The notes below the pieces were generated by a model. It was not told where the DNA came from. It did not search any database and saw nothing but the letters and a program-made list of their open reading frames with translations. A DNA stretch of 64,000 bases from Rhodospirillales bacterium (GTDB lineage: Bacteria > Pseudomonadota > Gammaproteobacteria > Nevskiales > Nevskiaceae): positions 1 to 64,000 of the forward strand of contig CAJCJH010000043.1 in assembly GCA_903970615.1 (NCBI GenBank), written 5' to 3'. A program made the translations under genes and the position numbers. Below are positions 1 through 64,000 of the stretch, in pieces (position 1 is the stretch's first letter; each line of letters begins with the position of its first letter).

Positions 1-99
1 GCCATCGAAGGCGATCGATGGCCGCAATTCGCAAGCGAATTTCTGGCAGGCCCGGAAGGTCAGGCGAGCCGAAAGTCCGAGACGCAAACCACGGAGTGA
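1..99 (+). CDS. C-terminal tail of an unidentified ORF (partial, speculative)
   Basis: Frame 1 is open from the window edge to a TGA at 97-99, giving 32 residues that contain the stretch WPQFASEFLAGPEG. I do not recognise it. It could be the end of a gene starting upstream of the window or a chance reading frame, since 32 open codons are weak evidence. The gene would converge on the minus-strand glutathione peroxidase, leaving about 47 bases between the two stops. Confidence 0.25.
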   Translation, partial: AIEGDRWPQFASEFLAGPEGQASRKSETQTTE

Positions 100-146
100 A
101 CGCTCAGGAAATTCCCAATCCGGATAAAAAACTGCTCAGTAATGCC

Positions 147-638
147 TCAGGCCAATAAAGGCTCGATATCCTTTTCGATGCTTTCCGGCTTGTCGGCGGA
201 GCCGTAGCGCTTCACCACATTACCATTCTTGTCGATCAGGAACTTGGTGAAATTCCATTTGATGAACTCGGTGCCGAGAAAGCCTTTTTCCTGCGACTTG
301 AGATATTTGTACAGCGGATGCGCATCGTCGCCATTGACCTTGATCTTGGCGAACATCGGGAAGCTCACGTCGTAGGTCAGCGAGCAGAAATCCTTGATCT
401 CCTTCTCATCGCCCGGCTCCTGATGACCGAACTGATCGCAGGGAAAACCGAGCACTTCAAAGCCTTTGTCCTTGTATTTTTTGTACAGCGCTTCGAGGCC
501 TTTGTACTGCGGTGTGAAGCCGCATTTGCTGGCGACATTGACCACCAGTAGCGCCTTGCCCTTGAACGCATCGAGCCTGGCTTCGCTGCCGTCGATGGTC
601 TTCGCGCCGAAGTCGTAAATGGATTGTGATGTATTCAT
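147..638 (-). CDS. Glutathione peroxidase family thiol peroxidase
   Basis: This 163-aa cytoplasmic protein would reduce hydrogen peroxide and organic hydroperoxides. The peroxidatic Cys39 sits in NVASKCGFTPQY. Gln73 (FGHQEPG) and Trp128-Asn129 (KWNFTKF) complete the catalytic tetrad. Cys85 (FCSLTY) lies 46 residues after Cys39, as the resolving Cys82 does relative to Cys36 in yeast Gpx3. By family knowledge, that suggests thioredoxin as reductant despite the name. There is no selenocysteine and no signal peptide, and the length is normal for the bacterial BsaA/BtuE-like group. It appears monocistronic. The family call is firm; the reductant is inference. Confidence 0.93.
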   Translation of the reverse strand: MNTSQSIYDFGAKTIDGSEARLDAFKGKALLVVNVASKCGFTPQYKGLEALYKKYKDKGFEVLGFPCDQFGHQEPGDEKEIKDFCSLTYDVSFPMFAKIKVNGDDAHPLYKYLKSQEKGFLGTEFIKWNFTKFLIDKNGNVVKRYGSADKPESIEKDIEPLLA

Positions 639-702
639 TCGGTTACTCCTTAAATACCCTTACAACAATATTACTAATATCATTACTTGCAGATGGCCCG
701 GA

Positions 703-2448
703 TCACAAAACTTCTGCACTCAACTGCATCAGCGAAGCCGCTGGCGTGCGCACGGTGGCACACAGCAGCTGCACTTGCGGCAGCATGCGGCTGGCGAAGA
801 ATTGCGCGGTGTTGAGCTTGGCTTCGCGGAATGCGGCGTCGCTATGGTTGGCCGCAGCCTTGGCCATGCGCAGCCAGTTGAAGCCGAGATAAGTCAGCGA
901 AAATGCACGCAGGAAATCGACCGCGCCAAAGCCGGCATCGTCCGGATTGGTCTTGTACGATTCCTGCAGCCATAGCGTGGTTTTTTCGAGTTCGTCCACC
1001 GCTTCGCGCAGCGGTTTGGCGATGAAGCCGAGCGGCATGTCGCCGGTGGATTCGGCGCGCACCTTGGCGAAGAAACGCTGTGGCAGACGGCCGCCGTTGA
1101 GCATCAATTTGCGCCGCACGAGGTCCATCGCCTGAATGCCGTTGGTGCCTTCATAAAGGCACAGGATTTTGGCGTCGCGCATGATCTGTTCGACGCCATG
1201 CTCGCGGATGAAGCCGTGGCCGCCATAAACCTGCACCGCGAGACTGCCGAGATCGACCGCCGAATCCGTGCAGAAGCCTTTCACCAGCGGCGTATTCAGT
1301 TCCACCCAGTCCTGCGCTTCCTCGCGCACCGCCGCATCTGGATGATGGTGCGAAATATCCACATACATGCCGGTTTCGTATGCCATCACGCGCGCGCCTT
1401 CGGTGGTGGCTTTCATCGTCAGCAGCATGCGGCGCACATCGGGGTGATCGATGATCGTCGCGCCGCCGTTGAAAGCCTTGCCCTGCTTGCGATCCTTGGC
1501 ATAGGCAATCGCGTTCTGCGTGGCCAGTTCGCACAAGCCCAAACCCTGCATGCCGACCAGAATGCGCGCGAGATTCATCATCACGAACATGTTCTGAATG
1601 CCGGTGTTCGGCGCGCCGACCATCCAGCCTTTCGCGCCATCGAACTGCAAGGCGCAGGTGCAGGAGCCGTGAATGCCCATCTTGTGTTCGATCGACGTGC
1701 AGCGCACGCCGTTGCGCGCACCGAGGCTGCCATCCGCATTCACCAGGAATTTCGGCACCACAAAAGTCGACAGGCCTTTGACGCCGGCCGGTGAATCCGG
1801 CGTACGCGCCAGCACGAAGTGGATGATGTTATCCGCCATCGTGTGTTCGCCGGAGGTGATGAAAATCTTGCCGCCTTCGAGCGCAAAACTGCCGTCGCCG
1901 TTCGGCGTGGCCTTGGTCTTTACCGCGCCGAGATCGGAGCCGGCTTGCGGCTCGGTGAGGCACATGGTGCCGGTCCATTCGCCGGTCGCCAGCTTCGGCA
2001 GATAGGTCTGTTTGATTTCGTCCGAGCCGCTGGCAAGAATGCCCTCGAAGCAGCCGACCGTAAGGCCGGGATACAGCGCGAAGGCGACATCTGCCGAGCA
2101 GGTCATTTCATCGACCACTTTGCCGAGCGTGTAGGGCAGGCCGGTACCGCCGTATTCGGTGGGATTGGCGATGCCGACCCAGCCGGCCTGCCAGTATTGG
2201 CGATAGGCGTCGGTAAACCCGTTCGGCACGGTGACTTCGCCATTCGCCAGCTTGCAGCCTTCGGCATCGCCGGGCGCATTCAGCGGCGCGATCTGGCCTT
2301 CGATCAATTTCGCGGCTTCGTCGATCAGGCCGCTCAGCACATCCGGTGTAGCCTCTGCAAATACTGGCATCTGCGACAGGCTGCCGACGTTGAGCACATC
2401 ATCGAGCACGAAATGGATTTCACGCAACGGGGCCTTGTAACTGGCCAT
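703..2448 (-). CDS. Acyl-CoA dehydrogenase, DmdC-like long form
   Basis: This FAD-dependent enzyme would introduce the alpha-beta double bond into an acyl-CoA. From the ATG at 2448 it is 581 aa, longer than the usual 380 aa because of a C-terminal extension typical of the 3-methylmercaptopropionyl-CoA dehydrogenase (DmdC) group. It carries the family signature CLTEPQAGSD. The catalytic Glu is expected in LYEGTNGIQAMDL, inside a well-conserved YGGHGF...LYEGTNG block. An open frame reaches 2547, but the start at 2448 has a good AGGA ribosome site 9-11 bases upstream and gives the usual MASYKAPL opening. The true substrate cannot be told; many such proteins act on ordinary acyl-CoAs. Confidence 0.9.
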   Translation of the reverse strand: MASYKAPLREIHFVLDDVLNVGSLSQMPVFAEATPDVLSGLIDEAAKLIEGQIAPLNAPGDAEGCKLANGEVTVPNGFTDAYRQYWQAGWVGIANPTEYGGTGLPYTLGKVVDEMTCSADVAFALYPGLTVGCFEGILASGSDEIKQTYLPKLATGEWTGTMCLTEPQAGSDLGAVKTKATPNGDGSFALEGGKIFITSGEHTMADNIIHFVLARTPDSPAGVKGLSTFVVPKFLVNADGSLGARNGVRCTSIEHKMGIHGSCTCALQFDGAKGWMVGAPNTGIQNMFVMMNLARILVGMQGLGLCELATQNAIAYAKDRKQGKAFNGGATIIDHPDVRRMLLTMKATTEGARVMAYETGMYVDISHHHPDAAVREEAQDWVELNTPLVKGFCTDSAVDLGSLAVQVYGGHGFIREHGVEQIMRDAKILCLYEGTNGIQAMDLVRRKLMLNGGRLPQRFFAKVRAESTGDMPLGFIAKPLREAVDELEKTTLWLQESYKTNPDDAGFGAVDFLRAFSLTYLGFNWLRMAKAAANHSDAAFREAKLNTAQFFASRMLPQVQLLCATVRTPAASLMQLSAEVL

Positions 2449-2504
2449 AGTCTTCAACTTCCTCTGGTCAAGGTTTAAGGATGGAATTCTTGATTCGGCA
2501 TGAA

Positions 2505-2517
2505 GGCTAGCATAGCC
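2505..2517. promoter_or_regulatory. Short palindrome upstream of the acyl-CoA dehydrogenase
   Basis: GGCTA-gca-TAGCC is a perfect 5-bp inverted repeat about 57 bases upstream of the dehydrogenase ATG. Read on the minus strand it contains TATGCT, a weak -10-like match without a recognisable -35. It could be an operator for a local regulator or chance. Confidence 0.2.
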
Positions 2518-2566
2518 CCGTTGCGCTGGCGCCGGACACCGCCGCACACGAAGCTCGGCAAGCCTT

Positions 2567-2576
2567 GTGGCATAAT
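2567..2576 (+). promoter_or_regulatory. Possible extended -10 promoter for yajC-secD
   Basis: TGTGGCATAAT carries a TG-n motif followed by CATAAT (2571-2576), about 35 bases upstream of the yajC ATG. No good -35 lies 16-18 bases upstream, so an extended -10 promoter is the reading. This is motif inspection only. Confidence 0.35.
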
Positions 2577-2610
2577 CCGCGCCCCATTAAAACCTTAGAA
2601 AGACGCCCCG

Positions 2611-2997
2611 ATGCTGGCCCTGATGATGGATTCCCTGCTGGTCTCAACGATGGATTGTCTGCATGCGATTGTCGACGCCCTGATTCCCGCCGCCTACGCG
2701 CAAGCGGGAGCGCCGCCGCCGAATCCGATCATCACCTTCTTGCCGCTGATCGTCGCGGTGCCGGTGATCTACTTCCTGATGATCCGCCCGCAGCAGAAGC
2801 GCTCGAAGGAAATGCGCGACATGCTCGGCAAACTGGCGAAGGGCGACGAACTCATCATCACCGGCGGGCTGGCCGGCCGGGTCGCCGCGATCGGCGAGGT
2901 TTATCTGACCCTCGAAATCGCCGACAACGTGCTGGTGAAAGTGCAGAAGTCCGCCGTCGCCAGCGTGCTGCCGAAGGGCACACTGAAAAGCCTCTGA
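2611..2997 (+). CDS. yajC: YajC, Sec translocon accessory subunit
   Basis: YajC is a small single-span inner-membrane protein that associates with SecD-SecF at the SecYEG translocon. The 128-aa product has a membrane segment at about residues 41-58, then the conserved MIRPQQKRSKE and a C-terminal domain with ITGGLAGRV and VLPKGTLKSL, as in E. coli YajC. The N-terminus is about 15-20 residues longer than in E. coli, so an internal ATG at 2650 is also possible. It stops 1 base before the secD ATG. The usual upstream neighbour tgt is absent; a divergent acyl-CoA dehydrogenase lies there instead. Confidence 0.95.
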   Translation: MLALMMDSLLVSTMDCLHAIVDALIPAAYAQAGAPPPNPIITFLPLIVAVPVIYFLMIRPQQKRSKEMRDMLGKLAKGDELIITGGLAGRVAAIGEVYLTLEIADNVLVKVQKSAVASVLPKGTLKSL

Positions 2998-2998
2998 A

Positions 2999-4861
2999 AT
3001 GCAGCGCTATCCGCTGTGGAAACCGGTTTCGCTGTGGCTGGCACTGCTGATCGGCGGGCTTTATGCCGCGCCGAATCTGTTCGGCCAGGACCCCTCCGTG
3101 CAGATCACCACCGCATCCGGCGATCCCTTGCCGGCGACTTTCGGCGCCGATGTCGATAAAGCGCTGAGCGACGAGAAGTTCACGCCGAAATCGTCGAAAC
3201 TCGAAGACAAGCAATGGATCGTCCGCTTCGGCGATACCGAAACGCAGCTGCAGGCGGCTGAAGCCTTGAAGCGCGATCTCGGCAACGGCTACGTGGTGGC
3301 GCAGAATCTGGCCTCGAAAACGCCAGCGTTTCTGGAAGCGATCGGCGCAAGGCCGATGGCGCTCGGGCTCGATCTGCGCGGCGGCGTGCATTTTCTGTTG
3401 CAGGTCGATCTGGAAGATGCCAAGAAAGCTGCGGTGCAGCGCTATCTGAACGATCTGCCCGCGTTCCTGCGCAAACAGGACATCCGCTACAGCGGCCGCC
3501 GCGCCAATGGCGATGCGGTGGAGTTCGAGTTCGCCGATACCGACAAGCTGCAAAAAGCGCAGGCTGCATTATCGAAGGAATACCGCGAGCTGGCGTTCAC
3601 GGTGCCGCCGAATAGCGCAACGCCGACGCTGCAGGCGCGCTTGTCGGTGGAAGAACTGAAGCGCATCAACGACAACGCGGTGCAGCAGAATCTGCTAACG
3701 CTGCGTAATCGCGTCAACCAGTTCGGTGTGGCCGAACCGCTGGTGCAGAAGCAGGGCGCCGACCGTATCGTCGTCGAACTGCCGGGCGTGCAGGACACCA
3801 CGCGGATCAAGGAATTACTCGGTGCGACGGCAACGCTGGAATATCGCGCGGTCGACGATATTCCCGGCGCGGCCGAATCGGCCGCCGCGACCGGCATCGC
3901 GCCGCCGGGCGATACGCTGTATTACACGCGCGATACGCATCGCCCGGTGCTGCTGAAAAACGATGTGATCGCCAGCGGCGCGCAGCTTACCGACGCCACG
4001 CCGACGGTCGATCAGCAGAGCGGCACACCCGCAGTGAGTGTGACGCTGGATGGCCCTGCGGCGAGCAAGATGTTCGATTTCACCAGTCATAACGTCGGCA
4101 AACCGATGGGCGTGCTGTTCAAGGAAACCGACATCAGCACCAGCTACAACGCGAAAGGAGAAGCGTTGCGTGAGCGCCGCGATGTCGCCGATGTCATCAA
4201 CGTCGCCAGCATCCGCGAGCCGTTCGGCCGGCGATTCCAGACCACTGGTTTGCAGCAGGCCGAAGCGAAGAAACTTTCCGAGCTGCTGAAAGCCGGCGCG
4301 TTGGCGGCACCGATAGAGATCGTCGAGGAACGCACCGTCGGCCCCAGCCTCGGCGCAGACAACATCCGCAAAGGCACTTATGCGGCCGTCGCCGGCTTCG
4401 TGCTGGTGGTCACGTTCATGGCGATTTACTACAGCGTGTTCGGCCTGTTCGCCGATGTCGCCCTGCTGCTGAACGTCGTGCTGATCGTCGCCATCCTGTC
4501 GATCCTGCACGCCACGCTGACCATGCCCGGCATCGCCGGTATCGTACTGACGCTCGGCATGGCGGTGGACGCCAACGTGCTGATCAACGAACGCATCCGC
4601 GAAGAATTGCGCGCGGGGTTATCGCCGCACGCGGCGATGGACGCCGGCTACAACCGCGCGTTCCTGACGATTGCCGATTCCAACCTCACCACCTTGATCG
4701 CCGCCGTCGTGCTGTACGCGCTCGGCAACGGACCGGTAAAAGGTTTTGCGATTACGCTGGCGATCGGTCTGGCGAGCTCGATGTACACCGCAACCGTCGG
4801 CACCCGCACGATTGCGCATTACGTGTTCCGCGGGCGTAAGCTAAAAGACTTGCCGGTGTAG
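2999..4861 (+). CDS. secD: SecD, protein translocase subunit
   Basis: SecD uses the proton gradient to pull exported proteins into the periplasm late in Sec translocation. The 620-aa product has an N-terminal membrane anchor (residues 10-25), the D1 motif LGLDLRGGVHFLLQVD at about 122-137, and a large periplasmic P1/head region. The C-terminal membrane domain carries TLGMAVDANVLINERIREE, the conserved D5 region. The length matches the E. coli protein (615 aa). It follows yajC directly. Unusually, secF does not follow immediately: a 184-aa gene of unknown function lies between. Confidence 0.98.
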   Translation: MQRYPLWKPVSLWLALLIGGLYAAPNLFGQDPSVQITTASGDPLPATFGADVDKALSDEKFTPKSSKLEDKQWIVRFGDTETQLQAAEALKRDLGNGYVVAQNLASKTPAFLEAIGARPMALGLDLRGGVHFLLQVDLEDAKKAAVQRYLNDLPAFLRKQDIRYSGRRANGDAVEFEFADTDKLQKAQAALSKEYRELAFTVPPNSATPTLQARLSVEELKRINDNAVQQNLLTLRNRVNQFGVAEPLVQKQGADRIVVELPGVQDTTRIKELLGATATLEYRAVDDIPGAAESAAATGIAPPGDTLYYTRDTHRPVLLKNDVIASGAQLTDATPTVDQQSGTPAVSVTLDGPAASKMFDFTSHNVGKPMGVLFKETDISTSYNAKGEALRERRDVADVINVASIREPFGRRFQTTGLQQAEAKKLSELLKAGALAAPIEIVEERTVGPSLGADNIRKGTYAAVAGFVLVVTFMAIYYSVFGLFADVALLLNVVLIVAILSILHATLTMPGIAGIVLTLGMAVDANVLINERIREELRAGLSPHAAMDAGYNRAFLTIADSNLTTLIAAVVLYALGNGPVKGFAITLAIGLASSMYTATVGTRTIAHYVFRGRKLKDLPV

Positions 4862-4887
4862 CGCATCCACGGCGCACAGGATCAGCC

Positions 4888-5442
4888 ATGAGCGTTGAGC
4901 TTTCGTACGAAACGATCGAGCCGGTGCTGCCGTATGTTGCAACACAATTGGTCGCCGAAGCCGCTGCCCTCGCGCGCGAATACGACTGGTGGTGCGAGCC
5001 GCTGAAAATCGCCGCGAATGCATCCGGCCGGCTCGGCGGCACTACCAGAATGTTTCTGGGCCGATATCTGCCGAAGAGCGGCGCCGAAGTGATCGAGGTC
5101 GTCGACGACGAAGAATGGCTGATGATCTGGAGCGACGTCACCTTCGTCATCGCGCGCCTGTCGCTGTGGTCGCTGAAATACCAGCTGAACTGGAAGCTGA
5201 GTTCGGAAGGCGATCCGGTCGGCAAAATTCTCAATGGCACGCAGGATGAGCGAATCAGCACTTTCGTTCAGGGGTTGCGCTCGGTGTCGTCGCTGGCCGA
5301 CGATCAGGTGGCGGTGATTTCACACAAATACGCGAGCCGGAAAACGCCCTTCCTGCCGCGATTGATCCCGTCGAATATTTCCGTGCCGCAACGCAATCTG
5401 GACATGCTGTTTCCGGACAAACCCTGGTGGAAGATCTGGTAG
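4888..5442 (+). CDS. Unrecognised protein encoded between secD and secF
   Basis: The 184-aa product is not recognised. AGGA lies 7 bases before the ATG, so the start looks sound. There is no signal peptide or clear membrane span. The protein is rich in aromatic residues (EYDWWCEP near 31-38, SLWSLKYQLNW near 92-102) and ends in PDKPWWKIW. Acidic and hydrophobic stretches alternate, suggesting a compact soluble alpha/beta domain. It lies 26 bases after secD and 115 bases before secF, in the same direction, so it is probably cotranscribed. The codon choice and GC content look similar to its neighbours by eye. A role in export is guilt by association only. Confidence 0.75.
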   Translation: MSVELSYETIEPVLPYVATQLVAEAAALAREYDWWCEPLKIAANASGRLGGTTRMFLGRYLPKSGAEVIEVVDDEEWLMIWSDVTFVIARLSLWSLKYQLNWKLSSEGDPVGKILNGTQDERISTFVQGLRSVSSLADDQVAVISHKYASRKTPFLPRLIPSNISVPQRNLDMLFPDKPWWKIW

Positions 5443-5557
5443 GCCGCGCATTCAAAACCCGGTAAAAAGCCGCGTCTTGCGACTGCTGCGTTGGTCCGGC
5501 GCTGCCTCAATCCGAGCCTTCATCTGAAATTGTTTCACTTCATCATCGAGATCAAAC

Positions 5558-6523
5558 ATGCGTCTTTTTTCCCGCGTTCCGAACATCGACTTCATGGCGC
5601 AGCGCAAGCGCGCGCTGGTGCTGTCCGCCGTGCTGACGATTGCCGCGCTGACCTGCCTGTTCACCCGCGGGCTGAACTTCGGCATCGACTTCAAAGGCGG
5701 CGTGCTGGTTGAAGTGGTGTACCCGCAGGCGGTCGAACTCGACCCGATGCGCGATGCGCTGAAGACCGTTGGTTATCCGGATGCGATTGTGCAATATTTC
5801 GGCGGCACTTCGGATGTGATGATCCGCCTGCTGCCCGAAGCGAACGCGAGTTCGGCCGATATCAGCAGCAAGGTTTTGCAGGCGTTGGACGCGAAGGACA
5901 ACAAGATCGAACTGCGCCGCATCGAATTCGTTGGTCCGCAGGTCGGCGGCGAATTGCGCGAGGATGGCGTGATCGCGGTGGTCGCAGCACTTGCTCTGAT
6001 TTTCGCGTTCGTGTGGTTCCGCTTCGAGGCCAAATTCTCGGCCGGTTCCACCGCTGCCTTGATCCACGACGCGATCATGACGGTTGGGTTCCTGTCGCTG
6101 ATCCAGGAAGAATTCGATCTCACCGTACTCGCCGGCCTGCTGGCGATGCTTGGCTATTCCAACAACGAGACCATCGTCATCTTCGATCGTATCCGCGAAA
6201 ACCTGCGCGCCTACCGCAAGAAGCCGGTGCTCGAAGTCATCAACCTGTCGATCAACCAGACGCTGCTGCGTTCGATCATCACCCACTTCACGGTGTTGAT
6301 GGTGCTGTTCGCGCTTTTCTTCTTCGGCGGAAAAAGCGTGCATGGCTTCGCGGTGGCGATGATCGTCGGCGTGCTGGTCGCTACTTATTCTTCGATCTAC
6401 GTCTCCAGCGGCGTCACCGTATTGCTCGGCGTTACGCACGAAGACTTGCTCACCGCAGAGGAAAAGGAAGGCGCTTCCGGCTTGGCCAAACGCAAGGCGG
6501 AAAACGATGGCGCTGTGGTTTAG
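5558..6523 (+). CDS. secF: SecF, protein translocase subunit
   Basis: SecF is the partner of SecD in the inner-membrane SecDF complex. The 321-aa product has membrane segment 1 at about 18-36, the conserved LNFGIDFKGGVLVEV (39-53), a short periplasmic head, and five C-terminal spans. Between these spans lies GYSNNETIVIFDRIRENLR, which carries the conserved Asp-Arg family signature. The length is typical (323 aa in E. coli). It closes the yajC-secD-unknown-secF unit and is followed by a terminator-like hairpin. Confidence 0.98.
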   Translation: MRLFSRVPNIDFMAQRKRALVLSAVLTIAALTCLFTRGLNFGIDFKGGVLVEVVYPQAVELDPMRDALKTVGYPDAIVQYFGGTSDVMIRLLPEANASSADISSKVLQALDAKDNKIELRRIEFVGPQVGGELREDGVIAVVAALALIFAFVWFRFEAKFSAGSTAALIHDAIMTVGFLSLIQEEFDLTVLAGLLAMLGYSNNETIVIFDRIRENLRAYRKKPVLEVINLSINQTLLRSIITHFTVLMVLFALFFFGGKSVHGFAVAMIVGVLVATYSSIYVSSGVTVLLGVTHEDLLTAEEKEGASGLAKRKAENDGAVV

Positions 6524-6568
6524 TCTGCCCTTGAGTCGGGCAGCCGCGCGTTTCGCGCCACGCAAATA

Positions 6569-6604
6569 AAAAACCAGCGGCGAAATCCATCACCGCCGGT
6601 TTTT
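6569..6604. terminator. Bidirectional intrinsic terminator after secF
   Basis: A 12-bp stem with one mismatch (AAAAACCAGCGG against CCGCCGGTTTTT) flanks a 12-base loop. The T-run on the plus strand and the A-run, which becomes T on the minus strand, allow termination in both directions. This fits its place between convergent secF and the small minus-strand gene. Confidence 0.7.
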
Positions 6605-6616
6605 CCGTTCTGAAAC

Positions 6617-6835
6617 TCAGCTTTTCTTCAAGGCGCCGCCGAGCACCAGAACGCCGCCGATGACGATGGCGGAAATGCCGAGCCATTGCGGAGCGGTTTT
6701 ATCCTTCTCGACGCTGGCCGAAAAGCTGCCGACCTTGGCGACTTCCTCGTCCTGCTTTATGTGCAGCTTGCCGGCGACGGAGGCAATGCCGAGTGCCGCG
6801 ACAATGACGCCGATGATGATCATCGTGAATTTCAT
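6617..6835 (-). CDS. Small two-span membrane protein, DUF3185-like
   Basis: The 72-aa protein has two hydrophobic segments, at about residues 4-22 (MIIIGVIVAALGIASVAG) and 52-68 (LGISAIVIGGVLVLGGAL). A short charged hydrophilic stretch (IKQDEEVAKVG...EKDKTAPQ) joins them. The size and layout resemble the DUF3185 family of bacterial inner-membrane proteins, whose function is unknown. It stands alone between the secF terminator and suhB. Confidence 0.7.
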   Translation of the reverse strand: MKFTMIIIGVIVAALGIASVAGKLHIKQDEEVAKVGSFSASVEKDKTAPQWLGISAIVIGGVLVLGGALKKS

Positions 6836-6994
6836 TAAGAGTAGTTCTCCAGTTGCCGATCAAGGCTCACAAGGCTCGCAAAATTTTTGCAATTGCCACG
6901 AGCCGCCGCTGCTGTGGACATCGGCGCGCTTGCAGCGGTTCCGGGGAATCAAAATCAAACATCCGCGGCCAGCCTTGCGCGGTGTGATCGGAAC

Positions 6995-7801
6995 TTAGGC
7001 TGCAGGCGAGCGTTTGGCGATGTCGCTAAAAGCTTCCGCCAGTTGCGGATGCAGCTTGGGATTGGCCGCGAGCACGTGGCCGGTGGCGAGCACGTCCGCG
7101 CCACCATAAAGCTCGCTGGTCATGCCGCCGGCTTCCTGCACCATCAGCAGGCCGGCGGCGATATCCCAGGGCTTCAGCCCGAGTTCCCAGAAACCGTCGA
7201 GCCGCCCGGCGGCGACGTAAGCGAGGTCCAGCGCGGCCGAGCCGGCGCGGCGAATACCCGCAGTAGTTTCGGCAATATACCGCAGCATCGGCAGATAGGC
7301 GTCGAGATGATTTGCATTGATCGGCACGCCGGTGCCGATCAATGCGGAATCCAGTTCCTTGGTGTTGCTGACGCGCAGCCGACGATTGTTCAGCGTCGCT
7401 CCCGCGCCGCGCGAGGCGCAGTACAAATCCTGCGTGCAAGGCGCGTAGATCACGCCGTGCTGCAGCACGCCGCGCACCTGGATGCCAATGGATACTGAGA
7501 AATGCGGCAATCCATGCAGATAATTGGTGGTGCCGTCGAGCGGATCGATGATCCACAAAACCTCGTTGTCCTGACCGGCGATGTCGCTGCGTCCGCCTTC
7601 TTCGCCGAGCACCGCATGCTGCGGATAAGCCTTGCGGATGGTCTTGACGATTTCGCTTTCGGCACCGCGATCGATCTGGGTAACGAAGTCGCTGCGGCCC
7701 TTGCGTTCGATCTTCAGCTGATCGACATGATCGAGGTTGCGCATCATGAAATTGCCGGCCAGACGCGCAGCCGAAACAGCGATATTGACGAGTGGATGCA
7801 C
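6995..7801 (-). CDS. suhB: Inositol-1-monophosphatase SuhB
   Basis: This Mg-dependent inositol monophosphatase family protein (268 aa) hydrolyses inositol-1-phosphate; in E. coli SuhB also joins the rRNA antitermination complex. The metal ligands are visible: GEEGG at 66-70, IDPLDGTTN at 85-93, and KPWDIAAG with Asp213. Length is as in E. coli (267 aa). It is divergent from trmJ with 55 bases between the two ATGs, the same suhB/trmJ pairing found beside the isc genes of E. coli. Here the Fe-S genes lie about 3 kb further on. Confidence 0.96.
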   Translation of the reverse strand: MHPLVNIAVSAARLAGNFMMRNLDHVDQLKIERKGRSDFVTQIDRGAESEIVKTIRKAYPQHAVLGEEGGRSDIAGQDNEVLWIIDPLDGTTNYLHGLPHFSVSIGIQVRGVLQHGVIYAPCTQDLYCASRGAGATLNNRRLRVSNTKELDSALIGTGVPINANHLDAYLPMLRYIAETTAGIRRAGSAALDLAYVAAGRLDGFWELGLKPWDIAAGLLMVQEAGGMTSELYGGADVLATGHVLAANPKLHPQLAEAFSDIAKRSPAA

Positions 7802-7856
7802 GAAGCGGTTGGGGCAATTATCAAGGCGCGGGCTGCGCGCATTAGAATATCACGCG

Positions 7857-8693
7857 ATGTCGCCTGAACCTGCTGAAGCCGTGCACGAATCCTCCAATCC
7901 CGCCGCCGCAGAGGTTGATGCCAAGGTCGTCGCATCGGCGCCTGCCAACCTGCGTTCGCAGCTGCGCGTAGTGCTGGTCGAGCCGCAGCATCCGGGCAAT
8001 ATCGGCGCTTGCGCGCGCGCGATGAAAAACTTCGGCCTGCGCGAGCTGGCGCTGGTCGCGCCGCAAAAATTTCCGCATGCTGACGCCAGCGCGATGGCCG
8101 CTAACGCTGGCGATGTGCTCGACGCCGCGAAGGTTTATCCGAGCCTGCAGGAAGCGCTCGCCGATTGCTCGCGCGTGGTCGCATCGAGTGCGCGGCCGCG
8201 CTACATCTCGGTACCGGTTTCCACGCCGCGCGAATGGGCGCAAACGGCGGCGAATCGCGTGGCGGCCGGCGAGGGCGGCCGCATCGCGCTTCTATTCGGC
8301 CGCGAGCGCACCGGCTTGACCAACGATGAGCTGGACTACGCGCACGAACTGATCGTGATCCCCACCGGCGGCATCGACAGCTCGCTGAATCTCGCAGCGG
8401 CCGTACAAATTCTGGCCTACGAAATCGGCCTCGCGGCGGGCGCTGCGATTCCCGATCGCATCGTCGACGATGAGCCGGTCGACCAGGCCACGATGGAGCG
8501 CTTCTACACGCATCTGGAACGCGCGCTGATCGGCACGCGCTTTCTCGATCCGGAACATCCGCGGTTTTTGATGCGGCGCCTGCGCAAGCTGTTCGGACGA
8601 ACCGCGCCGAGTGCCAATGAAATGAGCATTCTGCGCGGAATTCTCACGTCGATCGAAGATGTGCTGCGCGGCTTCGGGCCGCGGCCGAAGTGA
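7857..8693 (+). CDS. trmJ: tRNA (cytidine/uridine-32-2'-O)-methyltransferase TrmJ
   Basis: TrmJ is a SPOUT-class enzyme that 2'-O-methylates residue 32 of tRNA with S-adenosylmethionine. The 278-aa product has the N-terminal motif VEPQHPGNIGACARAMKNFG, then LLFGRERTGLTNDEL, and the knot motif IPTGGIDSSLNLAAAVQIL. A C-terminal helical extension follows (RRLRKLFGRTAPSANEM). The open frame extends up to 7737, into suhB, but the ATG at 7857 fits the family start after a 30-residue low-complexity leader. No Shine-Dalgarno sequence is evident there; a TAGAAT at 7843-7848 would leave almost no leader. Confidence 0.94.
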   Translation: MSPEPAEAVHESSNPAAAEVDAKVVASAPANLRSQLRVVLVEPQHPGNIGACARAMKNFGLRELALVAPQKFPHADASAMAANAGDVLDAAKVYPSLQEALADCSRVVASSARPRYISVPVSTPREWAQTAANRVAAGEGGRIALLFGRERTGLTNDELDYAHELIVIPTGGIDSSLNLAAAVQILAYEIGLAAGAAIPDRIVDDEPVDQATMERFYTHLERALIGTRFLDPEHPRFLMRRLRKLFGRTAPSANEMSILRGILTSIEDVLRGFGPRPK

Positions 8694-9709
8694 GTTCGAG
8701 CGCGGCGATGTTCGCGCCGGTTGACGAGATTCCGACGCTCGATATCCGCCGCTGCGAAAACGACAGCGTGGCCTTCGCGCGTGATTTCGGCGCGGCCTAT
8801 CGAAACTTCGGCTTCTGCTGCATCGCCGGGCATGGCATCGATCCGGCGCTGATCGAAGCGGCGTATGCGGCGTTCCGCGAATTCTTCACGCTGCCGGAAT
8901 CGGTGAAGCGGCGCTATCACGTCGCAGGCGGCGGTGGCGCGCGCGGCTACACGCCTTTTCGGGTCGAGACCGCCGTCGGCAGCCAGCATCCTGATCTGAA
9001 GGAGTTCTGGCATGTCGGCCGCGAATTCGAGCCCGGCACTGCGCGCAGCGATACCGAACGCGAGGCGATGCCGCCGAATCTGTGGCCATCGGAAATTGCC
9101 GAATTTCGCAGCGCGGCATCGGCGCTGTACCGCGCGCTCGATCGGCTCGGCGCGCAGCTGCTGCGCGCGGTGGCGATCGATCTCGGCCTCGATGCGAACT
9201 GGTTCGACGACAAGGTCGATCGCGGCAATTCCATCTTGCGGCCGCTGCATTATCCGCCTGTGTCGAGGCCGCCTTTGTTTGGTCCGACTTCGCCCGGCGA
9301 AATCATCAAGGAGCACGACGGCAGCCTGCGTTCGGCTGCGCATCAAGACATCAATCTCATCACCTTGCTGATCGGCGCCAGCGATGCCGGTTTGCAGATT
9401 CGCGCACGCGATGGCCGCTGGCTGCCGATCACCACGCGCGGCGATGCGATCGTCGTCAACGTCGGCGACATGCTCGAACATTTGACCAACGGAATTTATC
9501 GTTCGACGGCGCATCGCGTGGTCAATCCACAAGGCGCGGCCTCCGCGCGTTCACGCTATTCAGTGCCGTTTTTCCTGCATCCGAATCCGGATTTTCGTAT
9601 TGCAACTTTGCCTTGCTGTATCGATGCGGCGCGCCCCGATCGTTATCCGAAAACGCTGACTGCGCACGAATTCCTGTTGCAACGTCTGCGCGAAATCCGT
9701 CTGCTTTGA
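8690..9709 (+). CDS. 2-oxoglutarate/Fe(II) oxygenase, isopenicillin N synthase-like
   Basis: The 339-aa cytoplasmic protein belongs to the plant-type/IPNS-like dioxygenase family. It has the N-terminal DIOX_N region ([13 protein letters not shown], 40-52) and a jelly-roll core with Fe ligands His218, Asp220 (AAHQD) and His275 (STAHRV). Arg289 and Ser291 (RYSVPFF) would bind the 2-oxoglutarate carboxylate. All catalytic residues are present. The GTG start overlaps the trmJ stop in GTGA, suggesting translational coupling; an ATG at 8708 is an alternative. The substrate is unknown; members act on small molecules, and nothing here points to antibiotic synthesis. Confidence 0.9.
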
Positions 9710-9812
9710 GGTTGTAGAAGGCTCACTGAAAACCTGGCGTCAGCGCTTCGCGCGAGGCTTTATCCGGATTCCACGGCGTCAGCGTAAACTGCGTCATTGG
9801 CAAGGATTCAAC

Positions 9813-10634
9813 ATGGTCAACCGTTTCCGCGAAGACCTGCGCGCGGTGTTCGACCGCGACCCGGCAGCCCGCAATGCCTGGGAAGTGCTGAGCTGCTATC
9901 CCGGTCTGCACGCAGTCTGGGGGCATCGCATCAGCCACGGCTTGTGGAAGCTGGGTTTGAAATGGCTCGCGCGCTTCAACTCGCACATTGCACGCTGGCT
10001 CACGGGCATCGAAATTCATCCAGGCGCTGTGATCGGCCGGCGTCTGTTCATCGATCACGGCATGGGCGTGGTGATCGGCGAAACCGCCGAGATCGGCGAG
10101 GATTGCACGCTTTATCACGGCGTCACGCTCGGCGGCGTCCGCTGGAACAAGGGCAAGCGGCATCCCACGCTCGGCAACAACGTGGTGGTCGGTGCCGGCG
10201 CCAAAGTGCTGGGGCCGATTCATGTCGGCGACGGCGCGCGCGTCGGCTCCAATTCGGTGGTGGTGAAGGATGCCGCTGATGGTGCGACTGTAGTCGGCAT
10301 TCCCGCGCATGTGGTGCAGCAAGGCGTGACATCCGAAAAAGTGGTCGCCATCGCGCAATCAGTGGGCTTCGATGCGTATGGCCTGAGCCGCGAAACGCCG
10401 GACCCGATAGCGAACGTGATCGGCGCGATGCTGGAGCAGGTGCAATCTCTGGAAGCGCGGCTGGCGCAGGTGGGTGAAGCGTTGCGGCAGATGGATTCGC
10501 ATCTGCCGGCATCGCCATTGGCGAAGCCGGAATTGCCGGATTTTGATAGCAGCAATTCGCTGCCTGCGCCCGCAGCCGATCCAGCCGAATCGCTGCCGCC
10601 GGATGAGCGTATGCAGGCTGCTGCGGAGGGTTGA
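9813..10634 (+). CDS. cysE: Serine O-acetyltransferase
   Basis: CysE makes O-acetylserine from serine and acetyl-CoA, the committed step of cysteine synthesis. The 273-aa product begins [13 protein letters not shown] with AAGGA 7 bases upstream. It has the left-handed beta-helix at about 65-175, including [30 protein letters not shown] and VGIPAHVV. It is the short-N-terminus (EpsC-like) form, followed by an extra 80-residue tail with a coiled-coil-like segment ([21 protein letters not shown]) and an Ala/Pro-rich end. It lies directly before the first cysteine desulfurase, so cysteine supply and sulfur use are probably transcribed together. Confidence 0.95.
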
Positions 10635-10636
10635 AC

Positions 10637-11782
10637 ATGCCGGTTTACTTCGACAACAACGCCACCACCGTGCTCGATTCGCGCGTTTTCGAGGCGATGC
10701 AGCCTTTTCTGCTCGGGCCTTACGGTAATCCTTCCAGCGTGCATCGTTACGGCCGCGCGGCGCGCGATGCGATCGAAGCGGCGCGCGCGCGTGTCGCAGA
10801 TTTGGCCGGCGCGCAAGTGAGCGAGGTCACCTGGACCAGCGGTGCTACCGAATCGAACAACTTCGCGCTCAAAGGCTTTGCCGATGCGTTCGGCGCACAG
10901 CGCGCGAATGCCCGCATGCTGTATGCGGCAACCGAGCATCCAGCGGTGATGGAAGCGGCCGAATCGCTGCGCAATCGCGGCTGGACTGTGGAGACGATCG
11001 CAGTCGCGCGCGATGGCTTGATCGACTGGCCGAAGTTTGAAGCGCAGCTGGCCGTTGCACCGGTGCAACTGGTCGCCGTGATGGCTGCGAACAATGAAAC
11101 CGGCGTGATTCAGGATCTCGCGCGCGTCTCCAAACGTGTGCATGCGGCCGGCGCCTTGCTGCTGGTGGATGCGGTGCAGGCCGCCGGCAAAATCGCCTTG
11201 CCCGAATGCTGGCGAGAGGCCGATCTGATGAGCCTGTCCGCGCATAAAATCTTCGGCCCGAAAGGCGTCGGCGTGCTGCTGGTGAAATCGCATGTCGAGC
11301 TCGCCCCGCTGCTGCACGGCGGCGGCCAGGAACGCGGCGTACGCGGCGGCACCGAAAATGTTGCGGGTATCGTCGGCTTCGGCGCGGCCGCAGAATTGGC
11401 AAATGCGGAATGGTCGCAACGCGCCACGCACACCTTGGCCTTGCGCCAGCAACTGGAAGCCGGCGTGCGTGCTATCGATGGCAGTATAATTTTTGGCGAC
11501 GGCGCACCGCGGCTGCCGAACACGGTCCAATTTGCCATTCCGGATTGGGAAGGCGAAGCGCTGCTGATGGCGCTGGATCGAACCGGTATCGCGGTTTCCA
11601 GTGGCTCGGCCTGCGCCAGCGGTACCGGCGAGCCGAGCCATGTCCTGCTGGCGATGGGTTTTTCGCGCGCCGTGGCATTCGGTGCGATTCGCGTCAGTTT
11701 CGGGCCTCAGAACACCGCAGCCGAAGTCGATCGGCTGCTGCAAGCGCTGCACAGTCTTCGCGTCGAACGCCGTCCCGCTTGA
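10637..11782 (+). CDS. Cysteine desulfurase 1 (NifS/IscS family)
   Basis: This PLP enzyme removes sulfur from cysteine for Fe-S clusters or thio-modifications. The 381-aa product (from the ATG at 10637) has FDNNATT at the N-terminus, TSGATESNN near 68-76, and the PLP lysine Lys204 in SAHKIFGPKG. The persulfide Cys326 is in SSGSACASGTGEPSHV. GGAGGG lies 6 bases before the ATG, directly before the cysE stop, so this start is preferred over the in-frame TTG at 10631. The operon also encodes a second desulfurase from 12390. This one is NifS/IscS-like but more diverged from E. coli IscS than the second. Confidence 0.93.
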   Translation: MPVYFDNNATTVLDSRVFEAMQPFLLGPYGNPSSVHRYGRAARDAIEAARARVADLAGAQVSEVTWTSGATESNNFALKGFADAFGAQRANARMLYAATEHPAVMEAAESLRNRGWTVETIAVARDGLIDWPKFEAQLAVAPVQLVAVMAANNETGVIQDLARVSKRVHAAGALLLVDAVQAAGKIALPECWREADLMSLSAHKIFGPKGVGVLLVKSHVELAPLLHGGGQERGVRGGTENVAGIVGFGAAAELANAEWSQRATHTLALRQQLEAGVRAIDGSIIFGDGAPRLPNTVQFAIPDWEGEALLMALDRTGIAVSSGSACASGTGEPSHVLLAMGFSRAVAFGAIRVSFGPQNTAAEVDRLLQALHSLRVERRPA

Positions 11783-11801
11783 ATCTTTTGGAGCGAGTCT
11801 C

Positions 11802-12365
11802 ATGCGATATTTCCGCAGGAAACCGAGGAAGTCAGCACGCCATCGCCTGACCGTGCTGGGCGTCGTCGCGTGGTCGCTGCATGCGCCGGTGATGGCAAAA
11901 ACGCAGCCGGCGCAGGCACTGCAAGCGCAGGACGAAATCCGTCAAGACCCGGCGCACGCAGCCAGTGCCGCGGATGCACATCACGCGCACAAGAGCAAGA
12001 AAGCTTTTCGCCAGGTGGGACGTGCATCGTGGTACGGCGACGGCAATACGCGCGGCATGCGCACTGCCAGTGGCGAACCGCTCGATCCGCAGGCGCTTAC
12101 CGGCGCACATCCGACGCTGCCTTTCGGCACGCGCGTAAGGGTCACCAACTTGCGCAATGGTCGCAGCACACGAATCCGTATCAACGATCGCGGGCCATTC
12201 ACCGGCGGCCGCGTGATCGATGTTTCCTACGCCGCGGCCTGCGAATTGGGCATGATGGGCCGCGGTATTGCACAGGTGCGGATCGACGTGCTGCCGGCCG
12301 AAAAGCCGAGTGCTGCGGTCTCGCCAAGCTCGTCGCCAGAGGAAGCAGCCGGCGGCGTTCCCTAG
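11802..12365 (+). CDS. RlpA-like septal ring protein / lytic transglycosylase domain
   Basis: The 187-aa exported protein has a signal peptide (RHRLTVLGVVAWSLHAPVMA, about 15-34) ending in an AxA-like site, with no lipobox Cys. It is therefore probably periplasmic rather than a lipoprotein like classic RlpA. A double-psi beta-barrel domain follows, with GRASWYGDGNTRGMRTASGE, AHPTLPFGTRVRVTN and the catalytic-site INDRGPFTGGRVIDVSY. There is no SPOR domain, so septal targeting is not evident. GGAG lies 8 bases before the ATG. The gene sits between two cysteine desulfurase genes, an unexpected place for a peptidoglycan enzyme. Confidence 0.88.
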   Translation: MRYFRRKPRKSARHRLTVLGVVAWSLHAPVMAKTQPAQALQAQDEIRQDPAHAASAADAHHAHKSKKAFRQVGRASWYGDGNTRGMRTASGEPLDPQALTGAHPTLPFGTRVRVTNLRNGRSTRIRINDRGPFTGGRVIDVSYAAACELGMMGRGIAQVRIDVLPAEKPSAAVSPSSSPEEAAGGVP

Positions 12366-12389
12366 ACGTTGCGATAGAACTTTCGCTGC

Positions 12390-13589
12390 ATGATCTATCT
12401 CGACTACGCCGCCACCACGCCGCTCGATCCGCGCGTGTTCGAGGCGATGCTGCCGTATCTGCGGCCGGATGGCGTGTTCGCAAACCCGGCTTCGACGCAT
12501 GCTGCAGGTTTCAAGGCGCGCGCGGCGGTCGAGCGCGCGCGTGCGCAAGTCGCTGCGCTGATCGGCGCGGAACCGGGCGAAATCGTCTGGACTTCGGGCG
12601 CTACCGAGTCGAACAATCTGGCGATCAAAGGCGCGCTTGAATTTCGTGGCTCGGCGACGTCGAACTTCCTGCATATCATTACCTCGCGCACCGAACACAA
12701 ATGCGTGCTCGATACCTGCCGGCATCTCGAAGCTCACGGAATCAGTGGCCGCGCGGTTCGCGTGACTTATCTGAAACCCTCGAAGCTGGGTGTGGTGACG
12801 TCCGAAGACGTGCTCGCCGCGCTGACGCCGGAAACGCTGCTGGTGTCGCTGATGTGGGTCAACAACGAAATCGGCGTGGTGCAGAACATCGAACGTCTGG
12901 CGCCCTTGCTGCGCGAACGCGGCGTACTGCTGCATGTGGATGCGGCGCAGGCTGCCGGTAAATTGCCGATCGATTTGCAACGCACGCCGGTCGATCTGCT
13001 ATCGCTCTCGGCGCACAAGGTTTATGGGCCGAAAGGCATCGGCGCGCTATTCGTCCGGCGGCGTCCGCGCGCGCGCTTGAATCCTCAGATGCATGGCGGT
13101 GGTCACGAGCAGGGCATGCGCTCCGGCACGCTGGCGACGCATCAGATTATCGGCATGGGAGCTGCGTTTGCTGCGGCCAAAGCCGATCTCGAAACGGATG
13201 CGGCGCGCATCGGCGGTCTGCGCGATCTGCTGTGGTCGCGCCTGCAACTTTTGCCGCGCATCCATCGCAATGGCGGCGATGAGAACGGCACAGCAGCGAT
13301 CGCCATCGCGCCGCATTTGTTGAACGTCAGCTTTGAAGGCGTGGAAGGCGAAAGCCTGCGCGCCAGCCTGCCCGAACTCGCGGTATCGAGCGGCTCGGCC
13401 TGCTCATCGGCCACGGCAGAACCCAGTTACGTCCTGCGCGCACTCGGCCGCGATGACGAAATGGCGAATGCGAGTTTGCGATTCTCGATCGGCCGCAGCA
13501 CCACCGCGTCCGAGATCGAGCGCGCCGCCGCTCTCGTGATCCAGCAAGTGCAATGGCTGCGCGAGTTATCGCCGTTGTGGGCCGCGTGA
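12390..13589 (+). CDS. iscS: Cysteine desulfurase 2 (IscS-like)
   Basis: The 399-aa PLP enzyme resembles E. coli IscS in length and detail. It starts MIYLDYAATTPLDPRV, with SGATESNNLAIKG near 69-81, HVDAAQAAGK near 182-191, the PLP lysine Lys210 in SAHKVYGPKG, and the persulfide Cys338 in SSGSACSSATAEPSYVLRALG. This long catalytic loop is typical of IscS, which hands sulfur to IscU and to tRNA thiolation partners. It lies 24 bases after the RlpA-like gene and 2 bases before the IscU-like gene, in one apparent operon. Confidence 0.93.
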   Translation: MIYLDYAATTPLDPRVFEAMLPYLRPDGVFANPASTHAAGFKARAAVERARAQVAALIGAEPGEIVWTSGATESNNLAIKGALEFRGSATSNFLHIITSRTEHKCVLDTCRHLEAHGISGRAVRVTYLKPSKLGVVTSEDVLAALTPETLLVSLMWVNNEIGVVQNIERLAPLLRERGVLLHVDAAQAAGKLPIDLQRTPVDLLSLSAHKVYGPKGIGALFVRRRPRARLNPQMHGGGHEQGMRSGTLATHQIIGMGAAFAAAKADLETDAARIGGLRDLLWSRLQLLPRIHRNGGDENGTAAIAIAPHLLNVSFEGVEGESLRASLPELAVSSGSACSSATAEPSYVLRALGRDDEMANASLRFSIGRSTTASEIERAAALVIQQVQWLRELSPLWAA

Positions 13590-13591
13590 AT

Positions 13592-14008
13592 ATGTCATCG
13601 ATCCCTGATTTTACTGGCCTCGACAACCCTTTCGGCTACTCCGCCCCGATCTGGCAGCGCTTCACCGATCCTGCACGCGCCGGCCGTTTTGCGCCGGAAA
13701 CTCCTGCCGTTTTCAGCGGCGAAGCCGGCACGCCGGCGGCGCGGTCGGTGTTGCGGCTGCAATTCCGGTTTGCAGCGGCGCATGTGGCCGATGCGCGTTT
13801 CCAGGCGTATGGCTGCCCCACCAGCATCGCGGTCGGCGCGTGGCTGGCCGATTGGGCGATCGGAAAATCGCTGGCGGAATTGCGCAGTTTGAAGCTTGCG
13901 GAACTGCGCGCAGCGCTTGAAATTGGCGATGATCGCGCTCATTGTGCAGCCATGGGTGAGGATGCCTTGCTCGCCTTGCTGGCCCAGTTTCCGGAGTGTT
14001 CAACATGA
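13592..14008 (+). CDS. IscU-like Fe-S scaffold homologue, missing ligand Cys
   Basis: The 138-aa protein has an IscU/NifU-N fold with VLRLQFRF, FQAYGCPTSIAVG (Cys75) and DRAHCAAMGEDAL (His117, Cys118). The Cys75-Cys118 spacing of 43 equals that of E. coli Cys63-Cys106. The region matching APACGDVMKLQ reads TPAARSVLRLQ, so the equivalents of ligands Cys37 and Asp39 are Ala50 and Ser52. An N-terminal extension of about 13 residues is also present. It follows iscS by 2 bases and overlaps iscA in ATGA. It may be a diverged scaffold, a regulator of the desulfurase or a carrier with a partner; a normal [2Fe-2S] scaffold role is doubtful. Confidence 0.85.
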   Translation: MSSIPDFTGLDNPFGYSAPIWQRFTDPARAGRFAPETPAVFSGEAGTPAARSVLRLQFRFAAAHVADARFQAYGCPTSIAVGAWLADWAIGKSLAELRSLKLAELRAALEIGDDRAHCAAMGEDALLALLAQFPECST

Positions 14009-14328
14009 ATGTCGCGCTAACCGAATCCGCTGCCTTGCGCATCAAGAATCAACTGGCCCGTCGCGGCAAGGGTTTGGGCTTGCGCGTCGGCGTAAAAAAA
14101 TCCGGCTGTTCGGGCTATGCCTATGTGCTGGATTATGCGGATGCCGCCGCAGCCGACGACGCCCTGTTTGAAAGCTTCGGCGCTACCGTGGTGGTCGCAC
14201 GCGATCATCTGCCGATGCTCGATGGCCTGACGGTGGATTTCCGCCGCGAAGGACTCAACGAAGCCTTCAAGTTCATCAACCCGAATGTGAAGGCCGAATG
14301 CGGCTGCGGAGAGAGTTTCGCAGTGTGA
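14005..14328 (+). CDS. iscA: A-type Fe-S carrier IscA
   Basis: IscA binds iron or Fe-S clusters and passes clusters to target proteins. From the ATG at 14005 the product is 107 aa, the length of E. coli IscA. Its three ligands fall at the same numbers: Cys35 (KKSGCSGYAY), Cys99 and Cys101 (ECGCGESF). CCGGAG ends 9 bases before this ATG, so it is preferred to the GTG at 13996. The start overlaps the IscU-like stop (ATGA). No hscB, hscA, fdx or iscR is found here, so the isc set in this window is incomplete. Confidence 0.95.
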   Translation: MNVALTESAALRIKNQLARRGKGLGLRVGVKKSGCSGYAYVLDYADAAAADDALFESFGATVVVARDHLPMLDGLTVDFRREGLNEAFKFINPNVKAECGCGESFAV

Positions 14329-14332
14329 AGTT

Positions 14333-14355
14333 GACGGCGGCATAATTGCCGCGTC
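14333..14355. terminator. Hairpin after iscA, without a U-run
   Basis: GAC-g-GCGGCA-TAAT-TGCCGC-GTC forms a 9-bp stem with one bulged G and a 4-base loop, starting 5 bases after the iscA stop. No T-run follows, so it may be a weak or factor-dependent terminator or an mRNA-stabilising end. Confidence 0.4.
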
Positions 14356-14375
14356 GCAGCAGCGGACGTTAGAAT
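14346..14375 (+). promoter_or_regulatory. Possible sigma-70 promoter for ndk
   Basis: TTGCCG (14346-14351) and TAGAAT (14370-14375) are 18 bases apart, about 75 bases upstream of the ndk ATG. Both boxes are moderate matches. The -35 overlaps the hairpin that follows iscA. Confidence 0.35.
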
Positions 14376-14450
14376 CCCGTGCTTTTGTCGGCCTTCGATC
14401 TTTCAAGGGCTGGCCTGCTCCCCCTTTCGCAAACACGGAAAACCTAACTC

Positions 14451-14882
14451 ATGGCTGTTGAACGTACCCTTTCCATCATCAAGCCCGACGCCGTCGCCAA
14501 GAATGTCATCGGCGGCATTTATTCGCGCTTCGAGCAGGCCGGCCTGAAGGTCATCGCCGCGCGTATGGAACAGATGACCCGCGACGAGGCGGAAGGTTTT
14601 TATGCCGTGCACAGCGCGCGTCCGTTCTTCAAGGATCTGGTGAGCTTCATGATTTCCGGCCCGGTGATCATCCAGGTGCTGGAAGGCGAGAACGCGGTCG
14701 CCAAGCATCGTGACCTGATGGGTGCGACCGATCCGAAGAAAGCTGAAAAAGGCACCATTCGCGCCGACTTCGCCGATTCGATCGACGAAAACGCGGTGCA
14801 TGGTTCGGATAGTCTGGAAAACGCCGCGCGCGAAATCGCGTACTTCTTCCGCATCACCGAAATCTGCCCGCGCGTTCGCTAA
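14451..14882 (+). CDS. ndk: Nucleoside diphosphate kinase
   Basis: Ndk transfers the gamma phosphate between nucleoside triphosphates and diphosphates through a phosphohistidine. The 143-aa product is the standard length and begins [15 protein letters not shown]. His117 in NAVHGSDS is the phosphorylated residue. Lys11, Arg87 and Arg104 are at the expected nucleotide-contact places. It opens the conserved ndk-rlmN-pilF-rodZ-hisS cluster, and rlmN follows after 19 bases. Confidence 0.98.
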
Positions 14883-14901
14883 CGGCGCAGATTTCATCGT
14901 C

Positions 14902-16074
14902 ATGACGGCCGACCTCCGCACTATCGAAACGCCCGTAGCTGCGGCGCCAGTGCGCGCGGCTGGAGCGGATGCGCGCATCAACCTGTTCGGTCTGGATCGT
15001 GAACGGCTGCGTGCGGCTTTCGCGGCGATGGGCGAGGCGGCTTATCGGGCCGATCAGGTGATGCTGTGGATTTATCGCCGCGGCGTCGACGACTTCGCGG
15101 CGATGAGCAATATCGGCAAGGACTTGCGCACGCGCTTGGGCGAGTATTTCGTGATTCGTCCGCCGCAGCTGGTTGCCGAGCAGATTTCCACCGATGGCAC
15201 GCGCAAATGGGTTTTGCGGCTGGATCAACTCGAAGGCAAACCCGAAACCGCGATCGAAACGGTCTACATTCCGGAAGCCAATCGCGGCACCTTGTGCATT
15301 TCCTCGCAGGCCGGCTGTGCGATGGACTGCAGTTTTTGCTCGACGGCGCAGCAGGGTTTTTCGCGCAACATGACGACGGCCGAAATCGTCGCGCAAGTCT
15401 GGTTCGCGGCGAAAACGCTCGGCGGTGATTTCCAGAACGAGCGCGTGATTTCCAACGTCGTCTTCATGGGCATGGGCGAGCCGCTGGCGAACTATGCCAA
15501 CGTGCTGGCGGCGCTGCGCATTCTGCTCGACGATTTCGGCTTCGGTTTATCGAAGCGGCGCGTTACCGTTTCCACTTCCGGACTGGTGCCGTTCATCGAT
15601 CGTCTCACTGCCGATGTCGATACCGCGCTGGCGATTTCGCTGCATGCGCCGAACGACAAATTGCGCGATGAACTGGTGCCGATCAACCGCAAATATCCGA
15701 TCGCCGAACTGATGGATGCCTGCCGCCGCTATCTGGCCGGCAAGGATCGCAAGACGCACATCGTCTACGAATACGTGATGCTCGATGGCATCAACGACAA
15801 GCCCGAGCAGGCGCGCGAATTGGCGAAACTGCTGAGCGGAATTTCAGCCAAGGTCAACCTGATTCCGTTCAATCCGTTTCCGCAGACGCGCTACAAACGC
15901 TCGGCACCGGAAGCGATTGAACGCTTCTCCGATATCCTGCGCACCAAAGGCATTTTGACCACCACGCGGCGCACGCGCGGTGACGATATCGATGCCGCCT
16001 GCGGGCAACTGGTCGGGCGCGTGCATTCGCGTCAGAAGCAGCGATTGAGCGGCATTCCGGTGAAGGTTGCCTGA
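14902..16074 (+). CDS. rlmN: 23S rRNA/tRNA adenine-C2 methyltransferase RlmN
   Basis: RlmN is a radical-SAM enzyme that methylates C2 of A2503 in 23S rRNA and A37 in some tRNAs. From the ATG at 14902 the product is 390 aa. The [4Fe-4S] motif is GCAMDCSFC (Cys139, Cys143, Cys146), preceded by Cys132 in TLCISSQ. The methyl-carrying Cys lies near the end in DIDAACGQLVGR. VVFMGMGEPLANY is the conserved glycine-rich SAM segment. An upstream open frame overlapping ndk is ignored. The stop overlaps the pilF start. Confidence 0.96.
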   Translation: MTADLRTIETPVAAAPVRAAGADARINLFGLDRERLRAAFAAMGEAAYRADQVMLWIYRRGVDDFAAMSNIGKDLRTRLGEYFVIRPPQLVAEQISTDGTRKWVLRLDQLEGKPETAIETVYIPEANRGTLCISSQAGCAMDCSFCSTAQQGFSRNMTTAEIVAQVWFAAKTLGGDFQNERVISNVVFMGMGEPLANYANVLAALRILLDDFGFGLSKRRVTVSTSGLVPFIDRLTADVDTALAISLHAPNDKLRDELVPINRKYPIAELMDACRRYLAGKDRKTHIVYEYVMLDGINDKPEQARELAKLLSGISAKVNLIPFNPFPQTRYKRSAPEAIERFSDILRTKGILTTTRRTRGDDIDAACGQLVGRVHSRQKQRLSGIPVKVA

Positions 16075-16853
16075 TGACGCTGTCGCAAAATCGGCACTGG
16101 ATTCTCACGCTTTGCGCAGCCTCGCTGGCCGCCGCCTGCGTGACCGTGCGGCCGCCGGGCGGGCTGGAACCGTCAAAGGCTAATCTGCCGGAAGCGGCGC
16201 GCGATAACACCGCACTTGGCGTGGGTTACCTGCGCCAGGGCCGGCTCGATCTGGCGTTGGAAAAACTGCGCCGCGCGGTGCAGGAAGACCCCAGCTACGC
16301 GCCGGCCCATTCGACGCTGGCGATCGCTTACGCGCAGCGCGGCGATCAGCAGTTGGCGGAAACCGAATACCGGCGCGCGCTGGACCTAGGCGACGATCCG
16401 GCCGTGCGTAATAATTTCGGCGCCTTTCTGTGCAGCATCGGCAAGTCCGAGGAAGCCGATCGTTACTTCATGCAGGCCGCGCATAACCGCGACTATCCCA
16501 CGCCGGAAGCGGCTTGGGCGAATGCCGGCGTCTGCGCGCGCAAGGCGGGCGATCAAGCGCGTGCAGATGCCGACTTCCGCGAAGCCCTGCGCCTGAACGC
16601 CAATTTTGCCGACGCGCTGGAGCCCTTGGCGGCGCAGGCGTATGCGGATCACGATTATCTGCAGGCGGAAAGCTATTTGCAGCGCTACGAACGCGCCGGA
16701 CCGCAGACTGCGCAAACGCTCGCGCTGGGTGCTTCGATTCAGCACGCGCTGGGTCGTGCCGACGCAGCGCGCGACTATGAGCTTAAACTGATCCGTAATT
16801 TTCCGGACTCCGACGAAACCGCGCATCTGTTGCAGCGCAATCCCGCTCCATGA
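16074..16853 (+). CDS. pilF: Type IV pilus pilotin PilF/PilW lipoprotein
   Basis: PilF is an outer-membrane lipoprotein that helps the PilQ secretin assemble for type IVa pili. The 259-aa product has a signal peptide with lipobox LAAAC (Cys near 22). About five or six TPR repeats follow (LGVGYLRQGRLDLALEKLRRA, TLAIAYAQRGDQQLAETEYRRA and others). The start overlaps the rlmN stop, and the stop overlaps the rodZ start in ATGA, so the three genes are translationally linked. pilF between rlmN and rodZ is the usual gammaproteobacterial order. Confidence 0.92.
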   Translation: MTLSQNRHWILTLCAASLAAACVTVRPPGGLEPSKANLPEAARDNTALGVGYLRQGRLDLALEKLRRAVQEDPSYAPAHSTLAIAYAQRGDQQLAETEYRRALDLGDDPAVRNNFGAFLCSIGKSEEADRYFMQAAHNRDYPTPEAAWANAGVCARKAGDQARADADFREALRLNANFADALEPLAAQAYADHDYLQAESYLQRYERAGPQTAQTLALGASIQHALGRADAARDYELKLIRNFPDSDETAHLLQRNPAP

Positions 16854-17824
16854 CCCCGAACCAGACTATCAATCCTGCCGCTTCAGAACCTGCGCCCGAC
16901 ACGTCGGTATCCGTTTCCTTGCGCGGGCCGGGGCTGCAGATTCGCACGGCGCGCGAGGCCGCTTCGATGAGCATCGAAGCGCTGGCGCAGCAGACCAAGC
17001 TGGCCAAGCCGACGCTCGATGCGCTGGAACGCGATGATTTCACCTTGCTCAACGAAGCGGTGTACATCCGCGGCTATTACCGCAAGGTCGCCAAGGCGCT
17101 TTCCATCGGCGAACGCGATTTGATTGCCGCTTACGAAGCCGTGGTGCAGCAGAAAGGCCCGCCGGTGCCGACCAAATTGCTGCTCGGCAGCGGCGATAAC
17201 GGCCCGCATCGCGCGCGCCGGCGATCGGCCTGGAGCTGGCTGCTGGCGATCGTGCTGATCGGCGCGCTGCTGTTCCTCGCTTTGCGATTTGTCAGCCACG
17301 TGCCGCCGCCAGCGGCTACAGTCGGTGGGTTATCCGAAACGCTGTCGTCCACCGAGAGCAGCCCGGCTTCCAGCGCGGCTGCGCCGGAGACGTCCAGCAG
17401 TAATGCTGCCGCGTTGCCATCGGTATCGATGTCGGAAAATTCTTCTGCCGGTTCGACTTCGCCAGCCAGTCCTGCGATCGCCAGCCCGGCACCGGCGCCC
17501 TCCGCGAAACCCGTTGCCAGCGCTGCGTCAACGACGGCCAACCCGGCGGCTGATACGCCTGCCGGCAATAACGAAGTGGCCGCAGGTACCGGCTTGTCGT
17601 TAACCTTCAAGGCGACTTCCTGGGTGCGCATCGAGGATACCTACGGCAAGGTGTTGTTGTCTGGTGTGATGCAGGCCGGCACGCATCAGTCGATCGATGG
17701 GCGTCGCCCGCTGTCGGTGTTTCTTGGCAATGCGCCGGGCGTTTCCGCAACCGATGCCGGCAAGCCGATCAACATCGCGCCTTACGTCAAGGACAACGCC
17801 ACCGCGCGTTTCACCGTTCCTTAG
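16850..17824 (+). CDS. rodZ: Cell-shape protein RodZ
   Basis: RodZ links MreB filaments to the membrane in the elongasome. The 324-aa product has a cytoplasmic helix-turn-helix (IRTAREAASMSIEALAQQTK and following, 26-80), a basic juxtamembrane stretch HRARRRSAW and one membrane span (SWLLAIVLIGALLFLALRFV, about 126-145). A long periplasmic Ser/Ala/Pro-rich linker (150-245) leads to a C-terminal DUF4115 beta domain (LSLTFKATSWVRIED). The linker is low-complexity, as is common in the family. It precedes hisS, as in E. coli relatives. Confidence 0.93.
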   Translation: MTPNQTINPAASEPAPDTSVSVSLRGPGLQIRTAREAASMSIEALAQQTKLAKPTLDALERDDFTLLNEAVYIRGYYRKVAKALSIGERDLIAAYEAVVQQKGPPVPTKLLLGSGDNGPHRARRRSAWSWLLAIVLIGALLFLALRFVSHVPPPAATVGGLSETLSSTESSPASSAAAPETSSSNAAALPSVSMSENSSAGSTSPASPAIASPAPAPSAKPVASAASTTANPAADTPAGNNEVAAGTGLSLTFKATSWVRIEDTYGKVLLSGVMQAGTHQSIDGRRPLSVFLGNAPGVSATDAGKPINIAPYVKDNATARFTVP

Positions 17825-17867
17825 ACTCCGCAGCGATCGTCCGCGGTATTCATCGCATGAGGCAGAA

Positions 17868-19172
17868 GTGAGCCAGAAGATTCAATCGATTCGCGGCATG
17901 AATGATCTGCTGCCGCAGGATGCCGACGTCTGGCAGCATCTACAGGCGATTGCAGCGGAAGTATTCGCAGCTTATGGCTACCGCGAGCTGCGTGTGCCGG
18001 TGGTGGAGCGCACTGATCTGTTCAAGCGCGCGGTCGGCGAAGTCACTGACGTGGTCGAAAAGGAGATGTACACCTTCGAGGATCGCGGCGGTGAAAGTCT
18101 GAGCCTGCGGCCGGAGCTAACCGCTGGCATTGTCCGCGCAGGCATCGAGCATGGCCTGCTCTACAACCAGCAGCAGCGCGTCTGGAGTTCCGGCCCGGTG
18201 TTTCGCTACGAGCGCCCGCAGGCCGGGCGTTATCGCCAGTTTCATCAGCTCGATGTCGAAGCGTTTGGTCTGCCGGGGCCGGATGTCGATATCGAAATTA
18301 TCGCACTCGCGGCGCGCCTGTGGCAGCGGCTCGGCGTCAGTGGCTTCCGCTTACAGATCAATTCGCTCGGCACGCCGGAATCGCGCCTGCGTTATCGCGC
18401 CGCGCTCACCGATTACCTGCGCAGCCACGAAGCCGCGCTCGACGACGATTCCCAACGACGGCTCGCCAGCAATCCGCTACGCGTGCTCGACAGCAAAGTG
18501 CCGGCAACGCGCGAAATCGTCACGCATGCGCCGAGCTTGCTCGATCATCTGGATGCCGAATCTGCCGAGCATTTCATCGCGCTGCGGCGCGGCCTCGATC
18601 TGCTCGGCATCGGCTATCAAGTCAATCCGCGACTCGTGCGCGGTCTCGACTACTACACGCGCACGGTGTTCGAGTGGACCACCGATCAGCTCGGTGCGCA
18701 GGATGCGGTTTGTGCCGGCGGCCGTTACGACGGCTTGGTTGCGCATCTGGGCGGTGCTTCCACGCCGGGAATCGGTTTTGCGATCGGCATGGAGCGCCTG
18801 ATCGCACTGATGAATCTGCAGCAAGCGCCGGTGCCCGCGCACGCGCCGCAAATTTATTTTTGCCGCTTCGGCTTGCAAGCGGAAACCGCAGCGGTCGCGT
18901 TGGCCGAACAATTGCGCGATGAATGGCCGGCATTACGGCTGGTGCTGAATGCGGGTGGCGGTAAACTCGGCGCGCAGTTGAAGCGCGCCGATGCCAGCGG
19001 CGCGCGCTTCGCGTTGATCCTCGGCGACGACGAGGCCGCGCAGCGGACAGTTCAAGTAAAATCGCTGCGTGGCGAAGGTGAACCGGTTTCGATCGGCTGG
19101 CCGGATCTGCTGCAACATCTGGCCCCGCGCCTCGGTTTGAGCGCCACGGTCCCTATCGACATCACTGAATAA
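17868..19172 (+). CDS. hisS: Histidyl-tRNA synthetase
   Basis: HisRS charges tRNA-His with histidine. The start is read as the GTG at 17868, with GAGG 6 bases upstream, giving 434 aa beginning (M)SQKIQSIRGMNDLLP. The longer frame from 17697 overlaps rodZ and is not family-like. Class II motifs are visible: LRPELTAGIVRA (motif 2 area), FRYERPQAGRYRQFHQLD, and the histidine-specific RGLDYYTRTVFEW. The C-terminal anticodon-binding domain begins around residue 330 (PQIYFCRFG). Confidence 0.97.
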   Translation: MSQKIQSIRGMNDLLPQDADVWQHLQAIAAEVFAAYGYRELRVPVVERTDLFKRAVGEVTDVVEKEMYTFEDRGGESLSLRPELTAGIVRAGIEHGLLYNQQQRVWSSGPVFRYERPQAGRYRQFHQLDVEAFGLPGPDVDIEIIALAARLWQRLGVSGFRLQINSLGTPESRLRYRAALTDYLRSHEAALDDDSQRRLASNPLRVLDSKVPATREIVTHAPSLLDHLDAESAEHFIALRRGLDLLGIGYQVNPRLVRGLDYYTRTVFEWTTDQLGAQDAVCAGGRYDGLVAHLGGASTPGIGFAIGMERLIALMNLQQAPVPAHAPQIYFCRFGLQAETAAVALAEQLRDEWPALRLVLNAGGGKLGAQLKRADASGARFALILGDDEAAQRTVQVKSLRGEGEPVSIGWPDLLQHLAPRLGLSATVPIDITE

Positions 19173-19177
19173 TCAAC

Positions 19178-19819
19178 GTGACTACCCATTTCGACGACGA
19201 AGCCCAGCTCGAACAATTGCAGCGCTGGTGGAAGGAAAACTGGCAGCCGCTCGCAAGTGGTCTGGCACTCGGGCTCGCCGCCATTTTTGGCTGGCAGGCG
19301 TGGACGCGCCATCAGGACATGCAGGCCGGCGCAGCCTCGCATCTGTTCGAGGATCTGCGCCGCGCCGTCGATGCCGGCAAGTTCGACGAAGCCGTGCCGA
19401 TGGCCGCGCGTTTGCAGCAGGATTTTGCCGGCACGCCGTACGCGGTCGATGGTCAGTTGAAAATGGCGCAGGCCGCATTCGACGACGGCAAGCTCGACGA
19501 CGCCAGCGCGCGTTTGCAATGGGCCGAGCAGAATGCGAAGGACGATGCCATGCGCAGCCTGGTGAAATTGCGCCTCGCGCGAGTGCTGTGGCAGCAGGCC
19601 AAACCCGACGATGCGTTGCAACTGCTAAACAATGCAGAACCAGCGTACGCGCCTTTAGTCGCTGAGCTGCGCGGCGACATCCTGCTCGCCAAAGGCGATC
19701 GCAACGGCGCCAGAGATGCCTATGCTGACGCCCTTAAAACACTCGCCGCCGACTCGCCCGCGCGCGACGGCCTGCAATACAAGTTCGACGATCTGGCTGT
19801 GGCCACGGTGAAATCCTGA
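19178..19819 (+). CDS. yfgM: YfgM, ancillary SecYEG/periplasmic chaperone-network protein
   Basis: YfgM is a single-span inner-membrane protein with a periplasmic TPR domain, linked in E. coli to SecYEG and PpiD. The 213-aa product starts with GTG 5 bases after hisS. It has the cytoplasmic QLEQLQRWWKENW, a span at about residues 24-41 (LASGLALGLAAIFGWQAW) and a periplasmic helical-repeat region (TPR_21). The last codon overlaps the bamB ATG. The hisS-yfgM-bamB-der order is the classic arrangement. Confidence 0.93.
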   Translation: MTTHFDDEAQLEQLQRWWKENWQPLASGLALGLAAIFGWQAWTRHQDMQAGAASHLFEDLRRAVDAGKFDEAVPMAARLQQDFAGTPYAVDGQLKMAQAAFDDGKLDDASARLQWAEQNAKDDAMRSLVKLRLARVLWQQAKPDDALQLLNNAEPAYAPLVAELRGDILLAKGDRNGARDAYADALKTLAADSPARDGLQYKFDDLAVATVKS

Positions 19820-21015
19820 TGCTTAGTTACCGTCGTTCTTCAGCTGGTCAGTCGTACTTTGGAAATAGATATTTCAGAACTGCGTTGATCGCAACCTGCG
19901 TGCTGCTGGCCGCAGGTTGCTCGCACAAGGGCAAGATCAAGCAGCCGACCAAGCTGGTCGAGATCAAGAATCCGGCAGTGCTGCCGGTTGAAGTCTGGTC
20001 CGATAGCGTCGGTAAAGGCAGCGGCAAGGACTACACCGGCCTGCGCATTGCGGTGGGTGTGGATGCGATTTATACCGCTGAAATCGGCGGCTCGGTTTAC
20101 GCGATCGATCCGAAAACCGGCAAGCGCATCTGGCGAACTAAAACGAAGTCGCCGATCGTCGGCGGCCCGAGCGTGGCGGGCAATCTGGTGCTGGTCGGCA
20201 CCGCCGATGCGCAGGTGATCGCGCTGAAGCGATCGACCGGCGAACAGGTCTGGCGTGCGCAGGCGTCCAGCGAAGTGCAGGACGCGCCCGCAGCGGCCGG
20301 CAACATGGTGGTGGTGAAGGCCAGCGATGGCCGCGAATACGGCCTCGATGCCGATACCGGCGAACGCCGCTGGGCGTTCGATCGCACCGTGCCGGGCTTG
20401 ACGCTACGCGGCCTTTCGGCACCGCTGATCATCGGCAATCGCGTTTATATCGGCTTCGATAGCGGCAAGCTTGTCGCGCTCAATCTGACCGATGGCGACG
20501 TCGTCTGGGAACAAGTAATTTCGGTGCCGACCGGCCGCACCGAACTGGCGCGTTTCACCGATATCGACGCCGATCTGCTGCCCGCACAAAACGGCCTGTT
20601 CGTAGTGACTTACGGCGGCGACCTCGCCTTGCTCGACCCGGATACCGGCGAAAGCCGCTGGCGTCGTTCGATCAAAAGCTACACCGGCATGGTGCTCGGT
20701 GGCGATAAATTATTCGTCACCGATGCCGATGGCCTGGTGTGGGCGCTCGACGCCGAAACCGGCGCCGCCGCGTGGAAGCAGGAAGGCTTGAAATATCGTT
20801 ATCTGTCGCCGCCGGCTTACTACAAAGGCTACGTCGTTGTCGGCGACATGAAGGGCTACCTGCATTGGCTCTCGCCGAGCGACGGCAGCCTCGTCGGTCG
20901 CACGCGCCTTGGCAGCGGCCCGATCATCGCGCCGCCCGCGGTGTCGGATGATCTGCTGTATGTGATGACCGCTTCCGGCAAGCTCGCGGCTTTCGATATC
21001 AAGCCGCCTAAATAA
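19819..21015 (+). CDS. bamB: Outer-membrane assembly lipoprotein BamB
   Basis: BamB is the beta-propeller lipoprotein of the BAM complex. The 398-aa product has a signal peptide with lipobox LLAAGC (Cys near 34). Eight-bladed PQQ-like repeats follow, for example GGSVYAIDPKTGKRIWRTK, DAQVIALKRSTGEQVWRA and GLVWALDAETGAAAWKQ. The start overlaps the yfgM stop (TGATG). Its length is close to E. coli BamB (392 aa). Confidence 0.95.
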   Translation: MLSYRRSSAGQSYFGNRYFRTALIATCVLLAAGCSHKGKIKQPTKLVEIKNPAVLPVEVWSDSVGKGSGKDYTGLRIAVGVDAIYTAEIGGSVYAIDPKTGKRIWRTKTKSPIVGGPSVAGNLVLVGTADAQVIALKRSTGEQVWRAQASSEVQDAPAAAGNMVVVKASDGREYGLDADTGERRWAFDRTVPGLTLRGLSAPLIIGNRVYIGFDSGKLVALNLTDGDVVWEQVISVPTGRTELARFTDIDADLLPAQNGLFVVTYGGDLALLDPDTGESRWRRSIKSYTGMVLGGDKLFVTDADGLVWALDAETGAAAWKQEGLKYRYLSPPAYYKGYVVVGDMKGYLHWLSPSDGSLVGRTRLGSGPIIAPPAVSDDLLYVMTASGKLAAFDIKPPK

Positions 21016-21085
21016 TTCTTCGGCGCTACACGCGCTACATTCCGGCAATGCTTTTTGCGCGCCATTCCGGCATGCTGCGCGTCCC

Positions 21086-22525
21086 ATGACGCTGCCCAAC
21101 ATTGAATCCTCTGCTGAATCGCCGCCGAAATCGCTGCCGGTGCTGGCATTGGTTGGGCGTCCAAACGTCGGCAAGAGCACGCTGTTCAACCGCTTTACCA
21201 ACACGCGCGATGCGCTGGTAGCGGATTTTCCCGGGCTGACGCGCGACCGTCAGTATGGTCATGGCGTGTTCGAGGATCGGCGCTTCATCGTCGTCGATAC
21301 CGGCGGGCTGATGCCGGAATCCAGCGACGCGTTGGCGCTGCTGGCCGAACAGCAGGCGCGCATTGCGATCGACGATGCGGATGTGGTGCTGTTCCTGGTG
21401 GATGCCACGGCCGGCCTGCTGCCTTCGGATCGTGACATCGCCGAAACTCTGCGCAAGCTCGGCAAACCGGTGCGGCTACTGGCGAACAAGGCCGAAGGCA
21501 TGGGCCGCTCGCGTGTCGCCGATTTTTATGCGCTGGGCCTCGGCGATCCGCTGCCGGTGTCGGCCGAACATGGTGATGGCATCGCAGCCTTGCTGCGCGA
21601 ATTGCTGGCGCAGGCGCCGGAAGTGGATCACACGCCGCTGCCCGACGACGGCACCATTCGAGTCGCCATCGTCGGGCGTCCGAACGCGGGCAAATCCACC
21701 TTGCTGAATCGGCTGATCGGCGAAGAGCGCGTGTTGTCGTCGGATCAACCGGGCACCACGCGCGATGCGATTTCGGTGAAATTCGAATGGAACGGCACGC
21801 CGTTCGAGCTGATCGATACCGCTGGCATCCGCCGCCGCGCGCGCATCACCGAAGTGATCGAGAAATTTTCGATCGTGAAAGCCTTGCAGGCGATCGAGCG
21901 CGCGCATGTGGTGATTGCGATGGTCGATGCGCACGAGGAAATCGGCACGCAGGACGCGCGGCTGATGGGCCTGATCGCGCATCACGGCCGCGCGATGGTG
22001 CTGGCGGTGAACAAGTGGGACGGCCTCGAAACCGACGGACGCAAATCAGTGCGCGAGATGGTGGATTACCGTCTGCCGTTTCTGGATTTCGTGCCGCTGC
22101 ATTTCGTCTCCGCGCTGCATGGCTCGGGCTTGCGCGAACTGATGCGCGACGTGGTCGCGGCTTATCAGGCGACGACACGCGATCTGCCCACCGCCGAACT
22201 CAACAAGGTGCTGGAAAAAGCCGTCGAACGGCACGCGCCGCACGCGGTGCTCGGCCGCCGCATCAAGCTGCGTTATGCGAATCAGGTCGGCCGCAATCCG
22301 CCCGCGATCTTGATCCACGGCAACCAGACCGAGAAGATCAAGGATTCGTACAAGAGCTATCTGGCGAATGTTTTCCGCGAAGCCTTCAAGCTCAAGGGTG
22401 TGCCGCTGCGGCTCGAATTCCGCACCGGCGACAACCCCTTCAAAGGCCGCAAGAACGAACTCACTGCGCGCCAGCAGATGAAGCGCAAACGGCTGATGGC
22501 GCAGTCTAAAAAAAGCAGACGTTGA
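21086..22525 (+). CDS. der: Ribosome-assembly GTPase Der (EngA)
   Basis: Der is a double GTPase needed for 50S subunit maturation. The 479-aa product has first G-domain motifs GRPNVGKSTLFNR (24-36), DTGG and NKAEG. Second-domain motifs are GRPNAGKSTLLNR (about 198), DTAGIRRRARI and NKWDG. A C-terminal KH-like domain follows with ILIHGNQTEKIKDSYKSYL, and the end is basic (KRKRLMAQSKKSRR). An N-terminal extension of about 18 residues precedes the first G domain. It ends the conserved block and converges on a minus-strand gene 24 bases away. Confidence 0.97.
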   Translation: MTLPNIESSAESPPKSLPVLALVGRPNVGKSTLFNRFTNTRDALVADFPGLTRDRQYGHGVFEDRRFIVVDTGGLMPESSDALALLAEQQARIAIDDADVVLFLVDATAGLLPSDRDIAETLRKLGKPVRLLANKAEGMGRSRVADFYALGLGDPLPVSAEHGDGIAALLRELLAQAPEVDHTPLPDDGTIRVAIVGRPNAGKSTLLNRLIGEERVLSSDQPGTTRDAISVKFEWNGTPFELIDTAGIRRRARITEVIEKFSIVKALQAIERAHVVIAMVDAHEEIGTQDARLMGLIAHHGRAMVLAVNKWDGLETDGRKSVREMVDYRLPFLDFVPLHFVSALHGSGLRELMRDVVAAYQATTRDLPTAELNKVLEKAVERHAPHAVLGRRIKLRYANQVGRNPPAILIHGNQTEKIKDSYKSYLANVFREAFKLKGVPLRLEFRTGDNPFKGRKNELTARQQMKRKRLMAQSKKSRR

Positions 22526-22549
22526 TTTTTTAAGTTGATGCAATCCGCG

Positions 22550-23176
22550 CTACAAGGTTGGCGCTTGCCAGACGACAACAAGACCATTTTCGAAAACAAC
22601 ACTACCGCGAACCCCGTAATCACATTTACCATATTGCCACGCAATACGACCATTTTTGACGACGTTGTAGTGCTCCGGTCCGAGCAAGTCCTCTACATCT
22701 GCAGGCGACAGCCCTTTTGCCAATAGCGACCAGTTTGCAGACTGCTTCCAAGGCACGTTATGTGGCGAGTTATTACCGCACCCTGTCGCGATATAGCGGT
22801 CTTCGGGTCGTGGCGCCCCTACTGGAACAAGCTTGTAACCGGGTGGGGCGATTAGAGCTGATGCTTCTGTTTGTGTATTGATCGATGCTGCAGACGACGG
22901 GACTAGCGGTGCAGACATCAGCCTGGATGACGCTGCGGGAGTAGCAGCTACGTCCCCCGCGGCGACTCTCGTATGGGCTGGCCCATTCGGCGCCGACGGT
23001 GGATTTGGCGCTGCAGCAGGATTCGCCGCAGCAACTGGACAGCTTTTTTGCAGCGCTTCCAGCTGCGTGCGAAGGCGCGCATTTTCCGCGCGAAGATCAG
23101 CGCTGTCGTCGGCCCGCGTGATCGATATTGGCGCGAGGCACAGCAGGGTCATCAACAAAAAAAGTGAGCGGCGCAT
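22550..23176 (-). CDS. Secreted coiled-coil protein with BamE/SmpA-like C-terminal domain
   Basis: From the ATG at 23176 (MRRSLFLLMTLLCLAPISITRA) the product is 208 aa with a type I signal peptide. A short coiled coil follows (DLRAENARLRTQLEALQKSC), then about 80 residues of Ala/Pro/Ser-rich linker. The C-terminal domain reads LLAKGLSPADVEDLLG, then IAWQYGKC, then GSVVFENGLVVVWQAP. This pattern (dV-x-x-LLG-P, WxYG, V-F-x-x-G-x-V) resembles the BamE/SmpA fold. Three Cys in the mature C-terminal half may form disulfides. There is no lipobox. A role in the envelope is likely; a role in BAM is only suggested by fold. Confidence 0.72.
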   Translation of the reverse strand: MRRSLFLLMTLLCLAPISITRADDSADLRAENARLRTQLEALQKSCPVAAANPAAAPNPPSAPNGPAHTRVAAGDVAATPAASSRLMSAPLVPSSAASINTQTEASALIAPPGYKLVPVGAPRPEDRYIATGCGNNSPHNVPWKQSANWSLLAKGLSPADVEDLLGPEHYNVVKNGRIAWQYGKCDYGVRGSVVFENGLVVVWQAPTL

Positions 23177-23234
23177 GAAAGGTTCATCCTGCAATGTCGA
23201 TGACGTTTATCGTAGCGCGCGCCGTGAAAGATTT

Positions 23235-24416
23235 TTAGGGTGCTTCGGCGCTGATTTCTGGATGGTGTACTACGGCGATCGGTTGGAGCCGGAATGCGCG
23301 TCGCGCCACCGTCACCGAGAACGCGGCGGCAAGCGCGATCAAGCCCACCACGCCGGGCCAGCCAAAGTGCTCGAACAGTGGCGCGGGCAGTACGCCACCG
23401 ACACTGCCGCCGAGGTAATAGCAGGTGACATACAGCCCGACGGCCGTAGCGCGCGCATGCGCTGCCGCTTCACCGACGAAGCTGGTGGCGGCGGTCTGGG
23501 CGACGAAAATCGCGGCGGAGAAAAGGCACAGGCCGACGACGATCGCCGGCAAATGCGCCGCCAGCGTCAGCAGCAAACCGCTGACCGCGACACTCCATGC
23601 AATGGCCAGCGTGCGGAAATGGCCGAGGCGATTGAGGATGCGGCCGGACATTGGCGTGACCACGATGCCAACCAGGTAAACCGTGAACAACGCGGAGAGC
23701 GCAGCTGGCCCGAGGTTGAACGGCGGCTCCGCCAGTCGCAGAGTGACGTAGGTGAAGCCGCCGACCAGCGCGAACAGAATCGCAAAACCTGCGGCGTAAG
23801 CGCCGCGCAGGCGCGGATCGCGCAACAGCTCGAAGGGTGATGTGCGCACAGCGGCTGGTTCCCGATAGCGCTGTTCCTGCGGCAGCCAGCGGCGGATCAG
23901 CCAGGCCACTCCGAACTGCATGCCTGCCAGCGCCAGCAAGGCCACGCGCCAGCCGGCAAATTCACCGACGACTCCAGCCAGCAGGCGTCCGCAAAAGCCG
24001 CCGCCGACGGTGCCGGCGACATACAGCGCGGTAACGCCACGTGCCTGCACCGCGGGCCATTCATCCGCGGTGTAGGCGACGGTGACGGCGAAGATTCCCG
24101 GCAGGAAAATACCCTCGGCGAAGCGGGCTGCCAGCAAGCAAGCTGGTGTCGGCGATGCGGCCATCAGCAACGTGGGAATCAGCGCCAAAAATGCGGCGCT
24201 GACGATCACCCGGCGGCGGCCGAAACGATCCGCCAGCATGCCGGCGAAAGGTGCAGCGAGGGCAACGCCGAACGTGCCGGCAGAAATCACCAGACCTGCG
24301 AGTGCGGCGTCGTGGCCGAGCCAGCTGCGCAGCAAGGGCAGCAGCGACTGCGGCGCGTACAGTGTCAGGAATGCGGCGGCGCCGGCCAGCGTGACTGCGA
24401 TGCGACGACGATCCAC
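23235..24416 (-). CDS. Major facilitator superfamily transporter
   Basis: The 393-aa inner-membrane protein shows about 12 hydrophobic spans. It has the MFS signature GMLADRFGRRRVIVSAAF after span 2 and a similar loop MSGRILNRLGHFR in the second half. Overall it resembles YnfM/AraJ-type drug or sugar-efflux members. The start is GTG with AAGG 7 bases upstream. No substrate can be assigned. It lies alone between the BamE-like gene and an acyl-CoA dehydrogenase, all on the minus strand. Confidence 0.9.
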   Translation of the reverse strand: MDRRRIAVTLAGAAAFLTLYAPQSLLPLLRSWLGHDAALAGLVISAGTFGVALAAPFAGMLADRFGRRRVIVSAAFLALIPTLLMAASPTPACLLAARFAEGIFLPGIFAVTVAYTADEWPAVQARGVTALYVAGTVGGGFCGRLLAGVVGEFAGWRVALLALAGMQFGVAWLIRRWLPQEQRYREPAAVRTSPFELLRDPRLRGAYAAGFAILFALVGGFTYVTLRLAEPPFNLGPAALSALFTVYLVGIVVTPMSGRILNRLGHFRTLAIAWSVAVSGLLLTLAAHLPAIVVGLCLFSAAIFVAQTAATSFVGEAAAHARATAVGLYVTCYYLGGSVGGVLPAPLFEHFGWPGVVGLIALAAAFSVTVARRAFRLQPIAVVHHPEISAEAP

Positions 24417-24551
24417 GGATAACCTTTATAAAAATTGCGCGAAAAGTGCGCGGCACGATGCGCGCTCAACCCGGATTCGTCGAACGATCGGCGGTCGTAA
24501 AAAGCTTAAACGCTTGCGGCGCCTGTTACTTTTGATCGATGGCCAATCGCC

Positions 24552-25697
24552 TCAGCGCCCGACCAGCGACCTTGCAATCACTTCCTTCATGATCTCGCTG
24601 GTGCCGCCGTAAATGCGTTGAATGCGGGCGTCCGCCCAGTAGCGCGAGATCGGATATTCGGTCATGTAGCCGTAGCCGCCGAACAGTTGCAGGCAGGCGT
24701 CGGTGACGCGGCCTTCCATTTCGGTGGTGGCGAGTTTCACCATCGCGGCCATCGGCACATCGAGCGCTTTTTCTTCGTACAGGCGCGTGCATTTTTCGAT
24801 GAACGCGCGATGCACTTCGATGTCGGTTTTGGCTTTCGCCAACTCGAAGCGCGTGTTCTGGAAGCTGGCGATCGGGTTGCCGAAAGCTTTGCGCGTAGTG
24901 GTGTATTCGATGGTCTTCTGCAGTGCGCCTTCGGCGTGCGCCACCGCGGTGACGGCCAGCGCCAGACGTTCGCGTGCGAGTTCGTCGATCAGATGGCCGA
25001 AGCCGCCGCCGAGCCGGCCGAGCACCGCATTCGCCGGCACCTGCACGTTGTCGAAAAACAGTTCGGACGTATCCGCGCAATGCAGGCCGATCTTGTCCAG
25101 ATTACGGCCGCGCTTGAAGCCCGGCAGCGAGGTGTCCAGCGTGAACAAAGTAGTGCCTTTGCCGCCGGCTTTCGGATCGGTTTTCGCCGCCAGTACGACC
25201 ACGCCGGCATGCTGGCCGTTGGTGATGAAGGTCTTCGAGCCGTTGATGGAATAGCCGCCATCGGCATTCGCAATCGCGCTGGTTTTGATGCTTTGCAGAT
25301 CGGAGCCGGTGCCCGGTTCGGTCATGCCGATCGCGCCGATACACGCGCCGCTCGCCATTTTCGGCAGCCAGTATTTTTTCTGCTCCTCGCTGCCCAGATG
25401 CAGGATGTAAGGTGCTGCGATATCCGAATGCACTGTGAGGTTCGAGGCCAGTGCCAGAAAGCCCATTCGCGCGGCCTCGTACAACACCACCATCGAGAAC
25501 TCGAACGGCGCGCCGATGCCGCCATATTGTTCCGGCTGATCGACGCATAACAAGCCGGCTTCGCCCATTCTCAGATACAAATCTCGCGGCAAAATGCCGG
25601 CTTTTTCCCAGGCTTCGTAATGCGGCTCGACTTCGTCCGCAAGAAAGCGCACGACGTTGTCGCGGAACAGATTCAGCTCGCTGGTTTGGACATCCAT
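24552..25697 (-). CDS. Acyl-CoA dehydrogenase, long-chain/isovaleryl type
   Basis: The 381-aa flavoenzyme has IGMTEPGTGSDLQSIKT near 123-139, ITNGQHAG, and the C-terminal RIYGGTSEIMKEVIARSL. The usual YEGT glutamate is Gly here (IYGGT). The catalytic base is probably Glu256 in AHAEGALQKTIEYTTTRKAFG, aligning with Glu261 of long-chain and Glu254 of isovaleryl enzymes. It is therefore a complete enzyme of that subgroup, not a degenerate one. Its start overlaps the end of the upstream hydrolase by 25 bases, so the two are probably translated from one message. Confidence 0.92.
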   Translation of the reverse strand: MDVQTSELNLFRDNVVRFLADEVEPHYEAWEKAGILPRDLYLRMGEAGLLCVDQPEQYGGIGAPFEFSMVVLYEAARMGFLALASNLTVHSDIAAPYILHLGSEEQKKYWLPKMASGACIGAIGMTEPGTGSDLQSIKTSAIANADGGYSINGSKTFITNGQHAGVVVLAAKTDPKAGGKGTTLFTLDTSLPGFKRGRNLDKIGLHCADTSELFFDNVQVPANAVLGRLGGGFGHLIDELARERLALAVTAVAHAEGALQKTIEYTTTRKAFGNPIASFQNTRFELAKAKTDIEVHRAFIEKCTRLYEEKALDVPMAAMVKLATTEMEGRVTDACLQLFGGYGYMTEYPISRYWADARIQRIYGGTSEIMKEVIARSLVGR

Positions 25698-26644
25698 TGA
25701 TCGGTAACTCGACGAAGAGGGTGATCCGGCATTTTAGACTCTTCCGCCACGCGCTCCAGAAAATCGAAATAGCCGGACAAGCTCGCCTGCGGCGCTTCGA
25801 GCTGTGGATAGTGGCCGATGCCTTCGAGCATCAGCACATCCGCATTCGGAATTTCGTCGCGGTAGGTTTGCGCCATGTGCGCGCCGGAAACCGGATCGAG
25901 CGGTCCGTTGATCAAGCGCAGCGGCACTTCGGTTTTTTGCAGCGCGCCGACCCAGCGCTCACGATATTCGAAGCGCTCGTCCAGATAGCGCACCACCTTG
26001 TAAGCGATGCCCGGGCCACCGTTGTAGGCGATCTGTTGCCAGAACTGCGCGAGTTCATCGAAGCTCGGCCGCGTTGCCGGGCCGAACACGCGCACGAAGG
26101 TGTCGCGGAAGCGATTTTCAGTCAGCAGGAAACGGCTGATCAGCGGGCCGAGCCGCGAGCGCAACAAATTTTGCAGCAGAGTCGGTTTCTGCATTTCCGG
26201 AAAGATGCCGGCATTCAGCAGGCAGGCACTTTCGAGTACCGGTTCCAGACTTTTTTTGCCGCTGCGATCAAGCCCGCGCGCGAGCAGTTCCTGAGTGACA
26301 GTGACGCCGTAATCGTGCGCAAATACGTGGTAACGCTGCACGCCGAGTTCACGCAGCAGCGCTTCCTGCAGGTCGGCCTGATCGAGAATGGTGTAGTCGT
26401 ATTCGCGCGGCTTGGCGGAGTAGCCGAAGCCGATCATGTCGGCGGCGATCACCAGGCTGAAGCGCTCGCGCAAAAATGGCCACAGGTGATGCCAATCCCA
26501 GGAGCTGGTGGGAAAGCCATGAATCAGCAACAGCGCCGGGCCGGGTATGCCGCTATTAGCGGCGTGATAAAAAATCGGATGGCCGCGATGCACCAGATAA
26601 CTGCCGCGTTCGTACCATTTCTTGAAGGTGAGCGGTTCGGCCAA
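25673..26644 (-). CDS. Alpha/beta hydrolase with Asp nucleophile (epoxide hydrolase-like)
   Basis: The 323-aa protein has the oxyanion motif IHGFP (41-45) and the nucleophile elbow AHDYGVTV with Asp111, not Ser. The acid is probably in NGPLDPVSG and the base His in EGIGHYPQLEAP. An Asp nucleophile places it with epoxide hydrolases and haloalkane dehalogenases rather than esterases. The start is a TTG with GGAAG about 7 bases upstream. It overlaps the acyl-CoA dehydrogenase downstream, suggesting a shared catabolic step. The substrate is unknown. Confidence 0.87.
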   Translation of the reverse strand: MAEPLTFKKWYERGSYLVHRGHPIFYHAANSGIPGPALLLIHGFPTSSWDWHHLWPFLRERFSLVIAADMIGFGYSAKPREYDYTILDQADLQEALLRELGVQRYHVFAHDYGVTVTQELLARGLDRSGKKSLEPVLESACLLNAGIFPEMQKPTLLQNLLRSRLGPLISRFLLTENRFRDTFVRVFGPATRPSFDELAQFWQQIAYNGGPGIAYKVVRYLDERFEYRERWVGALQKTEVPLRLINGPLDPVSGAHMAQTYRDEIPNADVLMLEGIGHYPQLEAPQASLSGYFDFLERVAEESKMPDHPLRRVTDQWMSKPAS

Positions 26645-26731
26645 AGGCTGCTTCCGGCGATCGAGCGTTGCCGAATCCTCGCATAAACGCGGCTTGCATG
26701 GCAGCGCTGGCGACGCCGCTCGGTCAATTAC

Positions 26732-27472
26732 CTACAAGCCCTGGCGAATCTCGCCGCTGCCGAGTTTCAGATCGTAGACATCATGCGGATGACCGCCGTA
26801 AGTGATGTCGCCACTGCCGTTGACGCGCGCATGCAGCGTATCGGCAACGCTGACATCGGCATCGCCGCTGCCGTCGATTTCCACGTCCGCCGTTTTCGCA
26901 TTGAGCGACTTCAGACGCGCGTCGCCAGAGCCTTCGATACGCAATGCCAGGTCATCGACCTTGCCTTCGATACGGACGTCGCCCGAGCCGGCAATCCCGA
27001 CGCGTAGCTTGCCGCCGTCGATACCATGCAGCGCGACATCGCCGCTGCCTTCGATGTCGATCGCATTCATCGCCGGTACCTGAACTTTAACTTTCAGCGT
27101 TCGATAGCTGGTATCGGAACCCTGCGAGCTGACGATCAGGCAGTTGCCATCGACGTGCAGATCGATCGTATCCAGCCGCTTCTCATCGCCGACCACGCTG
27201 ACCTGCTGCGGTGTGCCGATCTGTATGTCGACATCGGTGCTGTCCTTGATCCTGATGGCGCTGAAGGCTGCCAGTTCGCGCGCTTGTGTGGCGCGGTTGC
27301 CGGAGTCGTCCACCGCAGCGGAAAAGAGCCGGCTCACCCAGCTTGAAAAGCTTTTATGAGGCGTGCTGTCCGTATTTGAATCCTCGTCGGCACGCGCGCT
27401 CACAGCCACCAAAAGCAGTGCAACGCAAGCAGCGAACGCAATCGAAACCAGCAGTCGGCAATTGAAGCTCAT
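26732..27472 (-). CDS. Exported DUF2807 (putative auto-transporter adhesin head, GIN) protein with GSGD repeats
   Basis: From the ATG at 27472 (GGGGA 7 bases upstream) the product is 246 aa. The signal peptide covers about residues 1-28 (LLVSIAFAACVALLLVAVSARA). After a polar stretch comes a DUF2807/GIN domain built of short repeats. IEGSGDV, IAGSGDV, IEGSGDA, IDGSGDA and VNGSGDI recur every 18-22 residues, ending in LGSGEI. The pattern implies a right-handed beta-solenoid with stacked Gly-Ser-Gly-Asp turns, probably in the periplasm or on the surface. The function is unknown for this family. Confidence 0.85.
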   Translation of the reverse strand: MSFNCRLLVSIAFAACVALLLVAVSARADEDSNTDSTPHKSFSSWVSRLFSAAVDDSGNRATQARELAAFSAIRIKDSTDVDIQIGTPQQVSVVGDEKRLDTIDLHVDGNCLIVSSQGSDTSYRTLKVKVQVPAMNAIDIEGSGDVALHGIDGGKLRVGIAGSGDVRIEGKVDDLALRIEGSGDARLKSLNAKTADVEIDGSGDADVSVADTLHARVNGSGDITYGGHPHDVYDLKLGSGEIRQGL

Positions 27473-27573
27473 CGTCAAATCCCCATCGGTTTACACGCAC
27501 GAATCTGCGCAGGAACGTACGCATCAGATGCAGCGAACCGCCCGAATGGTTGCAGTGCCGGCTTGCTCGCGGC

Positions 27574-28374
27574 TTATGGAGTTGCGGCCATTTGCTTTAG
27601 CGCAGCGATCAAACGCTCGGGCGCTTCTGCCGGCACCCAATGGCCGCTGCCTTCGATGATCTCGATGTCCTGCGTATTGAAACTGCTGGCGACCCAGCGC
27701 GGCAGATAGGGATCGTGCGCACCCCATAAAATCTTTACCGGCACGCGCTCGGTCAACTGCTGCCAGCGCGATTCCCAACTCACCAGCTGTTCCGGATTGG
27801 CCGATCGATACAGTTTCAGAATCGTCATCCGGGCAGACATTTTCGACGGCGCGCCGCACCAGATCGCATGGATCTGCGCAGCCGATAATTTGCGTGAGCC
27901 GCGCCGCAGTTCGCGCGACAGCATAGTCCTCGACATCAGCCACATCGAAAGTTCGCCGAGCACCGGCGTGCGCCACGCGCGCGCCCAGGCATGCCAGCGA
28001 TAGCGCGGCGTGAAGGCCGTATTCATCAGCACAATGCGTGCAATGCGCTGCGGATATTTGCTCGCCCAGGCAGCACCGATCAAGCCACCCCAGTCGTGTG
28101 CGACGAGTGTGATCGGCTGGTGAATATCGAGCGCAGTGACCAATGCTTCGACCCAGTCCGCATAACCATCGAAGCTGTAGTCGAATGCGGGATTGATGGC
28201 CGAACGATGAATACCCTGAAAATCCGGCGCATAACAGGCGTAGCGATCGGCAACGCCAGCGATCGCCGCATCCCAGAGTTCAGCGGTGTCGGGAACGCCA
28301 TGCAGAAACAGCGCCGGCGCGCCGGTGCCTTTATGCGTGACGTAAACCGGATGACCCTGAACCTTCACTTCCAT
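27574..28374 (-). CDS. Alpha/beta hydrolase with Asp nucleophile (second copy type)
   Basis: The 266-aa cytoplasmic protein has LHGVPDT (24-30) for the oxyanion hole, the nucleophile elbow VAHDWGGLIG with Asp94, the probable acid in WGAHDPYLP and the catalytic His in EGSGHWVPAEAP. HDWGG is the hallmark of epoxide hydrolases and haloalkane dehalogenases. GAGGG is 8 bases before the ATG. It is clearly different in sequence from the hydrolase at 25673-26644, so it is not a recent duplication. It lies on the same strand as the BASS transporter upstream. The substrate is unknown. Confidence 0.88.
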   Translation of the reverse strand: MEVKVQGHPVYVTHKGTGAPALFLHGVPDTAELWDAAIAGVADRYACYAPDFQGIHRSAINPAFDYSFDGYADWVEALVTALDIHQPITLVAHDWGGLIGAAWASKYPQRIARIVLMNTAFTPRYRWHAWARAWRTPVLGELSMWLMSRTMLSRELRRGSRKLSAAQIHAIWCGAPSKMSARMTILKLYRSANPEQLVSWESRWQQLTERVPVKILWGAHDPYLPRWVASSFNTQDIEIIEGSGHWVPAEAPERLIAALKQMAATP

Positions 28375-28431
28375 TTCATTTCCCTCAATCGAGTTTTGTC
28401 GATGCGCATGAAAGCTCGATCAGCAAGCGTG

Positions 28432-29454
28432 TTATTGCGCGATGTGTGCATCATCGAGACGCTGCGCGTAACGCCGCGCGATCACCGAACACACCAGCAA
28501 TTGCAGCTGGTGATAGAACATGATCGGCAGGACGATCAAGCCGAGCGCAGAGGCACCCGCTGCGCTGCCGCCGAACAGCAGCTTCGCCATCGGCACGCCC
28601 GTGGCCAAGCTCTTTTTCGAGCCGCAAAACACGGCCGTGATTTCATCTTCGATAGAGAAGCCGAAGCGTTGCGAAATGAAGGTGGTCGCCGTCAACACGA
28701 TCGCCAGCAGGCCTCCGGCCAGCAGCAGCGTTTGCAGCAAGGTGAGAATGCCGTAATTACTCCAGAGCCCAGCTTTTGTTGAGTCGCAGAACGAGTTGTA
28801 GACGATCAGCAGAATTACCGCGCGATCGACCTTGCCGGTCACGTTCTTGTTGCGCGTCACCCAGCCGGCCAGCAGCGGCCGCAGCAATTGGCCGGCGATG
28901 AAAGGCAGCAGCAGTTGTTCGGCGACGTCGAGCAACTGGCGTTGCAGCGACAAACCTTGCCCGCTGGTATGCAGCCACACGCTCACCAGCAGCGGTGTGA
29001 TCAGCATGCCGAGCAGGCTCGAAACGGTGGCATTGAAAACCGCGCCAGCGACATTGCCGCGCGCCAGCGTGGTCATCGCAATCGAGGTCGAAACGGTGGA
29101 CGACAACGCACACAGAAAAAAGAAACCGACCAGTAGTTCGTGCGGCAACAGCTTGTTGAAACTGAGCATCGCCGCGATGCCGATCAGCGGAAAAAGAATG
29201 AAGGTTGATGACTGCACGAACAGATGCAGCCGCCAGTTGCGCGCACCGAGTTTGAGCTTGTCGGTGGAAAGCCCGATACCGCTGAGCAGGAACACCAAGC
29301 CAACGCCGATCGTCGTCACCTGATCCAGATGCAGCGGGCCATGACTCGCGCCGATTGCCGGGAACAGCGCGGCAAGCACGACCGCGCTGAGCATGCCGGC
29401 GAGGAAGGGATCGACGGGTAGACGATGCAGCAGGCGGGTCACATTCATGCTCAT
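28432..29454 (-). CDS. Bile acid:sodium symporter family (BASS, YfeH-type) transporter
   Basis: The 340-aa inner-membrane protein has about nine to ten spans. It carries the SBF-like features LSGIGLSTDKLKLGARNW near 57-74 and AVFCGSKKSLATGVPMAKLL near the C-terminus. These are typical of the YfeH/SBF-like cation-coupled carriers of organic anions. The ATG lies 3 bases after the stop of the DUF885 peptidase gene, so the two are tightly coupled. Members move anything from bile acids to pantoate, and the substrate here is unknown. Confidence 0.9.
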   Translation of the reverse strand: MSMNVTRLLHRLPVDPFLAGMLSAVVLAALFPAIGASHGPLHLDQVTTIGVGLVFLLSGIGLSTDKLKLGARNWRLHLFVQSSTFILFPLIGIAAMLSFNKLLPHELLVGFFFLCALSSTVSTSIAMTTLARGNVAGAVFNATVSSLLGMLITPLLVSVWLHTSGQGLSLQRQLLDVAEQLLLPFIAGQLLRPLLAGWVTRNKNVTGKVDRAVILLIVYNSFCDSTKAGLWSNYGILTLLQTLLLAGGLLAIVLTATTFISQRFGFSIEDEITAVFCGSKKSLATGVPMAKLLFGGSAAGASALGLIVLPIMFYHQLQLLVCSVIARRYAQRLDDAHIAQ

Positions 29455-29457
29455 TGA

Positions 29458-31269
29458 TTATTTCTGCTGCGCAATCCACGCATCCACATTCCGTTCCAGC
29501 ACATCCAGCGGCAACGCGCCGGAGCCGAGCACCACATCGTGAAATGCGCGCACATCGAACTTGTCGCCGAGCGCCGTTTCGGCGCGCGTTCTGAGTCCGC
29601 GGATTTTCAGCTGGCCGATCTTGTACGCCAGTGCCTGACCGGGCCAGGCGATGTAGCGGTCGACTTCCACTTCGATATCGTGCTGCGTGCGCGGCGTGTT
29701 GGCGACCATGAAATCGATCGCCTGCTGCCGCGTCCAGCCCTTGGCGTGCATGCCGGTATCGACCACCAGACGGCAGGCGCGCCACATCTCGTAAGTCAGC
29801 TGGCCGTAGCGCGAATACGGGTCTTTATACAGGCCGAGTTCGTAGCCGAGGCTTTCCGAGTACAGCGCCCAGCCTTCAACAAACGCGGTGTAGCTGATGC
29901 CGTTCTTGCGGAATTCCGGCAGCCCTTCCAGCTCCTGTTGCAAAGAGATTTGCAGATGATGGCCGGGCACGGCTTCGTGTGAAGTGAGCACTTCCATTTC
30001 CCACTTCGGCCGTGTTTCCGGCTTGTATAAATTGGCGTAAAAATAACCCGCGCGCGTACCGTCGGCCGCACCCGGCTGGTAGTAAGCGGTGGTTTGGTAA
30101 GGCGCAGTTTCCATCGGCACCGCGCGTACGCCGTAAGGCAGCCGCGGCAGCTTGCCGAACAGCCGCGGCAGCTCGCCGTCGATGCGTTTGCCGAGCGCGC
30201 CATAAGCGGTCAAAAGCTCATCGCCGGTCTTGAAATAAAAGCGCGGATCGCTGCGCAGGAATTTCGAGAAGTCCGCAAAACTGCCTCTGAATCCAACCTC
30301 CGCACGCAAGGCATCCATCGCCGCGCGAATACGTTTGACCTCGCTCAAACCGAGTTGGTGAATCTGCTCGGGCGTGAGCTCAGTCGTGGTGTGATGCTTC
30401 GCCAGATAGGCGTAATAAGCGGTACCGTCCGGCAACGCCGATACGCCGACGGCCTCGCGGCAATGCGGCAGATAATCGTCCTTGAAAAAAGTCTGGAAGT
30501 GGGCAAACGCAGGCACGACGGATTCCTGCACGGCAGTCGCGCCTTCGCGCGCGAGCCCGGCTTGAACGTCGTCGGCCAAGCCTTTCGGAAACTGTTTGAA
30601 TGGCGCGTAGAACGGGCTGTCTTCAGGCTTGGCAACGATCTGCCTGGCGATCTGTTCCGGAATCTTTTTGAGAATCGCGCAGGCCGGCATGCGCTGTTCG
30701 GCAAGGCCGGCGCGCATCAGCGCGATGGTCTGATCGGTGAGTGTGGCGAAGGCACGCAGACGCGAAATCCAGTCCAAATAATCCTGCGCTGAATCGAAGC
30801 TCAGCACTTCGGTGATGTCCTGCGCCGATTGCAGCCCGTAGATGTGATCCACCGGCATCAGGTAGGGATGAAAGCGATAGCTTTCGATGCTGTCTTCGAG
30901 CTGCTGCTCGAACAGCGCGTAGTTCAAGGCTTCGGTCGGATTCAAGCCACTCGCATCGATCTGCTTCAGTTTTTGCAGCGCTGCAAGATCGTCCTGATGA
31001 CTGTGTTCGATCGCCGCAAGACTGCGGTCGCCCCAGCGATCGTTGTAGCGTTTGTCGCCGAGCTGCGACGCATTTTCCGGGTTTTCGCGCAGGCCGCGCT
31101 GCCATTCGGAATCGTACAACGCATGCAGTTGCGCGACGGCGCTTTCGCCGGCAGTAATCGGTTGCGGGCTGGCCGCGGGCGCTGTCGGTTGTGTCGCGCA
31201 AGCGGCCAGCGTGAACGACATGCAGACGATGATCGCTGCGCCGGAAAAAATTGCTGAGCGTTGCGGCAT
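29458..31269 (-). CDS. DUF885 family zinc-peptidase-like lipoprotein
   Basis: From the ATG at 31269 (GGAG about 6 bases upstream) the product is 603 aa. A lipoprotein signal peptide ends in TLAAC (Cys near 21). The DUF885 domain carries SHEAVPGHHLQISL, the HExxGH-like metal site, and later SLGYELGLYKDPYSRYGQL and GWTRQQAIDFM. The open frame extends to 31545, but that part overlaps pilR and is not family-like. It is probably an envelope metallopeptidase of unknown substrate, placed before the BASS transporter, which might import a product; that is speculation. Confidence 0.9.
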   Translation of the reverse strand: MPQRSAIFSGAAIIVCMSFTLAACATQPTAPAASPQPITAGESAVAQLHALYDSEWQRGLRENPENASQLGDKRYNDRWGDRSLAAIEHSHQDDLAALQKLKQIDASGLNPTEALNYALFEQQLEDSIESYRFHPYLMPVDHIYGLQSAQDITEVLSFDSAQDYLDWISRLRAFATLTDQTIALMRAGLAEQRMPACAILKKIPEQIARQIVAKPEDSPFYAPFKQFPKGLADDVQAGLAREGATAVQESVVPAFAHFQTFFKDDYLPHCREAVGVSALPDGTAYYAYLAKHHTTTELTPEQIHQLGLSEVKRIRAAMDALRAEVGFRGSFADFSKFLRSDPRFYFKTGDELLTAYGALGKRIDGELPRLFGKLPRLPYGVRAVPMETAPYQTTAYYQPGAADGTRAGYFYANLYKPETRPKWEMEVLTSHEAVPGHHLQISLQQELEGLPEFRKNGISYTAFVEGWALYSESLGYELGLYKDPYSRYGQLTYEMWRACRLVVDTGMHAKGWTRQQAIDFMVANTPRTQHDIEVEVDRYIAWPGQALAYKIGQLKIRGLRTRAETALGDKFDVRAFHDVVLGSGALPLDVLERNVDAWIAQQK

Positions 31270-31316
31270 GGAAACTCCGGTGAAAAATGACTCGGCGATT
31301 GCCGATCGATGCGCGA

Positions 31317-32702
31317 CTATTCGATGCCCAGTTTCTTGATCCGATAACGCAAACTGCGGAACGACATACCCAGCAGCACGGCCGCCTTGGTTTTGTTGTA
31401 ACGCGCTTTTTCTAGCGCTTCGACGATCGTGCGCCGCTCCAGATCCTCCATCTGCGTGTCGAGTGCGGATGATCCCGTTTGCGCGGGCGCGGCGATGCTC
31501 GCCGCATGAATTTGAACCGAGGTTGTCGCGGCCACGGCTGAACACGATTCCTCACGCAGTTGCAACTCGGCCGCGGCGATGTGTTTGCCGTCGCTGAGCG
31601 TGACGGCGCGTTCGAGTACGTTTTCGAGTTCGCGCACATTGCCGGGAAAGCGATGCTGCGTCAGCCGTCGCAACGCATCTGCACTCAGCGTTGGCGTCGC
31701 GTGCAGGCCGTTGGTTTTCGCCAGCCGATCGAGAATTGCGCGCGCCAGTTGCGGAATATCTTCAGGGCGCTCGCGCAGTGGCGGTGTATGCACTTCGATC
31801 ACGTTCAGCCGGTAGTACAAATCCTGCCGGAACTGGCCTTGCGCCAACATCGCGTTGAGGTCTTTGTGCGTCGCCGAAATCACCCGCACGTTCACCGGGA
31901 TTTCGGTCTCCGCGCCGACCGGCCGCACCGCGCGTTCCTGCAAGGCGCGCAGCAGTTTCACCTGCATGTGCAGCGGCAAATCGCCGACTTCATCGAGAAA
32001 TAAGGTGCCGCCTTCAGCGGCCTGGAACAGGCCGGTTTTGTCGCGCGTCGCACCGCTGAAACTGCCTTTCAGATGACCAAAGAATTCGCTCTCCATCAGC
32101 TCGCCCGGAATCGCGCCGCAGTTGACCGGTACGAACGCCGCCTCGGCGCGAGGACTGCTGCTGTGGATGAGCCTCGCAACCAGTTCCTTACCGGTGCCGG
32201 ATTCGCCGCCGATATGCACCGGCGCCTGACTGCGTGCGAGTCGCTCGATCATGCTGCGCAGATGCATGATGGCGGGCGCGGAGCCGAGCAGACCGCCGCC
32301 GTCGCTGGTTGTTTCTGCGGCCGTGGCCGGCGCTTTTTTCAGCTTCAGCGCGGCATCCACCAGCTTGCGCAGCTTGGTTAAATTAACCGGCTTTTCGACG
32401 AAATCGAAAGCGCCGGCCTTGAGGCTTTCCACCGCGGCCTGCGCATTGCCGTAAGCCGTAATCACCGCCGCCGGCAGACCGGGATGATTGCGCTGAATTT
32501 CTTCGATCAATTCGAGGCCGTTGCCATCCGGCAGGCGCATGTCGGTGAGGCATAGATCGAAGCGATGTTCGGCCAATAGCGCTCGCGCCTGCTGTAAATC
32601 GCCCGCGCTTTGCGTACGCAGCCCCATTCGCAGCAAGGTGATTTCCAGCAGTTCGCGGATATCCGCTTCGTCGTCGACGATAAGGGCGTGCGCAGCGGTC
32701 AT
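31317..32702 (-). CDS. pilR: Sigma-54 response regulator PilR
   Basis: PilR activates sigma-54 transcription of the major type IVa pilin gene when phosphorylated by PilS. The 461-aa product has a receiver domain (phospho-acceptor Asp54 in LCLTDMRLPDG). Its AAA+ domain has Walker A GESGTGKE, the sigma-54 loop GSFSGA in place of the common GAFTGA, and Walker B GGTLFLDEVGDLP. A Fis-type helix-turn-helix closes the protein (RYNKTKAAVLLGMSFRSLRYR). PilR often carries GSFTGA, so the Ser for Thr change is mild. pilS lies 33 bases upstream. Confidence 0.95.
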   Translation of the reverse strand: MTAAHALIVDDEADIRELLEITLLRMGLRTQSAGDLQQARALLAEHRFDLCLTDMRLPDGNGLELIEEIQRNHPGLPAAVITAYGNAQAAVESLKAGAFDFVEKPVNLTKLRKLVDAALKLKKAPATAAETTSDGGGLLGSAPAIMHLRSMIERLARSQAPVHIGGESGTGKELVARLIHSSSPRAEAAFVPVNCGAIPGELMESEFFGHLKGSFSGATRDKTGLFQAAEGGTLFLDEVGDLPLHMQVKLLRALQERAVRPVGAETEIPVNVRVISATHKDLNAMLAQGQFRQDLYYRLNVIEVHTPPLRERPEDIPQLARAILDRLAKTNGLHATPTLSADALRRLTQHRFPGNVRELENVLERAVTLSDGKHIAAAELQLREESCSAVAATTSVQIHAASIAAPAQTGSSALDTQMEDLERRTIVEALEKARYNKTKAAVLLGMSFRSLRYRIKKLGIE

Positions 32703-32735
32703 TTGATTCCCGAATTTCCCCGAATGTGTCTGGAT

Positions 32736-34337
32736 TCAAGACGCGAAGCTCAAACGGAAGCAGGCGCCCGAGCCGCCGTTTTTTGTTTCGACATAATCCA
32801 GCCGGCCACGATTGTAATCGCACAATTCGCGCGCCAGATAAAGGCCGAGGCCGGTGCCGCTGTGCGCAGTGGTAAAGAACGGCTCGAAGATTTTGTCGCG
32901 CTGTGCTGCGGCGATGCCGCCGCCGTTATCGAGCACATCAAGATAGATTTGCCCGCGCGGCGCCAGTCGTCCTGCGCTCAGGCGCACTTGCAGCGTTTCG
33001 CCCGCGGCAGCCACACCATGCGCGAAAGTGTTGTCCCATAAATTGAACAGAATCTGTTGCAGTTGATTCGGATCGAAACGAACGCGAAGATCGGAATCGA
33101 TTTCATCCATCACTACCGGCCGCGGCTGACCTGGATGCGCTTCGTGATACAGCACCAGGCTGCGCTGCAGGAAATCGCGCAGATCGAGCGTGGCCGGCGC
33201 GGCCGGAATGCGGCGCGACAGGCCCATCACATCCTGCACGATCTTGTCGATGCGCACGCTGTGGCGCTGGATCATGTCGAGCAGCCGTCGATCCTGTGCG
33301 CCAAGCTGCTCCGATTCCGCCAGCAATTGACTTGCATGATGAATCGCCGACAGCGGATTGCGGATTTCGTGGGCGATGCTGGCGGATAAACGTCCGAGCG
33401 CGGCGAGCTTGATCTGCTGCGCCTGCTCGCCAACGCGCGCGGCATCATCGAGCAGCGCCAGCACCGGCGCGGAAGGGTTCCAGCCGAGCCGGGTGAAACG
33501 CGGAATCACGGCGGGCGCGGCGTTGGGCGCACTCAAAGGCTCGCACAGCAGATCGGGATTTTGTTCCCAGCGCGTCAAGGCCGTCGCCAGCGCAGGAAAA
33601 TAGTCGGCGAGTGAATGATGATTACTACCGCGGCTCACGCCGATCAGGCGGCGCGCGGCGAGGTTGAGCAGAACGATATGGCGTTGCGCATCCAGCACCA
33701 AAACGCCGGTGCCCATGCTTTCGACGATGCGCTCGTTGAGCTGCGATAAATCCGCGAGATCGATGCCGACGCGCGCCGCCAGTGCTTCGCCTTTGCGCGC
33801 GCGCCGCGCCACCATGTTGGCAGCGGTCACGGTGCCGAACAGGATCAGCCCGAGCAGGCCGGTTTCAGTGGTGGCGGCGCTATCGAAGCTGCTGGTGGAT
33901 TGCCGCAGGAATTCTTCGCCGAGCAACATTACCGTTGCGCTTGCCGCGAGCAGCAGCGCCATTCGCGTCGATAAAATCAGGCTGCAACCGACCGCGGGTG
34001 TAATCAGCAAAACACCAAAACCGCTGCCGATGCCTTTGGCCGCGAACACCAGCATGACCAAGGCGAGCGTATCGGTGGCGAATCCCAGATGCGTTTGCAG
34101 GCGGATGCCGAATCCGCCGAGGAAAGTCGATGGCAACAGCGCGATCGCGGCAATGCCATAAGCAATGCAGATCTGGAAAAATCCGGCGGCGCTGAAGCGA
34201 TCGAACGAATACGGCGAAAACCCGTTGATGCACAGGCCGATCAGCAACGCCACCAGCAGCAGACGGTAGATCGCCAGCAAACGCAGGATGCGCCAGTCGT
34301 CTGGCGTCGCAATCTGCGGCAGCTGCGCCGGCAGCAT
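32736..34337 (-). CDS. pilS: Type IV pilus sensor histidine kinase PilS
   Basis: PilS is the membrane kinase partner of PilR. The 533-aa product has six hydrophobic spans in the first 190 residues ([20 protein letters not shown] onward) and a PAS-like segment ([21 protein letters not shown]). The dimerisation/phosphoacceptor helix [20 protein letters not shown] carries the His. A HATPase domain follows with [18 protein letters not shown] and [11 protein letters not shown]. All ATP-site boxes are present. A PP0621-like gene lies just upstream, in the usual order. Confidence 0.95.
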
Positions 34338-34354
34338 GATTTACAGGTTTGAAG

Positions 34355-34588
34355 TCAAGCTGCGCGTTCGCAGGCGCCGCAGCGTCCGGAAAGTGCCAAG
34401 GCGCGTTGCGGCAGATGCACGCCGCAGATTTTGCATTGCGCCATCGGCTCGAAGCGATCCTGCTCGGCGTTTTCGCGCCGGCGCGGCGGCGGCTGATCGC
34501 GCGGGCTGATGTCCACCCGCCAGCTTTTCAGCACGCGCAGCACGAACCACACCAGCATGCCCAATATCAGAATCCGGAACAGGTTCAT
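34355..34588 (-). CDS. PP0621-like small membrane protein with Cys pairs
   Basis: The 77-aa protein begins with one hydrophobic segment (LFRILILGMLVWFVLRVL). A Pro/Arg-rich linker follows, then CKICGVHLP and GRCGACERA, two CxxC pairs that would bind a metal as a small zinc ribbon. This matches the PP0621 family found beside pilS in Pseudomonas and relatives. It ends 17 bases before pilS. Its function is unknown; a link to PilS is suggested only by position. Confidence 0.8.
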   Translation of the reverse strand: MNLFRILILGMLVWFVLRVLKSWRVDISPRDQPPPRRRENAEQDRFEPMAQCKICGVHLPQRALALSGRCGACERAA

Positions 34589-34666
34589 CAGCGTCTCGAA
34601 AATGCCTGCAAGCGTAAAGTTTAGCTTGCATGGCCGCGCGCAGGCGTGGTTTGACGAGCAAACTTT

Positions 34667-34695
34667 TTGCCTTGAGCGCCGCCTTGGAGGAGAAT
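34667..34695 (+). promoter_or_regulatory. Possible sigma-70 promoter for sucCD
   Basis: TTGCCT (34667-34672) and GAGAAT (34690-34695) are separated by 17 bases. They lie about 55 bases upstream of the sucC ATG, and each box matches four of six consensus bases. It is the best candidate in this intergenic stretch. Confidence 0.3.
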
Positions 34696-34749
34696 GCCGC
34701 GCCGCATCAAAGACGATTCGCTGCGTCCATCCCCCCAGCAGAGGTTTGC

Positions 34750-35910
<1,161 letters not shown>

Positions 35911-35919
35911 GAGAACGCC

Positions 35920-36795
35920 ATGAGCATCCTGATCAACAAAGACACCAAGGTTATCTGCCAGGGCTTCACCGGCAAGCAGGGCACTTTCCATTCCGAGCAA
36001 TGCATTGCGTACGGCACCAAGATGGTCGGCGGCACGTCGCCCGGCAAGGGCGGCAGCAAGCATCTCAACCTGCCGGTGTTCGACACCGTGCACGATGCGG
36101 TCAAGCAAACCGGCGCCGAGGCGACGATGATTTACGTGCCGGCACCGTTCGCTGCCGACGCGATTCTCGAGGCGGCCGATGCCGGCATCAAGGTCGTCAT
36201 CTGCATCACCGAAGGCATTCCGGTGATCGACATGGTGAAAGTGAAAGCCACGCTGCGCGCGAACTATCCGGACAGCGTTTTGATCGGCCCGAACTGCCCC
36301 GGCGTGATCACGCCGGGCGAATGCAAGATCGGCATCATGCCTGGCCATATCCACAAGACTGGCAAGATCGGCATCATCAGCCGCTCCGGCACGCTGACTT
36401 ACGAAACCGTGCATCAGACCACGCAGAATGGTTTGGGCCAGAGCACTTGTGTCGGCATCGGCGGCGATCCGGTGCGCGGCCTCGGTTTCATCGACTGCCT
36501 GAAAATGTTCAATGACGATCCGCAGACCGAAGGCATCATCATGGTCGGCGAAATCGGCGGCAGCAGCGAAGAAGAAGCAGCCGAATACATCAAGGCCAGC
36601 GTCAAGAAACCGGTGGTCGCTTACATCGCCGGCGTCACCGCACCGGCCGGCAAACGCATGGGTCACGCGGGCGCGATCATCTCCGGCGGCAAGGGCACCG
36701 CGGATGAAAAATTCGCAGCGCTCGAAGCCGCGAAAGTGAAGACGGTGCGCTCGCCGGCCGATCTGGGTGCGGCGATGAAGGCGCTGCTCAGCTAG
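35920..36795 (+). CDS. sucD: Succinyl-CoA synthetase alpha subunit
   Basis: The 291-aa alpha subunit binds CoA and carries the phosphohistidine. CoA-site motifs are [17 protein letters not shown] and [10 protein letters not shown] near the N-terminus. [20 protein letters not shown] is in the middle, and the active-site His is near residue 249 in [13 protein letters not shown]. Length matches E. coli SucD (289 aa). It ends in a strong terminator-like hairpin shortly downstream. Confidence 0.98.
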
Positions 36796-36808
36796 CGCTT
36801 GTCAGTGG

Positions 36809-36867
36809 CAGCCATCGGTGATGCGCTCCGTCAACTTGCTGAGCGCATCCGATGGCTGTTTGATTTT
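36809..36867 (+). terminator. Intrinsic terminator after sucD
   Basis: CAGCCATCGG-tg-ATGCGCTC (36809-36828) pairs fully with GAGCGCATCCGATGGCTG (36841-36858). This gives an 18-bp stem with one 2-base bulge and a 12-base loop. The tail TTTGATTTT follows. It separates sucCD from the mazEF-nadE unit. Confidence 0.8.
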
Positions 36868-36919
36868 GGTGATTAAATTCGTTGGCCGATTGGAGACTGC
36901 TGCAAGCGCGCGGTAACAT

Positions 36920-36936
36920 GTTGCCGTTTCTGCAAC
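36920..36936. promoter_or_regulatory. Inverted repeat just before the MazE start, possible autoregulation site
   Basis: GTTGC-cgtttct-GCAAC is a perfect 5-bp inverted repeat ending 3 bases before the first ATG of the antitoxin gene. It lies just downstream of TAACAT (36914-36919), a weak -10-like box. MazE-type antitoxins often repress their own promoter through such repeats. Binding here is inference. Confidence 0.3.
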
Positions 36937-36939
36937 GAG

Positions 36940-37185
36940 ATGATTGACATGCCCAGCGCTGGAAAGATGTCCGGTAAGCAACCGAGCTCCAAGGCCTTGG
37001 CGATGCGCCGCTATCGGGAAAAAATGCGCGCAGCAGGGTTTCGTCCCGTGCAGATATGGGTGCCGGATACGCGCAGTCCGGCGTTCGCCGCGCAGTATCG
37101 CCGGCAAGTTAAGAAGCTGTGGAACAGCGCTGCCGACCGCGCCGATCTCGATTTCATAATGGCGGTGCAGGACTGGAGTGAATAA
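36940..37185 (+). CDS. MazE-like antitoxin (DUF3018 type)
   Basis: The 81-aa protein (or 78 aa from the ATG at 36949, which has better spacing from GAG) contains ALAMRRYREKMRAAGFRPVQIWVPDTRSP in two parts: a DNA-binding-like helix then the strand VQIWVPDT. It ends with a helix-rich acidic tail (DRADLDFIMAVQDWSE). This is the DUF3018/MazE-like pattern of antitoxins paired with PemK/MazF toxins. The tail would wrap the toxin. It overlaps the downstream toxin gene by 8 bases, which is typical of such modules. Confidence 0.85.
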   Translation: MIDMPSAGKMSGKQPSSKALAMRRYREKMRAAGFRPVQIWVPDTRSPAFAAQYRRQVKKLWNSAADRADLDFIMAVQDWSE

Positions 37186-37525
37186 GCCGGCGTTCAAGCT
37201 TCGTCGTGGCGATATCGTCACCGTCGTTGCCCCCGGTGCTTATGGCAAACCGCGCCCGGCTTTGGTCGTCCAAGCTGATCTCTTCAATAGTGCTCATACC
37301 AGCGTCACGGTTTGTCTGATGACAACGGCACTCTGCAAGCTTCCGGCGTGCAGGATTGATGCAATTCCCAGCGCCGAAAATGGTTTGTATGAGCCATCGC
37401 AAATTCAGGTCGACCGCTTGACCTCCTTGCCCGTTGACAAGATCGGCAAAACGATCGGGCGGCTCGACGAGCCCACTCTTTTTGAAGTAACACGAGCGCT
37501 CGCTGTCTGGCTTTCGATCGCATGA
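37178..37525 (+). CDS. MazF/PemK-family endoribonuclease toxin
   Basis: The 115-aa protein starts with GTG inside the antitoxin gene. It has the PemK/MazF core: RRGDIVTVVAPGAYGKPRPALVVQ split as RRGDIV and GKPRPALVVQAD near the N-terminus, then VCLMTT, and SQIQVDRLTSLPVDKIGK. The Arg in KPRPAL and the Thr in LMTT are the positions that in MazF form the RNA-cleavage site. The toxin is apparently intact and would cut mRNA if freed. Its stop overlaps the nadE start in ATGA, so nadE translation may depend on this pair. Confidence 0.88.
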   Translation: MNKPAFKLRRGDIVTVVAPGAYGKPRPALVVQADLFNSAHTSVTVCLMTTALCKLPACRIDAIPSAENGLYEPSQIQVDRLTSLPVDKIGKTIGRLDEPTLFEVTRALAVWLSIA

Positions 37526-39135
37526 GAGCACTGACGCTCGCCGCCGCCCAACTCAATCTCTGGGTCGGCGATATTGACGGCAATGCCGGCAAGATCATCG
37601 CGGCGGCACAGCGCGCGCGCGACGAGCTTGGCGCCGATCTGCTGCTGACGCCGGAGCTTTCGCTGCTGGGCTATCCGCCAGACGATCTGCTATTGCGCGG
37701 CAGCTTGCAGCAGGCCATCGCGGCCGGTCTGGCGCGCATCCGCGAAGCGGTGCAGGGCATCCATATGGTCGTCGGTTATCCCGAGCATGCGGATGGCGGG
37801 CTGTATAACGCGGCGGTCGTATTCCGCGATGGCGCGCAGATTGCGCAGGCGCGCAAGCAGTTGCTGCCGAACTACGGTGTGTTCGACGAGAAGCGTCATT
37901 TCATGGCGAGCCGGCAGTCGACGACGGTGTTCGATCTCAATGGCCATCGCGTCGGTTTATGTATTTGCGAGGATGTCTGGGGCGAGCAGCCGGCGGCGTC
38001 GGCGAAAGCAGCAGGGGCCGAGTTGATGCTCAATATCAACGCCTCGCCGTTTAATGTGGGCAAGCCGGCGCAGCGGCTCGAGGTGCTGCGCGAACGCACG
38101 CGCGAAACGGGTTTGCCGATTCTTTATGTGAACTGCGTCGGCGGTCAGGACGATCTGGTGTTCGACGGCGGTTCGTTCGCGGTGAATGGCGACGGCGATC
38201 TCAGCTTCCGTGCGCCGCTGTTCGAGGAAGGCATTTTTCCGGTTCGATTCGCCGACGGACGCTTGCAGGGCGAAGTACAGCCGGAACCTTCGCGGCCGGC
38301 GCAGGTGTATCGCGCGCTGGTGCAGGCGACGCGCGATTACGTCGATCGCAATGGCTTTCCCGGCGCCTTGATCGGCTTGTCCGGCGGCATCGATTCAGCC
38401 TTGATCGCGGCGATCGCCGCCGATGCGCTTGGGCCGGCACGCGTCTGGGGCGTTTCGATGCCTTCGCGCTTCACGCTGGGCATGTCGAACGAAGACGCGC
38501 AGATCGAAGCGGAGCGGCTCGGCATTCGCTATTCGACGCTGCCGATCGAAGCGCCGTTCCAGGCGATGCTGCACACGCTGGTGCCGAGCTTCGAGGGCAA
38601 GGCCGCCGATGTCACCGAGGAAAATCTGCAATCGCGCTGCCGAGGCATGCTGCTGATGGCGCTGTCAAACAAGTTCGGCCCGGTCGTGTTGACCACCGGC
38701 AACAAGAGCGAAATGGCGGTGGGGTACGCCACGCTTTACGGCGACATGTGCGGCGGCTTCGCGCCGCTGAAGGATGTCTACAAGACGCTGGTCTACGAAC
38801 TGGCGCGCTGGCGCAACGCGCAGGGTGAAGTGATTCCGCCGCGTGTGCTGACGCGCCCGCCCACTGCCGAACTGCGCGAGGACCAGAAGGATTCCGATTC
38901 GCTGCCACCGTACGAAGTGCTCGATCCGATTCTGGAAGCGTACGTCGAGGATTCGCAATCGATCGCGCAGATCGTGGCACTCGGGTTCGATGCAGAAACG
39001 GTGGCGCGCGTCGCCGGCCTGGTGCGGCGCAGTGAATACAAACGTCGGCAAGCGCCGCCGGGACCGAAGATTACGCGGCGCGCATTCGGGCGTGAGCGGC
39101 GGTATCCGATCACTGCGGTTTATCGGGATTTGTAA
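37522..39135 (+). CDS. nadE: Glutamine-dependent NAD+ synthetase
   Basis: NadE amidates nicotinic acid adenine dinucleotide to NAD+. The 537-aa product has an N-terminal nitrilase-fold glutaminase with triad Glu45 (TPELSL), Lys112 (RKQLLP) and Cys149 (CICEDVW). A C-terminal ATP-pyrophosphatase domain carries SGGIDSALIAAIA near 285-300 and TTGNKSEMAVGYATLYGDM. Both domains look complete. The ATG overlaps the MazF stop (ATGA), and no separate promoter is obvious, so the gene may be read from the toxin-antitoxin promoter. Confidence 0.97.
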   Translation: MRALTLAAAQLNLWVGDIDGNAGKIIAAAQRARDELGADLLLTPELSLLGYPPDDLLLRGSLQQAIAAGLARIREAVQGIHMVVGYPEHADGGLYNAAVVFRDGAQIAQARKQLLPNYGVFDEKRHFMASRQSTTVFDLNGHRVGLCICEDVWGEQPAASAKAAGAELMLNINASPFNVGKPAQRLEVLRERTRETGLPILYVNCVGGQDDLVFDGGSFAVNGDGDLSFRAPLFEEGIFPVRFADGRLQGEVQPEPSRPAQVYRALVQATRDYVDRNGFPGALIGLSGGIDSALIAAIAADALGPARVWGVSMPSRFTLGMSNEDAQIEAERLGIRYSTLPIEAPFQAMLHTLVPSFEGKAADVTEENLQSRCRGMLLMALSNKFGPVVLTTGNKSEMAVGYATLYGDMCGGFAPLKDVYKTLVYELARWRNAQGEVIPPRVLTRPPTAELREDQKDSDSLPPYEVLDPILEAYVEDSQSIAQIVALGFDAETVARVAGLVRRSEYKRRQAPPGPKITRRAFGRERRYPITAVYRDL

Positions 39136-39140
39136 TCGAA

Positions 39141-39160
39141 TGCCGGCTCGATTTCCGGCA
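39141..39160. terminator. Hairpin after nadE, weak terminator candidate
   Basis: TGCCGG-ctcgattt-CCGGCA is a perfect 6-bp inverted repeat 5 bases after the nadE stop, in the gap before convergent bamD. No U-run follows. Confidence 0.3.
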
Positions 39161-39267
39161 CGTATTCGACTCCGAATTTCGGTCGGTCAAAAAGCCGAAT
39201 TGCAAAACGAAATCGCCAAGCGAGCTTCGCCGATTGACGCTCTTGCATCTTGATTCAGCGACGGCCG

Positions 39268-40284
39268 CTACTCGGTTTTCGGTGCACTGAAGATGTTGAA
39301 CACGCTCAAGCTGCGCAGCAGATGCGTGAAGCGATCGTAAAGCGTAGCCTTCGTATCGGTGTCGGCCGCATCTGGCGGCGGCGCAGGCGCGGGTTTGACC
39401 ACTGCCACGGCAATCAGCGTGGCCGGCGGCGGAGTCACGAACGGTTGGTTGTTGATATTGGCGGCGAGAATGGTCGCCGCATCGTCGGCCTGTTCCTTCA
39501 GCCCAGCCTGGCGAAAACTGGTTTCCATGATCGCCAGCGCCTGCTTGGTGGCCGGCGCACCCGGGTATTCCGCCACCACGTTTTGCGCACGCAATGCGGC
39601 TGCTATGAACGCGCCGCGGCGCAGATAATATTGCGCTACGGTGAGATCGTGCGCGGCGATGCGATCGCGCAGGAAAATCATCCGGCGGCGCGCATCGCCG
39701 GCATATTTGCTGTTCGGATAACGCTGCACGAGCAACGCAAAATCATCGTAAGACCGGCGCTCGTTGCTGACATCCTTGCGCGGACTCTGATTGATGCCGA
39801 TCACATCCAGAATGCTTTCGCCGCGCGAAAAACTGATGATGCCCTTCAGATATTGCACATACTCGGCCTGCGGCGTGCGCGGATGTGCGCGCAGGAAGCG
39901 GTCTGCATCGGACAAAGCCTCGTCGGGTTGTCCACCCTTGTAGCCGACCCAGATTTTTTCCATTTCGGCCTGTGTCGCGTAATCCGAGAACGGATAGGCG
40001 GCGACCAGTTTGTCGAGACGTTCGCCGGCCGGCGTCCATTCCGAAGCCAGCACCGCCTCATGCGCGCGTCGATACAGTTTATCGGCCTGGGCATGCAGTT
40101 CGGCATCCGATTGCGGCGCCTTCGCATCGCCCGGCTGCGGCGCTTTCTTGAACGGATTTTCCGGCCGATCCTTGTCCGGGTTGGAAGCACAGCCCGAGAG
40201 CGCCAGCCCGCCCGCCAGTCCACAGATCATCAGGCACGCCATTGCGGCGCGGGCGACAGGGTAAACAACGAGGTTATTCTTCAC
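39268..40284 (-). CDS. bamD: Outer-membrane assembly lipoprotein BamD
   Basis: BamD is the essential TPR lipoprotein of the BAM complex. From the GTG at 40284 the signal peptide reads (M)KNNLVVYPVARAAMACLMIC and ends at lipobox LALSGC. An ATG at 40299 is possible but has no better ribosome site. TPR repeats follow (LYRRAHEAVLASEWTPAGERLDKLV, then YVQYLKGIISFSR). The tail of about 60 residues is Pro/Ala-rich (PPPATLIAVAVVKPAPAPPPDA) and longer than in E. coli BamD. It is divergent from rluD. Confidence 0.93.
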   Translation of the reverse strand: MKNNLVVYPVARAAMACLMICGLAGGLALSGCASNPDKDRPENPFKKAPQPGDAKAPQSDAELHAQADKLYRRAHEAVLASEWTPAGERLDKLVAAYPFSDYATQAEMEKIWVGYKGGQPDEALSDADRFLRAHPRTPQAEYVQYLKGIISFSRGESILDVIGINQSPRKDVSNERRSYDDFALLVQRYPNSKYAGDARRRMIFLRDRIAAHDLTVAQYYLRRGAFIAAALRAQNVVAEYPGAPATKQALAIMETSFRQAGLKEQADDAATILAANINNQPFVTPPPATLIAVAVVKPAPAPPPDAADTDTKATLYDRFTHLLRSLSVFNIFSAPKTE

Positions 40285-40312
40285 GCAATGACCGACCATC
40301 AAACGAGCAATG

Positions 40313-40318
40313 AGTATA
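40313..40318 (-). promoter_or_regulatory. -10-like box for bamD
   Basis: On the minus strand TATACT matches the sigma-70 -10 consensus at five of six bases, about 29 bases upstream of the GTG start. No convincing -35 lies at the right distance. Confidence 0.3.
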
Positions 40319-40361
40319 GCCGAAGCCATTTGCAGCGCGGCCATCGGCGCGAGGGTTCACG

Positions 40362-41372
40362 GTGACTGCGGAGGCCGCCAACGAGATCGCTGGCCCGCTT
40401 GCCGGCGAGCTTGCGGATGACGAAGAAGCGCCGGCGCTCAGCGCGATCGTGCCGGCTGCGCTTGATGGCCAGCGGCTCGACGCCGTCGCCGCCAAATTGT
40501 TCGACGACTACTCGCGCGCACGCCTGCAAGCCTGGATCGAGCAGGGCCGGCTGCTGCTGAACGGCGCCATCGCGGCCAAGCTGCGGACTGCCGTAAGCGC
40601 CGGCGATGAACTGCTGCTCGATGCGCAGGCCGAGGATGAAAACGGCAGTGTCGCCGCGCAAGCCATCGCGCTCAACGTGATTTATGCGGACGACAGTCTG
40701 GCGGTGATCGACAAGCCCGCCGGTCTGGTGGTGCATCCGGGCGCGGGCATACGCGACGGCACGCTGCAAAACGCGCTGCTGCATCGATTCCCGCAGACGC
40801 TGCAACTGCCGCGCGCCGGCATCGTCCATCGGCTCGACAAGGACACCAGCGGCCTGCTGGTGGTGGCGCTGAATCTCGCCGCGCACAAGCAACTGGTGAT
40901 GGCGATGGCCGAGCGCCGGATTCGACGCGAATATGAGGCGATTGCGAATGGCGCGATCACCGTCGGCAGCAGCATCGATGCACCGATCGCACGCGATCCA
41001 CGCAATCGTCTGCGCATGGCGGTGATGCCGGGCGGCCGCACCGCGCTCACGCACTTCCGCGTGCTCGAACGCTTCGCACATCACACCCATTTGCGCGTAC
41101 GCCTGGAAACCGGCCGCACGCATCAGATTCGCGTGCATCTTGCGCACATCCGACATCCGCTGGTGGGTGACGCCACCTACGGCGGCCGCGCGCAACGCGG
41201 CACCGGCCTCGATGCGACGACGCGCGCAGCCTTGCTGGCGTTTCCGCGACAGGCGCTGCATGCGCGCGAGCTGGCGTTTGCGCATCCGCAATCCGGTGCC
41301 GAACTGAAATTTGAATCGCCATTGCCAAACGATTTTCAAGCGCTGCTGGCGCTGCTGCGGGCGAATCAATGA
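40362..41372 (+). CDS. rluD: 23S rRNA pseudouridine synthase RluD
   Basis: RluD makes pseudouridines 1911, 1915 and 1917 in helix 69 of 23S rRNA. The 336-aa product has an N-terminal S4 RNA-binding domain (RLDAVAAKLFDDYSRARLQAWI) and the catalytic Asp159 in VHRLDKDTSGL. It also has the conserved RLETGRTHQIRVHL and HPLVGDATYGG motifs. The start is GTG with GAGGG about 6 bases upstream. It is divergent from bamD, as in E. coli and many relatives. Confidence 0.96.
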   Translation: MTAEAANEIAGPLAGELADDEEAPALSAIVPAALDGQRLDAVAAKLFDDYSRARLQAWIEQGRLLLNGAIAAKLRTAVSAGDELLLDAQAEDENGSVAAQAIALNVIYADDSLAVIDKPAGLVVHPGAGIRDGTLQNALLHRFPQTLQLPRAGIVHRLDKDTSGLLVVALNLAAHKQLVMAMAERRIRREYEAIANGAITVGSSIDAPIARDPRNRLRMAVMPGGRTALTHFRVLERFAHHTHLRVRLETGRTHQIRVHLAHIRHPLVGDATYGGRAQRGTGLDATTRAALLAFPRQALHARELAFAHPQSGAELKFESPLPNDFQALLALLRANQ

Positions 41373-41401
41373 GGTGGCTTCATCGCTCGCTGATCCGGCT
41401 T

Positions 41402-41466
41402 TTGATTCATCCGCCGCAAGCATTTTCAATCTTCCAAGCCAGCGCGCTGATCGATGGATGAATCAA
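41402..41466. repeat. 11-bp inverted repeat upstream of pgeF
   Basis: TTGATTCATCC (41402-41412) and GGATGAATCAA (41456-41466) are perfect reverse complements with 43 bases between them, in the rluD-pgeF gap. They could form a long hairpin in the message or be a spaced operator. Neither is proven. Confidence 0.5.
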
Positions 41467-41497
41467 CGCACGGATGATTGAGCCTGGATAACTGACG

Positions 41498-42262
41498 ATG
41501 AGCACTGTGCCGATATTGCACCCCGACTGGCCCGCGCCGCGCTGCGTGCGCGCTGGCTGTACCACGCGGATCGGCGGCGTCAGCGCCGCGCCATTCAGCG
41601 GCCTCAATCTGGGCCGCAGCAGCGGCGACGACATCGCGCATGTGCTCGAAAATCGGCGGCGTGCGCTGGCCGCTTTGCAGGCGCCGGCAGAGCCGAGCTG
41701 GCTCCGGCAAGTCCACGGCACGCAAGTCGTTCGCGCGCCATTTGCCGAGACAACACCTGCGGCCGATGCCAGCTTCACCACCCAGGCCGGCGTGGTCTGC
41801 GCGGTGCAGGCTGCGGATTGTCTGCCGGTGCTGTTTTGCGACGATGGCGGCAGCGTGGTCGCCGCCGCACACGCCGGCTGGCGCGGACTCGCCGCCGGAA
41901 TACTGGAAGCGACCGTCGCCGCCTTGCCCACAGAACCGCGTACCTTGATGGCCTGGCTTGGTCCCGCGATCGGACCGGAAGCGTTTGAAGTCGGCGCAGA
42001 AGTGCGTGCAGCTTTCGTCGCGGTTGATCCTTCGTCAGCGCAATATTTTCGCAAGGCGGATTTTCGTGCGGCTTCCGATCAAGCTGTGGTCGATAAATAT
42101 TTCGCCGATCTATTCGCGCTGGCGCGTGGGCGACTGGCGCTCGCCGGTGTTACTCGGGTTTATGGCGGTGGCATCAGCACCCACGCCGATGCCGAGCGCT
42201 TCTACTCGTTTCGCCGCGATGGCGTGACCGGCCGCATGGCGGCGATGATCTGGTTGCAGTGA
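41498..42262 (+). CDS. pgeF: Purine nucleoside phosphorylase / laccase-domain protein PgeF (YfiH)
   Basis: PgeF (formerly polyphenol oxidase YfiH) is a single-domain zinc enzyme acting on purine nucleosides; in E. coli a homologue edits peptidoglycan precursors. The 254-aa product has RQVHGTQV (His), AADCLPVLF (Cys) and AAAHAGWRGLAAG (His), the metal ligands, and ends HADAERFYSFRRDGVTGRMAAMI in the family manner. It follows rluD by 125 bases, the common order. Confidence 0.94.
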   Translation: MSTVPILHPDWPAPRCVRAGCTTRIGGVSAAPFSGLNLGRSSGDDIAHVLENRRRALAALQAPAEPSWLRQVHGTQVVRAPFAETTPAADASFTTQAGVVCAVQAADCLPVLFCDDGGSVVAAAHAGWRGLAAGILEATVAALPTEPRTLMAWLGPAIGPEAFEVGAEVRAAFVAVDPSSAQYFRKADFRAASDQAVVDKYFADLFALARGRLALAGVTRVYGGGISTHADAERFYSFRRDGVTGRMAAMIWLQ

Positions 42263-42539
42263 GATCAGGCGGTGTCGCTGCGGCCAGTTCGTTCGTCGTG
42301 ACGAGCGGTTATCCTTGCTGCCGAGGATTTGGTTTGGTAGAAGTTCGCCGGCTTTCGCTTGCGCCAGAAAAATCCGCAGCAACAATCAGCCGCGATATTC
42401 GTTGTCGGAAAGCGCGCTGCAAGCAGCGGGTTTCGGATCGCACTGAATGCAGGCAAAGTTTGAGCGTGAAGGTTCGATCGAGTCACAAAAAAACAGCAGC
42501 GCGCGAAGCGATCGTGCGTTCCGTGTGAAGAGGAATGTG

Positions 42540-43643
42540 ATGACCATGAAGTTGAAATTGCTGGGACTCGCGGGCGTCGCGCTGGCCTCTATGGCGAGTG
42601 TAGTCGTGGCTGAGGATGCGATGAAAAATCCTTCCGCGCCGGCCGAGCAGACCAGTCCGGAAGAAGCCGCGCCAAGCGGTGCCGCCAGCTCCGCGCCTGC
42701 CGACGCGGGCACCGATGCTGCCGCCGCACCCGCCGCACCGATCAAACCCCGGCCGGCGGAGTTGATGCCGAATGCTTCGCACAGCCTGATGCTGGGTTTG
42801 GTGGATACCGGCGAGCATCTGATCGCGGTCGGCGATCGCGGTGAAATCCTGGCGTCGAACGATGGCAAGAACTGGGCGCAGGTGCCGGTGCCGGTGCGTG
42901 CGCCGCTGACCGCGGTGGCTTTCGCCGATGCGAAAAATGGCTGGGCGGTGGGTCACGACGCCGCCATCGTGCATACCGCCGATGGCGGTAAAACCTGGGA
43001 CTTGCAGAACTTCCAGCCGGAACTGGAAAAGCCGTTTCTGAGCGTACTGTTTCTCGATACGCAGCACGGCTTCGCGGTCGGCGCGTACGGCCTGTTCGAT
43101 GAAACCACCGATGGCGGCAAAACCTGGACCGAGGTCAAAGCCGACGAAATTCGCGGCGACGAATTTCATATCTACAGCATCAGCAAACTTGGCAACGGCA
43201 ATCTGTTGGTCGCGGGCGAGCAAGGCTTGCTGGGAATGTCCACCGACAGCGGTAAAACCTGGAAGAAGCTGCCGCCGGCTTATGAAGGTACCTTGTTCGG
43301 CTCGACGGCGGTCGGCGAAAAAGGTGCCTTGTTATGCGGCTTGCGCGGTCACGCCTATTTGTCGCAAGACGCCGGCAGCGGCAAATGGCAGCAACTCGAA
43401 ACCAATACCACCGCCTCGCTGTTCGGCTGCGGGCCGGCCGGCCAAGGCCAGGCCATCATGGTCGGTTTGAATGGGCTGGTGATGCTGGTGGATACCGCGA
43501 GCGGCAAGCTCAGCGTGCGCAACGGCGGGCTCGATGGCGCGCTGTCGGCCGGCGTTGCGCTGAAGTCGAAAAACGCAAGCGATGCGAGACTGGTGGTCGC
43601 CGGTGAATTCGGCGTGGTGCCGGTACCGGTTGCCACGCCTTGA
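42540..43643 (+). CDS. Exported YCF48-like beta-propeller protein
   Basis: From the ATG at 42540 (GAGG about 7 bases upstream) the product is 367 aa. It has a signal peptide (LKLLGLAGVALASMASVVVA) and an Ala/Pro-rich linker of about 45 residues. The following propeller shows repeated DGKNWAQV, DGGKTWDLQNF, DGGKTWTEV and DSGKTWKKL strands (BNR/Asp-box-like, YCF48 family). In many gammaproteobacteria a gene of this type precedes an MMPL/RND transporter, as here; its role is not known. It is probably periplasmic. The promoter region 42263-42539 holds nothing else recognisable. Confidence 0.88.
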   Translation: MTMKLKLLGLAGVALASMASVVVAEDAMKNPSAPAEQTSPEEAAPSGAASSAPADAGTDAAAAPAAPIKPRPAELMPNASHSLMLGLVDTGEHLIAVGDRGEILASNDGKNWAQVPVPVRAPLTAVAFADAKNGWAVGHDAAIVHTADGGKTWDLQNFQPELEKPFLSVLFLDTQHGFAVGAYGLFDETTDGGKTWTEVKADEIRGDEFHIYSISKLGNGNLLVAGEQGLLGMSTDSGKTWKKLPPAYEGTLFGSTAVGEKGALLCGLRGHAYLSQDAGSGKWQQLETNTTASLFGCGPAGQGQAIMVGLNGLVMLVDTASGKLSVRNGGLDGALSAGVALKSKNASDARLVVAGEFGVVPVPVATP

Positions 43644-43757
43644 GCGCCGACATGAAACATCGCTGCTGAAAAACCGCCGCTGATCGAGCACGGCACACAT
43701 CATTTTTGCGCAACCCTTTCGATAACGGTTGCCGTCTGAGCTTGGGAGTATCGTGGT

Positions 43758-46640
43758 ATGAGCGAGTCCGCAAAAACCAGCCGCGCTGATCGAATCCTGC
43801 GCGCTATCGAGCCGCTGATCTACGCGCGCCGCCGGCTGACGATGGGCATCCTGCTGGCGGTGACTTTGTTCATGGCCTGGCAAGCTTCGCTGATCCAGCG
43901 CGACGCCGGTTTCGACAAGTCGATTCCGCTTGGACACCCGTATATGCAGGTGTACAAGCAGTATCAGGCGGATTTTGGCAGCGCTAATAAAATTCTCGTG
44001 GCGGTGATCCAGAAAGATGGCGATATCTACAACGAAAAATTCCTGCGGCACTTGAAGCAGATCACCGACGCCGTGTTCTTCCTGCCCGGCATCGACCGCG
44101 CGCATGTGTCTTCGCTGTTCACGCCGGACGTGCGTTTCATCGAAGTGGTGGAAGGCGGTTTCTTCGGCACCAACGTGATTCCGGCGGACTATCCGCTCGA
44201 CAATCCTTCGCAGGCGATGCTGGACAAAGTGCGTGCGAATGTCGGCAAGGGCAACATCATTGGCCGCTATGTCAGCAACGATCAGCGTGGTGCGATGGTG
44301 TTCGCCGATCTGCTTGATGTCGATCCCGTGACCGGCCAGAAGCTCGACTACGAACAGGTGGCGAAGCTGATCGAAGACAGCGTGCGCAGCCGTCTGATGA
44401 GCCCGGACAAATTTCTCTATACCGCAAAGCAGGACATCGTTGCCGGCAAGGATGTAACGATCAAGGCCGATGGTCCATTCAAGGCGGGTGAAGTGCTGTT
44501 CAAGAGCGGCGATCCGGTCGGCGAAAGCTATGTGCCGCTGAGCCGCATGGATCAATGGTTCGGCGAAGTGCATGGGGTCAAACATCTCGACGACGGCACT
44601 GCGGTGGATCTGTCGGTAAAGGCCAAACTGCTGAACACCGCGAAAGTGCCGAACGATGGCTACAGCCCGGAAATTTCCGTGCATGTGGTCGGCTTTGCCA
44701 AGGTCATCGGCGATGTCATCGAAGCCACGCAACAGGTGGTCGGTTTCTTCGTGCTGACGCTGTTCATGACCTTTCTGCTGCTGTGGCTTTATATCGGTTC
44801 GTTCCGCCTGGCGCTGCTGCCGCTGCTGTGTTCGCTGACCGCGGTGATCTGGGAATTCGGCCTGCTGCACATCGCCGGTTTCGGGCTCGATCCGTTCGCC
44901 ATTCTGGTGCCGTTCCTGATTCTTGCGGTCTCGACCAGTCACGGCGTGCAGTACGTCAACGCCTGGGTCGGCGAGATCACCAACAATCATCGCAACAGTT
45001 TCGATGCCTCGCTCTACACCTGGCGCCGTCTGGCCATTTACGGAACGATGGCGATCATGACCGGTGTCGTCGGCTTCGGTACGATTTATCTGATTCCGGT
45101 CGGCATCATCCGCGAGATGGCGATCAACGCCAGCCTCGGCATGTTCGCGCTGATTATCACCAACAAGGTGATGATGCCGATCTGGCTGACCTACGCCAAC
45201 ATCGGCGATCCGAAAGCCTTCGCCGAAAAACAGGAGCAGCGCGACAGCATTTTCGATGGCGTCTGGCGGGTGGTTTCCGGCGTCACCCAGCCGCGCGTGG
45301 CGGTGACGATCCTGCTGGTTTGCGCAGTGCTGCTCGGCTGGAGCTTATGGAAAGGCCAGGAATTGCAGGTCGGCGACAGCCAGAAAGGCGTGCCGGAATT
45401 GCTGCCGGATTCGCGCTACAACCGCGACAACAATGCGATCGTCGACAACTTCGCGCTCGGCACCGACATCCTCAGCGTGGTTGCCGAAACCGATCCGGAT
45501 TCCTGTACCAGCTACAGCGTGATGGAGCAGATCGATCGTCTCGCCTGGCATCTGGATAACACGGTTGGCGTGAAGTCCACCATCTCGCTGCCGCAGGCTT
45601 CGAAGATCGTCTATCAGGCATTCAGCGATGGCAGCCCGAAATTCCATGTGCTGCCGCGCAACAAGGACGCAATGATCCAGGCGATCAGCCCGCTGCCGCC
45701 GCCGACCGGCCTGCTCAATTCCAACTGCTCCGGCATGCCGATTCTCACTTTCATGGCGGACCATCGCGCAGCGACGATCAATCGTGTGGTCGACGAAGTG
45801 AAGCAATACGACAAGGACAACACCGCGACGTTTTTCGAGACGCATCATGATGTCGATGCCGCGTATTGCGACGACAAGAACAAGACGCGCCGCGATATCG
45901 GTATCCAGCAGGAAAACCTGCGCCAACGCGCGGCCGCGCTGAAGAAAAAAGGTTTCGACGACGACAAGATCGCGGCGGATAGCAGCACGCTTGCCTTAAA
46001 CAAAAAACTCGATGACGACAAAACCAAACTGCTCGGCCTGACCAAAGTCTGCCCGGTGAACTTCGCGCTCGCGCAAGGCAATGTCGGCGTGATGGCGGCG
46101 ACCAACGAGGAAGTCGAACGCCTCGAAAAACAGATCCTGATGTACGTTTATGTCGCCATCATCGTTTGCGTTTACATCTCGTTCTTCGAATGGCAGTCGA
46201 TCGTCTGCATCATGCTGCCGCTGGGACTTTTCTCGTGGATGGCTTACGCCGTGATGGCGATTTTCGGCATCGGCATGAAGGTCGCCACGCTGCCGGTGGT
46301 GGCGCTTGCAGTCGGTGTCGGGGTCGATTACGGCATCTATGTTTACGCCACACTTTCGGATGCCGCCGCCAGCGGATTCAGTATCCGCGAAGGTTATTTC
46401 CGCACGCTCAAACTCACCGGCAAGGCGGTCGTCTTCACCGGGCTCACGCTCGCCGCGGGCGTCGCCACCTGGCTATTTTCCGGCCTGCAATTCCAGCGCG
46501 ATATGGGCAAGCTGCTGGTGTTCATGTTCACCGCCAACATGTTCGGCGCAATCCTGATCCTGCCGGCGATCGCCTCGTTCCTGCTGAAACCGCGCGAACT
46601 GGCGCCGGGCGAAACGCCGGTGCTGAGATCGCGGCATTGA
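43758..46640 (+). CDS. MMPL/RND-family transporter
   Basis: The 960-aa inner-membrane protein has two MMPL-type halves. Span 1 (TMGILLAVTLFMAW) precedes a large periplasmic domain, followed by five spans at about 325-470 including FLILAVSTSHGVQYVNAW. The second half repeats this, with VVALAVGVGVDYGIYVYATL near 850-870. The second periplasmic domain holds a charged helical stretch (QENLRQRAAALKKKGFDDDK). Such proteins move lipids, hopanoids or other hydrophobic compounds. The upstream YCF48-like gene is a frequent partner, but the DUF1329 and DUF1302 genes often found with the pair are absent. The substrate is unknown. Confidence 0.9.
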   Translation: MSESAKTSRADRILRAIEPLIYARRRLTMGILLAVTLFMAWQASLIQRDAGFDKSIPLGHPYMQVYKQYQADFGSANKILVAVIQKDGDIYNEKFLRHLKQITDAVFFLPGIDRAHVSSLFTPDVRFIEVVEGGFFGTNVIPADYPLDNPSQAMLDKVRANVGKGNIIGRYVSNDQRGAMVFADLLDVDPVTGQKLDYEQVAKLIEDSVRSRLMSPDKFLYTAKQDIVAGKDVTIKADGPFKAGEVLFKSGDPVGESYVPLSRMDQWFGEVHGVKHLDDGTAVDLSVKAKLLNTAKVPNDGYSPEISVHVVGFAKVIGDVIEATQQVVGFFVLTLFMTFLLLWLYIGSFRLALLPLLCSLTAVIWEFGLLHIAGFGLDPFAILVPFLILAVSTSHGVQYVNAWVGEITNNHRNSFDASLYTWRRLAIYGTMAIMTGVVGFGTIYLIPVGIIREMAINASLGMFALIITNKVMMPIWLTYANIGDPKAFAEKQEQRDSIFDGVWRVVSGVTQPRVAVTILLVCAVLLGWSLWKGQELQVGDSQKGVPELLPDSRYNRDNNAIVDNFALGTDILSVVAETDPDSCTSYSVMEQIDRLAWHLDNTVGVKSTISLPQASKIVYQAFSDGSPKFHVLPRNKDAMIQAISPLPPPTGLLNSNCSGMPILTFMADHRAATINRVVDEVKQYDKDNTATFFETHHDVDAAYCDDKNKTRRDIGIQQENLRQRAAALKKKGFDDDKIAADSSTLALNKKLDDDKTKLLGLTKVCPVNFALAQGNVGVMAATNEEVERLEKQILMYVYVAIIVCVYISFFEWQSIVCIMLPLGLFSWMAYAVMAIFGIGMKVATLPVVALAVGVGVDYGIYVYATLSDAAASGFSIREGYFRTLKLTGKAVVFTGLTLAAGVATWLFSGLQFQRDMGKLLVFMFTANMFGAILILPAIASFLLKPRELAPGETPVLRSRH

Positions 46641-46965
46641 TAGGCGCTTGAAGCGGAGGAATTGCAGTTCGACACTAATCAAGGCTGTGGTCTATTACCC
46701 GGAAGAGGGGCGACCATCTGCCTGATCAGTATGAGCGTTCGATCTTGGCGCAGCATCGTCCGGCGAAAGCCGGCTTCGCGCACTGGCTTGTGAAATTGCG
46801 AACAGACACGAGCGAGATCGACTGTGAAGGCCGCTCGGCGTGAAAGATGAGCCGCCTGTCTTTTGGTAGTCGAAAGCTCATCCACAGCCCCTCGCCGCGG
46901 ATTACTCTTGGCGCAATCGAGTTTGCTTCACTCAAATCTGCCCAGCAGGGATGTGCAAAGTAATC
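46641..46965. other. Intergenic stretch with a tight CCGGC-GAAA-GCCGG hairpin, otherwise empty
   Basis: About 325 bases separate the MMPL gene from the TadG-like gene. The clearest element is CCGGC (46760-46764), GAAA, GCCGG (46769-46773), a 5-bp stem with a GNRA-type loop. This resembles the core of dispersed CCGGCGAAAGCCGG palindromes in many proteobacteria, but only one copy is seen here. Short open frames in the stretch look like noise. No convincing promoter for the TadG-like gene was found. Confidence 0.45.
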
Positions 46966-48981
46966 ATGAATCGCACGCCATGTCAGCAATTCCGGCATCG
47001 ATCGCCTGCGGCGTCTCGTCATCGACAGCGCGGCGTTGCGGCGGTCTTCAGCGCGATCGCCATCGTTGCGCTGTTTGCATCGCTGGCGTTGGCGATCGAT
47101 GTCGGGCAGTTGTTTTATGCCCAGCGTGATCTCGAAAAAGAAGCCTCGCTGGCGGCAATCACCGGCGCGCAATCCGCGAGTGGCTGCCGCGCCACTGCCG
47201 GAGTTCCGGCAAATCTGGCGGGCGTAACCGCTGCCGTCATCAATTCCATCGCCCTCAACTTGCCCACCGGCGCAGCCGCGCCGGCTGCAACCGCTGAACT
47301 GGGCTGGGTGAATGATTTCTCTGGCCAAACGCTCATCGGCATCAACAATTCAGCCGTCATTTTTGCATCGCCGAACGACGGCAAACGGCATTTCTTTGCA
47401 CTGTCTGGCACTGATCCCAATGTCAGCCCCAAGATCAATTCGGTCCGGGTTACGCTGACAAGGCCGCAGCCCGCGCTGCTGATTCCGTTTCTGAGCGCAC
47501 CCGGTGCAACACCGCAGCTGTCTGCTTCTGCCGTGGCCGAGCAGCAGGCGCTGGGCAGCTTCAACATCGGCACGACACTGGCTTCATTGAATACGGCGAA
47601 TGCGGGGTCAATCCCGGTGGGGCCGCTGTCGATCCCTATCGGTCCGCTGCTCTGCCAAACCAGCAGCGCGTGTCTCGCAAAGATCAACCTCACTGCGGCG
47701 GGTTTCCAGGGCTTGCTCAACACCAGCGTTTCACTGGGACAGATTGCCGAAGCGGTGGGTGTGACCGATCTCTCCAGCCTGCTGACCACATCGACCACGC
47801 TGCCCAGCATTCTCAACGGTCTGAGCCCGCTCATCGACGGTGCAACGGCTGGCACCGGTTCAATCGTTAGCGGCCTGCTCGCCGTGCCCGCCAGCGGCGC
47901 GGTGGATCTTGGCGACATCTTCAGCACCGTGGCCGGCAGCGATTTGAATGCCCCGGTTATCAACCTGTTCGATCTTCTTACCGCGCTGGCGGAAGATGCG
48001 ATAAAAAACTCGTCCGGAGGAATCGTTCCGATCACGCTGCCGGTAAATACGAATCTCAACGCGGTGGCAACCGTCAACAGCTTCCTCAAGGTGGGCGCGC
48101 CCGCGCAACCGGGCGGCCTCGCACCCGCCGGTGTAGCGAAGGCCAGCACCGCGGAAATTACCCTGATGATCCGGATTCAGGCCGGCAGCTTGTTGTCCGG
48201 TTTGACATCGGCGATCAACGGCCTGCTGAGCGGACTGCTCGGCAATCTGCTGGGCATCACCGTGACGACGGTGCAGCCGCCGCTCAACATCGGCATCGAC
48301 GTTGGGGTTGCACCGGCATCCGCCACGCTCAATACCTTGCAGTGTCCGGACATGACTCTCGCTGCGCCTATCGCAAAGTTGAGCACCATCACCTCGATTG
48401 CGACGATCGCGGTCGGAACCTTCAGCAGTAGTGCGCTCACTGCACCCGTCAGCCAGGTGGGCTCGATTCCATTGGCGACCGTGAAGATCAACAATATTCT
48501 TCTAGGCAGCGACACTGAAACCCTGTCGCTGGCGTTCACCTCGGCAGGCATAGGCACCACCAGCGCAATTGCGCTGGCACCGGTGACGCAGTTCCATTCC
48601 GCTGTGCAGGAAAACGGTGATCCGCTGAGTTCGCTCACTTACGTTGCGAACGGCTTTGCCGAAGCTCCGGTTATAGACAACCCGCAGACCGTCGGTTCGC
48701 CGGTGAATCTTGCCCTCAGCGTAGGTCTGAACGCCTCGTCGCCCGATAACGGCAAGGGGCTGAGCGCACTGGGTTTGTCTACGGTAAACAACCTGGTGAG
48801 CGGCCTGCTGTCCGGCGTGCTTGCGCCATTGGTGACCGGCATCAACACGCTGGCATCGACCGTGATCAATCCGCTGCTGGCAGAGCTGGGCATCCAGGCC
48901 GGCGCGTCCACGGTAACGATGAATTCCGTCGTCACCGGTGCGCCGGTGGTGGTGGTCACCAGCCAGGTGCCGGTGCCTTAA
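46966..48981 (+). CDS. TadG-like pilus-assembly protein
   Basis: The product (671 aa from the ATG at 46966; an ATG at 46951 is also possible) has a basic N-terminus with RHRQRGVAAVFSAIAIVALF. A single span (about 32-50) is followed by DVGQLFYAQRDLEKEASLAAITGA. This is the TadG-like N-terminal domain (PF13400 type), with a type III-signal-like G|V processing region possible. The rest is a long Gly/Ala/Ser/Thr/Leu-rich extracytoplasmic region with few charged residues (SAINGLLSGLLGNLLGI). It is far larger than TadE/TadF pseudopilins. Two minus-strand genes separate it from the main tad cluster. Confidence 0.82.
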   Translation: MNRTPCQQFRHRSPAASRHRQRGVAAVFSAIAIVALFASLALAIDVGQLFYAQRDLEKEASLAAITGAQSASGCRATAGVPANLAGVTAAVINSIALNLPTGAAAPAATAELGWVNDFSGQTLIGINNSAVIFASPNDGKRHFFALSGTDPNVSPKINSVRVTLTRPQPALLIPFLSAPGATPQLSASAVAEQQALGSFNIGTTLASLNTANAGSIPVGPLSIPIGPLLCQTSSACLAKINLTAAGFQGLLNTSVSLGQIAEAVGVTDLSSLLTTSTTLPSILNGLSPLIDGATAGTGSIVSGLLAVPASGAVDLGDIFSTVAGSDLNAPVINLFDLLTALAEDAIKNSSGGIVPITLPVNTNLNAVATVNSFLKVGAPAQPGGLAPAGVAKASTAEITLMIRIQAGSLLSGLTSAINGLLSGLLGNLLGITVTTVQPPLNIGIDVGVAPASATLNTLQCPDMTLAAPIAKLSTITSIATIAVGTFSSSALTAPVSQVGSIPLATVKINNILLGSDTETLSLAFTSAGIGTTSAIALAPVTQFHSAVQENGDPLSSLTYVANGFAEAPVIDNPQTVGSPVNLALSVGLNASSPDNGKGLSALGLSTVNNLVSGLLSGVLAPLVTGINTLASTVINPLLAELGIQAGASTVTMNSVVTGAPVVVVTSQVPVP

Positions 48982-49060
48982 GCCATGCGATGCATCGCCT
49001 GACGGCCGACTTGCCGTCGCGCGTTATGTATGAGGAAAAAATCCCGCCCGGCGGTTCCGG

Positions 49061-49741
49061 TCAGGCAATTCCCGGCAGCCAGCGCCAGCGAACGCGCCGC
49101 AAGTAATCGCGGTAAGCCGGGTCGGCGGCGAGAAATCTTTCTTCCACGCCGCTTTTAATCATGAACCAGAAGCAGCCGAGCGCAGCTTGCAGCGCGTTGA
49201 CGAGGCTGAAGGAACTCAGCACGAACGCGAAATAGGTGATGAAGATGGAGGTGTAAATCGGATGCCGCACATAGGCGTACGCGCCACGCATCACCAGCTC
49301 GCGCTGAGCGGGTACGAAACCGATATTGCGCCCGAGGCTCAATCGCGCCCAGGCCGCGATGGCGAGGCTCAGGAAGATCAGGCTGTAGATCATCCAGTTT
49401 GCGGCGATTGCGGTGCCCGGCTCGACCACGCCGATCGAAATAAAAGTCCAGTAAGTCGCTACGAAGGCCAGCAGCCAATAGCCCGGATTCACCGTCACCC
49501 GCTGCGGCTTGCGGCGGAAGAACATCGGTACGATCTGCAACAGCATTTGCACGATCAAGGCCGCTGTCGGCAGGCTGAAATGGCCGGCTTTGATCTTGAT
49601 GGTGATGATGAAAATGAATGGCAAGCAGGCGATCATCGCAATCAGCCGATCGGCCAGCGGGCTGGTCAGCGAAGCCACAAAACGCTGCCACGGTGTCGCC
49701 GCGATTTCCGCGACCGGCTCCCGTTCCACGTCGATATCCAT
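49061..49741 (-). CDS. Isoprenylcysteine methyltransferase-like membrane protein (ICMT/PEMT fold)
   Basis: The 226-aa protein has about five membrane spans. The C-terminal block RGAYAYVRHPIYTS, then EERFLAADPAYRDYLRRVRW, is the signature of the ICMT/phospholipid methyltransferase superfamily, with the RHPxY and EE motifs for cofactor and substrate binding. Its bacterial substrates are mostly unknown. The ATG overlaps the apaH stop by one base (TAATG), so the two genes form an operon on the strand opposite to the tad genes. Confidence 0.85.
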   Translation of the reverse strand: MDIDVEREPVAEIAATPWQRFVASLTSPLADRLIAMIACLPFIFIITIKIKAGHFSLPTAALIVQMLLQIVPMFFRRKPQRVTVNPGYWLLAFVATYWTFISIGVVEPGTAIAANWMIYSLIFLSLAIAAWARLSLGRNIGFVPAQRELVMRGAYAYVRHPIYTSIFITYFAFVLSSFSLVNALQAALGCFWFMIKSGVEERFLAADPAYRDYLRRVRWRWLPGIA

Positions 49742-50577
49742 TATTCCCCGTTCCCTGTTTTTGAATATTCATCGCACGCCACCGAATGCAGTTCGCCGTC
49801 GTCGATGTTTAAGGCTGTCAGCCGGCCGCCCCAGACACAGCCGCTGTCGATCCCGTAAACATGATGCTCTGGCCAGCTCACTTTGCCCAGTGTCGACCAA
49901 TGTCCGAAAATAATCCTGAAGTCACTGGAGCGGCGCGCCGGCAGCATGAACCACGGTAGCAAACCGGCCGGCTGGCTGCCGGGCTGGCCTTTCGGTTCGG
50001 CGGCAATGCGGCCCTGAGCATCGCAATAACGCAGGCGCGTGAAGCAGTTGATGATGAATCGCAGCCGCGCAAAACCGCTCAGCGATTCATCCCAAAGCGA
50101 AGGTTCGTCGCCATACATCTGCACCAGCAGTTCGCGGTAGCCGTGGCCACGCAAGGCCGTTTCCGCGTCGCGCGCGTGCTGGCGCGCCTGCGCCATCGTC
50201 CATTGCGGCGGCAGGCCGGCGTGCAACATGGCAATACCGCGGCCAGCGTCTTCCACCAGCAAGGGCTGCTGCCGCAGCCAGCCGAGCAATTCATCGCAAT
50301 CGTCGGCGTTCAGAATGTCGTTCAGTGTATCGCGTCGGCCCTGGCGGCGGCCGTTCGCCACTGCCAGCAAATGCAGATCGTGATTGCCGAGCACCACGCG
50401 GGCCTTGTCTCCGAGCGAACGCACGAAGCGCAGCACCGCCGCGGATTGCGGCCCACGATTCACAAGATCGCCGGCAAACCACAATTGATCGCTCGCCGTA
50501 TCGAAGTGAACCTGATCCAGCAGCCGCAGCAGCGGATCGAGGCAGCCTTGCAGATCGCCAATCGCGTAAGTGGTCAT
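49741..50577 (-). CDS. apaH: Diadenosine tetraphosphatase ApaH
   Basis: ApaH hydrolyses Ap4A to two ADP and removes Np4 caps from RNA. The 278-aa product starts MTTYAIGDLQGCLDPLLRLL, with the metallophosphatase motifs GDLQGC, FAGDLVNRGP and VLGNHDLHLL. Later comes IFGHWSTLGK with the conserved GHW. Length is normal (280 aa in E. coli). In E. coli apaH follows rsmA-apaG; here rsmA lies about 9 kb away and apaG is not seen. Confidence 0.95.
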   Translation of the reverse strand: MTTYAIGDLQGCLDPLLRLLDQVHFDTASDQLWFAGDLVNRGPQSAAVLRFVRSLGDKARVVLGNHDLHLLAVANGRRQGRRDTLNDILNADDCDELLGWLRQQPLLVEDAGRGIAMLHAGLPPQWTMAQARQHARDAETALRGHGYRELLVQMYGDEPSLWDESLSGFARLRFIINCFTRLRYCDAQGRIAAEPKGQPGSQPAGLLPWFMLPARRSSDFRIIFGHWSTLGKVSWPEHHVYGIDSGCVWGGRLTALNIDDGELHSVACDEYSKTGNGE

Positions 50578-50683
50578 CGGCTGTTATTCGTGCCGCGCGG
50601 ATTTGTTGAATAATGACGATGGGATTGATGATTCAGGTCTTGGCAAAGCCGATGAGCGGTAGCACACACCGCCCTGAATTACT

Positions 50684-50712
50684 TTGACAGGAATCGGCCG
50701 TGCGCAAATACT
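50684..50712 (+). promoter_or_regulatory. Sigma-70-like promoter of the flp-tad operon
   Basis: A perfect -35 (TTGACA, 50684-50689), a 17-base spacer and AATACT (50707-50712, four of six matches) lie upstream of the Flp pilin gene. They would give a leader of about 40 bases. This is the strongest promoter-like match seen in the window and suits a highly expressed pilin. Confidence 0.6.
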
Positions 50713-50758
50713 GGCTGCGGGTCGAGAGGACTCGTAAATCACTTACTGGAGCACTCAC

Positions 50759-50929
50759 ATGATGAACAAATTCGTTGCATTTCTGAAGGATGAAGAAGGC
50801 GCCACCGCAGTTGAGTATGGCCTGATTATCGGTCTTATCGCTGCCGTTATTGTTGTAATCGTCAGCACCTTGGGTGGGCAAGTTAATTCCAGTTTTAATA
50901 AGGTATCAACTCAGCTTCCTGCTGGTTAA
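50759..50929 (+). CDS. flp: Flp/Fap-type pilin subunit
   Basis: This 56-codon gene encodes the structural subunit of the Tad (type IVc) pilus. GGAG lies 9 bases before the ATG. The product starts MMNKFVAFLKDEEG, then ATAVEYGLIIGLIAAVIVVIV. The prepilin peptidase site is expected after Gly14, leaving Glu at +5 and Tyr at +6, the Flp signature needed for assembly. The hydrophobic core is residues 21-36 and the mature protein about 42 residues. Only one flp copy is present. The start of the peptidase gene tadV lies just after the stop. Confidence 0.92.
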   Translation: MMNKFVAFLKDEEGATAVEYGLIIGLIAAVIVVIVSTLGGQVNSSFNKVSTQLPAG

Positions 50930-50931
50930 CA

Positions 50932-50954
50932 GTCCGGAAGAGGAAGTGCCGGAC
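50932..50954 (+). promoter_or_regulatory. Hairpin around the likely tadV start
   Basis: GTCCGG (50932-50937) and CCGGAC (50949-50954) are perfect complements. The 11-base loop AAGAGGAAGTG contains the GAGG ribosome-site-like bases and the GTG that best fits as the tadV start. Folding could limit peptidase translation relative to pilin, or stabilise the flp message end. No U-run follows, so an intrinsic terminator is unlikely. Confidence 0.4.
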
Positions 50955-51401
50955 GAGTTTATTGCGAGTGTATTAACGGCCTGGGCACTCGCCGTCGCCA
51001 TCTTCGACTGGCGGCGGCGGCGGGTTCCCAACCCGGCACTTGTTCTGGTTGCGGTACCCGCGGTTCTGGCGCTGGTGTTTTATCGAAAAGGTTTGCTGGG
51101 TGCGGGTGTTGTCGAAAGTCTGATCGGGTTTGCGTTCGGGGCCGTCATTTTATTGCCCGGATATTTGAGTAAACAGGTCGGCGCTGGAGATGTAAAGCTG
51201 GCTGCGCTGCTGGGCCTGCTGCTCGGCATCAAAAGCGCGCTGGTGGCCATGCTGGCCGCAGGCATCGTGATCGGACTGATGGCGGTCATCGCAAAAGTCC
51301 GGTTCCGCAAGGATAAAAATTCCGGCTATCGGTTGCCGGGAGCAGTGGCACTGGTGGCAGGGTTCGAATGGTCCTTGTGGTATGGCATGGCGATGCAATG
51401 A
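50946..51401 (+). CDS. tadV: Prepilin peptidase TadV/CpaA (A24 family)
   Basis: TadV cleaves Flp prepilin and the TadE-like pseudopilin in the inner membrane. The GTG at 50946 gives 151 aa starting (M)PDEFIASVLTAWALAVAIFDW, as in the family. An earlier in-frame GTG at 50874 lies inside flp with no ribosome site. The two catalytic Asp residues are visible in IFDWRRRRVPN and QVGAGDVKLAALLG. Four or more spans follow. The domain is the short peptidase form without the N-methylase part. The start choice is uncertain because GAGG is only 2 bases from the GTG. Confidence 0.87.
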   Translation: MPDEFIASVLTAWALAVAIFDWRRRRVPNPALVLVAVPAVLALVFYRKGLLGAGVVESLIGFAFGAVILLPGYLSKQVGAGDVKLAALLGLLLGIKSALVAMLAAGIVIGLMAVIAKVRFRKDKNSGYRLPGAVALVAGFEWSLWYGMAMQ

Positions 51402-51413
51402 AGGTGTGAGCCA

Positions 51414-51905
51414 ATGAACATGACTGCTGAATCGAGCAAAACGAAACCGCACTGCAAGCAAGCCGGCGCAACCGCCGTCGAGATGGCGCTGTTGTTCCCG
51501 CTTTTGTTCGCCGTTCTTTATGGAACCATTGTCTACGGCTATGCGTTTTTCATTCAACAGGAGATCAACTTTGCGGCAGAGCAGGGCGCGCGCGCGGCGG
51601 TAGCCTTCGTTAACCCGACGGGCGTAATCACTGACGCTAACCGTTGCACATCGGCGGCCACGCCTGCGGTGTTGACGGCGTTGTCGGCAATGTCTGCCAA
51701 CGAACTCTCCTTTTTGGGAACGCCCGCTTGCACTTCAACGACCTTTACCAATCCGGCGCCGGCAATCCCGCCGACGCAGACGGAATTCAAGGTTACGGTG
51801 ACATTCAATTTTCTCGGTATGCTGCCGGCGATCACACTGCCGGGCATCGGCAATATTCCCATCCTGCCACCTCTGCTGACAGCGACGGCGACGGTGCTGG
51901 AATAG
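51414..51905 (+). CDS. tadE: TadE-like pseudopilin
   Basis: The 163-aa product has a short basic leader, then QAGATAVEMALLFPLLFAVLYG. The prepilin-type site falls before ATAVE, with Glu at +5, and a hydrophobic segment follows. This is the TadE-like family of pseudopilins processed by TadV and needed for Flp pilus assembly. The remaining extracytoplasmic part has two Cys (RCTSAA, PACTST) that may bond. It lies 12 bases after tadV and about 66 bases before cpaB. Confidence 0.88.
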   Translation: MNMTAESSKTKPHCKQAGATAVEMALLFPLLFAVLYGTIVYGYAFFIQQEINFAAEQGARAAVAFVNPTGVITDANRCTSAATPAVLTALSAMSANELSFLGTPACTSTTFTNPAPAIPPTQTEFKVTVTFNFLGMLPAITLPGIGNIPILPPLLTATATVLE

Positions 51906-51971
51906 CGACGGCAGGTAGATCGGCGGATAGTTTCCAAACGAAATTCAGACAAGCGCAGATGGGGAGCGGGA

Positions 51972-52937
51972 ATGAGCAGTAACGCAATCAAGATCATCGC
52001 CGGGGTATGTGGCGTGCTGGCGATCATCCTGGCGATCGTCAGCTACAAGATGAGCCGCAATTACGCGCAGACGGCCGCCGTGCCGGTGCAAGCTTCCACA
52101 CAGGTTCAAGGCCAGACCGCCGCAGTGCCGACCACGCTGGTGGTGGTGGCGACCAAGCCGCTGATTGCGGATCAACCGATCAGCAAGGATGCGGTGGCGC
52201 TGATTCCGGTGCAGGTGGCGCCGCAGGATTACTTTGCCAATGTCGACGACGTGGTGAATCGCACGCCGCTGATCGATGTCGATGCCGGTGCGCCGATCAC
52301 GCCTCGCTTCTTCAAGGAAGCCAACCAGCTCGCCAAACTGATTCCGGCGGGCGATCAGGCGTTGTCGCTGGAACTCAACGATGTGCTCGGCGTCGGCAAT
52401 TTCGTCAAGCCGGGCGATGTCGTCGATGTTCTGGTTTATCTGAAAAACGATACCAGCAACAAGATCGATCCGGCGCAGGCGCGCATCCTGCTGAAGGATG
52501 CGCTGGTGCTGGCTTACGACGAACACATCACCACGCCGATCAAGGATGACAAACAGGACGCTGCCGCTGCGGCGCGTGCGCAGCAGCAAGGCCGGCATCA
52601 GCGAACCATCGTTCTCGCCGTGCCGAAAGAGGATGTGACGCGCGTGATGCTCGGCGCCAGCCTCGGCGACTTGCGGCTGGCCTTGCATGGCGCGGAGCCG
52701 ATCGATATCGGCACGGTGGCAACCACTGCGGACACCTCGGCTTCAGGCGCCGACGCGCAAGCTGCGGCATTGCCCTTGAGTGACGACGCCAAGGCCAAGC
52801 TGGATGCCAGCAAGCCGACCGATAACGTCATCACTTCCGCAGAACTGGCGGCGGTGAAACCGAAGAAGAAGGATGGCACCGTGCCGGTCGGTATCCAGAT
52901 CTATCGTGCGGACAAGCGCGAAACGGTGTTCCCATGA
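51972..52937 (+). CDS. cpaB: Flp pilus assembly protein CpaB/RcpC
   Basis: The 321-aa product has an N-terminal membrane anchor (IIAGVCGVLAIILAIVSYKM, about 6-25). A periplasmic SAF-type domain follows (VVVATKPLIADQPISKDAVALI, in parts; GDQALSLELNDVLGVGNFVKPGD). The C-terminal part includes RTIVLAVPKEDVTRVMLGA. CpaB is thought to stabilise the secretin channel. Its ATG has GGAGCGGGA upstream. Its end overlaps the possible upstream start of cpaC. Confidence 0.92.
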   Translation: MSSNAIKIIAGVCGVLAIILAIVSYKMSRNYAQTAAVPVQASTQVQGQTAAVPTTLVVVATKPLIADQPISKDAVALIPVQVAPQDYFANVDDVVNRTPLIDVDAGAPITPRFFKEANQLAKLIPAGDQALSLELNDVLGVGNFVKPGDVVDVLVYLKNDTSNKIDPAQARILLKDALVLAYDEHITTPIKDDKQDAAAAARAQQQGRHQRTIVLAVPKEDVTRVMLGASLGDLRLALHGAEPIDIGTVATTADTSASGADAQAAALPLSDDAKAKLDASKPTDNVITSAELAAVKPKKKDGTVPVGIQIYRADKRETVFP

Positions 52938-53029
52938 ACCGCTGCAACGTGCTCGTTCGCCAGATGTTATCGAAAGTTTTCGTCAAGCCAGCACTCAGTC
53001 TGCACGCTAAGCAGTCAAAGGAATTGAAC

Positions 53030-54436
53030 ATGTACGGGCGCGCAGAAAGCAGCAGCATTGTGAGGTTGGCCCGCGCATTTTCGATGCGCCTCGTGTTGGC
53101 GCTGGGCGCGATCTGCGCCGCGCTGACGCTGCCGGCGATCGCCGCAACGACGGCGAGTGTGATCAATGTCGAAGTCGGTACGCAGAAGGTTTTGCGGCAG
53201 AATCATCCGGTCAGGCGGCTGGCGATCGGCGATCCGAAAACCGCCGATGTGAGCATCATCAACTCGCGTGAATTGCTGATTACCGGCAAAACGCTCGGCG
53301 TGACCAACCTGCTGATCTGGCCCGGCGATGGCGGCTCGCAGCCGACCGAATATCGCTTGCAGGTGGGTTACAGCAATCCGGGCGAGGCCAATCCCGATCT
53401 GGCGCAGGCGCGGATTACGCCGGGCTTGGGGATTGCCGGCAGCACACCGACCTTGCTCGCGCATCGTCAGGCGGAACTGGCTTCGATCCCGCCAGCGGGC
53501 TCCGGCTCGGCAAGCGACCGCGCCAGCAAGGTGATCGATACCAGCGTGGTGCCGCTGGAAACGCAGGTGCTGAGTCAGATCAAGATCGTCGAAGTGAACA
53601 AGACAAGCCTGCAGGAATATGGCTTTAACTTTTTGCGGCTGGGTACCAATGGTGCTCAAGGTATCACCGGGCCGGGTGCAACCAGTGGGTTAACTTCGTT
53701 CTCGAAAACCGCGGGCGTGGTCTCCAGCGCCACCGGCTTTTTGCCCATCGGCAGCGCCTTCAATTTTCTTTACGCCAACGACGGCTATCTTGGAGTGCTG
53801 AGTTTGCTGGAAACTCAGGGTCTCGCGCGCACCTTGGCGGAGCCGAGCCTGACGGCGCAAAGCGGCCAGACGGCTAGCTTCCTCGCCGGTGGCGAGTTTC
53901 CCGTTCCGGTGCCGCAGGGCGGCTCTGGTACCGGCACCACCATCACCATCCAGTACAAGGAATTCGGCGTGCGTTTGAGTTTGACGCCGACAGTGCTGTC
54001 CAACAATCGCATTCAGTTGAAGGTGGCACCGGAAGTCAGTGAACTGGACTACACCAACGGTGTGAGTATCGATGGCTTCGTCGTGCCGGGCCTGGATGTG
54101 CGGCGCACGGATACGACGGTCGAATTGGGCGACGGCGAGAGCTTCGTCATCAGCGGGCTGGTCAGCGAAGAACTCAAGAACAGTGTCAACAAGGTGCCTT
54201 GGCTCGGCGATCTGCCATACATCGGCGCGTTCTTCCGCCAGACCAGCATCAGCCGCGCAAACAAGGAATTGATCATGGTGGTGACGCCGCATCTGGCGCA
54301 TCCGCTGCGCCGCGATGTTGCTTTGCCAGCGCTGCCGGGGCAGACCATTCAGGATTATCGTCCCGGTTTTGCGCGGACCACATTCCTGGAAACCGGCGCG
54401 TTTGGACAAACCGACGATTCAGGCTACAGCCGCTGA
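53030..54436 (+). CDS. cpaC: Tad secretin CpaC/RcpA
   Basis: This is the outer-membrane secretin through which Flp pili pass. The ATG at 53030 has AAAGGAA 7 bases upstream and puts the signal peptide (LARAFSMRLVLALGAICAAL) at the N-terminus, giving 468 aa. The frame opens earlier, at 52934, overlapping cpaB in ATGA. An N-terminal pilus/BON-like domain (GTQKVLRQNHPVRRLAIGDPK) precedes the secretin domain. This contains LEVQ-like segments LVSEELKNSVNKVPWLGDLPYIGAFFR and MVVTPHLAHP, given here in parts. No lipobox is seen. Confidence 0.93.
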   Translation: MYGRAESSSIVRLARAFSMRLVLALGAICAALTLPAIAATTASVINVEVGTQKVLRQNHPVRRLAIGDPKTADVSIINSRELLITGKTLGVTNLLIWPGDGGSQPTEYRLQVGYSNPGEANPDLAQARITPGLGIAGSTPTLLAHRQAELASIPPAGSGSASDRASKVIDTSVVPLETQVLSQIKIVEVNKTSLQEYGFNFLRLGTNGAQGITGPGATSGLTSFSKTAGVVSSATGFLPIGSAFNFLYANDGYLGVLSLLETQGLARTLAEPSLTAQSGQTASFLAGGEFPVPVPQGGSGTGTTITIQYKEFGVRLSLTPTVLSNNRIQLKVAPEVSELDYTNGVSIDGFVVPGLDVRRTDTTVELGDGESFVISGLVSEELKNSVNKVPWLGDLPYIGAFFRQTSISRANKELIMVVTPHLAHPLRRDVALPALPGQTIQDYRPGFARTTFLETGAFGQTDDSGYSR

Positions 54437-54458
54437 TTCGCCGCGCTCGGGTATCGGA

Positions 54459-55655
54459 ATGAAAAGCCAAGCCTTCGTCATCGCGGGACAGCCGGTATAT
54501 TCGGCCTGGCTCGAAAATGCCGCGGGCGATGCACTCGAATTGACACCGTTGCCGGCGGAAGAGCCGGCTGCGGTGCTGGCCCGGCTCGCCTCGGAAAAGC
54601 GTATCGATGTTATTTTCTGCGAGTTCGACAGCCGCGGTCTGGCGCAGAAAGCGCAGCTGGTGGAGCAGCTGCTGGAACGCTATCCGCAGGTGCCGATCGT
54701 CGGTTTGGGCGCCGACGAAAATACCGCTCTGGTGCTGGCCGCGATGCGTGCCGGCGCGCGTGATTTTTTTGTACTGAAGCGCGACGATGCAACACTCGGC
54801 GTGCAAATCGGCCGGCTGCTGCGGCGTTCCAGCGCCGGCATTTCGGCGGCTGGCGCAAGCCCGAAAAAGCCGGGGCGCATTTACGGCGTATTGTCGGCGA
54901 ATCCGCACGATTCGATCGCATTCATCGCCGAGCATCTAGCCTTGGCAATTGTCGAGGCCGAGCCCAAGCAGCGTGTGCTGTTGATGGACCTCGCCACGCC
55001 CGCTGGCGCTGCCGCGATCTTCCTCAACCTGACCCAAACTTACAGCGTGCTCGACGCTATCAACGACGCGCCGCGCTGTGACGAGACGCTGGTCGACACC
55101 GCGTTCACGCGGCATACCAGCGGCCTTTACGTGCTGAGCCTGCCGGAAGATGTGTTGAACCGGCCGCATATCGATGCCGAAGAAGTGCTGCTGCTACTGC
55201 GTGTTCTTGGCAGTATGTTCGCGCATATCGTGGTGACGCTCGACGGCCATCTGCCGCTGAAATTGCTTGCAGGTGTGGCGGATCAGGTCGATCGCCTGCT
55301 GCTGTTGTCCGATCAATCGATCCTGAAATCGCGCCATAATAAATATCTGCTGCGGGTGCTGCGTCAGGAAGGCTGCAATCTCGATCGCGCGGGTCTGCTG
55401 GTGGACAACTACCGTCGCCGGCTAGGTCTGGAGCTGAGCAACCTCGCCGAGCTTTTCGAGTTGCCGGTGGTGATGGCTTTGCAGTGCGACAGTCTGACGC
55501 GCGTCACCGCGATGAATTCCGGCGAGCCGATCTCGTCGGTGTCGCAGAAAGATCCGTTCTGGCTGTGCATCAAGCAGCTGGCGCAGACGCTGATCACCGG
55601 GCAGTCGGCCGCGCAGCCGCCCGCGACCGGCCTGTTGAAGCGCCTGCTCGGCTGA
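54459..55655 (+). CDS. cpaE: Tad localisation protein CpaE/TadZ, P-loop lost
   Basis: TadZ/CpaE marks the pole for Tad pilus assembly. From the ATG at 54459 the product is 398 aa. It has an N-terminal receiver-like domain (VIFCEFDSRGLAQ, residues 51-63; GLGADENTALVLAAMRAGARDFF, 82-104, in two halves). The MinD/ParA-like domain begins near residue 140. In place of the deviant Walker A (KGGxG[K/A]T) it reads LSANPHDSIAFIAEHLA, with no glycine loop and no lysine. The second motif is present as VLLMDLATPAGAA, and the third region as IVVTLDG. ATP binding is therefore doubtful. Confidence 0.88.
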   Translation: MKSQAFVIAGQPVYSAWLENAAGDALELTPLPAEEPAAVLARLASEKRIDVIFCEFDSRGLAQKAQLVEQLLERYPQVPIVGLGADENTALVLAAMRAGARDFFVLKRDDATLGVQIGRLLRRSSAGISAAGASPKKPGRIYGVLSANPHDSIAFIAEHLALAIVEAEPKQRVLLMDLATPAGAAAIFLNLTQTYSVLDAINDAPRCDETLVDTAFTRHTSGLYVLSLPEDVLNRPHIDAEEVLLLLRVLGSMFAHIVVTLDGHLPLKLLAGVADQVDRLLLLSDQSILKSRHNKYLLRVLRQEGCNLDRAGLLVDNYRRRLGLELSNLAELFELPVVMALQCDSLTRVTAMNSGEPISSVSQKDPFWLCIKQLAQTLITGQSAAQPPATGLLKRLLG

Positions 55656-55661
55656 CGTGCC

Positions 55662-56879
55662 ATGAGCGTGACGGAACAGAGCGAGCGTTTCCGGCTTTCG
55701 GATCAGTATCAAACGCTGAAGGCCAGCGTACATGCGGTGTTGATTACGCAGATCGAAGAACGCAATCTCGATATCTATTCGTGGAGCGCAGACAAGGTCG
55801 AGCGCTTCGTGCTGGAGCAGGTGCGCCGCTATGTGCTGGAGCAGCGGCTGCCGGTGAATCAGCGCGAAACCGAGGTGCTGGCGCGCGATGCACGTAACGA
55901 ACTGATGGGCTTCGGCCCGATCCAGCATCTGATCGAGGACGACAGCGTCAACGATATCGTCGTCAATGGTCCGACCAATGTTTTCGTCGAACGCGCCGGC
56001 AAACTTTCGGCAGTGCCGGTGCGCTTCAACAACGATGCGCATGTGATCCGCGTGATCCAGCGCATTCTGGCGCCGCTCGGCCGGCGTCTGGACGAATCCA
56101 CGCCGATGGTCGATGCGCGGTTGCCGGATGGCTCGCGCGTCAACGCCATCATTCCGCCGATCGCGCTGGATGGTCCTTGCCTGTCGATCCGCAAGTTTCG
56201 CAAAAGCCCGCTGAGTGCCGATGATCTTTTGAAGTACGGCAGCATCACCCAGCCGGAACTGGATTATCTGCACATGCGCGTGCAGAAACGCACCAATCTC
56301 ATCGTCGTCGGCGGCACCGGTTCGGGCAAGACCACCTTCCTCAATCTGCTGAGCCAGTGGGTGCCGCACGGCGAGCGTATCGTCACCATCGAAGATGCCG
56401 CCGAGCTGCGCCTGCAGCATCCGCATGTGGTGCGGCTGGAAACGCGGCCGCCAAATCTCGAAGGCGAACGTGCGGTTTCGGCACGCGACCTAGTGCGCAA
56501 TGCGCTGCGCATGCGGCCAGACCGAATCATCGTCGGCGAGGTCCGCGGCGACGAAGTGCTGGATATGCTGCAGGCGATGAACACCGGCCACGATGGTTCG
56601 ATGACGACCTTGCATGCGAACAATGTGCGCGACGCGATCCATCGCATCGAACTGCTCGCCGGATTCGCCGGCTACAACGGCAACGAGACCACCTTGCACG
56701 GCCAGATTGGCGCCGCCATTCAACTGCTGGTGCAGGTATCGCGCCTGCCAAGCGGCCAGCGGCGGGTGATGTCGATCACCGAAGTTGCAGGTCTTCAGGG
56801 CCGCGAACTGGTGATGCGCGATGTGTTCCGTTACGAGGTCGACGGCGACCGTCATCTCGATTTCCGGGCCGCCGCATGA
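55662..56879 (+). CDS. cpaF: Tad secretion ATPase CpaF/TadA
   Basis: This is the VirB11-like hexameric ATPase that drives Flp pilus extension and retraction. The 405-aa product has an N-terminal helical domain (ARDARNELMGFGPIQHL). The ATPase domain has Walker A VVGGTGSGKTTFLNLL (215-230), the Asp box IEDAAELRL, the His box MTTLHANNVRDA, and Walker B-like RPDRIIVGEVRG. All motifs are intact, unlike the neighbouring CpaE. The stop overlaps tadB in ATGA. Confidence 0.96.
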   Translation: MSVTEQSERFRLSDQYQTLKASVHAVLITQIEERNLDIYSWSADKVERFVLEQVRRYVLEQRLPVNQRETEVLARDARNELMGFGPIQHLIEDDSVNDIVVNGPTNVFVERAGKLSAVPVRFNNDAHVIRVIQRILAPLGRRLDESTPMVDARLPDGSRVNAIIPPIALDGPCLSIRKFRKSPLSADDLLKYGSITQPELDYLHMRVQKRTNLIVVGGTGSGKTTFLNLLSQWVPHGERIVTIEDAAELRLQHPHVVRLETRPPNLEGERAVSARDLVRNALRMRPDRIIVGEVRGDEVLDMLQAMNTGHDGSMTTLHANNVRDAIHRIELLAGFAGYNGNETTLHGQIGAAIQLLVQVSRLPSGQRRVMSITEVAGLQGRELVMRDVFRYEVDGDRHLDFRAAA

Positions 56880-57805
56880 TCGCGCCACTCATCATCGTTG
56901 TGATCGCGCTTTGCCTCGCTGGCGCCGGTTTGTGGATGTTCAATCTGGCCAGGGATTCCGAGCGCAGCGAAGAAGTCAGGCAACGTCTGCAGACCGTGCT
57001 CGCCAACGAAGAAACCGAGCTGCCGATCGCGCAGAACCGGAAATTGCAGAATCCGTTGATCCGCTGGATCGTGCAGCTGTTCTGGCGCGCGGGCGCTGAA
57101 ATTTCTTCGTCGCAAGCGCTGCTGGTGTTGCTGATCCCGAGCATCGTTGCGGTCTTGATCATCGCCGTTGCCGGTCTGTTCTGGGGCGGACTCATCAGCG
57201 GCGTGCTGTTGCTGATCGGTTTTGGAATCCTGTTGCGGCTCGGCGCGATGCGCCGGCTCAAGATCGTCGAACAACTGCCGGATTTCCTGGAAAGCGTGAT
57301 CCGCGTTCTTGCTGCGGGCAACACTCTGGAAGAAGCCTTCGGCGCCGCCGCGCGCGAGAGCGCCGAGCCGATTCGTCCGCTGTTCATGAGTGTCGCGCGA
57401 CAGGTAAAACTGGGTGCTTCGATCGATCAGGTGTTGACCGAGGTCGGCAAGGCCTACCGACTGCGCGATTTGCGTATCCTGGGGCTGACCGCAAATGTGA
57501 ATCGCCGGTATGGCGGCAGCCTTCGCGCCGTGCTCAAGAGCCTGATCGTGGCGATTCGTCAGCGCATCATGGCCGAGCGGGAATTGCGCGCGCTCACCGG
57601 TGAAACGCGATTCTCGGCGCTGGTTCTGGCGCTGGTGCCGATCGGTTTGTCGCTCTACATCTACAGCCGCAACACCCAATATTATGTGACGATGTACCAC
57701 GATCCCAGCGGCAAGATTCTGTTGATCGGAGCGATCCTGCTGCAAATTGCCGGCTCGCTCGCGCTGTGGCGCATGCTCAATTCGGCGGGCGGTGCCGAGT
57801 CATGA
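56876..57805 (+). CDS. tadB: Tad inner-membrane platform protein TadB
   Basis: TadB and TadC form the inner-membrane platform (GspF-like). From the ATG at 56876 the product is 309 aa with an N-terminal span (PLIIVVIALCLAGAGLWMF) and a second pair at about 78-115. The T2SSF domain carries LPDFLESVIRVLAAGNTLEEAF and GGSLRAVLKSL, and there are two C-terminal spans. An open frame from 56357 is only an alternative reading inside cpaF. Start and stop both overlap neighbours in ATGA, showing tight coupling with cpaF and tadC. Confidence 0.94.
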   Translation: MIAPLIIVVIALCLAGAGLWMFNLARDSERSEEVRQRLQTVLANEETELPIAQNRKLQNPLIRWIVQLFWRAGAEISSSQALLVLLIPSIVAVLIIAVAGLFWGGLISGVLLLIGFGILLRLGAMRRLKIVEQLPDFLESVIRVLAAGNTLEEAFGAAARESAEPIRPLFMSVARQVKLGASIDQVLTEVGKAYRLRDLRILGLTANVNRRYGGSLRAVLKSLIVAIRQRIMAERELRALTGETRFSALVLALVPIGLSLYIYSRNTQYYVTMYHDPSGKILLIGAILLQIAGSLALWRMLNSAGGAES

Positions 57806-58740
57806 GTCCAAACCTGTTCGCCGCGATCGTCAGCGGTACCCTCATCCTGGGATTGATCGCGCTCGCGGCTCTGGCCGTGCTGGCCTATCTCGCGCGGGAG
57901 CAGCGTCGTCTGCAACGCAGAGTGTCCGATCCAGCCTCCGCGTTTGTGCAAGACCTCGAAGGCAGGGACAAATCGGTGCTGCTGGGAATCGCCCGGCAAG
58001 GACGCGCCATCGAGCTGATCGTCGATCCCAAAGGCGAGTCGCAACGTCTGCTGGTCCAGGCCGGTTGGCGCGACACGCAATCGCGTATCGGCTACTACGT
58101 CTTTCAAGCCTTGGTGCCCGTGGTCATGGTGGTTCTGGTGGCCGCCGGAATCATCACCGGCAAAGGCAAGCTGTTTCATCCGCCATTCGTTTTCATCATT
58201 ATTTTTGCCGCGTTTGCATTGGCGATCCTGATTCCCAGAATGGTGCTGCGCAAAGTTGCCGCTGCGCGTCGCCAGCGAATCCGGAATGAAGTGCCTCTGC
58301 TGGTTCACCTGCTGGTGCTGTTGTTCGATTCTGGTCTTTCCACACGGCAAGCCCTGACCAGTCTGGTCAAGGAAGGAATCGGCGTTTTGCCGGAACTCGA
58401 TAAGGAGTTCCGATTGGTCGTGCGGCAGCTCGATGCGGGCGGTGATCTGGCCACCGTGCTGCGGAGTCTGGAAGAAGTGATCGAAGTTCCGGATTTCGGC
58501 ACCGTGCTCGGCGTGTTGCGTCAAGCCGATCGTTACGGCGGTGAAGTTCGTGAACCCCTGCTGGATGCCTTGAAAGTGATCGAAGAGCGTCACGGTCTGG
58601 ACCTGCGCGAGCAAGTCAACCTGATGTCGGGCCGCATGACGGTGGTGATGGTGCTGTTCTTCTTCCCGGCCTTGCTGATTTTTTCCGCCGGTCCCGCAGT
58701 GATGGCGATCATGAAAGCGATGGGCAGCACTGCGCAATGA
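57802..58740 (+). CDS. tadC: Tad inner-membrane platform protein TadC
   Basis: The 312-aa product has an N-terminal span (LFAAIVSGTLILGLIALAALAVLAYL) and a cytoplasmic segment. Two more spans follow at about 99-160. The T2SSF domain has LLVLLFDSGLSTRQALTSLVK and LGVLRQADRYGGEVREPLLDALK, with a final span (MVLFFFPALLIFSAGPAV). This is the TadC partner of TadB. The ATG overlaps the tadB stop and the stop overlaps tadD. Confidence 0.94.
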   Translation: MSPNLFAAIVSGTLILGLIALAALAVLAYLAREQRRLQRRVSDPASAFVQDLEGRDKSVLLGIARQGRAIELIVDPKGESQRLLVQAGWRDTQSRIGYYVFQALVPVVMVVLVAAGIITGKGKLFHPPFVFIIIFAAFALAILIPRMVLRKVAAARRQRIRNEVPLLVHLLVLLFDSGLSTRQALTSLVKEGIGVLPELDKEFRLVVRQLDAGGDLATVLRSLEEVIEVPDFGTVLGVLRQADRYGGEVREPLLDALKVIEERHGLDLREQVNLMSGRMTVVMVLFFFPALLIFSAGPAVMAIMKAMGSTAQ

Positions 58741-59432
58741 AATACCTGCTCTTGGCGGCGATCTGCCTGCTGGCTGCCTGCGTTGCCGATCCGCATCACA
58801 GCAGCGCCGCCGATGTGCCGCCGGAAAAGATCGATCCGAAAGTGGTCGAGCAGAAAAATGCGCAGCTTCACCTGGAGTTGATCCGTGAAATGGTCGACAA
58901 AGGCCAGGATTATGCGGCCCTGGCACATATTCAGGATTTGAAACAACACGGCGACAACGACGAACAGGTGATTCTGCTTGAAGCCGATTGCCGCCGGCAT
59001 CTCGGCCAGGTGGCTGAGTCGGATCAGCAATATCGCCGGCTGCTGAATGGACCGCTGGCAGGGCAGGCGTATCACGGCATGGGCTTGCTTTATGTGCGCA
59101 CCAATCCTGCGTTCGCGTTGACCAGCCTGCGGCGTGCCTCGCAGCTGGTGCCGACCGATGCCGATATCCGCAACGATTACGGCCGTGCGCTAATGGAAGC
59201 CGGGCGCTACAACGAGGCGATGCCGGAGCTGTCCACCGCCTCCGAGTTGGCGCCGGATCAGAAAAAAAGCCGCAAGAACCTGATCGTGCTTATGATGCTG
59301 TTGCGCAACGAACCTGCGGCCACCCAGTTGGCGCAACAGTCGGCGATCGACGGCAACGAAATGCAGAAACTGCGCGAACAGGCGCTGCGGATCAGATCGA
59401 TGCAAACCAGCAAACCGGCTGCTACCGGTTGA
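58737..59432 (+). CDS. tadD: Tad TPR lipoprotein TadD
   Basis: The 231-aa product has the lipoprotein signal YLLLAAICLLAACVADPH (lipobox LLAAC, Cys near 15). TPR repeats follow (LLEADCRRHLGQVAESDQQYRR, AYHGMGLLYVRTNPAFALTSLRRAS, NDYGRALMEAGRYNEAMPELS; shown in part). TadD acts as a pilotin-like factor for the secretin. The start overlaps the tadC stop in ATGA. The order tadB-tadC-tadD is standard. Confidence 0.92.
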   Translation: MKYLLLAAICLLAACVADPHHSSAADVPPEKIDPKVVEQKNAQLHLELIREMVDKGQDYAALAHIQDLKQHGDNDEQVILLEADCRRHLGQVAESDQQYRRLLNGPLAGQAYHGMGLLYVRTNPAFALTSLRRASQLVPTDADIRNDYGRALMEAGRYNEAMPELSTASELAPDQKKSRKNLIVLMMLLRNEPAATQLAQQSAIDGNEMQKLREQALRIRSMQTSKPAATG

Positions 59433-59447
59433 GTCAGGAGATGGAAC

Positions 59448-59807
59448 ATGAATGAGTTCAAATTATTCGGCAATGCGCTTGCGATCGGCGCAATCATGCT
59501 CGGCTCGGCGAGCGCTGACATAGCGCTGGCGGCCGACTCGGGCGAAGCGGTGCCCGGCGCTGCGTTCGGCAGCCAGACCGATGCCTGGCTGTCGATGCAA
59601 CTGAATCCGGCTTACACCGCGAACGATCCGCGGCCGATTCCGGGCGAAGTGGCCAACAAAACCTATATCCGCTATCTGAACAGCTTCTCGCATCCGATTC
59701 CCGAGCAGTTCGAGCGGCAGAGCTTCAGCAGCAGCGGCGGTGGCGGATCTTCCAGCAGCGGCAGCGGCGCCAGCAGCAGCTCCGGCTCTGGTGGCAGCAG
59801 TCCGTAA
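59448..59807 (+). CDS. DUF3613 protein at the end of the tad operon
   Basis: The 119-aa product has a signal peptide (FGNALAIGAIMLGSASADIALA) and a short conserved part: AFGSQTDAWLSMQLNPAYTANDPRPIPGEV (in parts), then RYLNSFSHPIPEQFERQSF. This is the DUF3613 pattern, a small exported protein of unknown function found at the end of tad loci. The last 30 residues are almost pure Gly/Ser (SSSGGGGSSSSGSGASSSS), an apparent flexible tail. It follows tadD by 15 bases and its stop lies in a hairpin shared with the convergent rsmA. Confidence 0.85.
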   Translation: MNEFKLFGNALAIGAIMLGSASADIALAADSGEAVPGAAFGSQTDAWLSMQLNPAYTANDPRPIPGEVANKTYIRYLNSFSHPIPEQFERQSFSSSGGGGSSSSGSGASSSSGSGGSSP

Positions 59808-59829
59808 TCGATCCCGCTGTTGATTACGG
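59802..59829. terminator. Hairpin spanning the convergent DUF3613 and rsmA stops
   Basis: CCGTAATC (59802-59809) and GATTACGG (59822-59829) are perfect complements with a 12-base loop. Each arm contains the stop codon of one convergent gene. There is no T-run on either strand, so it may be a weak bidirectional terminator or an mRNA-end stabiliser. Confidence 0.45.
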
Positions 59830-60657
59830 CGCGGTTGCGGGATTGCTGCTGCGGCGTTCGCACCAGTCATTGGCCAGCGCTGCGAATTGCGCCGGGCTCA
59901 GCACCTCGGCGCGCGCGCGCGGGTCTATTTCGCAAGCGCTGATTTCGCTGGCGCTGAACAGGCCGCGCAGCGAATTGGTCAGCGTCTTGCGGCGCTGCGA
60001 AAAAGCGGCGGTGACCACGCGGTCGTAAACGCCGATATCGCGGATCGTAAACGCGGTCGGCCGTGGCGTAATGCGAACCACTGAGGACGTGACTTTGGGC
60101 GGCGGATTGAAGGCGCCGGGCCCGACCTCGAAAAGCGCATCGGCCGAGGCTCTCGCAGCAACCGTTGCAGTGAGTCGGCCGTAGTCCTTGCCGCCGGGCG
60201 CGGCGGTGAGCCGATCCACCACTTCCTTCTGCAGCATGAAATGCATATCGCGCACTTTCGGTGCGAAACCGAGCAGATGAAAAAGCAGCGGCGTGGAGAT
60301 GTTGTAAGGCAAGTTGCCGATCAGTCGCAGCGGCCGCGTATCCAGCGCCAAAGCGCCGAAGTCGAATTCCAGCGCATCGGCCAGATGGATTTCGAGTCTG
60401 GCTGAATCGCTAGAAAGTTTGCGCAGATGCGGGATCACATCGCGGTCGATTTCGACGACATGCAGCTTCGCCACATGGTCCAGCAATGGCTGCGTCAGCG
60501 CGCCCAGGCCGGGACCGATCTCGACCAGCAAATCATCCGCTCCGGCCCGCAGCGCGCGCAGGATGCGATCGATTACGTAAGGGTCGTGCAGAAAATGCTG
60601 GCCGAAACGCTTTCGCGCCACGTGCGCATCATTCGCGGAATGGCGGTCTGCGCTCAT
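59824..60657 (-). CDS. rsmA: 16S rRNA dimethyladenosine transferase RsmA (KsgA)
   Basis: RsmA dimethylates A1518 and A1519 of 16S rRNA and checks 30S maturation. The 277-aa product begins MSADRHSANDAHVARKRFGQ, then HFLHDPYVIDRI. It has the SAM motif EIGPGLGALTQPLL (about 46-59), VEIDRDVIPHL and the catalytic NLPYNISTPLLFHLL. The C-terminal domain is normal (FSQRRKTLTNSLRGLF). The start overlaps the pdxA stop by 4 bases. apaG and apaH, its usual followers, are not downstream. Confidence 0.96.
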   Translation of the reverse strand: MSADRHSANDAHVARKRFGQHFLHDPYVIDRILRALRAGADDLLVEIGPGLGALTQPLLDHVAKLHVVEIDRDVIPHLRKLSSDSARLEIHLADALEFDFGALALDTRPLRLIGNLPYNISTPLLFHLLGFAPKVRDMHFMLQKEVVDRLTAAPGGKDYGRLTATVAARASADALFEVGPGAFNPPPKVTSSVVRITPRPTAFTIRDIGVYDRVVTAAFSQRRKTLTNSLRGLFSASEISACEIDPRARAEVLSPAQFAALANDWCERRSSNPATAP

Positions 60658-61676
60658 GCCGGCTGCCGGCGCGCCATCTGAATGGCCAGCCGCATCGCTG
60701 CGCGCAGGCTGCCGACGTCGGCCTGGCCGGTGCCGGCCAGATCGAGCGCGGTGCCGTGATCGACCGAGGTCCGCACGATCGGCAGGCCCAGCGTGACGTT
60801 GACCGCGCGGCCGAAGCCGGCGTACTTCAGCACCGGCAAGCCCTGATCGTGATACATCGCCAGCACGGCGTCGGCGCCGCGCAAATGCGCCGGTGTGAAC
60901 AAGGTATCGGCCGGCAAGGGACCAATCAGATGCAGCCCTTCGGTCCGCAGTCGATCGAGCACGGGCGTGATGATCTCGATTTCCTCGCGCCCGAGATGAC
61001 CGCCTTCACCGGCATGCGGATTGAGTCCACTCACCAGAATGCGTGGCTGTTCCACGCCGAAGCGCCGGCGCAAATCCGCAGCCAGAATGCGCAGCACCTG
61101 TTCCAGCGAGGCTTGCGTGATCGCACCGGCAACAGCTTGCAAGGGCAGGTGCGTGGTCGCCAGCGCTACGCGCAATTTATCCGCGACCAGCAACATCACC
61201 GGCAGTGGCGCGTCGGTCAGCTCGGCGAGAAATTCGGTGTGACCGGTGAACGCGATGCCGGCATCGTTGATGACGCTTTTTTGCACCGGCCCGGTCACCA
61301 GTGCTGCATGCAGATGCGCGGCGACTTCGGCTACGGCCGCGCGCAGGCAATCCAGCACGTAAACCGCATTACGCGGATCGAGACGTCCGGGTGTGCTGTC
61401 CACCGCGAGCGCGATCGGCCGCACCCAGAGCGTACCTGCGCGCGACTTGGGGATGGGTTCGGCATGCGCGAGTGGCTGGATGTCGATATCGAGTCCCAGA
61501 ATGCAGGCGCGTTCGCGCAGCGTTGCGGGATCCGCCACGGCCGCCCAGCGCGCCGGCCATCGCTGATGGGCCAGCATCAGAACCAGTTCCGGCCCGATTC
61601 CAGCGGGTTCGCCGGGCGTGACCAGTAGCAAGGGCGCGGCGACCGGCGCTGCCTTGGCGCGTGCGTTCGCGCCCAC
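60654..61676 (-). CDS. pdxA: 4-hydroxythreonine-4-phosphate dehydrogenase PdxA
   Basis: PdxA oxidises 4-phospho-hydroxy-L-threonine in the DXP-dependent pyridoxal phosphate pathway. The 340-aa product has TPGEPAGIGPEL at the N-terminus and FTGHTEFLAEL (metal-ligand His). It also has SGLNPHAGEGGHLGREE (second His) and LAMYHDQGLPVLKY (third His). Length is close to E. coli PdxA (329 aa). It lies 14 bases after surA and overlaps rsmA, the standard lptD-surA-pdxA-rsmA order. Confidence 0.96.
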   Translation of the reverse strand: MGANARAKAAPVAAPLLLVTPGEPAGIGPELVLMLAHQRWPARWAAVADPATLRERACILGLDIDIQPLAHAEPIPKSRAGTLWVRPIALAVDSTPGRLDPRNAVYVLDCLRAAVAEVAAHLHAALVTGPVQKSVINDAGIAFTGHTEFLAELTDAPLPVMLLVADKLRVALATTHLPLQAVAGAITQASLEQVLRILAADLRRRFGVEQPRILVSGLNPHAGEGGHLGREEIEIITPVLDRLRTEGLHLIGPLPADTLFTPAHLRGADAVLAMYHDQGLPVLKYAGFGRAVNVTLGLPIVRTSVDHGTALDLAGTGQADVGSLRAAMRLAIQMARRQPA

Positions 61677-61690
61677 GGGTCGCGTGTGGC

Positions 61691-63064
61691 CTATGATTTT
61701 TTCGGCGTCGCCGCCGATTTGTCGGTTTTTTCGCTGCCGTTCTTGTCTGCCTCGCTGCTGCCGTCGGCACTGCGATATTCGATGTAGGCTTCTTCGCGCA
61801 GGCGTCGCAGCCAGGCATCGTATTCTTCATTTTCCTTGCGCTGCGTGATCGCCTGCCGCGCGCGCGAACGCCGGGTTTCGTCGGTGGTATCGCGGCTGCG
61901 GCGTTCCAGAACCTGGGCAATATGCCAGCCGAACTGGGTGTGGAACGGCGCGCTAATCGCATTCGGTGCCAGTGCATCGAGCTGTTTCTGGAATTCCGGC
62001 GCAAATACGCCGCTAGGCTGCCAGCCGAGATCGCCGCCGGAATTCTTCGAGCCCGGATCGTCCGAGTATTTCTTTGCCAGCGTGGCAAAATCTTCGCCTT
62101 TCTTGAGACGTTCGTAAAGCTCGTTGATGAGTTCTTTGGTTGCGGTTTCATCGCGCAGCGCATTTGGCTGGAGCAGGATGTGGCGCGCCTTGGTTTCTTC
62201 TACCATCTGACGGCCGCCGCTGCTGCGTTTATCGACCAGCTTGATGATGTTGTAACCGTTGGAGCCTTCGATCACGTTGCTGATGTCGCCGATCGCCATT
62301 TTCGGCACGACGCTGGCGAAAATAGTGGGCAGATTGCCACCTTTGCGCCAGTCGAGATCGCCGCCTTGCAAGGCCTGTTGTCCATCTGAATTGGCGATCG
62401 CCAGCTGCGCAAAACTTTCGCCGGCGCGCAGACGTTTCAGCAGCGCATCCGCGCGCGCGCGGGCTTTTTCGCGCTGCTCTGAATTGGCGCCGTCCGGTAC
62501 GGCCACCAGAATGTGCGAAAGACGATATTCGGTATCGTCCGCGCTGGCCTGGCTGGATAAATAGAGCGCGATGTCTTCATCGCTGACGACCACGCGCGAG
62601 CCGACTTCCTTCTGCCGCACGCGCTGCACCAGCGCCTGATCGCGGATTTCTTCGCGTACAGTCTGGTAATCCATGCCTTCGCCTTTCAGTTCTTCGATGA
62701 ACTGCGGCACCGTCAGCTGATTTTGCGCGGCGACGTTTTCGATAATGCCGTTGAGTTCGCGGTCATCGATCTTGATGCCGGCTTCCTGCGCGCGATGGGT
62801 CTGGATGCGGGTGAGGATCAGGCGTTCGAGCACCTGGGTGCGCACCACATCTTCCGGCGGCGGCGCGATGTTGCGCTGCTTGATCTGCTGATCGGCCAGC
62901 TGAATGCCGCGATCGAGTTCGCTTTGCAGGATGACACTATCGTCGACCACCGCGACGATGCGGTCGAGTGGCTGCAACTCTGCCCGCGCCGCCGGCAGCT
63001 TGAGCAGAGAAAAAATCAGGCAAAAACTGACGAGGCTCAGACGGAGCGTGCGGCGCAGGAACAT
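61691..63064 (-). CDS. surA: Periplasmic chaperone / peptidyl-prolyl isomerase SurA
   Basis: SurA carries outer-membrane proteins to the BAM complex. From the ATG at 63064 the product is 457 aa with signal peptide (LRLSLVSFCLIFSLLKLPAARA). The N-domain begins LQPLDRIVAVVDDSVILQSE. Two PpiC parvulin domains (about 180-280 and 290-390) have YRLSHILVAVP and KARHILLQPN. A C-terminal helix and a Lys/Ser/Asp-rich tail of about 30 residues follow, longer than in E. coli (428 aa). An upstream open frame to 63142 overlaps lptD; the ATG at 63064 has a weak ribosome site but the right signal peptide. Confidence 0.95.
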   Translation of the reverse strand: MFLRRTLRLSLVSFCLIFSLLKLPAARAELQPLDRIVAVVDDSVILQSELDRGIQLADQQIKQRNIAPPPEDVVRTQVLERLILTRIQTHRAQEAGIKIDDRELNGIIENVAAQNQLTVPQFIEELKGEGMDYQTVREEIRDQALVQRVRQKEVGSRVVVSDEDIALYLSSQASADDTEYRLSHILVAVPDGANSEQREKARARADALLKRLRAGESFAQLAIANSDGQQALQGGDLDWRKGGNLPTIFASVVPKMAIGDISNVIEGSNGYNIIKLVDKRSSGGRQMVEETKARHILLQPNALRDETATKELINELYERLKKGEDFATLAKKYSDDPGSKNSGGDLGWQPSGVFAPEFQKQLDALAPNAISAPFHTQFGWHIAQVLERRSRDTTDETRRSRARQAITQRKENEEYDAWLRRLREEAYIEYRSADGSSEADKNGSEKTDKSAATPKKS

Positions 63065-63098
63065 GTTTCGATTCGCAAATAAATCACTGAAGAAGACA

Positions 63099-64000
63099 CT
63101 AAGGTAACACCTTCGAGGCCCTGGGGCCGACGATGGTCGCATCGGGATCGAGCGCCGGCAGCAGCGGATCGAAGCCGCTGCCGAGGCGCGTTAGGCCTTT
63201 CAGTTCAAGCTGGAAGTAAACGCCGTTGCTGAAGACGCCGACATTGTTATTACTGCTGGAAAGATAACGGCGGTAAGTGCCGCGCGCCGCCCAGCAGCAG
63301 GTCTGATATTCGAGCCCGACGAATGAGTCCAGCGCTTTATCCTGCCGCAGCGAATATTTGAACTGCGAGGCGATGCGCCAGTTGGTGATGATCGGCGTTG
63401 AAAAGGCCACATCGGTTTCTTCGAGCTGGCCTTCGCGGTAGCGATACGCGAGATCCAGCCGCTGACCTTGCAGGCCAGCATCCGGCTGCCGATAACGCAG
63501 GTCGATTTCGCTGCGGCCGATGCGATCCAGCTGCGGGGCGACTTCGAGTTCCGCATTGGTCGACCATCGGCGATTGATCTGATACGTGGTTTCGCCGATC
63601 AGGTCGGAACTGCCGGAACTGGGCAGCGCCACGCCCGGCACATCGACTCTCGAAGGCCGAAAATAGTAAATCTCACCGAAGCTGGCCGTGAGTTTCTGCA
63701 GGCCGCTATCCGGGTCGATGAAGCGGGTGGTCAGCGCGCTGGTCATCTGATTCGCGTCCGCAATGCGGTCGTTGCCCGAATAGCGATTCAGCGCAAACAG
63801 CTGCGGAAAATCGAAGTCCGGTTGACCGGTATCGAACAGGGGTAGCTGATCCTGATTCCGGTACGGCACTACCAGATACTGCAAGTGCGGCTCGAGGATT
63901 TGCAGCATGTTGTTTCCGGTCTCGCGCTCGAAGCGCAGGCCGCCATCGGCACTGAACAGCGGCAAGGTGCGGCGCGGCTGAGCGGGCTCGCCTTCCAGCG
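63099..64000 (-). CDS. lptD: LPS-assembly protein LptD, C-terminal part (runs off window)
   Basis: LptD is the outer-membrane beta-barrel that inserts LPS. About 300 residues of the C-terminal barrel are seen, open to the window edge; the 5' end lies beyond 64000. Family features include LRFERETGNNMLQILEPHLQ, LVVPYRNQDQLPLFDTGQPD, FALNRYSGNDRIADANQ and the paired Cys in YQTCCWAARGTYRRYL, which form inter-domain disulfides in LptD. It ends 35 bases before surA. The short tail VGPRASKVLP is normal. Confidence 0.95.
   Translation of the reverse strand, partial: LEGEPAQPRRTLPLFSADGGLRFERETGNNMLQILEPHLQYLVVPYRNQDQLPLFDTGQPDFDFPQLFALNRYSGNDRIADANQMTSALTTRFIDPDSGLQKLTASFGEIYYFRPSRVDVPGVALPSSGSSDLIGETTYQINRRWSTNAELEVAPQLDRIGRSEIDLRYRQPDAGLQGQRLDLAYRYREGQLEETDVAFSTPIITNWRIASQFKYSLRQDKALDSFVGLEYQTCCWAARGTYRRYLSSSNNNVGVFSNGVYFQLELKGLTRLGSGFDPLLPALDPDATIVGPRASKVLP

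Follow-up and report, generated by a model that had tools for sequence, protein, structure and literature searches.

The product of the gene described here has no match to a described family, and the closest described systems are the operon in which it sits and the surroundings of its one homologue. The first is the yajC-secD-secF operon, whose SecDF product is membrane and periplasmic (PMC8669966). The second is the polyimmunity locus, presented in PMC3482391 as an array of small immunity genes lying in the same direction, with no toxin genes among them; arrays of SUKH genes are given there as the most frequent homogeneous type. In the window (the whole 64,000-nucleotide stretch that was analysed) yajC, secD and secF are present and follow one another as they do in the two nearest relatives, except that an additional gene stands between secD and secF. 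A search of the literature for a gene in this position returned nothing evidently relevant in the parts of the sources that it covered.

The secDF operon and its insert

The features of the locus are listed in Table 1. All of the genes lie on the same strand, with spacers of 26 bases between secD and the inserted gene and 115 bases between the inserted gene and secF, and an AGGA located 6 bases 5′ of the ATG is, by eye, a putative ribosome site. The arrangement described in the sequence-only reading—a 184-aa gene on the secD strand, 26 bases after secD and with its own ribosome site—is therefore borne out.

Table 1. Features of the secDF region; coordinates are those of the window.
Feature	Coordinates	Strand	Description
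yajC	2611–2997	+	Pfam PF02699, 2.2e-25; TIGR00739, 1.2e-24
secD	2999–4861	+	TIGR01129, 461.5 bits (cut-off 244.4); Pfam also above cut-off
Inserted segment	4865–5541	+	Not present in the nearest relatives, where the site is empty (blastn, L039 and L038)
Inserted gene	4888–5442	+	184-codon ORF; ATG start, TAG stop; product without family match
Spacer, inserted gene to secF	5443–5557	+	115 bases; the last 16 (5542–5557) align to the G006 secF leader
secF	5558–6523	+	TIGR00966, 299.6 bits (cut-off 160); Pfam also above cut-off

The window was compared with two close relatives, G017, which is the nearest by SecF (92% identical), and G006. Nine window genes match in order in G017, from a gpx-like to a cysE-like gene, and five match on the G006 contig, up to the contig end inside secF; gene names in these comparisons were read by eye, except for yajC, secD and secF. 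The distance from the secD stop to the secF start is 28 bases in G017 and 27 in G006. In the alignment with G006 the window matches as far as 4864 and the match resumes at 5542, with 677 bases standing where G006 has 8, so that 'inserted' was an apt description; against G017 the unaligned stretch of the window is 4858–5546. The joints of the insert are sharp: the gene ends that flank it are intact, and the secF leader is preserved. No convincing target-site duplications or inverted repeats bound the insert, and no second copy is present in its own genome, a 126-contig draft. No promoter-like or terminator-like site was found in 4700–5700, and no RNA family was found in the window at gathering score. 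Downstream of the gene, the non-coding remainder of the insert (5443–5541) is likewise single-copy in the genome, and neither a promoter, a terminator nor an RNA family was recognised in it; the GC content of 5443–5557 is 53%, compared with 61% for the window.

The region beyond secF also differs between the two genomes, with about 2.3 kb following it in G017 (L038:4195-6499) and about 0.1 kb in the window (6522–6624). By eye, the additional G017 DNA has two plausible genes, a PadR-type regulator-like gene (5638–6231, + strand) and a nitronate monooxygenase-like enzyme gene (4579–5559, − strand), which suggests that the end of the operon undergoes other gene gain or loss too.

The gene and its product

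The length of the open reading frame is weak evidence by itself, since 190 of 20,000 mononucleotide shuffles of the 696-base secD-secF gap give a stop-free run of at least 184 codons in the forward frames. The gene is made convincing by a distant homologue that aligns from the first methionine with a local alignment score of 190, where the best of 2,000 shuffles reached 59; the methionine common to both proteins also supports the start site of each. The gene is thus confirmed as real at the position given in Table 1.

Codon use and composition were compared with those of 37 window ORFs of at least 250 codons, picked mechanically. The codon-use score of the inserted gene, 0.27, falls within the range of these ORFs (0.039–0.376, n = 37), and its GC3 of 0.757 is close to those of secD (0.791) and secF (0.786), in agreement with the native codon use noted by eye in the sequence-only reading. 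That reading had also called the protein aromatic-rich and soluble-looking, and both descriptions stand: aromatic residues make up 10.9% of the 184 amino acids, exceeding 34 of the 37 window ORFs, and the Kyte-Doolittle mean over 19 residues never exceeds 1.38, so that no membrane segment is obvious. The tryptophan content of 4.9% exceeds that of 36 of the 37, and the product is small, soluble, acidic and Trp-rich. A structure predicted from the single sequence (mean pLDDT 38.2, pTM 0.30) was too poor for a fold search.

Searches of Pfam, NCBIfam, PHROGs and PADLOC gave no family match, the best Pfam score being that of DUF5472 (E 0.19; 12.2 bits against a cut-off of 25), and a match to a described Imm or SUKH family was likewise lacking. 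No relative was found among the sequences of solved structures, where a first search gave two matches, both with E > 1, and a second gave none. Searches of genome contigs, viral contigs and phages gave no homologue, and the sole homologue in all of the searches is a single plasmid record, from Variovorax paradoxus.

Distribution and the Variovorax homologue

A secF match was obtained in 40 relatives, and the secD-secF joint was inspected in 29 of these—each of the 17 other sampled members of the genus, plus 12 more genomes from the family and order—with the other 11 left out. secD lies directly before secF in all 29, with gaps of 3–164 bases, and none of them has the gene at this joint; retention of the position among relatives was the check proposed beforehand. 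Scans for the 184-aa protein matched its own genome alone among 41 relatives (0 of the 40 others), among 85 genomes of the order (0 of the 84 others), and in samples of the class (n = 369) and the phylum (n = 398), although these scans use short peptide patterns that may miss distant relatives, and absence is thus not shown. Neither 399 genomes of one further family nor one single-genome genus gave a match, in scans that included no known-positive genome.

The longer spacers at this joint are those of G001 (L004; 102 bases), G012 (L005; 118 bases) and G009 (L008; 164 bases). In the first two, short GAGGCGAGAGG / CTCTCGCCTCCCGCC-like repeats occur in runs; the third looks partly palindromic by eye. 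The window has no copy of a 14-base form of the repeat motif, even with two mismatches allowed.

The homologue is an unannotated 148-aa ORF at 760411–760857 of a 1.19 Mb plasmid of V. paradoxus SPNA7 (NZ_CP138514.1), with 31% identity over 86% of the query (E 6e-10). The two proteins are homologous from the first methionine and have DWWxE, LxGxxR and WSxxYxxxWxLS blocks in common, but the Variovorax protein is without the Trp-rich C-terminal tail of roughly 30 residues found in the window protein, and its gene lies in a plasmid island outside any sec operon, with no sec gene seen in the stretch inspected around it. It has no Pfam match at E 0.1 or better.

The island (about L037:23.3–36.1 kb) is unannotated and composed of small genes, and begins with an IS481 transposase. 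Its ORFs have GC3 values of 0.54–0.77 (0.81 for the transposase) and the flanks mostly 0.82–0.93; these ORFs were picked by a simple GC3 script, and a few of those in the flanks are doubtful. Two SUKH (SMI1/KNR4) genes score above the Pfam cut-off; the first starts 105 bases downstream of the homologue in the same direction, and the second is about 7 kb further. The 18 distinct island proteins scanned include these two, one Sir2 (a short ORF) and the transposase; the remaining 14, among them the homologue, have no Pfam match above the curated cut-off. The genes run in one direction (+ strand) as far as about 33.2 kb and in the other (− strand) beyond it.

With its small genes, two SUKH members and a nearby transposase, the island is suggestive of a heterogeneous polyimmunity locus as portrayed in PMC3482391. 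It fits that published picture only in part, because it switches direction part-way, and it differs further in that its other genes are mostly without identification and that neither the homologue nor the window protein matches a Pfam family. The window copy differs from it in being solitary and inside a housekeeping operon.

Origin and possible function

Whatever its kind, the gene is very probably a passenger within the secDF operon, and it was found in its own genome alone. It would be a rare accessory gene, acquired horizontally, that landed cleanly between secD and secF after the split from the sampled relatives; no donor was found. Because its codons are used much as they are elsewhere in the window, the acquisition would be either not very recent or from a similar genome. 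It has its own putative ribosome site and, with no promoter or terminator seen, is probably transcribed within the yajC-secD-secF message, where it would have no role in SecDF. Overall the sequence-only reading is partly supported, its passenger alternative being supported, with presence in a single genome and a homologue away from secDF, and its partner alternative finding no support in the distribution or in the homologue's context.

That the passenger is a rare, horizontally acquired gene and tentatively an immunity-type protein is a reading that we hold at somewhat less than even confidence. The immunity-type role is our leading guess at function, offered tentatively, and is favoured because the only relative found adjoins a SUKH gene in a polyimmunity-like island. 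The protein might act in the cytosol, where it would bind a toxin delivered by competing bacteria and so neutralise it. The argument is one of guilt by association and passes through a single homologue, most of whose scanned island companions have no Pfam match and whose island is of mixed direction; the window copy stands alone, and no toxin gene was tied to it or to the homologue.

At close to an even chance, the passenger is instead an ordinary rare accessory protein, such as a plasmid or phage orphan, and no immunity protein. The lack of a match in the four family libraries and among solved structures points this way, as do the dependence of the immunity clue on one locus and the results from the gene's own genome, where neither the type VI secretion sheath gene VipB nor SUKH was found by models that were positive in control genomes (the toxin-system search covered these two, with Rhs, CDI and other delivery systems outside it). 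The SUKH gene next to the sole homologue, within an island of small genes, argues against it, and so does the lack of a match in phages or viral contigs.

That the protein is a SecDF partner particular to this lineage, as the sequence-only reading also suggested, or a regulator of SecDF, is disfavoured and very unlikely. The position inside the operon, on the same strand, with its own putative ribosome site and native codon use, counts in its favour, but the reading fails because the homologue lies away from secDF and the gene is present only in its own genome: it is at 0 of 29 joints, has no match in the 84 other genomes of the order, and its sole homologue is on a Variovorax plasmid with no sec gene seen around it. 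The protein also has no obvious membrane segment, although it might touch SecDF from the cytosolic side. An assembly chimaera, with the segment belonging elsewhere, would be in keeping with a draft of 126 contigs and with the absence of the segment from every relative, but is most improbable given the sharp joints, the intact gene ends and secF leader, a composition like that of the window, and a single copy in the genome.

To return to the passenger reading in its immunity-type form, a bolder version, which we think unlikely, is that the protein founds an immunity-type family, new and very rare, whose members spread one gene at a time by insertion into housekeeping operons that are expressed; here it would use the secDF message for constitutive expression.

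The gene says little about the working of SecDF. The locus offers a clean case in which a conserved operon has taken in a rare gene and close relatives show the site without it, and if the guess of immunity is true, an undescribed family would be added to toxin-immunity repertoires.
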